Positions 1 through 64,000 of a stretch of DNA of 64,000 nucleotides are shown one piece after another (positions within the stretch are counted from its first letter, which is position 1; each line of letters starts with the position of its first letter). Both the position numbers and the translations under genes were made by a program. Location of the stretch: NCBI GenBank assembly GCA_036872755.1, contig JAVHNS010000016.1, positions 558,001 through 622,000 on the forward strand, read 5' to 3'. Source of the DNA: Orbilia blumenaviensis (Eukaryota; Ascomycota; Orbiliomycetes; Orbiliales; Orbiliaceae). Below the pieces are notes generated by a model. The model did no database searches and was not told the DNA's origin. It saw nothing but the letters and a program-made list of their open reading frames with translations.

Positions 1-3000
1 TTCGCAACCATGTTGAGAGCATCATGGCTCGATTCCGTAACCCTCGTCCAAAGGACAGCAACCCAATTCTCCTTCCTGTCAAGGCTGTCACCTCCCCTCG
101 TGAGACTATCGAAGTTCAACCCTACCTCGTTCTGTGCCCGACCGATGTTGTTACCGTCTTCCACGCCCTCTTCCCTCAAGCCTCCCAGAGACCAGTTACT
201 TCCTCATCTGAGAAAGACTTCGGCTCTAAGAAGTTTGGTCGGTCAATTAATGCCGGTCGCCCAGCTGTCTCCCGTCCTCCTAGCATCTTTGAAACAACCA
301 ATGCCTCGTTTAAGAGTAGCTCTTCAATCACTAGCGACAGCGGGCTCTCTAGCATGAATGCTCCGTTACTTGAGAATCAATATGGCAGCATGGACGAGAA
401 GTACGCCGGTTCCCTCGTTGGCTCTCCAAATTCGTTTACCATTGCTCCAAACATCAAATCTTCACAAGCATCTATCTACTCGATCCAATCTATCACATCG
501 GAGCCAGATGACGAGCTCGAAGTATTCATGATGGATGTCAAAGTGGCAATTACCGAAATGACTCGCAAACTCGGCGCAGAGGCAACATCTGGAAGGACGC
601 ACCCATGCGCTGAGAAGTGGGCTGTCGTATTTGTCTCTGCTGATGGCAAGACTGTGTCTGCTCGCATGAAGACTGATTGGGAGGACGACGATGAGGACGA
701 CAGCGACAGCAGCAGCGACAACGATAGCGACGATGACGCCCCAGGCGAAGTATCCAGGGACTATAACCAAGTCAAACAAGCTATCATGAAGTTGATTGAG
801 GAGTACGAAGTGCCGGAAGAACTGATCGAAGAAGATGAGAATCAGTCCAAGAAGTTTAGTAACAGAACATCAGTTGCGACTAACCGAAAGCACGCCGCTC
901 CGGTCGCTTCCGCTGTTAATAGCTACTTGATTCAAGATCAAAACCCGTACTACCAAGCCACTGGTGGTGGCTTGAGCGCCCTCTTTGGTAGCCCAGAGCG
1001 AGAACGTCAGCGACTTGACCTCCCGCGGGATAGCAGTGACCGCCTTCGCCAAGCTGGAAAAGAGGGCAATGCTGATGTCCTCTTGACCATGTTGTCCGCC
1101 GCCCAATCTCAATGTATGGCTCGTGGGGCCTACGTTGACGGTCAGATCTTTCATCGCGCGGTTACCATTCTCCTCCGCAAGTTGGAACCCTCCCTCACTC
1201 GCAATGGGTTTGCACCTCTTCTTCACATTCTCTCTCGCAGCTCTCGTCTTTCTATCGAGAAGTCTGCCGGATGCATCGAACATCTTGAGGCTTGGTTTGT
1301 GTGGTTGACTATGGCGCAAGAAAGACACGACTCTGCGACCACTGACATGCTTGCTCTTGTCAAGGCACTTCGCGTTAAGATGTGGTATGTTACTGATGTC
1401 CGCAACTCCGCCGCCTACGATGATGCTCGCAACGTTGCTATGGCGCTGAAGAAGATGGCTATTCCACCCAAGACAAAGGATGGTCGTCCTATTCCTCAAC
1501 AGCGTGTCAAAACTGGCCTCACGCATCGAATGTCGACTAGCAGCTTCTCTCTTCTCAAGGGGGACAGCTTGATTGATACCCTGGCCGCTCCAGTTGACAA
1601 TGGTGGTCCAAACAAGCTTAGCGACGAGCAGGCTGAGATTACGAGTGCCTGGTTGAAGCGCTACGCTGTCACAAACTTTTGCACTGGAGAGGAAAGGATT
1701 CATCGTTTCTGCTGCGAGATTGACAAGTGCGTCAACAAACTCGTTGGCAAGGAAATTCTTACTGGCCCCGTCCTCTGGTCCAGCGAGTTGTTCGCAAGAG
1801 ACGAGAGGGAACTTGCTAATGTTAGGAAAAAGGGAGAGTTCCATCTTGCTGGTGTTGGTGGGTTGAATATGACTATGGATGATGTTGATGCCGATAGCGA
1901 AAAGGCCAACAAGCTTAGACCAAAGGCGAGCGCAAGCGATCTCTTCGGTTTGGGCATTGGTCGTCCAAGGTCTCAAAGCATCGTCAGCACCTTGTCTGCC
2001 CTGTCAACTACACCTAACAATCGCCCACGAACGACTCGAGGCAGTGCTTCCGAGTCATACATGGATAAGAATGATCTATTCAATAGTCCAACTCCTCAAC
2101 TTTCTATGGAATCCACTCCAACATCTGCTTTCTGGAGTCCTTTCGGAGGCGTGACACCATTGGCAGGATCTCCTTCCCGCAGCAAGGCTAACCCTGCCCT
2201 CCCAACCTTAAGCACATCCAGGTCTATGGAAGGTGAAAATCAGGAGAAGAAAGCTTTCCTCTCCTCTCTCAAGATCGCACTTATCGGCCTGCTTCTAAGC
2301 GACCTGGGCCTTGACGTTTGGAGCCAAGGTAGTGAGACCGACGCTTGGTTCTCGGGTGGTCTTGCCGATGAGTGTATGCAGCGTCGCGAAGATCAGGAAC
2401 GCGCCCTCCAAGAACGAAGTGCATCCTCAAAGAGCCTAAACACAGTTGCTTCCAAGAAGTTGCTGAACCGCAAAAAGAGCAACAAGAGCATGAGAAGGTC
2501 CGTTTCTCATGCTAATGGTATTCTGGAGGCTCTTCAAGAGAAAGGTCAGTTGGCTGCTCCGGTAGCTACGTACGAGACTGTTGGACACGAGCCCCATTCG
2601 GGTGAGGATAATTCCTCCAGCAGCGATGCCACTGCGCGATCCACAACCACTGCTACCGGGCCCTCTTCTAGTAACAAGAAAGGCTCCTACCAAAACTTCC
2701 CATATGCTGCCGCTTTCCGCCGCCTCCTCACGAAATTTTCCACTCACCCCAATCCTTTCGACAAGCTCAATGCTCTCTACGAACTTGAGATTCTGATCGT
2801 TGCTTCTCTCACGACAACCACTGGCAAGACCTTTACCCGCCGTGGAACCTTCCCTACCACTCCCTCCCCGGACTTTGAACCTGTTGCTCGTGAATTGAGC
2901 GCGCGTATGAGCAACCTCATTACTCAACCCTCTAATCTCGACGAAAGCCTTGCGCATGCGGATGAACGCCGTCACGCTGGCCTCTCGGGCTCTCCATTCA

Positions 3001-3692
3001 TGACTCCAACTGGCTCCCGTACTCCAGTCGGAAGTAACCTCCCTTCAACGGAGATAATCATCGAGGTTTGGCAGGAACTCTTCCGCCAGGCTGATATTCG
3101 CCCGCGAACACTCTTCCGCGATCTTCAATTCGTCGCTTCCTTCATCCCTGCCTACCAACTTGATCTCACTAGCCAAGGCAAGGCATTTTGGGACATGGCT
3201 AATGCAGCCCTCCGCCTAAAGGTTGACGTTGTCAAGACCATGGTAGAGGTAGCGGACGAGATTGTCGGTTACCATACCAAGAGACGCACCCCAGAGTCTG
3301 CTGCCGCTCAGCCTGCTGTCTCCAAGGAGAAGTTCGACAAGAACCCGGAGCTTAAGGCCAAGTCTCCACAGCCACAAGGCGCTGAGTGGATTGCCCGCTA
3401 CTCCATGAAGGATGCCGCTAACATGTGGTTGATCACTGCTAAGGAAGGAGATGCGACTGCTCAACGTGAGCTTGCTATCTTTTATCTTACTAATCCGGCA
3501 CTATTGCCATTGGCTACTATGCCGATGAGCAAGACCAAGGATATCTTCCGCAATGACTCAATGGTCACCCGAGGAGTTGATCCCGAGAAGTGCGACCCAT
3601 TGAGGCTGTGTGTTTCCCACCACTGGATGGAGTTATCGTCTCGCGAAGATGAGCTGGCGAAGAAGTACCTGAGGCAGCGAGAAGAGTGGTAA
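1..3692 (+). CDS. Large conserved fungal protein of unknown function (5' end probably outside window)
   Basis: A continuous frame runs from the window edge to a TAA at 3690-3692. The first ATG in frame is at 24, giving 1222 aa, but the frame is open upstream of it to base 3, so the true N terminus may lie outside the window. Visible features: a Ser-rich N-terminal third, a strongly acidic Asp/Ser stretch near residues 220-240, and long low-complexity Ser/Thr linkers around 640-730 and 870-920. The C-terminal segment (about 1125-1165) has an Ala/Leu pattern like a Sel1 repeat (motif AKEGDATAQRELAIFYL). No catalytic motif is visible. Its size and the mix of conserved-looking blocks with linkers suggest a scaffold or regulatory protein; that is inference. 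I do not recognise the family with certainty. No intron is needed. The antisense frame at 870-1976 is a shadow. Confidence 0.8.
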   Translation, partial: RNHVESIMARFRNPRPKDSNPILLPVKAVTSPRETIEVQPYLVLCPTDVVTVFHALFPQASQRPVTSSSEKDFGSKKFGRSINAGRPAVSRPPSIFETTNASFKSSSSITSDSGLSSMNAPLLENQYGSMDEKYAGSLVGSPNSFTIAPNIKSSQASIYSIQSITSEPDDELEVFMMDVKVAITEMTRKLGAEATSGRTHPCAEKWAVVFVSADGKTVSARMKTDWEDDDEDDSDSSSDNDSDDDAPGEVSRDYNQVKQAIMKLIEEYEVPEELIEEDENQSKKFSNRTSVATNRKHAAPVASAVNSYLIQDQNPYYQATGGGLSALFGSPERERQRLDLPRDSSDRLRQAGKEGNADVLLTMLSAAQSQCMARGAYVDGQIFHRAVTILLRKLEPSLTRNGFAPLLHILSRSSRLSIEKSAGCIEHLEAWFVWLTMAQERHDSATTDMLALVKALRVKMWYVTDVRNSAAYDDARNVAMALKKMAIPPKTKDGRPIPQQRVKTGLTHRMSTSSFSLLKGDSLIDTLAAPVDNGGPNKLSDEQAEITSAWLKRYAVTNFCTGEERIHRFCCEIDKCVNKLVGKEILTGPVLWSSELFARDERELANVRKKGEFHLAGVGGLNMTMDDVDADSEKANKLRPKASASDLFGLGIGRPRSQSIVSTLSALSTTPNNRPRTTRGSASESYMDKNDLFNSPTPQLSMESTPTSAFWSPFGGVTPLAGSPSRSKANPALPTLSTSRSMEGENQEKKAFLSSLKIALIGLLLSDLGLDVWSQGSETDAWFSGGLADECMQRREDQERALQERSASSKSLNTVASKKLLNRKKSNKSMRRSVSHANGILEALQEKGQLAAPVATYETVGHEPHSGEDNSSSSDATARSTTTATGPSSSNKKGSYQNFPYAAAFRRLLTKFSTHPNPFDKLNALYELEILIVASLTTTTGKTFTRRGTFPTTPSPDFEPVARELSARMSNLITQPSNLDESLAHADERRHAGLSGSPFMTPTGSRTPVGSNLPSTEIIIEVWQELFRQADIRPRTLFRDLQFVASFIPAYQLDLTSQGKAFWDMANAALRLKVDVVKTMVEVADEIVGYHTKRRTPESAAAQPAVSKEKFDKNPELKAKSPQPQGAEWIARYSMKDAANMWLITAKEGDATAQRELAIFYLTNPALLPLATMPMSKTKDIFRNDSMVTRGVDPEKCDPLRLCVSHHWMELSSREDELAKKYLRQREEW

Positions 3693-5761
3693 ACAATTTT
3701 CTTTCTTATACCCCTGTTTTCCGATTTTCTTTTACATTTATGTAATATTCTGCACATCATGGGATCACGGACGATATCTTGGGCATGTCTGTCTTTGTTT
3801 GAATTTTTTGATTTCGTTTGCAGCATTTTTGGTTACTGTTTAATGATATCCTTATGCCATAGCGTCACGACCACTGATAGATTCGTTTTACCTTCTGCTT
3901 TTTGTTTTTTGTTTTTTGCTTCAGAAGTTTTTGTTTATATTCCGATTATCTTGAGAGCAACTTTTACAGGGTATATAACTACTAATTTCGATAAGTCTGA
4001 TTATAGCGATATAGCCTTTTGTCAATCTTATACTCCTACTGTTCACCGTCTAATTTCATTGTCCTTGCAAAAAACAAGAAAAAAACACAAAACCCCCCCA
4101 AAATTTAACGAATCTCATTAATGCATTGTCAATTTTACAGTTTCCTTTTTTTTTTTAACGTTTGAAGAGAATCGAAATCTGCATGATACATTTCCTTTCG
4201 CCTTAACTTTCCTATATTCATGGATCCTGGATCTTTATGGACACTCCCTGGATGGACCTGTTATCTTTCTCACGGAAACCCTTTCTCTTGTGGATACGCT
4301 TTCAATCATTTCTGCCGGACCCGGTTTACTCCAGTTAATCCATCGAATGATATCTAAGAATTGTTCCGTAGGTATTTGTTTGCTGTGCCTTGGCTTCGCT
4401 TTTCCAAGTCCGCCTCTGGTTTTTTCTACTTTTTCTTTGAAATGTCACTATCATAGCGGAGCGTGCTTTCTGGTTTGAACTGCATATCGACATCTAGCGA
4501 ATTCATTCTAGCCTGTGGCAATTGATTTAATTGATAGAATTAGCTACAAATTTCCTGCTTCCTGCTTGCCAATGACTCCCAAATTTATTTTTACTTGGTT
4601 TTCGTGCATATGCATATGGTGGCTGTTTCCTATATCTAGTTTATTAATGATATCCTGCGGCAGCTCTTGTCAAAACACGAGTGCCCAGATTTCGCAATGG
4701 GTCGCTTCTGTGCGCAACCTACAGATATCTTGCCATGGTGAATCACGAATGAACCAGAAATTGTGTTAGGCAGATAGCCTCACTGCATGTAGTTCGGGCA
4801 CACACGAAGCCGTAGAACTCGCTATGTCCCGCTTCTCATTGCATACATCATCTCCTAAAATCGAGATATCCGGTATTTTCGACCATTCAGCTGAGCTTCT
4901 ATTGAAGCCCCCATAACGGTTTGCGACGGACCTCCACACTCCGAGGTTAAATATTGCAGTTCAAAAGCACAGGACACCGCGCCTGCAGGCACCAAGCTTC
5001 GCGTTTCCGCGTCCGGCAAGGTTGTTTTCCTTATGCCTATAACACGCGAGACCTAATCTTTTTTGCCACGTCATACAAAAACGGGGTTAACGATTTGAGT
5101 TCCTTTTTCTTTGAATATATTTCTTTTTTATTGAGTTTGGGGGTCTCTCTCAGCCAGCCAGCCCTCTGATTTTTCTGCAAGCGCGGGCTGTGAGCTTTGC
5201 GTGTTAAAAAAAAAAAAAAGCGTGATCAGGTAGTTAATGTATGTAATGCTGGTCTCTGCATTGTATGTGCATACGGGATGGGAGATGGAATCTACTGCGA
5301 CGAAGATTCCAGGTCAGAATTTGGAAGGGAAACTTGTATTCGATCTCTTTCGATTCAATTCTATTGCATGCTAGCGCTGCATGCGTGTGGAGCTTTTAGG
5401 ATAATGGAACGTCTCTCCTTGCCAGGATGGTATTGATGTGAAGTTGGAGTATGGGGAGCGTCTGGCTCTGCATATGCATTGATGCTTTCGTATGTCTGCA
5501 TTTCATTTATAGGGGGGCGAGTCTAGGCATAGTGGGTATTATCCCAATTGGTCTAAGTGTGAGCCAACTGCATGTAAGCCAGTCTTGGTTTATGTAAGAT
5601 ATGGTAAGATATCCTTTTGCTTTTATGTGTCGTATATATAGTCTCAGGTTCCACAAAATGCCTATCAACTATCTTGAACTCGTCCCATAACAGACCTATC
5701 AAACGTCGTTGTTACGTCTGATCTTCTCCTCTTATATACTACTCTTGCCCCTAATGTGAAC
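3693..5761. other. Intergenic region, no gene recognised
   Basis: About 2 kb between the 3' end of the large plus-strand gene and the convergent 3' end of the reductase gene. It is T-rich with many short pyrimidine tracts and an A-run near 5205-5218. Only short random-looking frames occur. It probably holds the 3' UTRs of both genes. Confidence 0.6.
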
Positions 5762-7099
5762 TTAAAGATCAGCTTTAGCTTCCTCTCCAACCACAGCTCG
5801 TCGAATCAGCTCCCGGATCGCGTCCTTTTTGATCTCTCTTGGGTTATAGTATGGATTGCTTGTCGCAATCTCAGCCGCTTTATCCACATCTTCTTCCTTC
5901 ATGCCGTAGTCCCTCAGTGCCCTCTTAACTCCTAACTTGTTCAACAGCACATTCAACCCTTCTACCGCATCTCCGTTGCTTTCCGGCAAGGAATCCGCCA
6001 ATCGTGCCAACATGTCAGTTGGTATAGCCTTCGAGTTGTAAGCTAAAGCATGGGGTAAGACGATCGTATGTGTCTCTGCATGCGGGAGGTTAAAACTGCC
6101 GCCCAACGTGTGACAGAGCTTATGGTGGAGCGCCATGCCGACGGTACCCAGGCAAGATGCGCATAACCATGCACCGTAGAGGGCCTGAGAGCGGGCTTCG
6201 GCATTCGATGGATCCTTGGTGATTGTTGGAAGGCTGTGTGCGAGGGATTTTATACCTTCAAGGGCTAGAAGACTCGTGATTGGATTCGCGGTGGAAGAAT
6301 AGAGGGCCTCGACTGTATTATTATGCGACAACTGTTAGAAGAAGAAAAATCGAAAGCTGTGCTTGGGTTGGGTTGCACGTTGTATTTTTCTTTTTGGCAA
6401 GGCGGCATATAGGCATTGATATTTTTGTGACGTAGCACACATATCCTTACCGTCACATATACCGCGAAGAAACGAAGGGAGAATTATGCATGACGGAATA
6501 ACAACAACAAAAAAAAAAAAAAAGGGCAATAGGAACAGAAGAAAAAGGACACAAAAACACGAAAAAGAAAAACACGCACCTGCATGCGCAATGGCATTCA
6601 CACCACTTGTAGCACTCAAACCGGCGGGTAGTGTCATGGTCAAATCAACATCGTAGATAACGGTCCCCGGCAGAATTTTCGGATCACTCCGTGTAGTCTT
6701 TCTGCCATCTTCGGTTTCTCCGAGAATTGGTGTCATTTCACTACCTGCGTAGGTCGTTGGGATGCATATGTGAGGAAGACCTGTACGGATACTGAGGGCT
6801 TTACCCAAACCGATTGTGGAGCCGCCTCCGATGGAGATTATGCTGTCAGAGCTGATGGATTGGGAATATGACAGTGCTTTTTGAGTGATATGAGTCGGTG
6901 TATGCATAGTCGCTTCTGTGAAGGTGCCAGCCACCGAGGGCAAGAGGGAGGCTACATGTTCAGCTTGTGCGATCTGCTGAGGGGTACAGAGGATCAGGGG
7001 GGCTTTGAGGCTTTGACGAGTAAGTTCTGATGGGAGTTTTGAGAGTGTCCCACTCCCAAATATTACGCGGGACGGATTCGCTGTGTATATGAAGTTCAT
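5762..7099 (-). CDS. Maleylacetate reductase-like iron-containing alcohol dehydrogenase
   Basis: Two exons, complement(6580..7099) and complement(5762..6312), give 356 aa. The 267-nt intron (6313-6579) has donor GTGCGT, a CTAAC branch site at about 6334-6338 and acceptor ATACAG. Joining restores the motif NAIAHAVEALY, typical of group III Fe-ADH/maleylacetate reductases. The N-terminal half has the nucleotide-binding GGGS element (ISIGGGSTIGLGKAL) and the PTTYAGSEMTPI block; the C-terminal half has HHKLCHTLGG and HAETHTIVLPHA, which carry metal-site histidines. Members reduce maleylacetate to 3-oxoadipate with NAD(P)H in the hydroxyquinol branch of aromatic catabolism, in the cytosol. No ring-cleavage dioxygenase is adjacent, so the pathway role rests on family alone. 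The intron is long for this window and includes a poly-A run on the minus-strand complement of 6508-6524. A related short-chain Fe-ADH with other specificity is possible. Confidence 0.85.
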
Positions 7100-7916
7100 G
7101 GTTAATTGCTGGCTTCAGAAATTGAAATTGATAATATATAATAGGTTAATCAATCGATATATCGGTATATATAGTAACAGTGGGATTTGATAGTGGTGTT
7201 GCAATGGCTGTTGTTTAGTACGGTATGGTACTTCTTCGCAAATGTGAGTGTGATAGATACGAAGCTTGGAACTAAATTTAAAGGCACCCGATTTAAGCTG
7301 TAAGGAATCGGACCCGAGCAAATGCTTAATACGCCCTGTCGTATTGGCTGTTACACAACGGAAGATATTTAGTGGTGCAGGAACATGATTCGGATCGCCC
7401 GGGTTTTGCGTTGTGTGTCGTTCTTCGGGCCGTGACACCTTACCGATCTTTCGGCATCCATTTTCGGAAAACAAAATGCCACAAAGTATTTTGTGTTTGG
7501 TAACATCGACTAAAGATATGGCCTCCTAGCTTAGCACCATAGTTTCATAAATGGTAAGCCAACCTTTCTAAATTTGAAGCTAATATATTTATTCTGTCCG
7601 GTGCCAGTGCCATAATATATTCCCAAAGACATCTTGAAAATATCTTTACTAGTAGAATTCCGGAAGGGCCTGGCCTAGGCTCTAATCGCTTGTCAAATAG
7701 CGTAAAATCAACTTGGTAGGTATATATATAAAATATTATTTGGTAATGCAAATCTCCCAAGATCTAGGCTGACCTGAGAAGCTCGAATATATACATCTAT
7801 AGGTCTCATAGAGGCGCCCGCCTCTTCAGACTCACTATTTACATGCTTTAATTATGGAAGTATTGCAAAGAAACAGGAAAGAAAGACTACTAGCAACAGT
7901 TAAAAACATGTATCGA
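7100..7916. other. Intergenic region between two minus-strand genes
   Basis: It holds the promoter side of the reductase gene and the 3' end of the rhamnogalacturonan lyase gene. AT-rich with TATATA stretches near 7160 and 7720. No coding region supported. Confidence 0.5.
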
Positions 7917-9796
7917 CTACAAACATTGAGAGTACCAATCGTTGCTGTACGTGCAAGTTGTGCCGGATGCACAAGTCGTGCAACCAGTGAAGCCCGAACC
8001 GCCACACTGAGCGTAGATTGGTGCCGTGCAACCGCCAGAAGAACCTGTTGTGGCAGCAGTAGTGGCAGCCCTGGTTGTAGTGGTGGTGGTTTTAGTCGTT
8101 GTGGCAGCTGTAGTAGTGGTACCACTAGATCCACCGGAAGGTCCCTGAAGTTCAACAGCATCGAAGATGAAGTTGGGGCTAAGATAATCAGTTCCGTCTG
8201 ATCCGGAGGCAACGCCAATTGTGAGGGTGTTAGATCCCGAAACGAAAGCGGAGGCTGGAACAGTCCAAGTGTACTGCTCTCCATAGCCGCGGTAAGCGCC
8301 TCGAGTTACTCCTCGGGAATCAATCTTGACTGGAGCGGCTGGAACGCTAGCACTCCAGCTGTTGATCGTAACACTTGGTCGGGCTCCAGCAAAGGAAAGA
8401 GTAGTGCCAATACGAAGAGTCATTTGAACGAGCTGGCTTGAGGAAAGCGTGAATTTAACGATGGCAGAGCCACCAATGCTCTTGAAGACCGCCATAGGGA
8501 ATGCACTAGCAGATGAAGAGCCAACAGTGTAGGTACCCCCCCACGAGGACATTCTAGAATCGGATGGGTGCATTCGTAAAAACTTATCACCATTCTTGAA
8601 TTCGAACGGCTGGCCGTCGAAGTTTCCGACCCTCCAAACAATGGACGGGTTCGCCTCAGTTGACGAAATGCTTTTGCTAGTGGTCCCTCCGGCAGTAACG
8701 GAAACACTCGAGCTGGCAACTTCAAGTTCACCCTTGTACAATTTCATGGTATATGTTCCTGGCTTCATGTACGGGGAGGTGAAGGAGCCTGTGGACTTGA
8801 CCCAGTATTGGTTATCGTTGTTATACCAGTGGACAACACCCTCAAAGCCGCTAGGAATTCCGCTGACGGTACCAGAGACGCGGCCGCGGCCACTTTGAGC
8901 AACATAGCCATTAACTGAAAGGGAGCTGAAGAAGGATGTATCAATATTCGCAGAAGGAGTTGACCCTGTCGTGAAAGTCATGGCATATGGTCCCTTGAGC
9001 CCCATCCTCCACGGCTCAGTTCGGACATGACCAGAGTTCATATACCAGTATAGCTCTTGGACTGAGCCTCCCTGGTTATTGATATCCCTCATGAAAGGAC
9101 CTCCAGAGGAGGTTTCATAGGCTTGCGGGGGGATGATCATCCAAACACCAACGCCACTGCCAGTGACTCCGTGAACATTGTCCTCAACGAATCTTTCACT
9201 GGAGAAGAACTTGGATCTTGTCTGTCCATTCACGAGGTAGACGTCACTACCTTCAATAGCTGTTCCGCCGACAGTGTCCGAGACTGGGTGTCGGACACCA
9301 GTCGGGAGTACACTCTTTTTGAGACGGGCAATCCATCGAAGCTCACCAGGATCGACCTCGCCGGTGATATAGGTTGCAAGATATAAGGTCGGATCGCCGC
9401 TCTTCGAAACAATGTATTGGGTGACAGGGAGGCCACTGGACTGGATAGTGATCTTTGTGTACCCACTGACGAGAGATCCCGACACTGTCGAGGTCCCGAG
9501 ACCAGAGTTAATATGGGTATATTTGCTGCTGTCCTGGTATTCTACTCCGTTGTACTTTAAACTGACAACATCTCCGGTCGACCTAAGAACCTTCGTTAGT
9601 TCGAGTTCAATAAGGGAACAAATAAATAAACAAAAGTGCTGGTATAATTAATTATCTGACAGACTTACTTGCTGACTTGATAAATAAGCCCTGCGCCAGT
9701 ATCAACCTGAAAGTTGTTTCCTGAGGTTGTGATGCCGAAAGCCGCGAAGGTAACACGGACACAGAATGCCCAAACTACTGGCTTAGAGATACGCAT
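7917..9796 (-). CDS. Secreted rhamnogalacturonan lyase (PL4) with C-terminal CBM1
   Basis: Exons complement(9669..9796) and complement(7917..9582), 597 aa. The 86-nt intron has donor GTAAGT, a CTAAC branch site and acceptor TTCTTAG; joining gives the PL4-typical block [20 protein letters not shown]. The ATG at 9796 opens a hydrophobic leader ending near TFAAFG. The enzyme cleaves rhamnosyl-galacturonosyl bonds of the rhamnogalacturonan I backbone by beta-elimination outside the cell. The catalytic domain shows [11 protein letters not shown] and [16 protein letters not shown]; the latter holds the conserved His region. FnIII-like and jelly-roll-like domains follow to about residue 520. After a Thr-rich linker comes a CBM1 with the YAQCGG and SNDWYSQCL motifs, making the protein about 70 aa longer than the usual single-enzyme form. 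The longer-looking start at 9485 is a GTG codon and is internal. Confidence 0.93.
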
Positions 9797-9948
9797 CGTA
9801 TAAGAGAAGCTGACAGCGAGGTTCTGCTGAACAGCGATATTTTCGTTGTTCAAATAAATATATCAAATATAGATCGTCGGCGTTTGTAGGAATAGATTGA
9901 TGCCGGGCAATACCAAGATGTAATGTTCAACGCAGACTGCACCAAACC

Positions 9949-9958
9949 TATTTATATA
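9949..9958 (-). promoter_or_regulatory. TATA-like box of the PL4 gene
   Basis: On the minus strand this reads TATATAAATA, about 155 bases before the ATG at 9796, a plausible distance for a fungal core promoter with a moderate 5' UTR. The motif is seen directly; its function is inferred. Confidence 0.4.
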
Positions 9959-11816
9959 TCCCCCCCCTCTTGCTTCTCCTTCATATGTTATAAGCTTTAC
10001 CATGGTCCTTGGCGGATGTTTCGCCCGTTGCTATTACCCTGGGATGGGTGTTTCGCAATTCATCGCGAGTTTCCATTAAGCTTTCTGGAAAAAATTGAGA
10101 CATCTCCGTTGGCGCCAAAATCGTGCGTTTTTCTACACTCTGCATACTCTATAGGGGCCGATGGAGAGGCATTTCGTTGGTTTTCGGAGCAACTATCCGC
10201 TGGACTAGTCGAGTATCAACATGCACATGTCAGCCGTTTATGTTCGGCTTAGATATGAATATTATTACCAGGCAAGGATTCGAAGGGTGTATTCGCGTCG
10301 TGATGCCCTTCGCCTTGCAAGAGTGTTCGGCTATTAGTTTGAGCTCGAAAGCGAGCGAGAAATTCTAGTAGTATCTTTAGAGACAACTCGTGCTTCGAAG
10401 GGGAGGTCTCAACCTTCAATTGGAAGTCTGCCCCGCGGCCCAGTTTACGCCAAGCCGGGTCGCAGAAGCATTCCTGCCGTGAAATCGATCTAAATCCTTG
10501 CCACAAGGAACCTCTTTTGACAAGGGAGCCCTGGCGAGGCCGCGAGGAGCCGTTTTCAAGGGACAAGCGCTGGTTCTGAACTTGGGACGAAAAAAACTCC
10601 ACCATTCACGTCGCAGAAGGAGATGAGACGATCTAGGATCCGGTATCGATATAATCAGATCGGATTAGATATGGCCACTGGACCTTGCCGGTATCCGGAG
10701 GTGTATCAAATGCAAATACCATGATACTCACACTTTGTACATATACAAGGTGTTGAGCAACGAGACTAGTGTTGAGGTGAACTTGATCTTATAACGTGTG
10801 TTGTGCTGCTGCTGACTCAGTTGGCTATGTGACATGTAGGTTGAGTGCTGGTTGGCCCGACTAATATCCCGCTATGATCAACGATTACATGGCTTTTCTT
10901 GTACCATACAGCTGGCCTATGAGATAATGGTGTATTGTTATTATGTTCGTGATCACATGAATTCGGACAAGCAGAAGCTTGAAAAAAATTTATTATTGGA
11001 TCTAGAGGATCTAGGGATTCGAATATGAAAGGACAGAGATCGTACGAACGAATGCATATACATAACCTTTCTTTAATTCAACATCCGCAAGTACTTGTAA
11101 AAGCATGCGTACAACCCAGCTCGACTGATCTCTGATGTCCTTCATACACAGGTTAAAGAGGTGGAGTCACATCACATAATGTTCAAGCTTGTGATTTTCA
11201 ATTTTGCACCGGTTTTGCTTGTCTCGTCAACTAGACGCATCTTCGTCTGGGTTAAATTTACAAGACAAGGTTTGGGCATGAATTCATAATGAAGGCTGTT
11301 AAGTATACGTAAGCCTCGCTGGAAGTCAATTCTTCCTTACCCCGCGTCCGGCTCGGGGCTATTAGGCCCGGCTTCCAAGTCTTGAATTACCGTGGTTCAA
11401 TATTTAAGTTACAATAAAGGCTCATATATAATCCGCGCGTGCTAGTGTGCGAGCCAATGAATAACCCGATTGAACATATTGTGCACAACTAATATTAAAG
11501 CTCGCCACTAAGTTAGCTTGGCCTTTAAATCACGCCAGCATGCAGCAGGTGAGTCTCCTAGATAGATTCTGTGGGATAGACAGGATTAACCACTACCCAC
11601 AACTACCTAGTACTGTGTACTCAACTAGTACCGGCCGGCGGTATAATATTATGCTGCCTAATCACGTGAAAACCCTCGCCACGCATATATATTGCTATTC
11701 CCGAGTCGCAGTATTGATAGTATAAAAAAAGCGTATACCTTCCTAGCACAGTCCATAGCCACTTGGGCAGGTACCCAACACAAATTTTATATAACGATAA
11801 AAGGTATATATGGGTC

Positions 11817-11864
11817 ACCAACCTACCCATCAATCTACCCACCAGCCTGCCCACCAACCTACAA
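11817..11864. repeat. 12-bp minisatellite, four degenerate copies
   Basis: Four consecutive 12-mers: ACCAACCTACCC, ATCAATCTACCC, ACCAGCCTGCCC and ACCAACCTACAA. Related CCACC/CTACCC words continue to about 11895. It lies in non-coding DNA. Confidence 0.7.
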
Positions 11865-13975
11865 ATTTTCAAAGCCACCCGTCTACCCACCTGTCAGCAC
11901 TACAGTCACCTTAGCTCTACAGCTAGAAACGGAATCTACTTGAGGTAAACAGCGAAACTGTAGCTTACAACTGGTCTCGTAAACCAGCCTAGTCATATAG
12001 TTATAATCTGCTAACTAGAGCTGTAAAGTTTTTTATAAATGTTTCGCCAGCACCGCCCAAAATTATCTTCCTGCTAAACAGCCGGTCAACCTTCTTAATA
12101 GCTGAGGGGCCTCCCAGTCTACATAGAATCAATATTTACAAAAGCCGTAGCTTGGAACTTTAGAGCTATATATCTTGAATTCTATTTCACTAATTTTTTT
12201 CGATAGACTTTTACCACTTTCGGGAAGACATTATATATTGTAACTTGGTTCTATTCATAGATGAAATGCGCCATATAAAAGGTTAAAATACTGGGATAAC
12301 TCGGTAGTTTACTAACAGCCGTAGCTGGGTTGCTGATTGGATTTTAGAGATGCTCCCATGTGCCCACACACGCTCTTGGTGCTTAAATAATAAATCTTAG
12401 GATCCGAGGACGACGTGATCATGACCCAAATTTATACTTGATCTAGAGTTTGTACGGCACAACGGCACAAGCCAACTACTTTGAGCCCTGTTTAAAATTT
12501 GGTGCCCCGAGTAGGCGAGGTTGAGGTATTACCTTTTTAAGGGCTTGCTAGTCCTCGCTCGCTTAATTATAAAGAGCACATTTGATTAACTTCGACTCTG
12601 GAACGATCTTTGAAATGCGTAGGTACAGTGAATATAATATGGATTTCTAACAGGCGATTCTGCGCTCCTACCTCACGTGTTGTAACATTGTGAGCCTTGC
12701 CATAAATGTGTGGTATACACACACAGAATGGCACATATGGCACACATGCACACAGTATATACTGGTATATTGTGGATGCACAATCCAATGACAATTTAAT
12801 TAAAATCCGTTCTGGTTTTACCTCTGTTGGTTAGCTGGGTTCGGAATTACCGGCCTGCCGTTGGTAACTTACACTACACAATACTAGGCTGCGCGATTGG
12901 ATGCGAAGCTCCGGTTGGCTATTTTCTTGCTGGAGCCTTGCAATTGGTTAATTGATTTGTGAGAACAACACGAGCTTCGGCCCCGTGGCTAGGAGCGGTG
13001 GAATTATCGGCCTGGATTGGAAAGTTGGATATACTTCGTTAGAGTAAAAGGTCTATCTGGGTGTGTTTCGATCTAAGTCGGTCAGTGCCTATTCAGCCCC
13101 ATACCTTGCCATATATGTGTACCTCTTCTGATCCGTTTTTGCTTTTGATCCTTTGTTTCAGTTTAGTGAGCATTGTGGAAACATAACTGAGCTTTGGATC
13201 TCGGCAGACTCCCCTGATATCCTTACTGGCTAGGTATATAATTTTACACAGCTAATTATACCTTAGGGTTATTATAACTGGCTGATTCAATTGGGCATCT
13301 GAAGTAGGAGGGACGAGAACGGTGACACTAAAAAGGAAAAGGTTATTTAGGGTCTCGGGATGATAGGCAGAAAAACGGAGCGCCGGCTAGGTACGGTGCC
13401 ATGGGTTCGTCAGGTATTTGCTAAGTATACTAGTACCTAGGTATATATGCTTCCATACGTAAGTACATTAAGGGCGGGTTCCGCAGTACGAACACCCAAC
13501 TGGACTCTCTCATTCAACCTAGGCGTTTCTTGTAAAGACCTGACTCAAAATCCAACAATGGTGATACAAAACCCCTCCCTTTTTATGTATATCGTCATAA
13601 AATGTTTCCCAGCAATTTTCATTATTATTTAAACCTAACGTTTTCGACCTAATCTTGTTCAAATTTACAATCCTTTTTCATCTAAAGTATAAATATTTAC
13701 CTTAATTTTGATAACTAAGATTTCAGCCTCTGATTGTAGTTATAAAGAGTACAACTAAGAAAGGGAGTTACCATAGACACTCTTTCAATGCGGCATATTT
13801 CTCAATATTTGCGCAAACAACATATCTCTTAGGGTATCAACATAGCAAAATTTAGTCGTCAGAACTCTACCTTTCCCTCACGCGGCCCGAGCCTGAACGG
13901 TCCTATCATTCGTAAGAAGCTCAGCGCGCGGATTCAAGAAATCGCCTCATAGCTGGGCTTCCAGGAGCTGCAAAA

Positions 13976-16900
13976 ATGTTGTTGACTTTCCGTCTACTTT
14001 TACTTTGCAGCTATTTGTATTCATGGAGTTCATTCCAGACACTTGCTCGTACAACCCCGAGGGCCTGCGAGACCGAAGATTCTGGAAATGACCATTTCAA
14101 TCGCTCTGTGACCTCAAAATGGCCGTTCCCACACCATCAAACTGCAAAATGCTCGTCGGGGTATGAGGGCGAATTGCAAAAGAGGGTCGGAATCGTCACC
14201 CAACCACAGACACCCGGTGATACCAAAGCGTTAACGAACTCTTTGAGTCTTAAAATTAACCCCAGCTACGAAGAACTAGCTCTTAAAGGGTACGGGATCC
14301 GGACCTCGCCAATTCCCGACTCGGATGTTTCTCAAACGGGATCACTGATCATCAGTGATGCGCAATGTAACTACAGGCTTGAATTCTCAGAAGGTTGGGC
14401 CGACCCAGTCAAGATAGCAAAGAGTATATATGGCGGGCTGCCATATCTCGATGTGCTCCTGGCGTTAAGAAAAGAGCCACCAACATCTGTGTTATCCATA
14501 TTCGTTATGAATATCAATACTGAAAAGGCGCTAAAAAATTCCGTTCCGTATGGGTTCTCCGTTTCGTCTGATTATGGGCTTCTGGTGGTCCATTCAGCCT
14601 ACAAGAGAAACGATGTAGGGAATCCTAGAGAACAGCATTTCTCCGAGGTGATGTTTCGGGTATGGTATGAGGAGACGAAAAGATCGGTTGGGGATCCAGA
14701 CAGGTTAGATGCGGCGGGTCTGGAGAAACTTGCAGGCCTAAAGTACGTTGTACACGAGTATATAGAAAACAGAGGGACGAAAGCGGTGACACAGAGAATT
14801 CTGGATCAATTACCAGAAATGTTGCAAAGTGTAGATGAAAATGCTGACATGGGAACCCAAGCGGGTCACCTGTTGATCCTCAATGCGGATTCAGATAATA
14901 TGAAAGTACAAGAAGGATTCAATGCGATGCTAGGGACTGAGAATGGGCGAGGTGTGGCATACCTAGTGAGCCAACACTCGCATGCTCTTCGTGGGAGAAC
15001 AATAGTCCAGATCAGAATATTCGTGGCAGCAGATTCGTATGATGCCCCGAGTGTACTATTTAGAATCGGGAAGGCTAGGCCGCCAAGGGAAGGGTGGACA
15101 ATACCCCCGCTCCCATATCACCTTGGTAAAGATTCTGTAAGGAAGTAGATTCCGTCCAGCTTTGATATTGTATCGCCCCTCCTAACAGTTAAATGGATTT
15201 ATTAGGACGGATCATTGGTTCAAGGCCGCGACTCGACCGAGACTCCAACGCAGTTGAAGAGAAGAGCGACTCCTCGAAGCGATGGTGGTGGGAGTGACAT
15301 GGATTATCAAGCTGATGACGAGGACGACATCTTGGACACGAAACCTGACGAGGATGACAGGATGCACGTTAATAATGATGACGAGGATGTTAGTATGAAT
15401 GATGGCAACGATGACGAGGGTTCGGATGGCGGTGTCAAGCTCGACAACGGCAATTATGAGAATCGTAATGAGGACGAAGGCCCTGATGATCGTTACACGC
15501 CAATTTATAGGACTGCTGCTGCGCATGGAAAGTTCTTGATGCAGTCTAAACCTGGAAAGGAACCACCCCCAGATGCTTACACTCTCACTATGAAGGAGCT
15601 CAATTTCAAATTTGATCGCAAATACAGCGCTGGCGTTCGTATTGGGCTTAATGAGCATTTCCTGATTACCCAAGGAATGTCGGGACCATACGGGAATACA
15701 CCCTACCCAGTAGAACCTGATGAATACGATGAGCAGCGCGATGCGCTGAGGCTGAAAACTCTGGACCCTAACACAGTCCCCACTGTTTTGGACACGATCC
15801 GGGTAACTGAAAAAGGTTCTCAAAATGTTATTTATGATATTCGGATGGCGTACGAGCAAGGTATACTTATCTTGAACGAGAAGCAGTTGTCGGCTAGAGT
15901 CGGAGAGGACGACTTGAGCAAGATTATGTACCATGAGTGGGCTGACAGGGCTAAAAGAAGCATACCCGAAGATGAGTGGGCGATTAGAATCAACAAAGCA
16001 ACGGCTTTAAGAAAGCTACGTGTAATTATAATTGAGGACATTGAAAGCTTCAAGGCAGTGCAAGTATTCCAGATTGTGCTTGCGACCCTGAATTCCGTAA
16101 ATGGAGGAGATGGTGCGAAGACCCTTGAGGATGGAGGGCACAAAGATAATTCGTGGTGGGTGAGAAAATACCCCGACAGCAGTTCTGGATTATCCCACGC
16201 TGTGGTCGAAGTAGAGCCGAAATTGCGAAGTCAAGTGTCGTCATACCATCCCTCCAATGACGATGACGACCACGACCGAGAGGGGGAGGCAGCTGACATG
16301 CTAAACGCTATTATTGGTGGCGGCGTTGTGAGTAGGGCCGTTTGCTGGTTACTTGCAGACTATTCTGATATTCTTGGTGGGAAACAAATCAGTTCGGCGA
16401 GGATTGTTTGGGCCGTGTCGAGGGTCGGCGGCAAGAGAATTGGAAGCCGGAGCCTTGTTATCCACCTGAACCACTTCCCAGCTGGGAAGGCTACACAATC
16501 AAAGGCTTCGGAGGGGGCGCTTGATCGCCATACAGAGTATTTATATAGAGGGAAGGAGATAAGAGCAAAATTTAAAGCCAACCGTGACTTAGCAAAGGAC
16601 AAAGCAGGAAAAGATGTTTCCTCGGGTGGTTCAGAACTAATCATCGATCCAAGCACCGGTTACCTGGTCAGGAATGCTGACGGGCCAATTCTGCTCGAAG
16701 GAGCCCAGCAATACTCTAAGGGAAGCATACTGCCGTATTATTGCGCAACAGGTCGGATGCCGACGCTCCAGGCAAGGATAGCAACAGTGCATGTTCGCCG
16801 CAACCGTAGAGCTGATAATAGTATCAATGATAAAGACCGTTTGCCGATAGGTTTACCATATGCTTTCATAGTTTTTCCTCAAGATGGTTTCATCAGCATT

Positions 16901-17629
16901 GACTACGCCTATAAAGATGAGGATCTTGCCTACCCAAAAGAACACAAGTTTTCGGAAATCCTATACCGCATATATTACGATACGATCACCGGTCGTGGTG
17001 GGACTTTTGGATCGGGTGGAAACTTCAGATTGGATGGCCTCAAATATGTCGGAGTGCAAGACATAGTAAACGCCGGCGCTTTATCGTATCTACGTGAACT
17101 TTTTGATGAAGATGCGGAAAAGGAAGAACCCAGTCAAAAGTGGGACCGATACCCGCCAGGAGTCGACAAGGAAGATCTCGATCTTTCATATCTCAAATTT
17201 GAAGAATCTTCACCGCCTTGGAGAACAGCTGACGTATTTAATACTTTGCTGGGGACTGTTTTTGGAACTGCAATCTCTCGCATGTTGCTTGATCATAAAC
17301 ACGCACTTGGCGGGCTTATTATCACGGAAATTGTGGCCACCGCAGATAAGTATAAAGATGAACCGACAAAATATTCGCTTCTATTTAAAATCGGACACCC
17401 CCAACCTAAAGATGAGAGCTCTGAAAGTGGAGGAGTAGCTCTACGGCGCAGAGAGATAGGGAGTACGAGCTCCGATGGGCACGGGAATGCGTATGGGGTG
17501 ATCGCGAGCGGGTTTAAAATACTTAGGCGGGCTGTTGGCAATGGCTTCAAGGACGTGTACAATCCGGCCTGCTCTGGGTCCCGCTGCGCCTCAAAGCGCT
17601 TTGTTAAGACCGAGGCTTTTCCCACTTAA
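13976..17629 (+). CDS. Secreted protein with three diverged copies of an unrecognised domain
   Basis: Two long frames (13976-15148 and 15206-17629) are best joined as one gene: exons 13976..15136 and 15206..17629, 1194 aa. The 69-nt intron has donor GTAAGG, branch CTAAC (15182-15186) and acceptor ATTAG, phase 0, same frame on both sides. The second frame has no ATG near its start. A leader (MLLTFRLLLLCSYLYSW) suggests secretion. Copy A (about residues 85-375) and copy C (about 915-1130) share PYxF, then a block like HFSEVMFRVWYE / KFSEILYRIYYD, then LKYV, then LLGT near a distal Ser/His-Ala-Leu block ending in LFRIG/LFKIG. Copy B (about 510-800) is more diverged: ADMLNAIIGGGVVSRAVCWLL aligns with DVFNTLLGTVFGTAISRMLL of copy C. 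A very acidic Asp-rich linker follows copy A. Function unknown; I recognise no enzyme motif. If the intron is wrong, these are two tandem paralogues. Confidence 0.75.
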
Positions 17630-18286
17630 CTAAACTCAAAGATGCTTTCTGCGGAACGGAGGTTTAAACGTTTAGGCACGAGATCATCAAATTTTCTATA
17701 TGCCAGATTGTATATAGTATATTAATTACAACTATGCGAGACCATATATACCTCCTTACCTAGGTAGTTCTTAGGAGGAATACAGATACATGATAAATCG
17801 ACGTCCCGAAGTATGCTTATACAGCTAAAAGTTTAGAGTCTTAGCACTGCTAAGTTTTATGAGACCAGTTACCTCTCATGATCAAACTTGTCCTGCTGGC
17901 CAACACAAATGTCTAGCAGAATATAGGCACACTTTGTGGTTTTTTTCTTTCTTTCTTTCTGTATTTCTTTCTTTCCGTTCTTTTCTTTTTTCCCTCTACT
18001 TTTTCCTTTTTTCCCCTTTCTGGGAGACGCATCCTGCGAGTGGTTAGACCAAGTTGAAACAAATGCAAGTTGGTACCCCTCCCGTACCTAAGTAGTAACC
18101 GCTAAGTAAGCGGGTAGTTAATTTGCACACGTGCGCACCTGGAGTTACATGCAGTGTGGGCACCACCAAGTCAAATTAATTCGCCTGTGAGGTCGATCTC
18201 AAGGTATCAGAATATCCAGATGCATTGCTCTACTACGCCCGCTAGTCGCCTTAATATCATCCATCCATAGTTAATATCAACCCGCC
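17630..18286. other. Intergenic region with a polypyrimidine tract
   Basis: A long C/T-rich tract at about 17938-18020 (CTTT repeats) lies upstream of the NIF3-like gene and may be part of its promoter. No gene seen. Confidence 0.5.
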
Positions 18287-19213
18287 ATGTCCGCTTCACC
18301 GTCACCAATCCTCCGAACAATCCTTACCGCAATCCGGAGGCTCTATCCTGAGCACCTCGCGGACAAAGCTTGGGACAACACCGGGCTGTTGCTCTCCCCG
18401 CCACCTCTTGCGCTGTCCCCTTCAACCCTTAGAGCCCCCAAGATCCTGCTTACGGTGGACTTGACGACAGCGGTCGCCAATGAAGCCATCGGGCTCAACG
18501 CGGCCATGGTAGTCGCCTATCACCCCATCATCTTTCGCCCTCTAAAGTCCTTGACGACCGACAACACTCAACAAACAACACTACTACGACTGATTCAGGC
18601 TGGTATCAGTGTATATAGCCCGCACACCGCTGTAGATGCTGTTGTAGGAGGGGTGAATGACTGGTTGGCTACCGGTATATCTGGAGGCGAAGAATACGAA
18701 GTTTCGAGGGCGGCAATACAACCATGCGCTTCTGCTCAAGGGACTGAACACGAAGGTGCCGGATATGGTCGGTTGGTCACACTCAAAGAGCCAATGGATA
18801 TCAGGAGTGTTGTCGAGAGGGTAAAAGGATTTTTGGGCATGAGCTACCTACAGGTCGCTTTAGCCAAGCGCCATTCCGTTGCAGCACCAGACCGGGATAT
18901 TAAAACAATTGGCGTGTGTGCTGGATCCGGAGGGAGCGTTTTTAAAGACGTCAAAGCCGATGTTCTCTTTACTGGCGAGATGAGCCACCATGAAGCGCTG
19001 GCCGCAAGGGAAAGTGGAACCAGTGTTATCGCGTGCTTCCATTCAAACACTGAAAGAGGGTATCTTCCGTTCATGAGACAGAAGCTTCTAGAAGCCTTAC
19101 CCAGAGCCTGGGAAGAAACCGTTGAAGAAGAAGGCAGTGATGAAATGCTGGACGTCGAAGGGTGGGATGTTTTTGTCAGTGAGGCTGATCGAGACCCCTA
19201 TAGTATTGTCTAA
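18287..19213 (+). CDS. NIF3 family protein (GTP cyclohydrolase 1 type 2-like, dinuclear metal)
   Basis: Single exon, 308 aa, ATG at 18287. The protein matches the NIF3/YbgI family along its length. AWDNTGLLL is near residue 29, AYHP has the first metal His at 79, SPHTAVD gives H113 and D117, and the C-terminal FHSNTERGYLPF gives H252 and E256. These correspond to the family's dinuclear metal site. GEMSHHE near 230 is also typical. The family is widespread and conserved, probably a metal-dependent hydrolase; yeast Nif3 was found through Ngg1p interaction and its substrate is unsettled. The length is normal for eukaryotic members and all metal ligands seem present, so it should be intact. No neighbour suggests a pathway. 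Confidence 0.93.
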   Translation: MSASPSPILRTILTAIRRLYPEHLADKAWDNTGLLLSPPPLALSPSTLRAPKILLTVDLTTAVANEAIGLNAAMVVAYHPIIFRPLKSLTTDNTQQTTLLRLIQAGISVYSPHTAVDAVVGGVNDWLATGISGGEEYEVSRAAIQPCASAQGTEHEGAGYGRLVTLKEPMDIRSVVERVKGFLGMSYLQVALAKRHSVAAPDRDIKTIGVCAGSGGSVFKDVKADVLFTGEMSHHEALAARESGTSVIACFHSNTERGYLPFMRQKLLEALPRAWEETVEEEGSDEMLDVEGWDVFVSEADRDPYSIV

Positions 19214-19293
19214 TAGTTTTTAATACGCGTATGGCTGGTCGGACGCAAGCTCTCTTAAGAAGGAGATTGTCTAAGCCAAGCTTTACGAGAGTT

Positions 19294-19351
19294 TGGTTAC
19301 GAGACTGACCTTTATGTGAACAATGATCTGGTCACGAGACTGCCTTATGTG
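19294..19351. repeat. Imperfect direct repeat, 25/23 bp
   Basis: Copy 1 spans 19294-19318 and copy 2 spans 19329-19351, separated by 10 bases. They share TGGT(T/C)ACGAGACTG, then C/T, then TTATGTG, and differ by one substitution and two single-base gaps. The repeat lies in the 3' flank of the NIF3-like gene. Confidence 0.65.
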
Positions 19352-20018
19352 CCTTAATGACAATTCCCTTCTACATCAAGATTCGCGCAGGAGGCTTGAG
19401 TACGGGACAGGACAATTACATGTGTAGCCGTGCTTGTGGAGTCATTCAAGTGCGTGAAGACCTGCAATCGAGGCTTGAATAGACCTCTATCGATACCTCG
19501 TACTGTCCCGTTGGCCCTCTATGGCAAACTCAGGCTTATTCAGCTAGCTTGAAACCTGACCGAGCCCACATATGCATACGGTGCCTATCGCTAAGGGCTA
19601 GTACCAATACATATTTCTGCTAGTCAGGTCTGGTCCCGTTGGAGTCAGTCCTGTCCGTGATACCATACAGGGGCGCTAATGGACCACACCAACACATAAT
19701 CTTCTATTCAAGCCAAAAATGCAACACAAGACAGCCAAAGAGCCCCATATCTCGCCTAAGCACTTAAGTAGTCTCGTAGTAATACTTAAGTAAGTGCCTA
19801 TTACCTGGGTATTTACTTATCATTACTAAGTACCAAGCATTAAGTATCTGTGTATTTGGTCCTGCCGTATGTCTGTGTTTTCATTCAAGTCACGTGTCCG
19901 GGTCTTTAGTAAGCTTCAACTGTTTGTATTTGACCTGGGGGCTTCTATCGCAGAGCTGATTGATACTAATTTCAAGACATACAAGAAGGTCTACCGAGAG
20001 CATACCTCAGATCTGAGT

Positions 20019-20027
20019 ATATAAGGT
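20019..20027 (+). promoter_or_regulatory. TATA-like box
   Basis: TATATAAGG lies about 250 bases before the ATG at 20276 of the small membrane protein. The position suits a core promoter with a longish 5' UTR. Motif seen, role inferred. Confidence 0.35.
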
Positions 20028-20275
20028 AATACATACTGACCCAATCCAATGCAATTCTCCTCCTACAGCTACCTCTCATCCCTTTTCCTATCGACTTACT
20101 TCCTTGCTTACCTCCTTGCTTCCTTACTACATCGTGCATCGACATTAAATATACGTTGCAGAATCCATCCTCAAGCAATCCCCAGTCTGCCTTACTACAC
20201 CGTTGACAGTCTCGCCGAGCAATTTCGAAATTATTCTTTAAGAATCCGAGAAAAACGCCAAAACTCAAAGCAGAC

Positions 20276-20881
20276 ATGGCTACCGTGAATGTTAATCTCG
20301 AAACCGTCGTTTACACGAACCTCAAGACCCCGACTCCTTGGGCTCCAACCCGGACAAAAGCCCCACGAGCAATGCAACCTGATGGCACTAAGCTTCCAGC
20401 CCCTATGGAAAATGAACGTCTCAAAGGTTATGAGGGTATGGTGACCGAAACAACATCTACCCACACCTTTAGTATCATTACCAACGGCCTTGTCGTGGCG
20501 ACTTTCACGGCTGTCGGGACAATCGCCAGTCCCCCGCGCGGAATTCCACCGCCACCTGACGCCCTCCCCCCTTGGGAAATTATTATCATCATACTTTCTG
20601 CGGCTCTCTTTTGTTTCATCCTCATCCGAGCTTTTTATCATCACCGACGGCTGGAAATGATTATAAGAAAAGAGGATGAGGCGAAGGGGACCACGGATGC
20701 CATTGCCACTACCAAGACTCACAAAACCGGTAGCGGTGACGACCGCGCGGAGTCCCTCAAAATGGAGGATGTCTTGATAAAAGCTCCTGCCACGAAAAAA
20801 TCTGGGACCAATACAAAGGTCTCGAAAATTAGCACCAAGTACATCCCCAGGGATGCTTGTCAAGAGGATGGAAAAGATTAA
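20276..20881 (+). CDS. Small single-pass membrane protein, function unknown
   Basis: Single exon, 201 aa, ATG at 20276. There is no N-terminal signal peptide. The first 100 residues are Thr/Pro-rich with little charge, then one clear transmembrane segment (WEIIIIILSAALFCFILI, about residues 101-118). A short basic stretch (HHRRLEMIIRK) follows, then a hydrophilic Lys-rich tail. The positive-inside rule puts the tail in the cytosol. I recognise no family. The opposite strand has an overlapping 219-codon frame that I treat as a shadow because the plus frame has ATG, TATA-like element and a coherent membrane topology. Moderate confidence that it is a real gene. Confidence 0.55.
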   Translation: MATVNVNLETVVYTNLKTPTPWAPTRTKAPRAMQPDGTKLPAPMENERLKGYEGMVTETTSTHTFSIITNGLVVATFTAVGTIASPPRGIPPPPDALPPWEIIIIILSAALFCFILIRAFYHHRRLEMIIRKEDEAKGTTDAIATTKTHKTGSGDDRAESLKMEDVLIKAPATKKSGTNTKVSKISTKYIPRDACQEDGKD

Positions 20882-21236
20882 AATAAACATTCGACTTCAT
20901 CTTAACGACAAATTATCGCTAGCGATGGTGAGCCTCATATTGCTGGAGTTAATATACGCATACGAACTACTAACACCCTATTAGACATGAATAACATGCC
21001 GTGTTTTCGTTCTACATAAAAACCGTTCCGATACACTATACCACCTATACTTCGATGGCTGCGGACGCACTTCAGGATGGCCAATGTTAAAAGCCTTCTA
21101 CCCTTCCGTATGTAACCCCGCCTAAGTGACCAAATGGTATACTGGATCATGGTCTAATTTATTACATCTGCCTTACAGCAAGCTCCAATCGTTAATTTTT
21201 TTTTATCTGGGTTATGTGATTTTCTTCCAGCGAATC
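20882..21236. other. 3' intergenic region between convergent genes
   Basis: About 355 bases between the stops of the small membrane protein and the CFEM protein; presumably both 3' UTRs. Nothing else seen. Confidence 0.5.
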
Positions 21237-22154
21237 CTATAACCTTGATCCAGTACTGACAACCGTATCTCTTCTTCTCCCATCTAATATAAAACTCACT
21301 ACAGGGTCTCCAGTCCAGATACTCTGACTTCCTTCATCTATACCTGTTCCGGCAATTCCATTAACCTCGTACCCATTATCAAAACTCCTTCCTTGTAGTG
21401 CTGCAAGACGTGCCAATACTCTTCTCCTTCTCCTTCTATTTCGAACCTTGTGTACTGTTATAGTCGTAATACATATAGCCGCTGATATCCCCCCAATAGT
21501 GCCACCAATTATGGTCGCTGCATTTTTTTGTTGGTTAGGAAAGGGTAATATCGTTTCTGTATTTGCTGGGGTGTTTGTTGTATCAACGGAGGTGGCTGAG
21601 AGCTTACTAGTCCCGGCACTGTTCGTGAATGTTGGGTTTGAGATAGTGCCACTCGACGATGTTAGATCGGGCAGAGATTGCGAAGTTGATGATTGCAGCA
21701 CATCTGAGTTCGGCCCAGTGTTTTGTATAGTTGATGCGGTGCCCTGCTCCCCTCCCCCAGTCACCCCTATAGTTATACCGGCTGTCGCAAGTGTTGGTGA
21801 AAATGTTGAAGCTATCCCAGAGTTCAAATTTGAACAAATAAACTGCTCAAAGAATGAGTTATCCCCATTTCCTCCTCCTCCTCGAGTTCCGCCACCAAAC
21901 CCTCCAAACCCGCTGGTACAGTTCGCATTGATACAATTGTTGAGAAGCTGAAGGTTGGTTGAGTTGTTGCAGTAGCATGGAAAATTCCCTGTCTCGCAGC
22001 CGGTTTCTAGGCTGAGAGATGACATGCAACTGAAAGTACAACGAGGCATGTTACCTGGCTGTGGTTTAGATGCGCATAGTGTCGTAAGAAAGACGGCCGT
22101 ATAAATGATAGTTTTTAGTGATATGACATCAGGAAGCGGTTTTGGGATTCCCAT
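21237..22154 (-). CDS. CFEM-domain surface protein with C-terminal transmembrane helix
   Basis: Single exon, 305 aa from the ATG at 22154; the frame extends to 22211 only by a TTG codon. A leader (VISLKTIIYTAVFLTTLCA) is followed by a CFEM domain with eight Cys at about residues 39, 43, 53, 60, 62, 74, 79 and 107, including the CYC pair. A Gly-rich loop sits inside the domain. Then comes a Ser/Thr-rich stalk, one transmembrane helix (about 217-242) with Gly-zipper character, and a run of seven Arg in an eight-residue block, a strong stop-transfer. CFEM proteins are fungal-specific, cell-surface, and include heme/iron-binding and virulence-related members. Most are GPI-anchored; the integral-membrane form with a cytosolic tail is a known variant and could signal. 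The specific role is unknown. Confidence 0.85.
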   Translation of the reverse strand: MGIPKPLPDVISLKTIIYTAVFLTTLCASKPQPGNMPRCTFSCMSSLSLETGCETGNFPCYCNNSTNLQLLNNCINANCTSGFGGFGGGTRGGGGNGDNSFFEQFICSNLNSGIASTFSPTLATAGITIGVTGGGEQGTASTIQNTGPNSDVLQSSTSQSLPDLTSSSGTISNPTFTNSAGTSKLSATSVDTTNTPANTETILPFPNQQKNAATIIGGTIGGISAAICITTITVHKVRNRRRRRRVLARLAALQGRSFDNGYEVNGIAGTGIDEGSQSIWTGDPVVSFILDGRRRDTVVSTGSRL

Positions 22155-23755
22155 GTTTGTGGAGGGCCAGATCCTTGATTTCCCTCGAGCTTCAGAGCGA
22201 AGGACCCACAAATTTAAAAGACCCCGACTTCGAATTTCTAGCCCCTGCTGCGTACCTTATAGCCTGTGAGCTCGTGTTTGTAGATTTATTATGTCAAAGT
22301 CACCCCGCGGGCAACGGAAGCTCTCAAAAGCGCGTCGATTGTGATGCCTATAGCAGTCGAATATGATTGACTAACATCTTAGAAGCAATGGAATTTCCCA
22401 ACACTATATAACTCTCCAGGCTACAGCTAGTGAGTTTAGTGGGACTGTTTTCTCCAATCTGCTTGCTAGGTACGAGCAGCTAGGTATTTATTTTCATAAA
22501 TTCAATACCATAAACGCATTAAACGTAACACGCACCCTAATGCCTTGTCATTGACCTCAAGATATGCAAGAAAATCATTTAAAAATTTATATGAGCTATT
22601 CGCATATATAGAGTTCTATGGCTGCCACATATATAGTATGTGCGCATCCGATGATCGTCGTTCTCCTAGGATCCTGTTTGTGTAACATGATCATATGCAT
22701 AAGTATAAGTATTGCAATGCAATGGTTTGCAACAGAAACTGAATAATCATCGCGGGTGCGCGTAACAGTTGATGTTAATACTATCGGCCGATAAACATAT
22801 TGAGTTATTACTACTCAGTAAGTATAACTAATGACAATTGAAAAAGTGTATTATTTCAAAATGAGAGGGTTTCTTTTTGGATATGTATACTCGTGTTGGT
22901 GTGTCTCATTGCATGCAATATTGGGCTCAGGTATGCGAAGCAAAGATCCATATTGCAGCACATATACCAAAATGAAGTATTAAATCCTAAGTTCAGGTCA
23001 CACGAACTCTCTGACATTGTACCTACCTATAACTATCCCTGAACTCGAGGGGCACCATGTAGCTAAACATCCCCGGTTCAAATGGTGAGGCATTTGTATT
23101 GGTTTCACAAACGCAAAGTTTGTAGCCTGATGACGATATAGTATTTAAAAGAGCACAAAGCTCAGAAGTTTATCGAAATTTTTGAATAACCGCCCTCTCG
23201 GCAGATCACGACCAGGATTTTTGGTGGCAGTTGGTGCCGAACAGATGGAAACTCAGTTGAACAAATTTGACTTTCTGAATAGTTGAGCAAGTCCCGCTGG
23301 TAGAAAAGGAGGCGGAGCAAAATTTTATAGTGAGAACATTGCAATTACAGACCTCTGCACTGCTCTAGATCCATGGAAGTTTCGAAGGTTAAGTCTGTGT
23401 TACATGAGCATCACAATTCCACAGTAGATGCCGTGACAATAAAGCTTAAATTACATCATCGAAACCATATCGATATCGCAGGGAAAGCATATGGACGATT
23501 GAATCAAAGTTAATCCAAGTTCCGAAGTCCCCAAGGTTCACTTGAGAGTCCTACCGGAATTAGTTCTTCTACTTTCAACAAAGTACTAAACTAATAACGC
23601 TTGACGACGTTTGAATTCGTATCCAAGAAGATTCGTTGAAATCGTAAACGTTTACACTTAAGAAGCCAAACCTCGCTACCAAGTTATTTTAGCTTGGAGA
23701 CGTCCCCAGCATAATTGCGCCGCAAATGTGCCTGATTTCTCAGTAAAACATAAAC
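22155..23755. other. Intergenic region, no gene recognised
   Basis: About 1.6 kb, AT-rich, between two minus-strand surface-protein genes. Only short frames. It should hold the CFEM gene promoter (left side) and the 3' UTR of the GPI protein gene (right side). Confidence 0.5.
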
Positions 23756-24759
23756 TTAAGCAATAAGGAAACCGACCGCCACTAAAAGTGCAGAGAGAGC
23801 GAAGCCGGTCTGGATGCCAGACGGCTGGGCGCCATTGGTGGAAGCCTCCGGCTTCGTTCCACTACTCTTGCTGTCATCGTGGCTACCTGCAGTTGAACTG
23901 GACTTTTCGCCACTGGTCTTTTCATCGCTCTCGGATTTCTCCGCCACTGCCGCAACCTCGGAATCTTTAATACTTTCCTCTCTCTTGGGAAATTTGCTAG
24001 TGTCTATCTTCGGGCAAACGTCCTTGAGGTATACCGACTCAATCTTTGGTTCATCACTCCTAAGGTCCTTCAAATCGCCAATCTTTTTGATAAACTTTTT
24101 GGGTGCATAAAGGTAGGCCTGTTGAGCACCACAGGTTTGATCTTTGCAAAAATCATCCGGATCTGAACCGATAAAGAAATTTGGTGGATGATCTGATTCC
24201 TTTGAGACAGCGGCTTCCCATTGTAGGATACACCATTTGCTGTTACCAGCTTGTGGTTTAACACTAAGAATATATATATCAGCTGCTGCTTTATGATTGC
24301 TCGATATTCTGGTGATTATTCTTACAGATCTACGAGACATTTATCCCAATAGACACTGTTGATGAAGAACTGCTGTAGATCCGAAGTCTTATACCCAGCT
24401 TCTTTAGTTGTGCTGTTTGACAACTTCAGAAATTTCAAGAACTGGTCCGGCCCACAGTCGCTGGTACCACGAATCCATTGTCGCAGACTGTTAAGACAGG
24501 TAGTGGTGCAGACATCCTTAAGTTGACCTTCAGTTGGTATCTCGTCCGGGTTGCCTAACGTAACTGCGTGCATAATTTCCGGGCCACAATCGATGTGCCG
24601 TTCCTTGTAAGCCTGGATGCAGGCCTCATCTTTAGAACCAGTTGGCATTTTAAGAGCTAAGACTCCGGTATTTTCACCCATGGTGAAGCCGGAGGCCTCA
24701 TCCGCCATCGTGAGGAATGGCATCACTGCCAAAAGGAGTGTAGCTGTGATGGCAACCAT
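23756..24759 (-). CDS. Cys-containing GPI-anchored surface protein, function unknown
   Basis: Two exons, complement(24326..24759) and complement(23756..24263), give 313 aa. The 62-nt intron has donor GTAAGA and acceptor TTCTTAG; a CTGAT branch-like word lies near 24278-24282. The ATG at 24759 opens a signal peptide (MVAITATLLLAVMPFLTMA); the frame upstream starts at TTG. The ectodomain has about ten Cys, including CTTTCLNS, DCGP and the CKDQTCG pair, which suggests a disulfide-bonded fold. A Ser/Lys/Glu-rich stalk follows. The end (STNGAQPSG, then a hydrophobic tail SALLVAVGFLIA) fits a GPI-anchor signal with no charged residues after the tail. I recognise no family. It is probably a wall or plasma-membrane protein; an effector-like role is possible but unsupported. 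Confidence 0.75.
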
Positions 24760-27089
24760 TGTGAAAGTGTTGACTTTGTTGTGGAAATGAGTGTAGGTAA
24801 AAGAGTGGACTTGGGAGGCTCTGGTTCGAAGCCTCAACCTATGAATACAAAACTAGAGAAATGAATGATTGAACGAACAAATGAATGAAGAAAGATGCAC
24901 CAGGAAAAACTGGGGAGCCCGGGAGCTTTGGATTATGAATTCCGCGATAGAAATCTTCTATATTGTTTTTCATTCCCATTTTCTCAACCAGGATAGCGGT
25001 GGCTGTTATATACACTTTCGCATTGAACTGTTTAAATGTTTGACACCTCCACACTTTCGTTTGAACCTAACCAAGCCGGTCGTACGCAGCGCTAGGAACA
25101 CCCGAAATTTGGCACGCAGAGCCGCTAACACCGTTATTTTACTGGGCGGGCGGGGATAGCAGTGGGGCTGACGTTGCATCTGGAAAGCTGAGATGTCGCT
25201 CCGAATAGTCCCAAAACGGTTGCACATAGCGGTTTCATTTGGGTGCAGGAAATTCTCGTTTAATCTGCGGATGTGAAATATTATAGGATGGCAATGCTTA
25301 TAGAATTAGCGAAGTCGTATGATCCCGCGGGCTTAGACTGCCTTATTAGAAAGCTTGAATTGATCCCAAGACGGATGCCGGAATTTCTTGAACTGTTTAA
25401 GGTTTGCTTTCCACAAGCCTAGCGAAATGTAGATCAATGTGACTACGGTTTAGTCAAAAGCTTTTATCTTGATAATCCACTCCATGCACGCTGAATTTCC
25501 TAAATTGTAAAAGCCACATCGTTTTTCATGCTTTCATTTCATCCAGGTTGTATGCATGTTTACCCGCTGGCGTGCATGTCTTGGCCAGCTTGGCAAGGCA
25601 CGCCGACAAGTCGGCAGTATTTCCGACCGAAGATCATTCTTACCGGTTCCTTAGTCGTCTACCTTTACGTAGTTGCTTGAAACTACATCTTGAAGCGAGA
25701 GCAATATATTAAGCCCTTCAATAGTGTTGAAGCCTTTGGAGCGATCACGCCCAAATGACATATCGCTATTACAAATTCGATATCTATCTGTTCCAATTGC
25801 TTGTTTGACTTCGTCGCCCTCGAAAATTATAGAATCTAGAAGAGAGATATCATAATGCCTAAGGTCTCATGTGACACCTACCTCAGGCTTTCAAGTGTAG
25901 TACTAGAGGCCTATAAATAATATAGCCAGAAATATGAATGCATATCGATATATTCTATTGATATATTTCGTATAATTAATACCGTTGTACCGGCAGACTG
26001 AGGAAATAAAATCCGAATTACCACGCCACAAGCAAGCAAAGCCGTTTTTCATCCAAGATAAGCTAGGCATGGGGCAAAACCCCAGCATTAGGTAGGGACA
26101 TGCGGTCCACGATGATGTGGTAGCTTACGTTTTGCGTCGGACTATAGTGGTCAATATATATTTTTAAAAATAATGGCACCGGGGCGTTGAGTACTATATG
26201 GTTAACGACAGCTGTACAGTAAAATATAGAGCCGTGTATTAACAATTTCTAATTGCAATATTTGCTTCAATTATTAGGTAATTCCTGTCTTATTGAGACC
26301 TACTAGAACTAGTCAGGCTCTCATAGGGGGTCGAGGCAGTATGGGATATTAAATCACAAGAGCAATAAAATCTGACAGCTACAAATATTCGACGCGAATG
26401 AGTCTACTATTCTATCAAAGAGGAACTGTAGCAAAAAGTCTTCATATTTTACTTCCAAAAGTATAAATATATAAATCTTTATTCAGCCGGTTTAAATTTC
26501 ATCCTTCTCCATGTTAGCTGTAACTGGCTATACTATTCGACGTTGATACACGCTATTGAAAATATGAGTGAAGAAGCTAAAATACAGAAGAAAAAAAAAC
26601 GCATCATCATTCTAGCAAGTTATACTATATTTCTGAAAGGAAGCAAACATTTTTTTCTTATACAAGTATTGATTTATCGGAACAAGATCATTCGGGATTT
26701 TACGCCTCCACATTGGTGTAACATGTTGCATTTTGAGCACAACAACGCGTTACTGCAAACACATGGGATTTGTGGTCCGCGACTCTTGCTGGAGATCTTG
26801 GGGGTGATCGGTGATTCTTGAACAGATCACTTATTTTGACGACAGAAGCTAAAATAGGCACCTTTTTATGATATCTTGGTCATCTTCTAAATGTGTCATT
26901 CTGAGGTTATACACACATACACCAGCCCTCACCAAAACAGTCTTTTTTTTACACGGCTTGCTGCCATGCCTTCAAACGGTTAACGAACCCGAACTTAATT
27001 CAGCTATAAATACGGTTTTGCAATCCAGGCCTTATAGCATAACATACTATTATGGTGTGGCTGCTATCTCGGTCTTCAATTATTTCGCA
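24760..27089. other. Intergenic region, no gene recognised
   Basis: About 2.3 kb between divergent genes. A poly-A run lies at 26592-26600. In-frame codons upstream of 27090 down to 26868 include an ATG and could lengthen the next gene, but the sequence there looks non-coding. Confidence 0.5.
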
Positions 27090-28580
27090 ATGTCTCGCCC
27101 TTTTTCATTCCCCCGCTGGGACAACGGACCTAACTCTAATGGCCTTCTGGCCAATCTTTGCCGCAACGTAGTCAATGATTTCGATCGATACTACCAAGAA
27201 TTCCGACGTCGCCTCGGGGTTGACGAGATCGGGCCTATGGAGCATATTGGACTTAACTCAAATAGAATAGCTCCAGCCATAATAGCTCCAGCCATAATAA
27301 CGCCCAGCAACCCTGAGCCCCAATGGGAGGAGGAGGATGTTTTCCGCACAGAATTTCTCGACAATCTCAAAGCGCGATATGCTGCATCTCAACAAGGAAT
27401 CCACGACTCATGGGATCCATCTTTAGGTGTCATTGGGAGTGGTGATGGGCCGTGGGATGTGCCTGGTCGGAATCTTCACAACCAGCCTCGTACGTACACG
27501 GGACGGTGCAAGTACTATACAGGAAATGGGGCGCGGTGTCTTGAGAATGTCAAGAGTAAATACTCAAGATACTGCGTTTTTCATCATGTTGTTACCCCTG
27601 GTGGTAGAATTTTTAACTCCACGGGGGAGCCACCAGCGCAGATGCGGCCTCGGCCGTTCGGGGGGGATCCTGGACTTACAACTAGTCCTTTCGACTCCTA
27701 TTCTCGTTTCGACCGTTCCCAACCATGGCGTATGGGCACTGACCCACGCTCTGCTGCCTATCGTGCCGCAACGGACGACCTCCAATTACAAAGCATTAAT
27801 CGGCTACAACAGCGCTGGAATGAAGTGAATGGCGGATATCGGAGCCCGATTAACGGGAATAACACCCTATCGCTATCGCCACAGGATCTTGTCCTTGTCG
27901 GCCCCAATGGGCCGGAACTCACCACCAGCCAGGCAGCGGAAATCTTCATCCGTGAACTTGATACCGACTATCGACCATTTTACCTAAAATGTAGTGTCTG
28001 CCATCAAATTTACAATGACCCTGTCTACTTTTGGCATCCACAGACAAATCAACTCTGTATTTCTTGTCGCGGGTGTGTGGGCTCTTTATGCGATAACCCG
28101 CCAACCTACACAGGCTCAGGTACGCCATCATTTTGGCGGCCCAGTCTCTTTTCTCAACAGTATCCCAGGCAAACTTTAACAGGAAGATCTACTCTTTATC
28201 CCGCGTCAAAGATAACTATTCTGCGATCGTTGTTCGAGAAACACTTTCACGAGATGATTTCAATTGAGGCACCTCGCCAGATTTGTTACTTTTGCAAAGG
28301 CCCCATGGTGAATCCGGTAGTAACTTGCCCAGATGTACCACCTGCATATTGGGTATTGACACTTGGGTCTACTCCGCCAATGGGAATAGTGCAGCATGCT
28401 TTCTGTGCTGGGTGTTTGGACTCTTATAGGCTCCGCGGGGGGGTAGAGTATGCGAGATGTCCGTTCGCGGATAGCTGCTGGAGCTCTATGGATTGTTTCC
28501 CTATTGATGCAGGATATGTCAGAGAAGCGATGGGCATAGCGGGGAAAGCGTGGGAGAAAACGTTGGAAATGGCTGCATGA
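27090..28580 (+). CDS. Cys/His-rich protein with two RING/U-box-like zinc modules
   Basis: Single exon, 496 aa from the ATG at 27090 (MSRPFSFPRW); an in-frame ATG at 26868 would add 74 residues of unlikely sequence. Near residue 150 there is a compact Cys/His motif (CKYYTGNGARC, then YCVFHH) like the small zinc knuckle found in several fungal and viral-type proteins. From about 305 comes CSVCHQIYNDPVYFW followed by CISCRGC, and from about 410 CYFCKGPMVNPVVTC followed by HAFCAGC and CPF. Both resemble degenerate RING or U-box folds. Together they suggest an E3-ligase-like or protein-interaction role, not proven. A short duplication (IAPAI repeated) lies near residue 50. No signal peptide. Function unknown. 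Confidence 0.7.
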   Translation: MSRPFSFPRWDNGPNSNGLLANLCRNVVNDFDRYYQEFRRRLGVDEIGPMEHIGLNSNRIAPAIIAPAIITPSNPEPQWEEEDVFRTEFLDNLKARYAASQQGIHDSWDPSLGVIGSGDGPWDVPGRNLHNQPRTYTGRCKYYTGNGARCLENVKSKYSRYCVFHHVVTPGGRIFNSTGEPPAQMRPRPFGGDPGLTTSPFDSYSRFDRSQPWRMGTDPRSAAYRAATDDLQLQSINRLQQRWNEVNGGYRSPINGNNTLSLSPQDLVLVGPNGPELTTSQAAEIFIRELDTDYRPFYLKCSVCHQIYNDPVYFWHPQTNQLCISCRGCVGSLCDNPPTYTGSGTPSFWRPSLFSQQYPRQTLTGRSTLYPASKITILRSLFEKHFHEMISIEAPRQICYFCKGPMVNPVVTCPDVPPAYWVLTLGSTPPMGIVQHAFCAGCLDSYRLRGGVEYARCPFADSCWSSMDCFPIDAGYVREAMGIAGKAWEKTLEMAA

Positions 28581-29097
28581 AGGGCTGAGAACTAGCTACT
28601 TTGAGAGTAAATGGGGGGCTTGAACGTTTAGTTATAGGCGGTGACTGTACTTGTAGTTCACGAATTAATCCAATCAATTGATTGACTGACCCCAACTGCC
28701 TGTGGTGTATTAGGCCCCCAGTGCACTGACTGCATGGACCTGGAGGCTGGATGACAACCGCCCTATATCTTTTTTAGTCATACCCCATTACTGCCTTATC
28801 ACATAGGCCATTTAAATGCACAGTGTGGAAAATAAATTAGGTCTACGATGTCACAAAAGTTTTCGCATCACTCATCATGTAAATTATCCCCATGTAAAAA
28901 TCGACCATAGTAATACATCCCAGTCTAGTAGCACAAAACTCCAGAAATGCAGCGCAGGTGTTCTCCTATCTTGACGACCCCCATCCCCTCTCGATAAGAT
29001 TCTTTCTTCTATTATCTCCCTTCTTCTTGTTAGCCTCACGTTCATCCACCTTTGCGACAGCCTGTTTAAAAGCGGCGGTATCCAGATCGCGAGCTTT
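28581..29097. other. 3' intergenic region between convergent genes
   Basis: About 517 bases between two stop codons. It holds a perfect 14-bp palindrome, CAATCAATTGATTG, at 28671-28684. Presumed 3' UTRs; nothing else seen. Confidence 0.5.
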
Positions 29098-31946
29098 CTA
29101 TCCTCGTGCTCTTTTAACCGCATCGCTCTTGAGCTTCCTCATGAACTTGTTCTGTTGACCAGGCGGAACCTTCATTCTCTTGTTGGCGCTCCCATTTTGC
29201 TCCACATATGCCATAGTGTCGCCGCCTGAGAGGCCAGAGAGTTTGGCGTGATTCCGTTTGACCATTGGACCAGATCTCTTGAAGTCACCACGTGTGCGGT
29301 CGAAGAAACCGCCATCGCTTTCCCTTTCAATCGAGTTGACGTCCGCATTCTCACTGTTTTCTAAGAGCACAGACTGAAGCAACTCTCTTCTTTCCCCCGG
29401 CGTAGCATATGCTAGCCCAGGGAGATTTTCAATTCCCTGAAGGTGCGTAATAACCTTGAATGCATAGCCTTGATCCACCAAAAATGCCTGTCTCTTCGAC
29501 GAGTAGTACATCTCCGCGGTATCCTTGCTCACCAAAGAGTAGAAGAAGGCGTTGAATCCTTCGTCGTTTCTTCTCTTGGCCCTCAAAATTCGACCGAGAC
29601 GCTGTGCTTCTTGTCTTCGGGAACCGTAATGTGACGAAACCTGAATCAAACACGTCGCCTCTGGGAGATCAAGACTAGTGTCTCCGATTTTTGAGAGGAA
29701 AACTGTGTTGATAAGTTCATTACGTTGGAAGTTTTGAAGAATCTTGAGGCGTTCTTGTTGTGGAGTACCACCGTAGATATAGGGCTTATTGAGCTTTCGA
29801 GCATAGGCGGCGAGTGCGAAGACGTTATCCGAGAAGACAATGACTTTGTCGCCACGCTTTTCATGATAGTCGATAAGAAACTGGCATGCCTGAAACCTGC
29901 AATTTCCTGTTAGTACAACACTATACAAGAGTGATCTGGCAAAGGAGAACACACTTTCTAGGATTCATGATGTAGAATAAAGCACGCTTTCTTGGGGTCT
30001 CATTTAAATATTCATGGTAGAACTCTGTTGTCATAGGGCACCAAACTTCGGCGCACTGAACCCTCGCAATGTGCCCTTGTTCGGAGAGTTCCATCCAGTT
30101 CGCTTCATAAAGTTTCGGCCCAATCAAAAAGTTCAAATCTTGGATCTTGTCGTCTTCACGAAGCAAGGTAGCGGTAAGTCCAAGTTTTGCATGGGTCGCG
30201 ATAGAATGAATGACTTTCCGGAAGATGTTGGCGGGGACGACGTGAACCTCGTCAAGTAAGAGAAGACCCCATTCTCTACCCATCAAGAAGTCCATCATCT
30301 TCTGGGAATCGTGGGAGCGAGTTCTCGAATTAGTGACCATAGAGTATGTCGTAACGATAATACCAGCATCTCCTCGGAAGCGCTCTTTATTTTCGGCCGT
30401 GAATATGGCGATCTGGTCAGGATTTATCGTGCTCCATTTCAAGAACTCGTTCCTCCACTGAACGACAGACATACTAGACGATTATTAGTCTTGAATTTGC
30501 CTAAGTTCCAAGATATTGAAGCCTTACGAGGATGTGCACAAGACCACCACACTCTTCTTGATTGTACACGCCGCAGTAATACCGACCAGTGTTTTGCCTG
30601 CACCACAGGGCAAGACAATAATCCCGCTTTTTGCTCTTCCGTTACCGAACATCTTGCTCAGACTCTTCTCTTGATAATGTCGAATTTGGGCCTGTGGCCT
30701 TAAATCCATATCAAGATTTGAATTCCGGGAGTCATTCCTAAAGTCGTATTCTTCGAGAAGGGGGTAGCCGAGTGTCAAGCACTGCTTTTGCACCTTTTCG
30801 ACACCTTCGGCGCGTACTTCGAATGAATGGACTGCCTCGGCCTCTTCATCGTCATCATCTTCCTCGCCTTCCTTAAGGGCAGTGACGGCAGCAAAAAGTT
30901 CCTCGGCACTATCTCCCTTTGGTTCCTCGCCCGCGGGTCCATCCGGCTGTACAACCTGTTGTCCTTGTGCAACTCCAGCAGCGATCTTGGTTCCAGGGAT
31001 GACCAATGCACCCATCTTAGGGGCACTTTCCTTGGTAATACCATCGTTGTCACCGGAATCCGTGAACGTCCGTTGCTCGCTAATGACCGGGTCTCGTAAT
31101 AGAATCTGGAGCATCTTCATATCAGATGACTCTAGGAAGTATCGGTTGTGCTTCAAGACAAGCTTGACCTTTCCGTAGGAGCCAGTGCAGCCATTGATAA
31201 ATTGTACAATTTCGTCGGGAATGGGAATCTTGGAAAATCGATCGAGTACAGCAACTATATCCTTAGGATCGAGTCCGACGGAGACCTAGGGAGCGTCATC
31301 AGAACATAGTCAAGTCACAGTTTAGCCTGAGGCTAGCTTACAGCAGCATATAGGGAGTGTGGTGTGATCCGGTATTCGTGAAGATACGTAGGACGCGAAA
31401 GTGGTTCAGCGATAGCAGTCAAGAAATCTTGAGCAGCGGGAGCGAGTGGCGAGAAGCTCTCTAATATGATCTTTCCATTTCGTGGGTTGATCCACATCGG
31501 CCGGCTCTCATGGTCTGGTTTCATCTTTAAGAAACTCAATTCATCACGTTTGAATAGACGCGATACCGCGTCTGTTGTTGGGATACTTGAACGCTCGCGG
31601 GTACCAGCGAAAGAGAACTTGTCGAGGACACCTATTAAGGATATACACGATCAGGCCTGTCTATCGACTCGAAATATTTTGACATCGCGTAAGAGTCTGC
31701 ATACGAGTGATAGCACCCTGTTCTTCTTCAGTTGGGGCTTCTTCTTCAAGGTCATCGTCATCCTCGTCGCTGGAGACATCAGGTTTCGCTCGTTTTGTCC
31801 CCGACGCGGGTTTTGTAAGTTCGGCTAGAGAGCAAGTCACGTCGCTTGGTTAGCATTACTCCAGCACGTCCAGAAGAAAGGAAGCAGGAGCTTCAGACAG
31901 GCCATAGTGGGCGCGTACTGATTGAGCCTTTGCGCTTTGTCGCCAT
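29098..31946 (-). CDS. SSL2: TFIIH helicase subunit XPB/Ssl2 (Rad25)
   Basis: Six exons: complement(31919..31946, 31705..31824, 31342..31631, 30528..31285, 29955..30473, 29098..29896), 837 aa, in frame throughout. Introns are 94, 73, 56, 54 and 58 nt with donors GTACGC, GTATGC, GTAAGC, GTAAGG and GTGTGT. It is the 3'-5' DNA translocase of TFIIH that opens promoters for RNA polymerase II and damaged DNA in nucleotide excision repair, in the nucleus. Visible: N-terminal domain block ([13 protein letters not shown]), an acidic patch (about 285-310), Walker A LPCGAGKT (about 372), DEVH box (about 472), RED motif in TATLLREDD (about 503), and motif [14 protein letters not shown] (about 670). The C-terminal tail is basic. 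Length and motifs match the family, so the gene looks intact. The first exon codes for only nine full residues. It is divergent from the DUF4748 gene. Confidence 0.97.
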
Positions 31947-32232
31947 CGTTGCTACAGGTTCTGAAGTTCTGGGAGCAGACCGATGGCGATGATGAGAGCA
32001 GGTGGTGGTAGCTTTAATTGTGTGCGTTTGCAGGATCCAAGCAGTCAGAAACCCGCTGATTGTAGCACAGCCACAGCTGTGCTCTATGTGGCTAGTGGAA
32101 TGCTGGTGGCCTGACATCACAACACTCTCTCGTCTTTCCCGTAAATTCTAGTTCGGTTGTGCGACTCCAATTCCACACTCTCTTAACTTTTCAAAATGCA
32201 CATTTCATAATCCAATCGCCACTGACTTCAAA
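31947..32232. promoter_or_regulatory. Shared divergent promoter of XPB/Ssl2 and the DUF4748 gene
   Basis: Only 286 bases separate the two ATGs, which point away from each other, so both promoters must lie here or within the first introns. No obvious TATA box was seen, as is common for housekeeping genes. Co-regulation is inference. Confidence 0.5.
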
Positions 32233-32827
32233 ATGAATACTGTAAGTTCAACATTCATCTCTCTCTTACAAGACGGGCAATTAACGAATTCCTAGGTAAA
32301 ATCTTTCTGGTATGCTATCATATTATAACCCTCGGGCAACCGGCTGCGGCTTAAAATTGACAATCAATCCTCGTATTTAGGATTGGCTGGGGCTCTTTGA
32401 TAGTTGGTAGGTCACAGATATCACTTGTATAATTCGTCCTTGGGACTCCTACTAACTGTATACAGGCGGTGGGGCGGCCTACTACTTCGCCAAACAATCC
32501 ATTGATGCCGACAGACGGGAGAAACATATGCAGCGCATCCTCCTTCAGAAACGTCAGTCCCTGTGGCCACCGTTTGTGTGTTACGTATCATACCCTGACT
32601 AGTGTAAATAAATGCCTACAGGCAACGAAGAGCTCGAAACTCTCGGCCGTGGCGGTTCCACGCCGATTGAAAGCCCGAGGGACCATCTTGCTGCTCAGCT
32701 GTCAGAGTTACAAGAACCAGCACCGACAAGACACACGCCGGATAACGAAGAGGAGCGGGTGGCGTCAAAAAGCAAATTTGAGGCTTCTCAACCCTATAAG
32801 GCGAGAAGAGGCGACCGATTCAGTTAA
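32233..32827 (+). CDS. DUF4748-like small membrane protein with micro-exons
   Basis: Five exons, 32233..32241, 32296..32309, 32381..32406, 32466..32552 and 32622..32827, give 113 aa in frame. The first three exons are only 9, 14 and 26 nt. Joined, they restore a family-like start: SFWIGWGSLIVGGGAAYYFAK, then QSIDADRREKHMQR. This membrane/Gly segment followed by a basic amphipathic helix is typical of the DUF4748 family of small fungal, probably mitochondrial, proteins. The tail is hydrophilic with no motif. Donors are GTAAGT, GTATGC, GTAGGT and GTCAGT (the last is weak); acceptors are CCTAG, TTTAG, TACAG and TACAG. The longest unspliced frame in the area (32469-32903) is in a wrong frame. Function unknown. 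Confidence 0.85.
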
Positions 32828-33210
32828 ATTGGGGCACCATAGCCCGGATAAGGTTCCAGTTAGAGATACAATACACATTCATGGGAGGAGTTTGGGTATT
32901 TAGCGAATAAATTCGCTGAAACTGGCTATAGATTTAGTGGCAGCACAAAATTGTACATTTATCACGATCGACGCTACTTCTACTTTCTCCATGTGTTCAA
33001 ATATTGCTTTATTACTAAACTGTATTGAATTCAATTGTTCTTAATATACAAGTACCTGAGCCGCAGACGCCAATAAACCCAAACCCAAACAAAAGAAAGC
33101 AAACCAAAGCACCTTGACTGAACCGGTTTGAGAAAACAGAGACCAAATGCCTTTGATAATATAATATTGAAAGAAAGCCCCAAACACAGATTCCGTCGTC
33201 CAACTAACAT
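32828..33210. other. 3' region, frames of uncertain meaning
   Basis: About 380 bases between the DUF4748 stop and a doubtful small minus-strand frame. On the minus strand, 33041-33203 is open in two frames and hydrophobic, so it could be a second exon or a 3' UTR of the small gene. I cannot decide. Confidence 0.35.
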
Positions 33211-33429
33211 TTATCTTGAGCAACAGTGTCCACCGAAGGCCCCCAAAGTGCTGCCTGCCTCCGGTACCTCGCTCCTTCCTGCGACAGCAGGAGCCACAAA
33301 TGGCACGGTCAATCCACCTAAGAGGTAGCCGTACATTATTATCGTCGAGGTAGACAATCTCGAAACCGGTCGGTAACCATGTGTGGCATATTGTGAAAAT
33401 TGACGGACGAAATGGGCAGCGGCGGCCAT
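33211..33429 (-). CDS. Possible small mitochondrial-type protein (72 aa)
   Basis: ATG at 33429, 72 codons. The N terminus is Ala/Arg/Ser-rich and lacks acidic residues (MAAAAHFVRQFSQYATHGYR), as in a mitochondrial presequence. A hydrophobic stretch follows (TIIMYGYLLGGLTVPFVAPAVAG). I do not recognise it. A 64-nt intron from GTACCG to GTTAG could link it to hydrophobic frames at 33041-33203, giving a longer protein; this is not proven. It may be a real small membrane protein or chance. Confidence 0.35.
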   Translation of the reverse strand: MAAAAHFVRQFSQYATHGYRPVSRLSTSTIIMYGYLLGGLTVPFVAPAVAGRSEVPEAGSTLGAFGGHCCSR

Positions 33430-36123
33430 TGCTGATATATGTTGTGGGGCAGTTTCTAGGAAACTTGCGTCTTGACTAGGTCGAATTTGGGTAAATAGAT
33501 GGGGATATAACGATTCTGATGATGATGAAAGGACGGTCTCGTTTAAGCAGGGAGGTCGTGGTTATAACTTGATTTAATTCGATCAATTCGAATACGGGTC
33601 GTCTCGTAAATGAAAGGTTATAATATAATAGAGCCTTGTGTATAATAATGAATTGCGTCCAAGAAAATTGTGTGTAGATTTTGAGGTTTATTATATGTAT
33701 ATGATTTTGTCGATAGTGACGATTGCGTGAGAGCCTGGTCCTTGATTCGACTTGTAGAGAGGATAATTCGTTAAAAAGGGCTAGAGAAGAGATATATATT
33801 TTCGAGTTGGAGGAAGAAGGGCCTTTGCGTATTTACAGCCGCCCAAGTTTAAGTGGAGAGTATAGGAAATATACAAATAAAACTGAGGAGAGCTGGTTAT
33901 TAGAGAAAAAAGGGCGGTCCTCGACGTCTTCTTATATCCAGCAGTCGCTTTCGCAGGCTCGCATGCACGCCGTGCGCATGTGCGGGTTTAAATCAGGGCC
34001 CCTTGCACTTCGCACCAGGCTACTCAGGCCATAAACGAATGACTGCGAGTGACCACTTCCCAAGGAAATCTAGCTTATCCCAACGGACAGCTAGCCGATC
34101 TAACAGAATATTGATTAACTGGGGTTCAGATCCAATTCGTATTCTTTTTGCAGGTTTGTGATCAAAGTCTTCCACTTGGTTCGAGGTAGACTTTCTCCAG
34201 TTAATTAGAACGTTAACAACTGTCTAAGAAGAAAACCGATTTGTAACAGACATGTCATCGCAGTTTTTGGACACCCCTGTCACTTGGGCGCTCTAATCGA
34301 TCACATAATTTTGACTCCATTTGGCGAGCTTTGCTTCCTTCCGAGAAATCGATTTCTCAGCAACCAATTCAGCTATCAAACCTGGGGTTCGGATATTTTA
34401 GTGGTCAATTATGGCCGTTTCTTTTTTTTTTTCTTCTTTTTCTTTTACCTTTCCTTTGGCTTGAAAGTTTCCAAGGCATCTACAAGCCCGCGCTTGCTTG
34501 AGTAGTTGGGCGCTGGATCAGGCCACAATCAGGACAAACTTTTGGCGTTGGGGAGGATCCAAACATGCGAGAACCTGCCAAAGAGGGTTGATTCCTTGTA
34601 ATTGTGCCCAAACATGCAACAGGAACATGATCTTGACATGTTAACATTCCCAAGCACGCCGCCCACTGAGGTCTCAGAGTTGAGTCAGAGCTAGGATAGC
34701 TCCGATAACCCAAAAAGATGACAAACTGCGGCCGCCCCATTGGCTGACTGGACGTAATCTCAAGGCTCGTTTCGACATTTTAGATTTGGATGCCGGGCGA
34801 AAGACATAGATGCCCGGATATATCCCATCATCACGGGCGGGAAAGCACCCAATGGCCAATGGGGCATATCCGAATGCGATCCTTCCACCAATGGCGACGA
34901 CCGGCAGACAACAGTGAGGCATGAAGCCACCAGTAGAAGCCACGCGACGAAGATATCTGAGGTGGTCGTTTTGCTAGTATGTTGCGTACGCCACTCCATC
35001 ATTCGAATCCGGCACTGTTAGAAGTGGCAATGCGAAGGTTGGCCTTTGTAGAAGCTCTCTATCCACTGGTAAGCTATTTATATAAGGTAACTGGGCCGGG
35101 TCCGGTTCCTCGATCGAGGGAGTAGTTGAAGTGAGAATAAACAACTAATGAAGCCGAGGGTACGTGCTTGATCAATTAAGCACTGTTTCAACATAAGCTT
35201 TAAAGTAACAAGTGCAGGATGCCTGTGGATGCATGACTGCATGTTCACACTTAAACTTTTAAACGTTTAAACGTTCGACCCAGCTAACGAATATTTCCTT
35301 GATACATATGTCCTAATAGGAACCAGCCAGATTGCTATATCTGTGAACCGAAGCCAGCCTGCATCTTCCCGCGAGTAGAACCGAAACGTTGAAACGCCGC
35401 CGTGCCGCGCCGCGTTATGACTAAATCTTACGCTTTTGCCCAGGAACTGACCGCGAGCATTTACTTCAAGATGGCTGAAAACCCGAGCTATATATCTTTT
35501 TGTAGCTGCTCTAGCCGTTTTTTAAGGCCGGCACAAAATCCGGGATAACTCTTTCCTGTTTCGTGCGCTCTGCTGTTGCAGTCGGATCGACCTCCTGCAG
35601 TAGCCCAATATGCAACAGCGTCAACGCCAAAGTCAACAACTCCGTCAGCGACACGGCGCCGCCGCCGCGGGAATTCAGGGTCAATCAACCCATAATCACT
35701 ATCACCCAGTGAACAGTCAAGGAAGTCGTATGCAATTATAACCCTAGATAATTTCAATAGGTCTGACGGAAGCGGAGTTAATAAAGTCAAGATATTTGGC
35801 ACGCGGGAACGTTTTTCCTAGTCCAAATATGAGCATTTGAACCTGCTGTAGCAATGATCGTCTTGGTCCCGGAAGCCCGTTCATATATAAGGGCTCTCTA
35901 TCTTTTCTCGGACCCACGCGTTAGACTTGGTTCCCTTCCTTGTGAATCTTGTCCTTCCTTTAGCTTACGTTGTCGTTCGCTGTATATCGTCGTCATCCCT
36001 ACCCGTGTCTCTCTTTTCGCTATTGAGTTCCGAGACGTCAAATATAGTGGGAATTCGGTGCCAACAAGCTTATAAGCTTCAACTTCGCGCTTATATATAT
36101 CACGTTATCTAGAAGACACCAAA
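33430..36123. other. Long intergenic region, no gene recognised
   Basis: About 2.7 kb. Short frames around 34480-35002 and 35488-35802 lack ATG starts or family features. It contains a T-run (34422-34440), a perfect 14-bp palindrome TTTAAACGTTTAAA at 35258-35271, and a TATATAA element at 35884-35890 upstream of the small secreted protein gene. Confidence 0.5.
35258..35271. repeat. Perfect 14-bp palindrome
   Basis: TTTAAACGTTTAAA equals its own reverse complement, and the AAACGTTT core continues imperfectly outward. It could be a transcription-factor site or chance in AT-rich DNA. Confidence 0.5.
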
Positions 36124-36802
36124 ATGCAATTACTAGTAACATTAACAGCCGCTATTGGCTTGGCTAGGTTAGCCATATCTTCTAGCTTTTTACCTTTTCA
36201 ATATATCCGATAATAAAATCATAATTATCATCCAGATTATGAATGATATGCGCTAACATCCCCACTCTCCAAGCACGGCATCAGCTCTCCGCATCCCCGG
36301 GGCCGACATCCTGGATGTCCCGGGTGCCCTTGTTAGACGAGCTGCAAGTGCCTGTACCTTTACTTTGACGGTCACAGAGTCATACGGTAGAAGTGGCAAG
36401 TCAGCTACCAAGACAATATTCAAGCAAGTAGAATCGAGGCCTACTGGGGTGGACTGTGGTGCGAAGTCCGCCTGCAGAGTTATTATCAAGACAACAACGA
36501 AAGGAACTGTAAGTCTATCGCTCTTCTGGGAATTTAAAGACACACCCCTGGGGCTAGTCATGGGTGTACAGCCAGTTGGAGAACTCTATGATAATATTCT
36601 ACAATCCCAAGCCCAAAGATCTCCCATTGTTCTTTATACAGTATTATATGCTAATTTCACTTACTTGATTGATATATAGCCGACCAAGACGACTCTTTTA
36701 TCAACCACAGTTGTAGAAATACCATACTGTACTACAGCCGGAAAAGCTAACTCGGAGGACGAGGAAGAACAAGAGGAGGAAGAGGAAGAAGAGGAAGAAT
36801 AA
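36124..36802 (+). CDS. Small secreted protein with four Cys and a poly-Glu tail
   Basis: Three exons, 36124..36167, 36274..36508 and 36680..36802, give 133 aa in frame. Introns are 106 nt (donor GTTAGC, GCTAAC branch, acceptor CCAAG) and 171 nt (donor GTAAGT, acceptor ATATAG). Exon 1 begins MQLLVTLTAAIGLA; the splice completes a textbook signal peptide ending in STASA. A possible Kex2 site (VRRAASAC) follows. The mature part has four Cys (in SACTF, DCGAKSAC and PYCTT), enough for two disulfides, and a Thr-rich strand pattern. The last 16 residues are almost all Glu/Gln/Asp. Size, secretion and Cys resemble fungal effectors or surface proteins, but there is no recognised family and the role is inference. 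No single frame covers it, so an ORF scan alone would miss it. Confidence 0.7.
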
Positions 36803-37330
36803 ATAATGAAGCTTAGATGCGAGGAATACAAATTTAAGGCCCTAGAAAAGCCTGAACATACAATATGACTACGAACTTTTACGTCTGGCGGTGATATCGA
36901 GCTGTGCCAAACAGTGCTTATTTAACGCTAGCACACGTTTTTGAGAATCAATTAAGTCTCTTTATATGTACACATTCAAATTTTGTGCTAGAGCCCCAGT
37001 AGCGCCCTTTATTTACTTACCCGTACATAGCTAGGTGAAGCTACGTATATACGTACATCTAAGATCATTTCGCTAACCCCATGCACACGAGGTCACTTTT
37101 ATGGCTGAAGTACCATTCATATTGTCAAACATCACGTGGTCAGACGTTTGATACTCGAAGAAGGTATAAAAATAACATTAACCGTACAGTTTAGCTAATA
37201 TGGAACTCTGTTTTGTCTATTATATTTGAAACATTCAGCGCTATATTGTATTTGACTATTACGAATGATATCGCGCCCGTATACCAGGAGATAACCCAGC
37301 AAGTACCTATTCGCTCGCAGTGGTTGTGGG
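36803..37330. other. 3' intergenic region between convergent genes
   Basis: About 530 bases between the stops of two secreted-protein genes, AT-rich. Nothing else seen. Confidence 0.5.
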
Positions 37331-38727
37331 CTAAGCTGTGGTTGTGGGCTCAGGCACGGTAGTAGCTGAAGTTGTTGGTTCAGTCACAGTTGTAGGTTCA
37401 ACTGATGTTGGCTCAGGTACAGTTGTAGGTTCAGCTGAGGTTGTAGGCTCGACCGAGGTTGTAGGTCCGACCGAGGTTGTAGGTTCAGTTGAGGTTGTAG
37501 GTTCAGTTGAGGTTGTAGGTTCAGTTGAGGTTGTAGGTTCAGCTGAGGTTGTAGGTTCAGCTGAGGTTGTAGGTTCAGCGGTGGATGTAGGTCCAGTCGT
37601 TGTCGCATTGCCAGAGGGGGCTGGTGGAGCAACATAGGCCAAAGTTGCTCCACCAGCAGAATAGCCTGCGTCCCTAAGAGCTTCCACTGCCGCTTCGTTT
37701 TCGACAACGCCAAATATTATGTCATCCGCATCCCGACGTTTGTGTCGAGACCTGAGACCAATATTAAAAGCCCACACTGGGTAGCTCTTGCCAGTGATAC
37801 CACACATAAGTTGGTCGCCTGTGCGGGAGCACTTCAAAGGCTCTTCTTCAGCCGTGATAGCCTCACTTGTGTAAAAATAGCAACGGAAGTCATCCTTTTT
37901 ACAGGCAAGTACCTTTCCACCCGCTGCATCAGCGATGTTACCATCCGAGTCTACCTTCAAGCTCGTGCCCTCCCCCTCCGTAGTAACAAATATAGCCTCG
38001 TCATTCGCCCCCTTCGCCAAAAAGAATTCGTCTTCATCTGTGAAAGATATCTTGAAACTTGATGTCATCTCCGGACCGAGTGCCGTGGCAACAGCTGAGG
38101 AAGTGGTCCACGATGTTTCTGTGATAGTCACGGGCGCCAAATCGACTGTTGTGGAACCGATGCGGGATATGGACCGGAAAAGACAAGAACAAGCACTCCA
38201 GAATCGAGCGCTGCTTGAACCCTTGCACCTGTCTGCTGCATAGTCTGGGAGGGTTACGGCCCGTGGGGATAAACCAAGGTCTCTCCTTTTTGGAACCAGC
38301 TCTGGGGTCGGGGTAATTGTGGTGTAGACATCAGTGGTCGTTGACGTTACAGTCACAGTACTAGTAATGGCCGTTAGTACTACTCCCGCTCTATTTAGAT
38401 ACTGGGTAGGTGGTATATATCAACATACGAAGCAGCATCAAGTAAAATTGCATATGAGTATGAAACGCAATTCGCAAAGGCAGTGCGCTGGGGGTTTTTG
38501 AGGGCTACAAGTATCCGAAAATGGAGAAGTTAGTAACGCTTGAATATAGATATGGCCATATTAATACTTTGGCCAGCTATATCTATAGCTAGGTATATAG
38601 GTTTAGTGGAATTACCTCGGAGGCAGTTATCCTCGAGGCAGCCTGAAATTCGTGGCAAATCCTCGGTAACTTCCGCCCTAACGGATGCGGCAAGGCCTAT
38701 GGCGAACAAAATCGACGAATATCTCAT
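37331..38727 (-). CDS. Secreted Cys-rich protein with C-terminal PT-rich hexapeptide repeats
   Basis: Three exons, complement(38616..38727, 38429..38504, 37331..38360), 405 aa. Introns are 111 nt (GTAATT to TTGTAG, with a CTAAC branch) and 68 nt (GTATGT to ACTAG). The middle exon completes an N-terminal motif, GCLEDNCLRGALKNP, then NCVSYSY, that resembles the C-x-x-x-C-L-R-A pattern at the start of many secreted fungal proteins. A signal peptide (MRYSSILFAIGLAASVRA) comes first. A Thr-rich linker follows, with possible Kex2 sites (PKRRDLGL, HKRRDADD). A middle domain with about six Cys follows (CKGSSSARFWSACSC, LACKKDDFRCYFY). The last about 90 residues are EPTTS-type hexapeptide repeats, likely O-glycosylated. 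Function unknown; a wall-associated or adhesin-like protein is plausible. Confidence 0.78.
37422..37583 (-). repeat. 18-bp coding tandem repeat, nine units
   Basis: Nine consecutive 18-bp units, plus-strand form GTTGTAGGTTCAGCTGAG with a few substitutions, encode the EPTTS(A/T/V) hexapeptides of the secreted protein. Units are phase-preserving, so copy number can change without frameshift. Units 4-6 are identical and units 1, 7 and 8 are identical, suggesting recent expansion. Confidence 0.85.
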
Positions 38728-41700
38728 CTTGGAAATATTAAATCTATATTAGACTATAATATTAAGATTATAGGAGCAGCTTAGACCTAGACGATAGATC
38801 TACTGTCAAGGTTGATCGACCTAGTTTGGTGGGATGGTGGACTAAACGAAGCAGGGAGAACTGGTCATATATTTATATATTTGAATCCCTGCGTATAAGT
38901 CGTGAAGGAAGTAGTACTTGGTGTTTTTCTCTCTCTTCTTTGTTTTTCTCTTTCATAAGTGGAGATACCTCTTTCAGGAAGTCATCAACAAATGCAAATA
39001 GATAGTTTCATGAGAGCCCCAAAGAGTGTCACCATGCATAACAGTTTTTACATGAACACGGAGAAGCCACAAACATGCGCATCTGCGTTATGTTGTATTA
39101 TCAATCAACTGCCATGGATTTAGTCAATCAGTGAATTTAGACTTAGGACCACGCGTACGTGGCTAGCTTAGTCCACAATGATTCATGGCCATGCACATAT
39201 GCATACACAACTACCATGCCGCATATTCTGAGCGGCATTAGTACAATACGGAACGTTGACCTATCGTTCAGGCATACTGTATATCATGCTAATTACTATA
39301 GTAAAATTCACTGATATAACCGGCCTAATATGTTTTAAACATACCGTTGCTGAACGGTTTTCTATCAAGTTAGGTATATCTTATGAATACTTGCGCGCTA
39401 AACAGATAATAGAGTAATTCCCAGCCATGCACCAAATCAAGATACGATTGATGCATAACGCATCAAGCTAAAGCACCAATTTTCCGCGGGCGGGAACGAT
39501 GATCGTAGTACATATCATCCCGCGAAAACATGCGTATCAACAATATAATCGATACGGTCCCGATGCTATCTCGCTCAAATTGTTGCAATTTAGCCTAGTT
39601 TTCTGCATTACCTGCAAGTTGAGGGAATTGGTCCGCAGGGGCGCTGATCCCGCCGGAACCCTTACACGACCATCCCAAATACAGTGAAATCAGCCTCTTG
39701 TTCTACAAGTCGCCAGCCTCGTGCCGTTGCCACTAACCGGACGTTTCGCTTAAAGTGCATGGTGGCCGGCCTTACACAAAAATTGAAAGTTCGCAATAAC
39801 CACTCAAGTACCTGCTTAGCGTCCGGTGCAGATGGTAGCTGTGAATTAACGTTCCCACAGAACCCGGAACAATGCTTTTCCGGTAACATGGAGCTCGCTA
39901 GATATAGTCTTTAAAGTGCGCATACGCTCTGATTCTATGAAGTTCTCTAGAAGAGTGATTTAAGCAGCGGTGACATGTTGCTAGTGAGGGCCTACGGACT
40001 AATATAAATGAGTAACAATGTTCTCAACTATTGCCCCTATCCCAGAATGTAGGGACCTGAACCCTACAACTCTATTTGCGAATATCCTAAGTGACATCTC
40101 AAGTATGCAGGTGAACATGAAAATAGCCCAAAGCGGCTTTGCATATTCAGGCTGTGTATTTTCAAGGAAATCGCCATATTGAAACCTGATTCTTGGGTTG
40201 TTCAGAGAGCTAGCTAGCTAGCACGCATTCTAAAAAATTATGCCTTTAAAAATCAGGTCATTGAGGAAAGATTTTTCAAAAGTCAAGGAGAAGTTGTTTT
40301 TTCTGGAGCCAGCCAAGCCGGAGATATAGGTTAAAAGCGGTAGTAGTTGGCGGAAAAGCGATAAGCTTAATTTATCCCAGCATATATCTGAATTCGACTA
40401 TTACATTTTGTTAGACCTTCCGGTCCCACCCTTGGGAGTACCAGGCCCGCGAATTTGGTTGTGCCTACACGCCTTTCTAGCGAAACTATGCCATGGTACA
40501 TACCATCGGGGTGCTCCAGGTACATATCATGATTCCCGCAATACAAACAATAATCAATTCAAATTCGGATAACCATCTTGCATTTTATAGAGCCATTAGG
40601 GTTATGAGACCCCTTCCACATGTGGGCTCTATACCATCATATATAAATAACGCCTTTCACATTATCCATATTAGTTACTTAGGGGCCCTCCCGCTTGTAA
40701 TTTTAGAGCTTTATGGACTGATATTAATACCCCGCAGACCAACGGACTGCATGGAGATATCGCCATGGATCCACAGTGAACTCGAAAAGCAAAATCTTAA
40801 GTTGCTAAAAATTAGCCCCCGTTCAGCTAGACAGATAAAAACCAACAATAAAGAACGCCAAAAGGCACAGTGGTCGAGTCAACTAGTTTCGGGTTGGGCG
40901 TTGCACGTGTAAAGCCCTTAGGCAAAATCTCAAATCCGGAACGTGAAATCCGGAACGTCATACTGCAGAGAATCAACTTTTTTGGAACTCCGAGCCGAAA
41001 GACATTTTACCGTCTTCTAGTAAAAAGCAGCTAGCTACGCTGCCCTATGGAATATTTCATCTCATCAGTATTTCAGAGGGAAAATTGAAATCATAAGGAC
41101 TTGAAGAAATGGTCAGATATATACTATACCAATGAATGTTTCATTATAATGCCGTATCCACGGGAAGCGCCGGACGCTAATTATTTCTTATAGGATCGTC
41201 ATACACATCTGTTAATACTTCGTAATCAGCTTTCCGGAAACCTTGGGTTAGGGAGTGAGGCACTGGGAATCACAACACATCTGTGATGCCGTTTTAGATA
41301 TTATATTAGCCCTATGTATCTTATTCTAGCATGCGTAATGATTACTTAATCGGGACAGTAATCTGGTTTCTCTGGGTAGGTATCCGGCCCGGGAAAATGA
41401 GATGGGTGTAGCTATATATGTATGTCCATGGAACGAATCGGAGGGGCTAATGATTGAGTATTGGTTATATCAAATTGCATCGTGCATCGGCTTGTGGTCG
41501 AATATTATATAATCCTAAGTCGTGGTCGTCAGATACAAATGTATTGAAATAAATCCCATGGGAAAGGACTAATAGTCTGCCAGGTCACCTTGGGAGGGAG
41601 AAACTTACAACTTCTTTGCACTGACTTCGGTGTCGCGCTGATTAGCATGTTGACAGACGTTGACATTTAGGCCGTCTATCTAACACTCTATTTCCTAGTC

Positions 41701-42669
41701 TCATGCAAGCTAGTTTGTGCGTGGCGTCAATCGGACAGACGGGGAGATCTCGAGAACGTCTTGGTCATCTCGATAATACACGTAAATCCACATGGCTTCA
41801 GTTCGATCGACAGACCAGTGCCTGCCATATAAACCTTTGTATACATACACCCTTTGAATATTTCTCCTTACGTAATTAATCACCGTGTTAGAGTTGAAAA
41901 TTCAGAACTAACCTAGTCTAAAACCATACACCTCGAAAGGATCGATTGTTATCACATAGGCAAAGCTACCTTTTTTTTTTCAAATACAAATGCGCTTGAT
42001 TCGACGAATCAAATGCAGAACGCCAATTAGAAAAATACGGACTCAGAATTTCTACAAATCAATTGGCAAATTTGAATTATCGCAGTTACCAGCCACCAGA
42101 ATACATGAAACATTGTCCGACATAGATATAATGCAAGTTTATAGAAAGGGACTATAGACAAGTCTACTCCAAAAAGAAAAATGTGGATCTCTAGTATATT
42201 CCATATCAACTCAGGTTGAACCCTTTCCGAAAAGGGTTTCAAAGTTCTAAATAGCGTATAAGTGCAACCTGCAAAACGCCACAAAGCATACAGGGGCTGC
42301 AGGGCTAGCTCGCAAGGCCAACTTGAAGTGTTGGATGTTGCATTTTTGAATCCATCTTTAGTGGCTAAAACATGGCTGATGGCGCTATGTGGCTGGTGAC
42401 GCCGGAACACGACACCAACACGGCGTCAAGTCTCAAGCTCCCCTCCAGCCCAGGCCAGGTCAATGTTGTAACATCCCAACATCAACCTCAACCATTCTGG
42501 TTCTGTCACCTCCGACGAACAACAGCTCTCGACCCTCCAAAAGACTGGGCTTTCATTAGAGTCGACGTCTTGCCTCCTTTCTCCAGCATGAGGTCTTTCT
42601 TAACTGTTTAGGCCCGAGTATTCAAAGACCCCTCCCCCACCAAACCCACCATATCGGGACGCCGCAATC
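38728..42669. other. Long AT-rich gene-poor region
   Basis: Nearly 4 kb without a supportable gene. An ATG frame of 139 codons at 40493-40912 has no signal peptide or family motif and looks random. An ATG frame of 79 codons at 42372-42611 sits in the ALG1 5' flank and could be an upstream ORF. CTAGCTAGCTAGC palindromes occur at about 40209-40221. Could include decayed repeats; none was identified. Confidence 0.5.
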
Positions 42670-44180
42670 ATGGGATTCGCAGATACGCTTCTACCACTGA
42701 TAACTCTAATATCTATTACTCTAACTGCTGCTGTACTATGTCTTCCGTCACGCTATAACCCCCAGCCTACACGAGAAAAGGATAGAAAAGGCCGTGTCGC
42801 CGTTCTAGTTCTTGGTGACATTGGCCGAAGCCCTCGCATGCAGTATCATGCCTTATCACTCGCAAGTAACGGCTGGGGCGTGGATTTAATCGGATATGAT
42901 GGTACTGTATACCCCAACTCCGTGATTTTTCTTTAGACTAACAATTCTATGTTTTAGAGTCTATCCCTCGCTCAGAAATCTTAGCATCACCCAACATTAG
43001 AATTGTCCCTCTTCCACCCCCACCACCTGTTCTTGCCGCTTCCTCGAAAGCACTGTTTCCAATAATCGCCCCTTTCAAAGTTCTCTTCCAGGTTACCGCT
43101 TTATTTTATCTACTCTTTTACATCATCCGCCCACCATCATACATTCTTGTCCAAAATCCACCGTCAATACCTACACTTATCGTCGCTCGCATAACTGCAT
43201 TCGTCCGGAATTCACGGCTGGTGATAGACTGGCATAACTTTGGGTATTCAATTCTCGCCCTAAAGCTGGGAGGCGATCACCCACTTGTCAAAATATCTCG
43301 ATGGTATGAAACAAAGTTCGGAAACGCTGCATATGCCAATTTTACGGTGACAGATCAGATGAGAAAGGTGCTGCAGAAGGAATGGGCTATTAGGTATGCG
43401 ATCATAAGCTTCAGACTCCTGGCTCTCCTGTCTTACAAGTTTATATTGCATAGTAAACCAATTCTGGCGCTTCACGATCGCCCTCCAGTCATATTCCAGC
43501 CTCTCAACCAAAAGCAAAGAGATGCTTTTCTATCGACCCATCGTCTGACGGCACAAAATGTGCCCTTTGACAATACGAAACTGCTTATTTCATCAACTTC
43601 TTGGACCCCAGATGAGGATTTTTCCATTCTCTTCGCTGCCCTGCAATACTACACCACTACAGCGCAGATGTCCACATCTTCAGCTAAATTACCAAATATC
43701 CTGGCCGTTATTACCGGAAAGGGGCCCTTATTGAAACATTACGAGCCGCTAATCAATGAGCTAAACGAGTCGAAGTCATGTGTCACAATTCGGACGGAGT
43801 TCCTACCCGCAGAAGAATACCCAAAACTCCTCGCCAGCGCAGACTTGGGTGTATGTTTGCACACATCGTCTTCAGGTGTGGACTTGCCCATGAAAGTTGT
43901 GGATATGTTTGGCGTAGGCATACCAGTCGCAGCCGTCAAGTTCGAAGCTATCGGAGAGCTGGTAAGGGACGGTGTCAACGGAGTTGTGTTCGAAGCTGGG
44001 ACCAATCCGGGACAGACGAAAGGGGAAGAGCTTGGCGAAATTCTTGTGAGGTTATTTGGGGATAGTAATGAATTAGAAGTCTTAAAAGAAGGGGCAATGA
44101 AGGAGGTTGAAAGGCGATGGGAGGGTGAGTGGGATGGGATCGCAAAGGAAATATTCGAGGGCAAAGCAAAAACGCAATGA
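42670..44180 (+). CDS. ALG1: ALG1, chitobiosyldiphosphodolichol beta-1,4-mannosyltransferase (GT33)
   Basis: Three exons, 42670..42901, 42958..43393 and 43454..44180, 464 aa. Intron 1 (56 nt) has donor GTACTG, CTAAC and acceptor TTTTAG. Intron 2 (60 nt) has donor GTATGC and acceptor GCATAG; it is a multiple of three without a stop, so an unspliced frame reads straight through. Removing it restores the family block [15 protein letters not shown]. The enzyme adds the first mannose to GlcNAc2-PP-dolichol on the cytosolic face of the ER for N-glycan synthesis. Features: an N-terminal membrane anchor ([17 protein letters not shown]), [24 protein letters not shown], and a C-terminal donor-site block ([20 protein letters not shown]). 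Length and motifs match the family. Essential housekeeping gene. Confidence 0.96.
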
Positions 44181-44372
44181 GGTCGCGACATATATTGTGT
44201 CACTCGTAATATAGCACTGCTTTTGAGTTAGATGAGCCTACACCATACTATCGGCCGGCCAAGGATATTTTTATGCTAGCTAGTAATATAATTTGAGAAT
44301 ACGAATCTATGATACCCGATACCTTTCAGTAAAGGAGTCACAAGGGACATGCTTCATCAACCAGCTGCCAGA

Positions 44373-47206
44373 CTATGATTTCCCTTCCTCAGCGTAGTTT
44401 CCACGAGTATTCATCCGCCGAGACCTTGCTACCACGCCCATCAACCGTTCTTGAAACACCGCTTCGCTTAACTTCCTCTCATATTCTTTTAGCGTCCCCT
44501 GCGCATCAATTGTCTCTGTGTGTTCAAGACCGAGGAAGTTCTCTTTGTGTAAAACAACTTCTCTCATTACAGTTACGGCCTCCCCGTCTACTCCCACCTT
44601 TTCAAGTATCGTAGCTAAAAGCTCCAACGAACTAAGTGTATCAGGATTCTGGGCGCCCACTGAATCTTTCAGAGCGTTGACCACCATTCTTTGAAATCCC
44701 GCTGCTTCAGCCAGCTTTCCCCAGCGGATATAGGCCCATACCAGTGACTTTAGGTCCTTCAGCGTTTCTTCATGACCAATACCTAGAAGCAGTCTTTTAC
44801 TTTCAATAATCTTTTTGAGCAGATCAACGAATTTGCTCCAGTTTTCAGTATCTTCATAAAGAGAAGATAGGAACTCCAGTACTTCAAGGTTTCCTCCACT
44901 AGTTCTCGTCAACGCATCAACTGCGACCTCCTCGGCCCGGTTTATCCACCCCTGCTTCTTCCAACAGTTTGCCAGCTTCAACATAGCAGATATCGTCTGG
45001 CTGTGTGCTCGCCCGAACTTTTCTTCTTTCAGCTCAACCACTTCTTGCTGCAGCTCCACTGCCCTACCCCAGGTCTTATTCTGCATGTTTATAGTTACAA
45101 GTTCCTCAACCTCGCCCACGGATGGAGTTGATTTGCAAGATGGTTGAGCGTCCGAATCTGCCTTGTCGATTGTCTCCGCGATACTGGATAATGAACCAAG
45201 AATGCTACTAAGAGTTTTTGATATAGGGTGGTCTTCTCCCAACCGTACATTAGTAGCCTGGGTGATGGCTTCATACGCCGCTTGTATGTCTCCCAGTTTT
45301 TCCGTTTCCAAGTAATGATTGACATGGTCAATAATTGCAATCCTTTCATTGATCCTTTTGAACATCAAAAGATCATCCTGCCTGTCCTCGCGGATAATCT
45401 GTATTTCGTGATTCAGTGTAGCTTTTAGCTTCAAGGCTTGCGAGAGGTAGAAATCTACTTTTTCTTGATCAGTCACTGTTCCGAAGCCCATTTCGTAGCA
45501 AAATGCTAGTTGATATGCGGCATTCATGCGGTCTGACTCCCCGGTATCATGGCTGGATGCTCTATTCTTAAGAGCGTCGAAGATAAGTTTCCAGGCACGA
45601 TAGTCTCCTTTAACTAGCTGCTTGAAGCTCCGATAGACCTACACCCAATTCCAACATTCAGCACCAAATTAGGTGAACTACGGGAGAGCTCCCACATAAT
45701 ACTCTTATCTTAAAGACATTGAGGAAGGATTGCGTAATATTAATTGAGGCTACGTACCAGAAAGTGAGATCCCCGACTTTTCGTTGTATTAGGATACATG
45801 TACATTCCCTCACGTGTATTGAGATATCCCGTTGATGGGGAACTGGGGTAAAGATTCAGAGGGTGATAAGGATTATAATAATCATAAGGATTCCGAATGG
45901 GTGTAGATAGGTGACTTGCGTACGCCTCTTCGGCTGGGCCTGAATAGTAATCTTTGTGCTTTGTATACTTTTTGTAGGGTGCCCACTGATCGTAGAGACT
46001 GTAAATCTTATTCGGTAATTGCCTTTGTTTATACGTAAAAATCGTGAGATACCACACTATAGCAGCTTCATGGAATACCTTGGACTGTTAATTGTGTGAG
46101 AGCAGACTTCGGGATGATTCTTACCTAGCAGCTATAAATCTCGCCGTAAGTTCTTTGATATTAAGCGATCTTGCTTCTGGGTTTTCCGCTAGGGTTGAAA
46201 TGAAGAACGCCCCAACGCCCTCCCTCTGATCCGCCTGAAGGTAGTCTTGTTTTTCGACTACCCCCAAAGCAACTCCCTTTAGCTTTTCTTCCTGCTTCCA
46301 TTCAAGATCAATTGCTGGATTGTTTATGTCAAGGCCGAGCTCAAGCAGTTGGTTGTTGAATAGAAGCCACAGGGTCATCAAACCAAAGGAGTATACATCA
46401 GTTAGCTTTGCTTCCAGTAGAGTGAAACTTCGTGACCAATTTGCAACTTCGGGGGCGTTCCATGGCCTCGAGATGGGAAGTTGTATTCCATCTTCTAAAG
46501 ACTCATCAACTTGTTGTTCCAGGAAGGTAGAGTACCCAAAGTCTCCAATTTTGGCGATGTATTTCATTTCGCTATCGCTGCTATTATTCTCTGTAAAAAT
46601 CAGGACATTCATAGGCTTAATGTCTCCGTGCACGATATCCATTTCATGAAGTGCAGTAATGCCCACGGCAACATCATCACACAGTTTCAGTTTCTGATCA
46701 AAACCTAGAGAAATCCCGGCTCCTGAGCACATGAAATTCTTCAAGTCTCCATGTTCTGACTTCTGGAAAACAAGAACTGGCCAGATAGGCTCTAAGGATG
46801 AGATCACATCCCAGCAGATACCAGACAACCTGACAATATTTGGATGATCCCGAATTTCCTTATGCCCCAAGATCGAAATTTCGGAGACCAATACCTTGTA
46901 AGCGTATGGTTCGTCAATCCCACGATGAATCCGTTTGAATACATAACTCAGTTTCTCATCCAAAGAGGATTGCTGAATGTTGGCAGTGCCCCCAGCACCA
47001 ACCGTGCCCAAGTTTGGCTGCCAAGTTATAGGTAGGAAATCTACCTCATTCGCCTGTGCTATGGCAAGGAATGAAAGCAAATCATGCTCAGTTTCGCCGG
47101 CGATCGAGGATGTTCTGGAAGCGAATGAGTCGACACTAACGAACCCCCGGCGGGCGAAGAAACTCGTGAGTTTGCTGCCAGAGACACCACTGGTACTTGT
47201 CGCCAT
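44373..47206 (-). CDS. Protein kinase fused to Sel1/TPR (kinesin-light-chain-like) repeats
   Basis: Three exons, complement(46125..47206, 45758..45998, 44373..45638), give 862 aa in frame. Donors are GTAAGA and GTACGT; acceptors are TTTACAG and GTGTAG. The first acceptor (AG at 45999-46000) was chosen by phase; an AAAG acceptor eight codons earlier (AG at 46023-46024) is also possible. The kinase domain (about 68-355) has a Gly-rich loop GTVGAGGTANI, VFKRI with the ATP Lys at 91, IVHGDIKPMNVLI as catalytic loop (HGD instead of HRD) and GDFG at 221-224, so it should be active. A Tyr-rich linker follows (YDYYNPYHPLNLYP). Then comes a Sel1-like part (AAYQLAFCYEMGFG) and TPRs of the kinesin-light-chain type to the end. 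Such kinase-TPR proteins are expanded in filamentous fungi; roles are mostly unknown, and signalling or incompatibility functions are proposed. Not secreted. Confidence 0.82.
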
Positions 47207-48519
47207 ACTTGTATATGACCACTATTCAAATATTCAGAAATCTTAGCAACCTAGCCAAACTTGAAGGTGGGACTGCTTCAAGCATCACCTTTGAACCCCC
47301 GTATCACTACACAATCAATCCTCTCAATAAATGTAGTTGAGAGGTCAAGCTCACAGCAAAAGCTGATCTAGCCAGGCTGTGGCTAACTGATGTCAACGCC
47401 GATAAGCTATGTCTGTCTTTTTTCCCTCCGGGTTTTCGATGCTTTAGGCATATATGCCGAATCAATAGACAGCAATAACTAAAGAGACTTCGATTGCAAT
47501 GTATATATTGATTAGACCGAGAAGCTTACCAGATCTTAGAAACCGTGTACGTATCCATATGCATTTAATGCGTCGGTGTATACATGTGTTAGCTAGATTT
47601 CGTCGTCAGGGCAGATCCAATAAAGAAGGCGCACCCAGGTCATATGATCATCCTCTGGATCCTGCGCCCGTCAATTCAAATTGCTGCTCGGGATGGCATA
47701 TGCAGCCGACCGCGCGGGCACGGACCCGTACGTCCCAAACCTAGAGCGAGTGCGAGTTCAATGGCAAAGGAAATATTGCCAGTCAGTATTATATTTAGGC
47801 ATACGCATAGACATATACCTCATTTGATCGAATCAACCTGACTCTTTTCACGAATACTTGAATTTAACTTTACTGGAACGTATGCCCAGACAGCTGCTCA
47901 GCCTGCGAATTCGTCGTCGCTAAAGTATGTTTACAAGCATCTTCCCCGCCAAGCGAGCCCTGGTAATGCGGACCGAATCACCCTTGTAGCCTACATCTTG
48001 AAACATTGGTCCCGCTATTGTAAGCTTTGAATTGTGGGGGAAACAGCAGTACTGTCCCACCAAAGAAATCACTAGAATGCGAGCTTTATTTGAGTAATTC
48101 ATACCTCAGTACTACAGTTTAACCAATGTTATTCGACGGAGAAATTTTGTCACGAACAGCCGTAGAAAATAACCGTGTCTCCAATGGACAGGGGTCCCGC
48201 CGGCCATAAATATTCCTTCGTTGTTATCTGGATTACTAGAGCACTTATACTAAATGATACAAATGTTAAACCTGAAGACTGGATAGGAATATGTATATAA
48301 CTCGTCCACCTGCATATGTATATCTCATCGGTCTTTGCTTCCTTTTCTTCCTTTTATTTTGTTTAATTCTTTACAACTTAGTTATAGTACCGTAATTGTC
48401 TCGAACAGTGGATTCTGGTTGTTTACGAGACAAGATTTTGGTGTCGATAATATTAATCATTATACCCCTAGGCTAGCTAGCTAGCCTAATATAAGTCCCA
48501 ACTTTACTTTTATGAAAAA
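47207..48519. other. Intergenic region between divergent genes
   Basis: About 1.3 kb holding the promoters of the kinase-TPR gene and the pectate lyase gene. A GGCTAGCTAGCTAGCC palindrome lies at 48471-48486, close to the lyase ATG. At 48512 an ATG-AAA-AAA-TGA mini-ORF overlaps the lyase start codon. No other gene. Confidence 0.55.
48471..48486. repeat. CTAG-repeat palindrome before the pectate lyase gene
   Basis: GGCTAGCTAGCTAGCC is a perfect 16-bp palindrome 34 bases before the ATG at 48520. It could form a hairpin in the 5' UTR or be a binding site; only the symmetry is observed. Confidence 0.5.
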
Positions 48520-50193
48520 ATGAAGAGGAGCAAATTTCTTTCTTTTGTCGCTCTAGCGACCGCAGTTTCTGGACAACAGGCTGCCTATGGCCAATGTGGT
48601 GGACAAGGCTGGACTGGCCTGACGACTTGCATCGCTGGATACACTTGCGTTTATAGCAATGGTAAATCAAATATTAGTTCTTTCTAGAAGCTCCGTATTA
48701 GAAAACCAAACTGATTCTATCAAAAAAGATTGGTATAGTCAATGCCTCCCGGGGTCTGCGGCTACGACGGCTAGCACAAAGACCACCACAATTTCGAGTA
48801 GTACGAAGACTACCACTACGAAGACATCCAGTACCAAAACGTCTTCGACTAAAACGTCTTCTTCGAAAACCACTACGCAAGCGGCTACGACGACCCTTGT
48901 AACTACGAGCAGATCCACAGGCCCAACAACTCCGGTTCCCTCTGGTAGTTTCACTGTTGAAGGTTATGCCAAAAATAATCCCACAGGCGCCGTCTCTGGT
49001 GGTGCAGGTGGCTCTACGACAACTGTAGCTGACTATGCTGCATTTACTGCTGCTGTTAAGAGCAACACTGCTAAAGTAGTCTACGTTAACGGCATCATTA
49101 CGTTGACATCAAAAGTTAAAATTGGTTCAAACACATCGGTCATTGGAATCGGTTCAAACAGTGGTGTTACAGGAAAAGGTCTGAGTTTGAGCAGCGTTGA
49201 CAACATCATTATTCGAAATTTAAAAATCAGTATGGTTAAGGGCGATGACTTGGTCACACTATCAAAATCGACACGGGTCTGGATTGACCATAACGAGTTA
49301 TTTAATGGAGGCCTAGCAAATGGCCCAGATTATTATGTAAGTACTCATTCACACATCGCGATATCGTTGATGCATATTGTCTTGTGATTTGAGACCGGCC
49401 CATCTAATTATAATTACTTACATTCAGGATGGACAAATCGACATAGCGCATGCGTCTGACTATATTACCATTTCATGGAACTATTTCCATGACCATTGGA
49501 AGGTACTAGAGGAGCCATTGAACCTTCCAAGTCTAGTTTAAACCCAAACTAAAACTAAATTTTACTAGTCTTCCTTGGTCGGGAATTCAGATAGCAATCG
49601 CGCGGAAGATTTTGGCCATCTTCGCATAACTTACCATCATAACTATTGGAAGAATATCGGCACCCGAGGACCCGGTTTGTGCCCATACCGTTTTTTCTTC
49701 CTTTGGATTATGTTATAGATTGCTAAAGACGTATATTACTGATAGCTGGGCGTTTTGGACACCAACATATCTACAACAACCTTTATGAAGATTACCGCTA
49801 TCAGGCGATCCACTCCCGATCAGACAATCAAGTTCTGGTAGAAGGAAATGTATTTAGAGGCGATACGCGAGAGGCGCTCAGCACCTATGGCCTCGTGATC
49901 CCAGAAGATTCTCCCAATACTTGTACTTGCGGTGATTACGAACTTGATGGATATGCTAACCTTGGAGCTGGTATGTATAAAACTCTCTTCATTAATAATA
50001 TAATAACAAGCAATGGAATTGTTAGGTGGGATTATTGACTGACAGATCTATTATAGCTAATGATTGGGGCACGGCATCTGTCAATATTACACAAACTGGT
50101 GCATTTACCTCAGCCGGGTATACTTACAATTTAACGCCACTCGCTAGCGTTGAAGCAAGCGTAAGAGCTGGGGCTGGTGTTGGAAAAATCTAA
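48520..50193 (+). CDS. Secreted pectate lyase (PL1) with N-terminal CBM1
   Basis: Six exons, 48520..48661, 48729..49336, 49428..49502, 49569..49674, 49746..49970 and 50057..50193, 430 aa. Introns of 67, 91, 66, 71 and 86 nt have GT..AG ends. A signal peptide ([18 protein letters not shown]) precedes a CBM1 ([13 protein letters not shown], then [12 protein letters not shown], completed by intron 1), a Ser/Thr/Lys linker (about 60-105) and a PL1 catalytic domain. The PL1 domain shows [28 protein letters not shown] and [13 protein letters not shown], where the Arg of the last block is the expected catalytic base. The enzyme cleaves de-esterified homogalacturonan by beta-elimination, needing calcium, outside the cell. 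The CBM1 likely docks it on cellulose. The upstream mini-ORF and palindrome may tune translation. Together with the PL4 gene it points to pectin use. Confidence 0.94.
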
Positions 50194-50640
50194 AAATTTC
50201 CCCCTCACTGAAGATCTATAATCTATATGACACCACAATATTTCCTATATAAGGTATATTAATATCAAAAAAATTGGTTGCATTTGCTCGTTGATTGCTC
50301 TAGCTTTTTTTTCCTCTTGTACCTAAACACCATATATGCGCGGGAAAGGTTTATATTGCGTCCACATTTGCCTATGCTGCCCATATGATGGTTTGCGCAG
50401 ATATGCCGGGTATCTAGATAAACTTATCCTGGGAAGCGCCAAGACATGTGGCTGCTTCGGGTGCATATCAATAGCCGCTCTTCGAGCTGAATGAATAATT
50501 ATAAAAACACATCGCGGTGCGTGGTGGTCTCCTGACTTGACACTGGTCGTAAACCACCTCAGACGAAGCAAGTGTCTCTTCATACTAGACCTTTTCGAAT
50601 CTCAACACTTAAGCGCCTTTGCGGCCTCGGCATCCACGAA
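50194..50640. other. Intergenic region
   Basis: About 450 bases between the lyase and the next plus-strand gene. The frame 50572-50640 joins the next gene but begins with GTG, so it is read as 5' UTR. Nothing else seen. Confidence 0.5.
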
Positions 50641-51872
50641 ATGTTCCTCCAAGACCTCGCCCTCGCCGTATTCATCGTTCAGCTAGCGAGCCAAGCCAAA
50701 TCTTCAGCCGCGCAAACAATAGACCCTGGTTCAGTCAATCCAGTAATTCGGGACGGATGGTGCACAAGCCAAGAAGCCCTCTGTTCAAAGCTATGCGGGG
50801 CCGAGCCCAGGCTTAATACCTGCATCTTGTCAAATTTCGAAGTAGAATGCCAGTGCGACGGGACATTTGTGCAACCGGATTATGAAATCTATAAGGGCTC
50901 GTTAGCGTACTTTGTGTGTGAAGAATGGATTAGGCAGTGTGTTGCAGGTAAGTGTATAATACGCTTGGCCAGTTTGGACGTTCCACATCAACTTCCTGCC
51001 ATTTGTATTCAAATTTGTCATTCATCTTAAACCCTTCCTTGATATATCTTACCCCCCCTTATAAATCGAGAATATATATCTCTATATATATTAATATGTC
51101 AAGCGCGAGCGTAAACCTACAGCCATGACATTAAATATACCCTTTCCTCAGCCGAAGCTGATTTTTATCTTCTATATAATTTCATAAATCCGCGGATAAA
51201 TCCAGCAAAGCTAGCTGTTAACACATACTCATAGGGAATTCCACCAACTCGGAAAATCAAGCAGAGTGTAGAGCAGCATATACGTGTCCAAGCCTAGACC
51301 CTGATGCTGTAGCCCAGACCTCAAGTAGTCCTGAAGCCTCGCAAACTCCAGGTTCTTCTCCACCACCTACGCCATCGCCAACACCGTCTCCATCTCCGTC
51401 TCCATCTTCAACGTCACAAGTAGCGAGCTCTCAGCAATCTTTAGGATCAAGTAATCCAACAAGCGTAGGACAAAGCTCATCATCTCAAACGACTACTACA
51501 CCGGGCCGGAGTATCGATACTTCTGTGCCGAGTGATAGCACTATCCCGTCTAACACTGAGATGAGTCCACGGACCAGTAGCTCCGACTCCCCATCAGCCC
51601 CCCGCACAACAAACAATAAAAGCTTAGGAGGAGGAGCAATTGCTGGTATCGCTGTGGGTGTTGGGGTCCCTGTATTGTTAGGATCAATCTTTCTTGCTTA
51701 TCGATTAGGAAGTCGGCGAATGCGCCCCCCAGTTCCTATTGTACCACATTCCGCATTTGACAAAGAATATGGGGGCAACCAGTACCCTGGGGGTGGGAAT
51801 GACCCAGGCGTGGGATTTGGAAATGAAGTTGGAGGTATCGCCGGCAGAGATCATGTTGCCAATAGGACATAA
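50641..51872 (+). CDS. DUF7707-like secreted/membrane protein with Pro/Ser-rich stalk
   Basis: Two exons, 50641..50947 and 51235..51872, 314 aa. The 287-nt intron has donor GTAAGT and acceptor CATAG and is longer than most here, so a missed small exon is possible. A signal peptide (MFLQDLALAVFIVQLASQA) is followed by a Cys-rich domain: WCTSQEALCSKLCG, TCILSNFEVECQCDG, FVCEEWIRQCVAG and, across the splice, CRAAYTC. Its spacing fits the DUF7707 pattern of fungal surface proteins. A Pro/Ser/Thr stalk follows, then a transmembrane helix (GGGAIAGIAVGVGVPVLLG, about residues 225-245) and a short cytosolic tail rich in Gly/Asn/Pro. The layout suggests a surface sensor or mucin-like protein. Function unknown. 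Confidence 0.8.
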
Positions 51873-52219
51873 ACGATTCGAGATTATCTAATAGCTTTGG
51901 CTAGCTGATGGTTAAGCTCATTGTCGCATAGATAGAAATACCTAACTATATTATAAAGATATGTACTCCATATGTTTACCTTGCTGGTGCATGGTGCACG
52001 AGTTACATAAGCTACCCAAAATACAACATGGATTTTGCGTTGTTGTTAGTTGTTGTTAAAATCGGGCCAGGTCAAGGGCGCCTATGGCCTGCAGGTGCCC
52101 CACATTCCATCTCGACCTTGCATAAGAAGAGTCACATCTCACTGACGGCCTAGAAGGCCGTTTAAACAAAAACCTTTATCCCTGAAACCTAATTGAGTTG
52201 GTACAAGACCTTTACGACA
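51873..52219. other. Intergenic region
   Basis: About 350 bases with no gene seen. It includes a GGCCTAGAAGGCCGT inverted element at 52148-52162 (GGCC arms). Presumed promoter of the F-box/ankyrin-like gene. Confidence 0.4.
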
Positions 52220-53566
52220 ATGGAACGACTTCCTCAAGAGATATTCCAGCAGTGCATCAATGAAGCAGTTAGTAAAGAAGGCCTTTGGAATTCCTTCGTC
52301 CTAAGGCGGGTAAGCCGCACATGGGATGCCGCTATACTCCGAGCTATTTGTATCGAAGGTGTCTTGGATCCTCTTTCGAATTATGGCCGCAGCGGCACAG
52401 ATCCCCAGCGCCCTCTACGAAACTCATATCACCGATGTTTCCCTCACATGCTTCAGAGGCCTCCGCACTGGCATATCGTTCCGGTTCTACAGACACTAGC
52501 TTCATCGACTACTCGATACAGTATCAATGCTGCTTCTCTCGCAATACGTCGGGCGGTCGATTGGATTGAACGCAACTTCAGAGAAGAGTTCCCTAATCGC
52601 GATGCAAATTTTAGGCTACTCTCCGAAATTGTGATGATCATGGACAAAGATCTATGGCTTTGGAACTTGTTCGAGCGAGGAGGGTATAACCCTGCAGGGA
52701 GGTCCGGAAACGATGAGGAAATGAACCGTAGACGGTCTGCAGATCTCGTAATGGGCCTAGCGGTGTACACAGGGGACATCCAGTTGTACCGAAGCATCAG
52801 GGAACGCATCACAAATTACGAAAACATGATCGTAGCTACTACGATGGTAGCTGCAAACCGTGGAAATGAAGAAATTTTAAAGGAAATGTTAGGAATTGCA
52901 GAACGAACAGAGACAAAGTTCCCACATCTTGGGAAAACTTCAACGGGGTATATGCGTGCGCCACACTGGTGCGAAATTTTCAGTTCTTCGATTACATATA
53001 ACGTCAATTCGATACACGGGGGGCTGTCGACAATCCGACAACTGGCAATAGTTGGGCATGCGGAAATCCTGCGCAAAACTCTCGAAGACCAGCCTTGGTG
53101 GAAACATTTGAACTTCTGCGTTCAGGAAGCTATGTGCCTGACACGGGATGCAGAAACCCTCAAAGTTCTTTGGGTTGCGTTCAACGAAATGCACAGCATT
53201 CAGCCTGTTAGACCAATGGCAATGCAAAAGGCTGCATTTGTTGCAACAATATTTGGTGATACTGAACTTCTTGCGTATATGCTTTCCCAAGGTCTCAAAG
53301 CTGATGCACCAATTGCCCATGCCATCGACACGCTTACTGGGGGGGTAGTTAGATCCTCGTCGGACGAGCCGCTCATGATCACGGCTATAAAATATGAGAG
53401 GAAGGAGGTTGTCAAACTATTGCTGAATCATGGGATCCGTCCTGATGCCTCCGTAAGGTTAACTGGTCAAATTTCGGAGAATGCGGTGGTTTTCGCTGCT
53501 GCGGGTGGGAAAACGGATATTCGAGAACTGTTTCAACAATACGGCTACCACGTAAATCTTGCCTGA
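52220..53566 (+). CDS. F-box-like protein with ankyrin-like repeats
   Basis: Single exon, 448 aa from the ATG at 52220 (MERLPQEIFQQCI); an upstream TTG start is rejected. The N-terminal 45 residues (LPQEIFQQCINEAV, then LRRVSRTWDAAIL) match the F-box pattern, which binds Skp1 in SCF ubiquitin ligases. The remainder is helical with repeated ankyrin-like units, such as GDIQLYRSIRERI, GNEEILKEMLG, AETLKVLW, GDTELLAYMLSQGLK, ERKEVVKLLLNHGI and GKTDIRELFQQYG. The last units are the most canonical. F-box/ankyrin proteins are numerous in filamentous fungi and act in substrate recognition; the target is unknown. Confidence 0.75.
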   Translation: MERLPQEIFQQCINEAVSKEGLWNSFVLRRVSRTWDAAILRAICIEGVLDPLSNYGRSGTDPQRPLRNSYHRCFPHMLQRPPHWHIVPVLQTLASSTTRYSINAASLAIRRAVDWIERNFREEFPNRDANFRLLSEIVMIMDKDLWLWNLFERGGYNPAGRSGNDEEMNRRRSADLVMGLAVYTGDIQLYRSIRERITNYENMIVATTMVAANRGNEEILKEMLGIAERTETKFPHLGKTSTGYMRAPHWCEIFSSSITYNVNSIHGGLSTIRQLAIVGHAEILRKTLEDQPWWKHLNFCVQEAMCLTRDAETLKVLWVAFNEMHSIQPVRPMAMQKAAFVATIFGDTELLAYMLSQGLKADAPIAHAIDTLTGGVVRSSSDEPLMITAIKYERKEVVKLLLNHGIRPDASVRLTGQISENAVVFAAAGGKTDIRELFQQYGYHVNLA

Positions 53567-55308
53567 GGGTGGGGTGTTTTGTCCACTTTGTTAATCTCAT
53601 ACTTCGAATGCATGCATGCGGCTAACAATATTCACGATTTTACATCAATGCAACGCTCTTCATTACCATTTTCGTGGGACGCCTTATAACAGCAAAAGAA
53701 CAGTTATCTCCGCAGAAATTCTCGCCTTGGGATACGGAGATCTGGACTAGTTTAGACTGTCCTTTTTCAAAGGGAAGATGCCTTCAAAAGTCGACAACTC
53801 AAGGGGGAGTCTGGAACGTCGAAGCTACGCGGAGACCCTTGTTTCAACCCACCACCGTTAAATGGCTTTTGAACTGTGGAATCTGAGTCACCAATCATCA
53901 AACTTTGTGGACCTGCCGTACGGCTAACCAAGTGAGGAAATTTCACCACCGATCCACAAGTATGTTCAGTTGCGAGTATGTCAGGGGAAAGTCCCTCCAC
54001 CATCATGTTGATCTGACTATTAGCACAGCCGGATTTCCCTGGATTTCGGCATCGAATTTGGGAGTTGGAAGGAGTTCTTATCATTAGGGTCCAAATTCTT
54101 GCCAAGGAATATTCAAATCCGGAGCTCATTGAATTCTATTTTGGGCTGCAATGGAGATGTGTCGGCCACGAGTAGACTACGGGTGCGGAAAGCGGGAGGA
54201 AATGAATGTTTGGGTCGTTGTCTTCCATAATCCCGGCACCTCGACTATTAGCTGGGAATTGTCCACACCATTGAACACGAAATTATTGAGAGACATGAAG
54301 AAATGAAAGTGTTCCTGACTAGCGTGGTGACCGAGACATCGCCTTATGAACTTCGCGAAACAAACATTCCTTGGCGGAAACATGATATTTTGAAGGATGA
54401 GTGAGAGTGGATTCGCCTTTCCCTCTCGCATTCTCGAGCTTCGTTCCCAAAAGACAACCGTCTCGCCAAAACCAGTGCTTTGGGTGAACAGAAAGAGGCG
54501 GCTAAAAGGCAAGGATCAGAGGAGGTTTGAAGTTAAGCCCCTGACCGCGACCGTGGACTTGGGCTTAATCTTACTCGATCGCCGGGTCCGTTCGGGCTTG
54601 TATCCGTGGGCAGGGATCGTAAGCCCTGTGGACTAGTATTTTGGACTTTCGGATGGGCAGCTCAGCTCCCACGCGAAGAAGTCCTTGAGCAGAGCAGAAT
54701 TCATCGGCCGTTTCATCGAAAGTCTTCAAGAATGAAAGTATTGAATATGATAGACAGCTTATATTTTCAACTGGCGAAACGGCTCAGATCCAAACGCTTG
54801 GGCCTATGAGTAATCAAATCGGTGCCAAAAAACGAAGCCCATGAGCGCTCACCCCACCTTTTCCATCATGTTTCTAGAAAATTTTCTGCTAGGATGAGGG
54901 CCCATAGCTTGACTTTACCCCCCATAGCGGAGATTTCGAGGGGTGGTAGCATGGTGGCGGCATGGAACCCTTTGGTGAAGATGTCTGACCTTTTACCCTA
55001 TATAAAATCCGGTGTCTCCTAGACTTGGATCAGTTTGGCCTCATCTGCATTTACTATTAAAGACCGAAGGGCAGAGTTTTGAAACTACTTTTGACTTATA
55101 TCTCAGATTTAATTTCTTCATCCGGTCTTTACCTTGTACCCATTATACTATAACTCCCCCCATTGCTACACATAGAAGCCAGCAGCTTCTTAGACAGGCC
55201 TACATTCGTATATAAACTCTTGGCTTAACTTCAAACCAAGTTTAAACAGACATCACTAAGAGCTATATACTTCCACAGCTAAATCGATTAAATCGAAGCT
55301 ATTCAAAG
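53567..55308. other. Intergenic region, only short frames
   Basis: About 1.7 kb. Minus-strand frames at 53767-54129 (ATG, 120 codons) and 54177-54512, plus several short plus-strand ones, overlap or abut; this could be a decayed gene, but I see no family signature. Confidence 0.45.
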
Positions 55309-55815
55309 ATGGCAATGGTCGACGTTTCAAGAATAGATCCTCCATCACCCCCCCGACCACCTAATCCGCCACCACCCAGCCCCGAGACTAAAAAACACCT
55401 TTACCTTTCTGCTCAACAGAAACAGCCAGTGGCTCGAAGCCGACAAGACCCCCCATCTCCACCTCGTGCACCGCCGCCAAGTCCCACTACAAAAGCCATG
55501 ATTAAAAAACTCACAACTCCAAATGCGCATCTAAACTCCGAGTCATCTGATTCGTTTCCTCGGCTCGTCGAGCTGACAATGACACTGGGTGATGTTCTCG
55601 ATCTTACACCAACCCAAAAAAGTCGGCGAGACAGCTATCTTTATTGTGAGGACGAGATGTCAGTGCCTGGGTCACCGCCACCACTCGAATTTTCAACCCC
55701 AAAACCAAAGTCCAACACTAAACGGAGAGCAGAGGATTTTAAGGACTCTGAAATTTTTGGCCCTTGTTTAACTGAAACTCCTGCACCTGATTTCAAGCGA
55801 CGGAAAGCAATGTAA
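55309..55815 (+). CDS. Small proline-rich protein with nuclear-signal-like end
   Basis: Single exon, 168 aa, ATG at 55309. The N terminus has two similar Pro-rich segments (DPPSPPRPPNPPPPSPETKK and DPPSPPRAPPPSPTTKA, about 30 residues apart). A short helical piece (LVELTMTLGDVLDL) follows, then basic clusters (TKRRAEDF near 138 and FKRRKAM at the end) that look like nuclear localisation signals. SP motifs could be kinase sites. No domain recognised. It may be a disordered nuclear regulator, but this is inference; a spurious frame is possible. Confidence 0.5.
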   Translation: MAMVDVSRIDPPSPPRPPNPPPPSPETKKHLYLSAQQKQPVARSRQDPPSPPRAPPPSPTTKAMIKKLTTPNAHLNSESSDSFPRLVELTMTLGDVLDLTPTQKSRRDSYLYCEDEMSVPGSPPPLEFSTPKPKSNTKRRAEDFKDSEIFGPCLTETPAPDFKRRKAM

Positions 55816-56775
55816 GCCCTCTATGCAGATGACAGTACTAGCAGATGCAAAATAGTTGAGCATATGTGAATTGTTACTTATATTTCATACGAAAATAGTG
55901 ATTTTGGTGGTGCTATTGTCTTTTTACCATCTGGTCCATCCAGCGATAGAACCCAGCACAACGACTTCTTCAGCTCGTTGTTTTCGAACGGCCAGTTATA
56001 CGACTCGGGCTTACTACATGAACATATCCATGGCGTCCAAAATTGCGCATAGCAAAGCCAACATTCAGTTTTCCTACACCATTATATAGGTTTCAGCGAC
56101 TTCACTCAAATATTTAGATACACCTTTCCCGAATGCTCACAGGAATCGGCGCCGGCGTCCTAGGGTTTCTTTTTTCTTTTTCTGTTTCTTTTTCTGTTTC
56201 TTTTTTCTTGTATCCTTTTCCCTGATCAACTGAGCATGTTTGGCCTCACTGAAGCCTTTATCGACATTCCACTGCTGCAGTTTTAAGATGTTTTCGAGTT
56301 AGCCAGCGTTGCTGTTTCCATGTTTTTGTTTTTATACCCTGTTGTTCATTGCATTCTTTCTCTTTTATCGAGCTGGCTAGGTTCTCCTAGTAAATACCCA
56401 TGATCATGCGATTGATATACAAGAGGTTATGACATTCTATTTTCAGCTGTTCCGGTAACGGCGGCGACAGAAACAGCAATTGGTTCAATTTCTATTACGT
56501 TAGCGATAATAGCCGGACGGAACTCCCATGTGTCTAGACCTTCGGCAAATCTCTATAATATTATTTTCCTATAATGTTCCTTCTGAAATTTTTTATTACG
56601 GATATGTTTATAACCTTTATAGTATCTAGATTAATGTTGAGAACCAAAACGTGGTGTGACATGGGTGCTTCTATAGGCGACGTAAGCCTGCAATGCACTT
56701 TTCCATGCGGCCTTTATCATATTTCCAGGCAAAAAAAAAGCTCCGGGCCTAGTGGGTCCAAAGGACGAAGAATAT

Positions 56776-56805
56776 CCTGGCCTTCCTTAGTCAGGGCCAG
56801 GAAGG
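56776..56805. repeat. Inverted-repeat hairpin with alternative pairings
   Basis: CCTGGCC (56776-56782) pairs with GGCCAGG (56795-56801), and CCTTCC (56781-56786) with GGAAGG (56800-56805). Either stem can form; the G/C-rich symmetry stands out in AT-rich DNA. Confidence 0.55.
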
Positions 56806-57216
56806 AAAAGTATTTTTTGAGGTGGAAGGGATAAGGGGGCAAAATTTGCAAAAAGTTGAGAGGAGAAAAATTAAAAAGTGGATAACATTCACCAAGCGGC
56901 CGCTAAGTTCTACAACCAGCCGACATCGTCCCAAGGGTGGAGCGCCGTGTCTTATCCGAGAGTCAACCAAATCGATTTCCGAATTTCCGTGTGAGCGAAT
57001 ACGACAATTGCCATGCACAATGCTATAATTGCCTATCTTACTAGTAGTGTCTTAATTTCTATTTTAATTTTCAAATATCGGACGCTGTTGGCATAGTAAA
57101 AGAAATGGCAACACAGTTTCACGTTTACTAAATTGCAATTGAGATTGTCCAATGAATATTGGCATTGTGCTACATTCGAGTTCGTCTACGTCGAAATGCC
57201 AATGCTTGTCTGATTG

Positions 57217-57225
57217 ATCAGATAA
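57217..57225 (+). promoter_or_regulatory. Iron-GATA-factor consensus site upstream of NIS synthetase
   Basis: ATCAGATAA is an exact match to ATCWGATAA, the site of fungal iron-responsive GATA repressors (SreA/Sre1/Urbs1/Fep1 family). It is followed by an overlapping GATAAGATA word. It lies about 680 bases before the ATG at 57902. Motif seen; function inferred. Confidence 0.45.
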
Positions 57226-57901
57226 GATATAATGTTGCACAACGTCACACAACATGTACCATGGTCACAGAGTTGATAACACTCCAACACAAAATGAATA
57301 TGTTGATTCAACGTGCCGACACGATGCAAAGGATGGTCTGGCTATTGGATCCGACTGTCTTTGGAATAGCGAGTTACCGGAGCGGACCTACCCCATTTCC
57401 CGCAGTGGTTCAAGCTTAGCTCCGGGTGGGCCGTCACTAGTTCACGACCCCTCACATTCCATCCCACTTTGGAACAAAACCACAATGACGCTAAACCGTG
57501 GCCGTCTTGGTGCATATAACTGGCTAAGTATTTTGTTAGGTAAGTGGGGGCTAGCAGTTGCAGATTTTACCTCGTTGGAATGGTGGAGTCGCAATCGACA
57601 ATCGGTACCCCTCGTTCCTCCGCCCCTCGGTACGAAAATTTATATTCTCCGATGCCTGCACTTATGAGCGATTTCAGTTTCCAAGAGCTTGGAATATTTA
57701 ACTTGCATCTACAGACTTGTGGATTTACATATGTGAATTTGACAATATATTTAACGGCTTCAAAATTCTAGAGTCTCGTCTCGTTCTAGAGTCAAGGTAT
57801 GCATTCCACCCGCCGTCTTAATTTTCAATCACGCGCATTCAGTTTTGCAGAAAAATCTAATACGGTTCAAAATTCAAAGTAAAAGAGCTTTAGTCGCCAT
57901 A

Positions 57902-60900
57902 ATGGCGCCGGTTTGTAACTCAATTGGTGAGGAAGGGACCAACATACATACGCCAACACTCTCTGCAAAGCACTCCATATTAGAGCGACTTGTGCGGGCT
58001 TTGATTGCAGAAAAGCTTGTAGATGAATCACAGTTCGCCAAAGCTGGAATATCTTTATTGGTGCGGACAAGCCTATGCGGAAGGGTAACAGTTTCGCACC
58101 CAATCTATGCAAAACTTGGGAGCCCCGCCGATCCAAAAAAAATTCTTGACCCTCTTGAGCTATTGGATGAACTCGAGAGGGCTGGTATATTGCGCAACGA
58201 CGCTGGCTGGATTCTCGCACGAAACGAAATTAAAAACAGTCTAGATAGCTTAACCCAAGCTCTTAACGCCGAAAGAGTCCGCTCAGAAGCCCTTCGCTCC
58301 CGTTTCCAACAGCGATTTAACAATCGAGCTCCGTTTTCGTCTCTTGTCACAGCTTTGGCAGAGAGTGGCTATGGGAGACATGCGTTGGCGGGCTTTGAGC
58401 AACTCGTAGTGGATGGCCACCCACTTACGCCAGCCGGAAAGGTACGGACTGGAATGTCCTCCGCTGATGCAGCTCGGTACGGGCCAGAGTTTGGCTCCAA
58501 ATTTGGCCTCCGATTCGTCGCGGTCGCAAAAGATTCTGTTGAAGCTGAAGATGGAACGTGCAGCGGAATTTCAAAAATCTCAAGAGTTGATCCAGTTCAA
58601 AGTACTGGGATCGATGCCTTTAATCGAACCCTTAACGGGTTTTATAGGGACCGTGTCGAAACCTTACGGCAGGAACTTACTCAGATGGGGAAACGGCCAG
58701 ACGACTTCGTGATGATCCCCGTTCATCCACATCAGCTTGACAATGCGATCCCTAAGCTACACGCCGAGGCACTTTCCCGAAAGACAATAATCCCATTGCA
58801 AAGTTCTCTCACTGCACACCCATTAATGTCTTACAGGACCTTCTCGGTCAAAGGGGATGCCAACAAAGGATTACACATAAAAACTGCTTTGGAGGTTCAA
58901 CTGACCGGTGCCATACGAGGTATTTCGTCCGCATCTGCCCGAAACGCCCCTCGGATGTCCCGTTTACTGGCTCGAATTATTTCCGGTGACACGGACCTTC
59001 AACGAACGGATTTTGCTGGCCGTGAGCTCTTCGTACCTGAGCGTGCCCTGGCTGCCGTTGCGTTTAAAGAAAGCAAACGGAGCCTGGCAGCGATCTTAAG
59101 GGATGACATAGAAAATGATATGGGGGAGGACGAAGTTGCCTTGCCAGTAGCATCGCTGTTTGCCCGGTCTCCCCTAACCGGCAACCCCATTCTTAGCGAT
59201 TTGATTGCGGAGCTGGGTACTACTCCTTCGTCCTGGCTTCGCGCATTGGCTGAAGTGTCTATCCCCCCATGTCTTATATTCCTATCACGTTATGGTGTTT
59301 CTTTGGAACCCCATCCTCAGAATACCGTGATAATTCTTCGGAAGGGGTGGCCAAGTCGTATGCACATCAGGGATTTTGGTGGTGCTCGTATTTTACCTTC
59401 TCGCCTGGCGAAGCATGGGCTTTCAATCGAGTTGGATGCCGCGACTGGTCTCGTCATTAATTCTTCTTCGGAGGACGAAGGCGCTGCTATCCTTCGTGCT
59501 AAATTGTTCTACCCACTATTCGGAAACAATCTCGCAGAAGTTATTTCCACCTTGGCAAAGGATGACCAATCTGTCGAGGGAGATCTGTGGGGGGTTGTAC
59601 GGGGTGTCGTCCGTCAAACGGGAATGTATCTGGGTACCAAGGAGGCTTTTGAAGATATCAGTGATCTGCTTGAGAATCCATGGCGCAGGAAGTGTCTGCT
59701 CTCAATGCGTCTCGCAGGCGCTGTTACTGACCAGCGCTACGTCGACGGCCCAAACCCGCTTCGAATACCCCCCACGGGCACGATTAGCCCCTCGGCGTTC
59801 TGGAACAATGCAGAACAGACTATGTTCGAATATCTTTCCGCAAACGAACCGGAAATTTGTGCGCTGTGGCAAGCCCAGCTGGCTCAAGCTCGCCAGTCAA
59901 TAGAAGATGATTATCAAGCTTCATTGGCCCGCGAAGGCATCCAAGATAGCGCCGACACTATCCGGGGAGTTAAAGCTGAATGGGGACAGCTAAAACTTGA
60001 GCTAGAGGATTCGGCAACAAACCTTGCGCTTTCCAGGGTTCTAGTGCAACGGCGTGGGCAACAGCTCTGCGAACGGGCTCGGGCTGCCGGTTACGACTTA
60101 CTTTCGGTTCTCCTAGACCTATATGCCCCTAGCGATATTACAGTAGAGCTTGACGACTTCGACGCCGAGGGTCACCCGACTCATCCTTGCCGGAGAACGA
60201 GACTGCGGTTTTCGCCAGCAGATTCGCTAGCATTCGCCCCGGATTCCGGAAATATAGTATCCGGAAGAATCGTCGCAGTGCGGCGTGAAGAGTTAGTCCT
60301 ATCAAACCCAACCTTCTCAAGTCTGCTGCGAGAGCACTACCCATATATCAATGATGCTGCGTCGGCAAGCCTACGTCGTAGTGGAAAGAACCCAGAAGAC
60401 TTCGAGTTGGTCCTCGTACACCCTTTCCAATTTGCAACCGTACTCCCACAAATATATAAGTCCGAGCTTAGCTCTGGTATGATAGTGCCTATCCCCGAAG
60501 TCACGGTCGCCTGTCGTGCAACGTCGTCAACCCGAACTCTCGTATCTGCAACACCCGGAATTCAAGGGAGGCGACTCTCTTTCAAAACGGCGATTGATGT
60601 CCAGATCACATCAACCTGCCGCACAATTTCTCATGAGAGTGTCCGAAATGGGCCATATATCTCTAAATTACTCACCCGACTTCTTTCTGGCGAGCCCCGA
60701 GTATCATGTATTGCAGAGCGTGCAAGTGTTGCATTTTCGCCTAAATCTAGCTGTACGAATTCTCGTCAGCGAGGATTGTCGATGTTACTTAGGGACGACG
60801 TGGCTGACTACATCAAGCCTGGTGAAACTATTATCGGGTGTACTGCTTTGATAACGAAGTCTCCAATCAGCAGAAAGCCCTTTGTCGTGGAACTCGTTGA

Positions 60901-61513
60901 CAGCGTGGCTAAACACGGTGACAAGGAATTGGCTACTCGAGAGTTCATTGACAAATACGCCGATTTGCTTCTGTCTGCCGCACTTCCGCTTGTTTGGAAG
61001 CACGGTATCGCGCTCGAAGCCCATTTACAAAATACGCTCCTTGTGCTCGATTCTTCTCGAAAGCCGATTAGACTTCTTCTACGGGACTTCGCTGGCCTTC
61101 GTGTTAATCTTGATAGGCTCAAGAAAAGCGGTGAAGATATAACTAAGATCCCATGCCCACAATCGAGAACCATGTCTGCGGACGATGAAGAGATCAACGG
61201 CAAGTTCAGCCATTCTGTTCTTTTCACGAATCTAGCGCCAGTAGTTGACGCCCTGGCTGGAGTTGTTGCACCCTCCATCCTATGGAAAATCATTCGAGCG
61301 AGGGCTGCAGAAGTTTACGGAGCCTTTACTACCAAACTACCGAAGTCAGATAGCGCCACAGGAGATTTCGCGAAGGAGCATTTTGAACGGTTAACATCAA
61401 CTAAAGTGCTATCACAGAAGGCGCTTGTTACAATGAGGGTGTTGGCCAAAGCGTCAGGCGGCATGGATTACTACACAATGCAACCCAACCCTCTCTATTC
61501 GGGATCAGAGTGA
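57902..61513 (+). CDS. Bimodular NIS siderophore synthetase (tandem IucA/IucC)
   Basis: Single exon of 3.6 kb, 1203 aa from the ATG at 57902; the frame extends to 57845 only by a TTG codon. Two complete NRPS-independent siderophore synthetase modules, about 585 residues apart, are seen. Module 1: GHPLTPAGKVR at 172, VHPHQ near 274, SYRT near 310, HIKTALEVQLTG near 325, LEPHPQNTV near 468, IRDFGG near 489. Module 2: GHPTHPCRRTR near 757, VHPFQ near 839, STRT near 876, FKTAIDVQITS near 894, LEAHLQNTLL near 1038, LRDFAG near 1060. Such enzymes use ATP to adenylate a carboxylate (citrate, 2-oxoglutarate or similar) and condense it with an amine or alcohol in the cytosol. Usual members are single-module, about 600 aa. 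Module 1 lacks the second His of HPxHP and module 2 has Arg for the following Lys. No transporter or other pathway gene is adjacent. Product unknown; horizontal transfer from bacteria is possible but unproven. Confidence 0.93.
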   Translation: MAPVCNSIGEEGTNIHTPTLSAKHSILERLVRALIAEKLVDESQFAKAGISLLVRTSLCGRVTVSHPIYAKLGSPADPKKILDPLELLDELERAGILRNDAGWILARNEIKNSLDSLTQALNAERVRSEALRSRFQQRFNNRAPFSSLVTALAESGYGRHALAGFEQLVVDGHPLTPAGKVRTGMSSADAARYGPEFGSKFGLRFVAVAKDSVEAEDGTCSGISKISRVDPVQSTGIDAFNRTLNGFYRDRVETLRQELTQMGKRPDDFVMIPVHPHQLDNAIPKLHAEALSRKTIIPLQSSLTAHPLMSYRTFSVKGDANKGLHIKTALEVQLTGAIRGISSASARNAPRMSRLLARIISGDTDLQRTDFAGRELFVPERALAAVAFKESKRSLAAILRDDIENDMGEDEVALPVASLFARSPLTGNPILSDLIAELGTTPSSWLRALAEVSIPPCLIFLSRYGVSLEPHPQNTVIILRKGWPSRMHIRDFGGARILPSRLAKHGLSIELDAATGLVINSSSEDEGAAILRAKLFYPLFGNNLAEVISTLAKDDQSVEGDLWGVVRGVVRQTGMYLGTKEAFEDISDLLENPWRRKCLLSMRLAGAVTDQRYVDGPNPLRIPPTGTISPSAFWNNAEQTMFEYLSANEPEICALWQAQLAQARQSIEDDYQASLAREGIQDSADTIRGVKAEWGQLKLELEDSATNLALSRVLVQRRGQQLCERARAAGYDLLSVLLDLYAPSDITVELDDFDAEGHPTHPCRRTRLRFSPADSLAFAPDSGNIVSGRIVAVRREELVLSNPTFSSLLREHYPYINDAASASLRRSGKNPEDFELVLVHPFQFATVLPQIYKSELSSGMIVPIPEVTVACRATSSTRTLVSATPGIQGRRLSFKTAIDVQITSTCRTISHESVRNGPYISKLLTRLLSGEPRVSCIAERASVAFSPKSSCTNSRQRGLSMLLRDDVADYIKPGETIIGCTALITKSPISRKPFVVELVDSVAKHGDKELATREFIDKYADLLLSAALPLVWKHGIALEAHLQNTLLVLDSSRKPIRLLLRDFAGLRVNLDRLKKSGEDITKIPCPQSRTMSADDEEINGKFSHSVLFTNLAPVVDALAGVVAPSILWKIIRARAAEVYGAFTTKLPKSDSATGDFAKEHFERLTSTKVLSQKALVTMRVLAKASGGMDYYTMQPNPLYSGSE

Positions 61514-61948
61514 CCCTTTGCGAATCGGAGTTCTTACGAATTATGACCTTATGATATATGTGTGATATTGATTTCATTTTTCTTTCTTTGGTATACATCT
61601 TCGAAGCGTCTTGTTGTATGTATAGCTCACAAATTGGATTTTAATTAATTCATTTATATCACCGAGACAGATTCATATCCATTACAGCGTCCTTATGTTT
61701 TTGTGTTGGGTTTTAAAATCCAACGCCCGTTTTGGGTGATATCGATCTGTAGCTAACCAACCTCGACTTTTATTTCACACCTGCGCATGCATAGTACCTG
61801 CTCCGGTTAGTTCCCATCATGCACATCGCATCGTAGGACTGATTCCGCCATGGCGACCCTAAACCATCCTTGTTGTCTTTTTTCTGTCTTTTGTTATCTA
61901 TCCCTGTACCTTTTCTTACGCCCACGACCCCCGTAGCTAGAACTCGCG
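61514..61948. other. Intergenic region
   Basis: About 435 bases between two plus-strand genes; includes the synthetase 3' UTR and the next promoter. Nothing else seen. Confidence 0.5.
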
Positions 61949-63316
61949 ATGGGATTTCTTGAACTAGGTAAACGCTCCAGGCCTCGTCGCCAAAAGGTGG
62001 TAGCTTCTGAACAACCAGCAACTATTTCGATGGCGTCCCAATCTCTTGATCTCACGCCTACCGCCAATTTTCGGACTACTCCTTTTGAGCGTCTTCCAGT
62101 GGAGTTGCTTCAGAGAATATTCTTGTTCTCGTACAATCCAGAATTGCCATTTACAAATCGATTTTTCCTTTCGATACTTTCTTCTCAATATCTTATACAA
62201 ACCTTTACATCCTCTGCTATTCTCGACGATGCACTCTCAAAGCAACGATATAGAACGGTTATGTCTAATATCCTTACCAGGAGGTTTTTGACTCTCCAAT
62301 TTCTCGAAAATCTGGAAGATACGTTATGGAACAAATATTTGAAGGCGGAATTCGGAGCTCATGTGCCAGCTACGGCTCAGGGGTACCGACTGGAAAGAGT
62401 GGAAGAAGACCGAACCATGGGGAATCTGGAATACACCTTTACTGAAGACATTGAAGGCCCAAGCGAGGCCGAAACTGAGAAGATTGGGGTTTACGTGCCT
62501 GTACTTGACTATAGGATGGTTCTGGGGAAGCTTGATTTGCGAACCGTTGCATTCCCACGGGACCGACTTCTCAATCCACCATTCACACTGGAAAAAATCA
62601 AATTAATCTCGGCGCTAGTTGCTAGGATTCCGTCTTTCTGGACCGACCTCATTGCTGGAGACGAAGGGAAATGGTGGGGTAGCAGGTTGCTGGAAATAGC
62701 GATTAGGAAGAGATGTGCAGCAATGGTAGACTTTCTAGCTAATTTCTGCTATGTGCGAGTTGAACCAATTCATCTAAGGGCCGCTGTCATACCTTGGGAC
62801 CATGGAGATACAGGGTGGTTGGAGCCTGAATTCTCTCGAGGGGGCAGCGGTCCTGTGGACCGAGGAGAAGACGTCGAAATGATGAAGTCACTACGGATTT
62901 TATATAAGAAGCCTGGTACAACGGAAGAGTCAAGCGTCTCTGGTATCGACGGCTTCATCAAGGGAATGAATGCTTGGAAGAAAGGAAAGGGCGGACTGGT
63001 GAAGTCTGGCTGGGGCTATCATGAAGACGAGATCGAAGATTCGCTGAGGGTTCTGTGGGTCCTAGATCAGGTTGTCGAAAGGAAGGGGAGATATCGGATT
63101 CACGGATCCACTGATTTCGCTAATGTCGACCATTTTGAGGAGGAGACAGCGCCTTGGATGCTAGGCGAAAATCGTTATTTCCCTACAGGCATCACGGAGT
63201 CCCCGTTGATGGCCGATGAAAAAGTATGGGAGGCTGCCAGACGAGAGAAGGGTGTCTACTGGAAGTGGCTGATGAAGGTAGGGACTCCTCCAGCCGGGTT
63301 CCTCGGAAGTTTATAG
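61949..63316 (+). CDS. F-box-like protein
   Basis: Single exon, 455 aa, ATG at 61949. A basic N-terminal stretch (KRSRPRRQK) comes first; another in-frame ATG lies 28 codons in. From about residue 44 an F-box-like motif is seen (FERLPVELLQRIFLFSYNPE). The typical continuation follows (LPFTNRFFLSILSSQYLI, in the place where F-box proteins have LPLTNRYFH-like text). The rest is helical with no recognised domain; a short loop repeats Trp and charged residues (KWWGSRLLEIAIRKR). Numerous F-box-like proteins of this layout occur in fungi; the target is unknown. Confidence 0.72.
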   Translation: MGFLELGKRSRPRRQKVVASEQPATISMASQSLDLTPTANFRTTPFERLPVELLQRIFLFSYNPELPFTNRFFLSILSSQYLIQTFTSSAILDDALSKQRYRTVMSNILTRRFLTLQFLENLEDTLWNKYLKAEFGAHVPATAQGYRLERVEEDRTMGNLEYTFTEDIEGPSEAETEKIGVYVPVLDYRMVLGKLDLRTVAFPRDRLLNPPFTLEKIKLISALVARIPSFWTDLIAGDEGKWWGSRLLEIAIRKRCAAMVDFLANFCYVRVEPIHLRAAVIPWDHGDTGWLEPEFSRGGSGPVDRGEDVEMMKSLRILYKKPGTTEESSVSGIDGFIKGMNAWKKGKGGLVKSGWGYHEDEIEDSLRVLWVLDQVVERKGRYRIHGSTDFANVDHFEEETAPWMLGENRYFPTGITESPLMADEKVWEAARREKGVYWKWLMKVGTPPAGFLGSL

Positions 63317-64000
63317 CATCTGAGTATTAAATGCCAAAGACAACATGTAGAAAATTTCTTGTTTTGAACATGCACTGCCCAGGCATTCGCAGATATCACT
63401 TTCAATATACTATTACTTTCACTACCTCGAGAATTGTTCCTTAACGAACGCCTCGGCGCCGTTAGCCGCGGGTTCACCCTCGTTAATAAAGAATCCGGCT
63501 CAGAGCATCGCAGATGACGCTTCTACTGGTTTTATCTACGGGTGTATCCGATAATCACATTCGAAAGACGTAGGCGTAGTCTCGATACTCGGCCGCGAAG
63601 ATAGTCCTCCGGATATCTACAACAAGTCAGATAACCCAGTATTGGCGTCTGGTGCATGAGAATCATCCGAGGGACTTCGCATCCATGTCTGCCCAAGGCG
63701 TCTTCCAGATATCCTCAACCCATGAACAAATTGACCTCTCGGTCGGAAGATACCGTGGTAGAACCCATTGCATCTAATAAGCCATCGTACAGTATGTCGG
63801 ATTCCTCTGACACTTCTCCGGGCACCGAGGTAAAAGCCCAGACAAGTTCTTATGGAGCCCCAATCGTAAACCCACAGATCTCAACCTGATAGAAAACCAG
63901 ATTAAAGGCGACCCGAGGTTACATGTTTCTTCTCAGCGTCGAGTAATCGCGTAAGCAGCAATGGAGATTTGAACAAAAGAGTCGACTGATTCGCACTGTC
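63317..64000. other. 3' end of window, small frame of doubtful coding value
   Basis: An ATG frame at 63656-63889 (77 codons, Ser/Thr/Pro-rich) is open but short and lacks features; it may be an exon of a gene continuing past the window or chance. Nothing else is recognised. Confidence 0.35.

Follow-up and report, generated by a model that had tools for sequence, protein, structure and literature searches.

Siderophore synthetases of the NIS type with two modules in one polypeptide are represented by CiuE of Corynebacterium, described as a tandem NIS protein (PMC3326035, PMC7857480) and reported to be required for corynebactin, in which two citrates are carried on lysine (PMC3326035). As described in the same source, the staphyloferrin A synthetases SfaD and SfaB are two different NIS enzymes that attach two citrates to an unsymmetric diamino acid (PMC3326035). 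Among fungi, the NIS synthetases of Rhizopus (Rfs) and Armillaria are presented in PMC10700112 as single-module enzymes with a Type A' placement. In Dactylellina haptotyla, deletion of the NIS gene DhSip1 is reported to abolish the CAS halo and to impair knobs, with rescue by iron (PMC13101506). DhSip1 was given as a 1055-aa protein with 'a lucA/lucC domain' and was placed in a group with a protein from Cladobotryum; the consulted parts of that paper mention neither two modules nor a bacterial origin or a product. Our search of titles and abstract openings, mostly outside subscription journals, found no description of a tandem NIS gene or of its bacterial origin in nematode-trapping fungi. We analysed a putative NIS gene of Orbilia blumenaviensis within a 64-kb stretch of DNA, hereafter called the window.

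A double NIS synthetase in one fungal polypeptide

An earlier note had proposed from sequence motifs that two NIS modules about 585 residues apart are encoded by an intronless 1203-codon frame. Pfam analyses are in full agreement with this description, as an IucA_IucC domain followed by an FhuF-like domain was found twice in this single frame, with the starts of the two IucA_IucC stretches separated by 588 residues (Table 1). This architecture is not a novelty in itself, since CiuE had already been described (PMC3326035, PMC7857480) and fused or adjacent pairs are present in Actinomycetota and Bacillota. The NCBIfam models for FslA (rhizoferrin), SbnF and SbnC also match the protein, all of them under their cut-offs, FslA being the best match. 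A search for the NIS family in the whole 42.5-Mb genome yielded this gene only.

Table 1. Features of the NIS locus (positions in the window)
Feature	Position	Strand	Evidence or remark
Tandem NIS synthetase gene, 1203 aa, intronless; ATG at 57902, stop codon through 61513	57902..61513	+	Open frame, Pfam domains, 10 full-length Orbiliomycetes homologues
Module 1, residues 1-625	57902..59776	+	Approximate boundary, set by the analyst
Module 1 IucA_IucC domain	58388..59164	+	197 bits, Pfam
Module 1 FhuF-like C-terminal domain, residues 443-606	59228..59719	+	Pfam
LEPHPQN, module 1, residues 468-474, putative general base E469	59303..59323	+	Invariant residues
Module 2, residues 626-1203	59777..61510	+	
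Module 2 IucA_IucC domain	60152..60853	+	162 bits, Pfam
LEAHLQN, module 2 equivalent of LEPHPQN, residues 1038-1044	61013..61033	+	Motif comparison
ATCAGATAA, fits ATCWGATAA, the motif of SreA-type iron repressors, at every position; lies 677 bp upstream of the ATG	57217..57225	+	
Four CCAAT/ATTGG boxes, at 57149, 57158, 57199 and 57344	57149..57348	.	Possible CCAAT-complex sites, weak

The motifs of the NIS adenylation site, SxRT, KT, TxxxR, LExHxQN, RD and a late K, are present in both modules of the window protein and its ten fungal homologues described below, and the 15 positions tested in each module, as well as the E, H, Q and N residues of LEPHPQN, are invariant in these 11 proteins. 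The roles of the motifs are in part those reported for NIS enzymes in PMC3323832, and from motif spacing E469 would be the counterpart of E442 of AcsD (PMC3323832). The protein is predicted to adopt the NIS fold, and domain order, motifs and fold all place it in the NIS superfamily. Dimers are common among NIS enzymes, and the partner in a dimer could be replaced by a fused copy, so that one module might be catalytically dead and act as a scaffold or partner. The invariance of all tested positions in both modules, and their similar conservation (82.8 and 80.0% to P0002 for modules 1 and 2, respectively), make this improbable; catalysis by both modules is the more plausible reading.

Two departures from the usual motifs had been taken in the earlier note as clues to different roles of the modules. 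Both are present, T176 at the usual His position of GHPLTP in module 1 and R765, in place of Lys, in GHPTHPCRR of module 2, but their pattern follows lineage. At the former position, Thr is found in all 11 fungal proteins and His, Gln or Ser in the remaining rows of the alignment, while R765 is common to the Embleya, Kitasatospora, Amycolatopsis and Kutzneria rows. We therefore rejected these residues as markers of substrate roles.

Relatives of the fungal protein

A search over 5.8 billion proteins, which requires shared exact words and can miss distant relatives, returned 39 matches: the window protein, ten proteins from Arthrobotrys, Orbilia and Dactylellina, which we take to belong to Orbiliomycetes, one from the whitefly Bemisia tabaci and 27 others, bacterial wherever named. 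The ten Orbiliomycetes proteins are 56-81% identical to the window protein, all between 1190 and 1210 residues long, and they cover 99-100% of the query. The B. tabaci protein (1021 aa, encoded on a 47.5-Mb contig) is 49% identical over 84% of the query; a survey of literature titles revealed no paper on a NIS gene in whitefly. The best of the 27 remaining matches are double proteins, including those of Embleya, Amycolatopsis and Kutzneria. A further protein search (50 matches) identified a protein of the liverwort Calypogeia fissa (1241 aa, 25-Mb contig), 39% identical to module 1. With this exact-word method, no named NIS protein of another fungal group was found, and the single-module Rfs and Armillaria synthetases, which are also fungal and harbour IucA_IucC and FhuF regions (PMC10700112) but have one module rather than two, were absent from the matches.

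The end-to-end match of all ten Orbiliomycetes homologues excludes a frame error, which the earlier note had considered as a way in which its proposal could fail. The 11 fungal proteins begin at about the same site, and six, including the window protein, start with MAPxC. An assembly artefact or a bacterial contamination could be suspected from the lack of introns and from the fact that most non-fungal relatives are bacterial. Nevertheless, the gene is found in ten named species at the identities given above, its GC3 (0.47) matches that of its surroundings (0.46-0.54 across twelve neighbouring frames or parts of frames), and its 1.2-Mb contig carries fungal-type genes on the surrounding DNA, which together exclude contamination and leave this explanation a negligible probability.

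The reported 1055 residues of DhSip1 (GenBank PX849498; PMC13101506) fall short of the 1190-1210 residues of the Orbiliomycetes homologues. Because the O. blumenaviensis genome harbours a single NIS gene and the homologue of Dactylellina cionopaga has 1199 residues, DhSip1, going by its published description, is probably an orthologue with a short gene model, in which case the biological role of the gene is already published.

Identity between the fungal proteins and the bacterial ones is only about 31-47%. Besides the whitefly record, the closest proteins are the fused NIS proteins of Kutzneria, Amycolatopsis, Embleya and Kitasatospora (about 39-47% identical by segment), which share the module order of the fungal ones, are similar to them in motifs and length (about 1170-1350 aa) and differ from them by His in place of Thr in the GHPxHP motif of module 1. 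We know of no described product for these proteins. Among 249 sampled genomes of the order of Kutzneria, 10 have matches at E <= 1e-60, with segments 35-47% identical, and no closer bacterial donor was found in this sample.

Relationships of the two modules

Identity between the two fungal modules is 27%. In comparisons with 31 other double proteins, module 1 is closest to the N-terminal half in every case and module 2 to the C-terminal half in 30, P0020 giving a tie for module 2. Both fungal modules are collinear with those of the actinobacterial double proteins. In a 60-row tree, the module 1 and module 2 rows form one group each (support 97 and 96), apart from a long row (L079) inside the former and a single enzyme of Micromonospora (L061) inside the latter. 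A more careful 40-row tree recovered the two groups with weaker support (86/97 and 77/84) and united them in a joint clade (88/91, not starred) that leaves out SfaB, SfaD and the single enzymes of Ralstonia and Legionella. Each fungal module groups with the Corynebacterium module in the same position, with moderate support in the 40-row tree; three Corynebacterium relatives represented CiuE in the trees in place of the C. diphtheriae protein. As in CiuE, two IucA_IucC and FhuF regions are present per protein, and the relative from Corynebacterium silvaticum is collinear with the fungal protein at 32% identity.

Approximately unbiased (AU) tests rejected the grouping of SfaB with module 1 (p-AU 0.008) or module 2 (0.013). 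Those of SfaD with module 1 (0.063) or module 2 (0.069) were not rejected, although the latter grouping is not the best tree. From the sequences, the paired modules look like the outcome of an old duplication of their own. The fungal protein resembles SfaD/SfaB in having two different NIS units and differs from them by fusion of the units, the Sfa enzymes being encoded by separate genes. The fungal modules do not correspond to SfaB and SfaD as an orthologous pair. Because the best tree shows two distinct duplications, the roles of SfaB and SfaD cannot simply be transferred to the fungal modules, and we found no support for such an assignment.

These relationships also bear on the product. Rhizoferrin, a symmetric dicitryl-diamine, is an established fungal siderophore (PMC7857480), FslA gives the best NCBIfam match, and putrescine should be available because the genome harbours two genes of the ornithine decarboxylase family; the modules would then share or repeat one reaction on putrescine. 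One NIS enzyme is enough for rhizoferrin (PMC7857480), yet here two modules as divergent as 27% identity both retain intact motifs, and the single enzymes of Ralstonia and Legionella fall outside the paired-module clade. We thus regard rhizoferrin as a rather unlikely product.

Origin of the fungal gene

Of 41 loci considered for module pairs (L003-L043; L044-L082 lie outside this count), 34 yielded one. From 71 pairs, we chose 51 for a larger tree and 32 for a smaller tree and the AU tests, thinning near-copies and long rows; the groups for these tests were named only after inspection of the trees, and many rows of the 51-, 32- and 40-row trees deviate from the models in letter composition. 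The 51-row tree places the fungal proteins in a 26-row group with Kutzneria, Amycolatopsis, Actinopolyspora, Embleya and Kitasatospora (support 96), the inner order of which is unsettled, including for Actinopolyspora with its separate genes. In the careful 32-row tree, the fused proteins, with those of fungi, whitefly and liverwort, form a clade (98/94) in which, in this one tree, the fungal protein branches among the fused proteins of Embleya, Kitasatospora, Kutzneria and Amycolatopsis. The separate-gene Actinopolyspora proteins lie outside this clade, and the Corynebacterium-type proteins lie past a 100/100 branch. The AU test rejected a tree joining Actinopolyspora to the fungi and the whitefly (p-AU 0.028). 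Single-module trees establish the origin less firmly than the 32-row pair tree.

Other fused proteins are found on further branches of the 51-row tree, one (jgi20) beside Bacillota and two elsewhere (mg18 and mg19), indicating that fusion or splitting occurred repeatedly, and fusion by itself therefore marks no donor. As paired modules span Actinomycetota and Bacillota and the fungal proteins fall within Actinomycetota, transfer from a bacterium to a fungus is the simplest account. It would be an old event, given the full-length frames shared by ten other species and the fungal codon composition of the gene. Our best reading of the sequences is thus an old transfer of a fused actinobacterial synthetase.

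Neither a single eukaryotic clade (p-AU 0.363) nor an Orbilia clade without Bemisia (0.126) was rejected, the whitefly protein being inside or beside the fungi; the liverwort protein groups with Pseudonocardiaceae with support of only 85/87 in the 32-row tree. We tentatively raise the possibility, for which the odds are below even, that fused actinobacterial double NIS synthetases entered eukaryotes repeatedly, reaching the ancestor of the nematode-trapping fungi, B. tabaci from there or from the same donor, and C. fissa separately. A complete pathway in one self-sufficient gene would pass between kingdoms with unusual ease.

Genetic environment

No fungal gene cluster and no transporter, importer or precursor gene were recognised around the NIS gene in the 20 frames scanned out of 53, a scan that can miss intron-split genes. 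The tblastn comparison of the window with three bacterial exporters, two decarboxylases and one racemase gave no exporter match and only a 25-residue racemase match (E 0.043) attributable to chance. In these searches, adjacent exporter and ABC importer genes, as in the ciu cluster, were not found in the window.

Fused or nearly fused genes account for 7 of the 34 bacterial loci, namely two in Kutzneria (one genome), two in Amycolatopsis and three in Corynebacterium, one of the latter being split into two overlapping frames; the loci of Embleya and Kitasatospora are excluded from these context counts. As judged by blastp with probe proteins, an MFS exporter gene adjoins the NIS gene in all seven, unlike the fungal gene, which stands alone and, relative to Corynebacterium, on another branch. 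By the same procedure, none of the seven has a decarboxylase or racemase gene within the stretch examined. Of the 27 separate-gene pairs, 21 are accompanied by an ornithine/arginine decarboxylase-type gene, the exceptions being five Actinopolyspora loci and one Acidimicrobiales locus, and the four Staphylococcus loci all harbour a racemase gene. Fused-type NIS enzymes therefore seem to need no additional biosynthetic gene, which fits with a lone fungal gene working after transfer. The co-transfer of a bacterial decarboxylase gene is unsupported, as the two decarboxylase-family genes of the genome, in our judgement ordinary fungal ornithine decarboxylases, are only 24-29% identical to three NIS-linked bacterial ones.

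Iron regulation

The promoter region harbours the sole exact ATCWGATAA sequence of the window, which corresponds to an SreA-type site (PMC2610380). The expected number is 1.37 per window, or about 0.02 per kb, and 74 of 100 shuffled windows contain at least one somewhere. Four CCAAT boxes lie in a 300-bp stretch upstream of the gene, as many as in 16 of 2548 sliding windows, overlapping ones counted. When iron is abundant, an SreA-type GATA factor probably represses the NIS gene, a single site being weak evidence.

A control stretch on another contig encodes a SidA-type oxygenase (281 bits, Lys_Orn_oxgnase) and reaches near an NRPS gene with four condensation domains. It contains four ATCWGATAA sites for 0.21 expected, a number attained in none of 200 shuffles. 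This locus appears to be of the SidA, ferrichrome type, and desferriferrichrome has been reported in both A. oligospora and A. musiformis (PMC7143726). The NIS gene is best read as a second iron-acquisition system alongside the SidA/NRPS locus.

Discussion

Taken as a whole, the data are likely explained by a CiuE-type dicitryl synthetase that an ancestor of the Orbiliomycetes acquired from an actinobacterium, probably as an already fused gene, and that is probably under SreA-type repression. Each module would be an acyl-adenylating enzyme that uses ATP to activate one side carboxylate of citrate, with capture of the citryl-adenylate by an amine to form an amide. As the modules are old paralogues retained as a pair, they probably divide between them the two unequal amines of a diamino acid, most likely L-lysine or L-ornithine, or of a diamine. 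The product, presumably exported, would be a dicitryl carboxylate siderophore whose synthesis calls for no other biosynthetic gene, the starting materials being citrate, ATP and a central metabolite. Calculated M+H values are 495.146 for dicitryl-lysine, 481.130 for dicitryl-ornithine, 451.156 for dicitryl-cadaverine and 437.140 for rhizoferrin.

Of the carboxylate siderophores envisaged in the earlier note, a citrate type remains likeliest, and a bis-ester is unlikely because the one characterised product linked to the family is a bis-amide. Transferring substrates from bacterial relatives is risky at only about 31-47% identity. Homology does not fix the substrate, the SbnF and SbnC models also match under their cut-offs, and AcsD accepts several amines (PMC3323832), so that a mixed or other carboxylate siderophore might be formed with another acyl donor or with an amine such as spermidine or diaminobutyrate. 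We give this a small probability, dicitryl-lysine being the sole characterised family-linked product found (PMC3326035).

The gene encodes a genuine, conserved double NIS synthetase of bacterial type in nematode-trapping fungi, an enzyme of an already described kind whose host is unexpected and whose product can be tested. To this, our analysis adds its bacterial ancestry, the exporter-only context of its bacterial counterparts, an SreA-type promoter site and relatives in whitefly and liverwort. The DhSip1 knockout had linked a NIS gene to traps, with neither product nor origin in the consulted parts of that report (PMC13101506); our results provide a testable bacterial source and chemistry for the NIS siderophores of these fungi. 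A one-gene pathway whose only inputs are citrate, ATP and either an amine or an amino acid lends itself to expression and assay; it would also account for the functioning of a bacterial system in a fungus without its operon. With relatives on record in whitefly and liverwort, the transfer of siderophore synthesis between kingdoms can be checked directly, and if repeated transfer is true, siderophore production might exist, or have existed in the past, in an insect and a plant. For nematode-trapping fungi, the transfer may have provided a second, citrate-type means of collecting iron.

Relatives in whitefly and liverwort records

A tandem NIS protein (P0012) encoded in a record of the whitefly Bemisia tabaci grouped with the fungal NIS clade in the 32-row tree, with support values of 100/100. 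As annotated, its module 1 lacks approximately the first 184 residues, including the GHP motif, and has Asn in place of the Ser of SxRT; in module 2 the Arg of the RDF motif is replaced by Gln. Another tandem protein (P0054), from a record of the liverwort Calypogeia fissa, was placed near Pseudonocardiaceae tandem NIS proteins in the same tree (85/87). In its module 1, Gly replaces the Glu of LExHxQN.

Other genes in the window and the genome

Additional frames of the window are listed below. CFEM proteins participate in iron or haem uptake in some fungi. Pfam searches of the 455- and 1229-residue frames gave zero matches; by eye, the N-terminal part of the former appears F-box-like.

Other frames in the window
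Feature	Position (window)	Strand	Basis
1229-aa frame, start side open at window edge	3-3692	+	open frame
CFEM-domain protein	21240-22256	-	domain match
455-aa frame adjoining the NIS gene	61949-63316	+	open frame

Elsewhere in the O. blumenaviensis genome, the SidA-type region of contig C2 harbours four exact SreA-type sites (at L093:3962-4456), and two genes belong to the ornithine-decarboxylase family (loci L094 and L095).

Bacterial NIS loci

The double NIS gene of Corynebacterium otitidis (L033:7650-10938) is split over two overlapping frames in that record. Separate module 1-module 2 gene pairs are adjoined by a PLP decarboxylase gene at loci L014-L032, L035 and L043, which belong to Halobacillus, Fictibacillus, a Bacillus and actinobacterial MAGs. 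NIS pairs with such a neighbouring gene perhaps yield decarboxylated dicitryl products.
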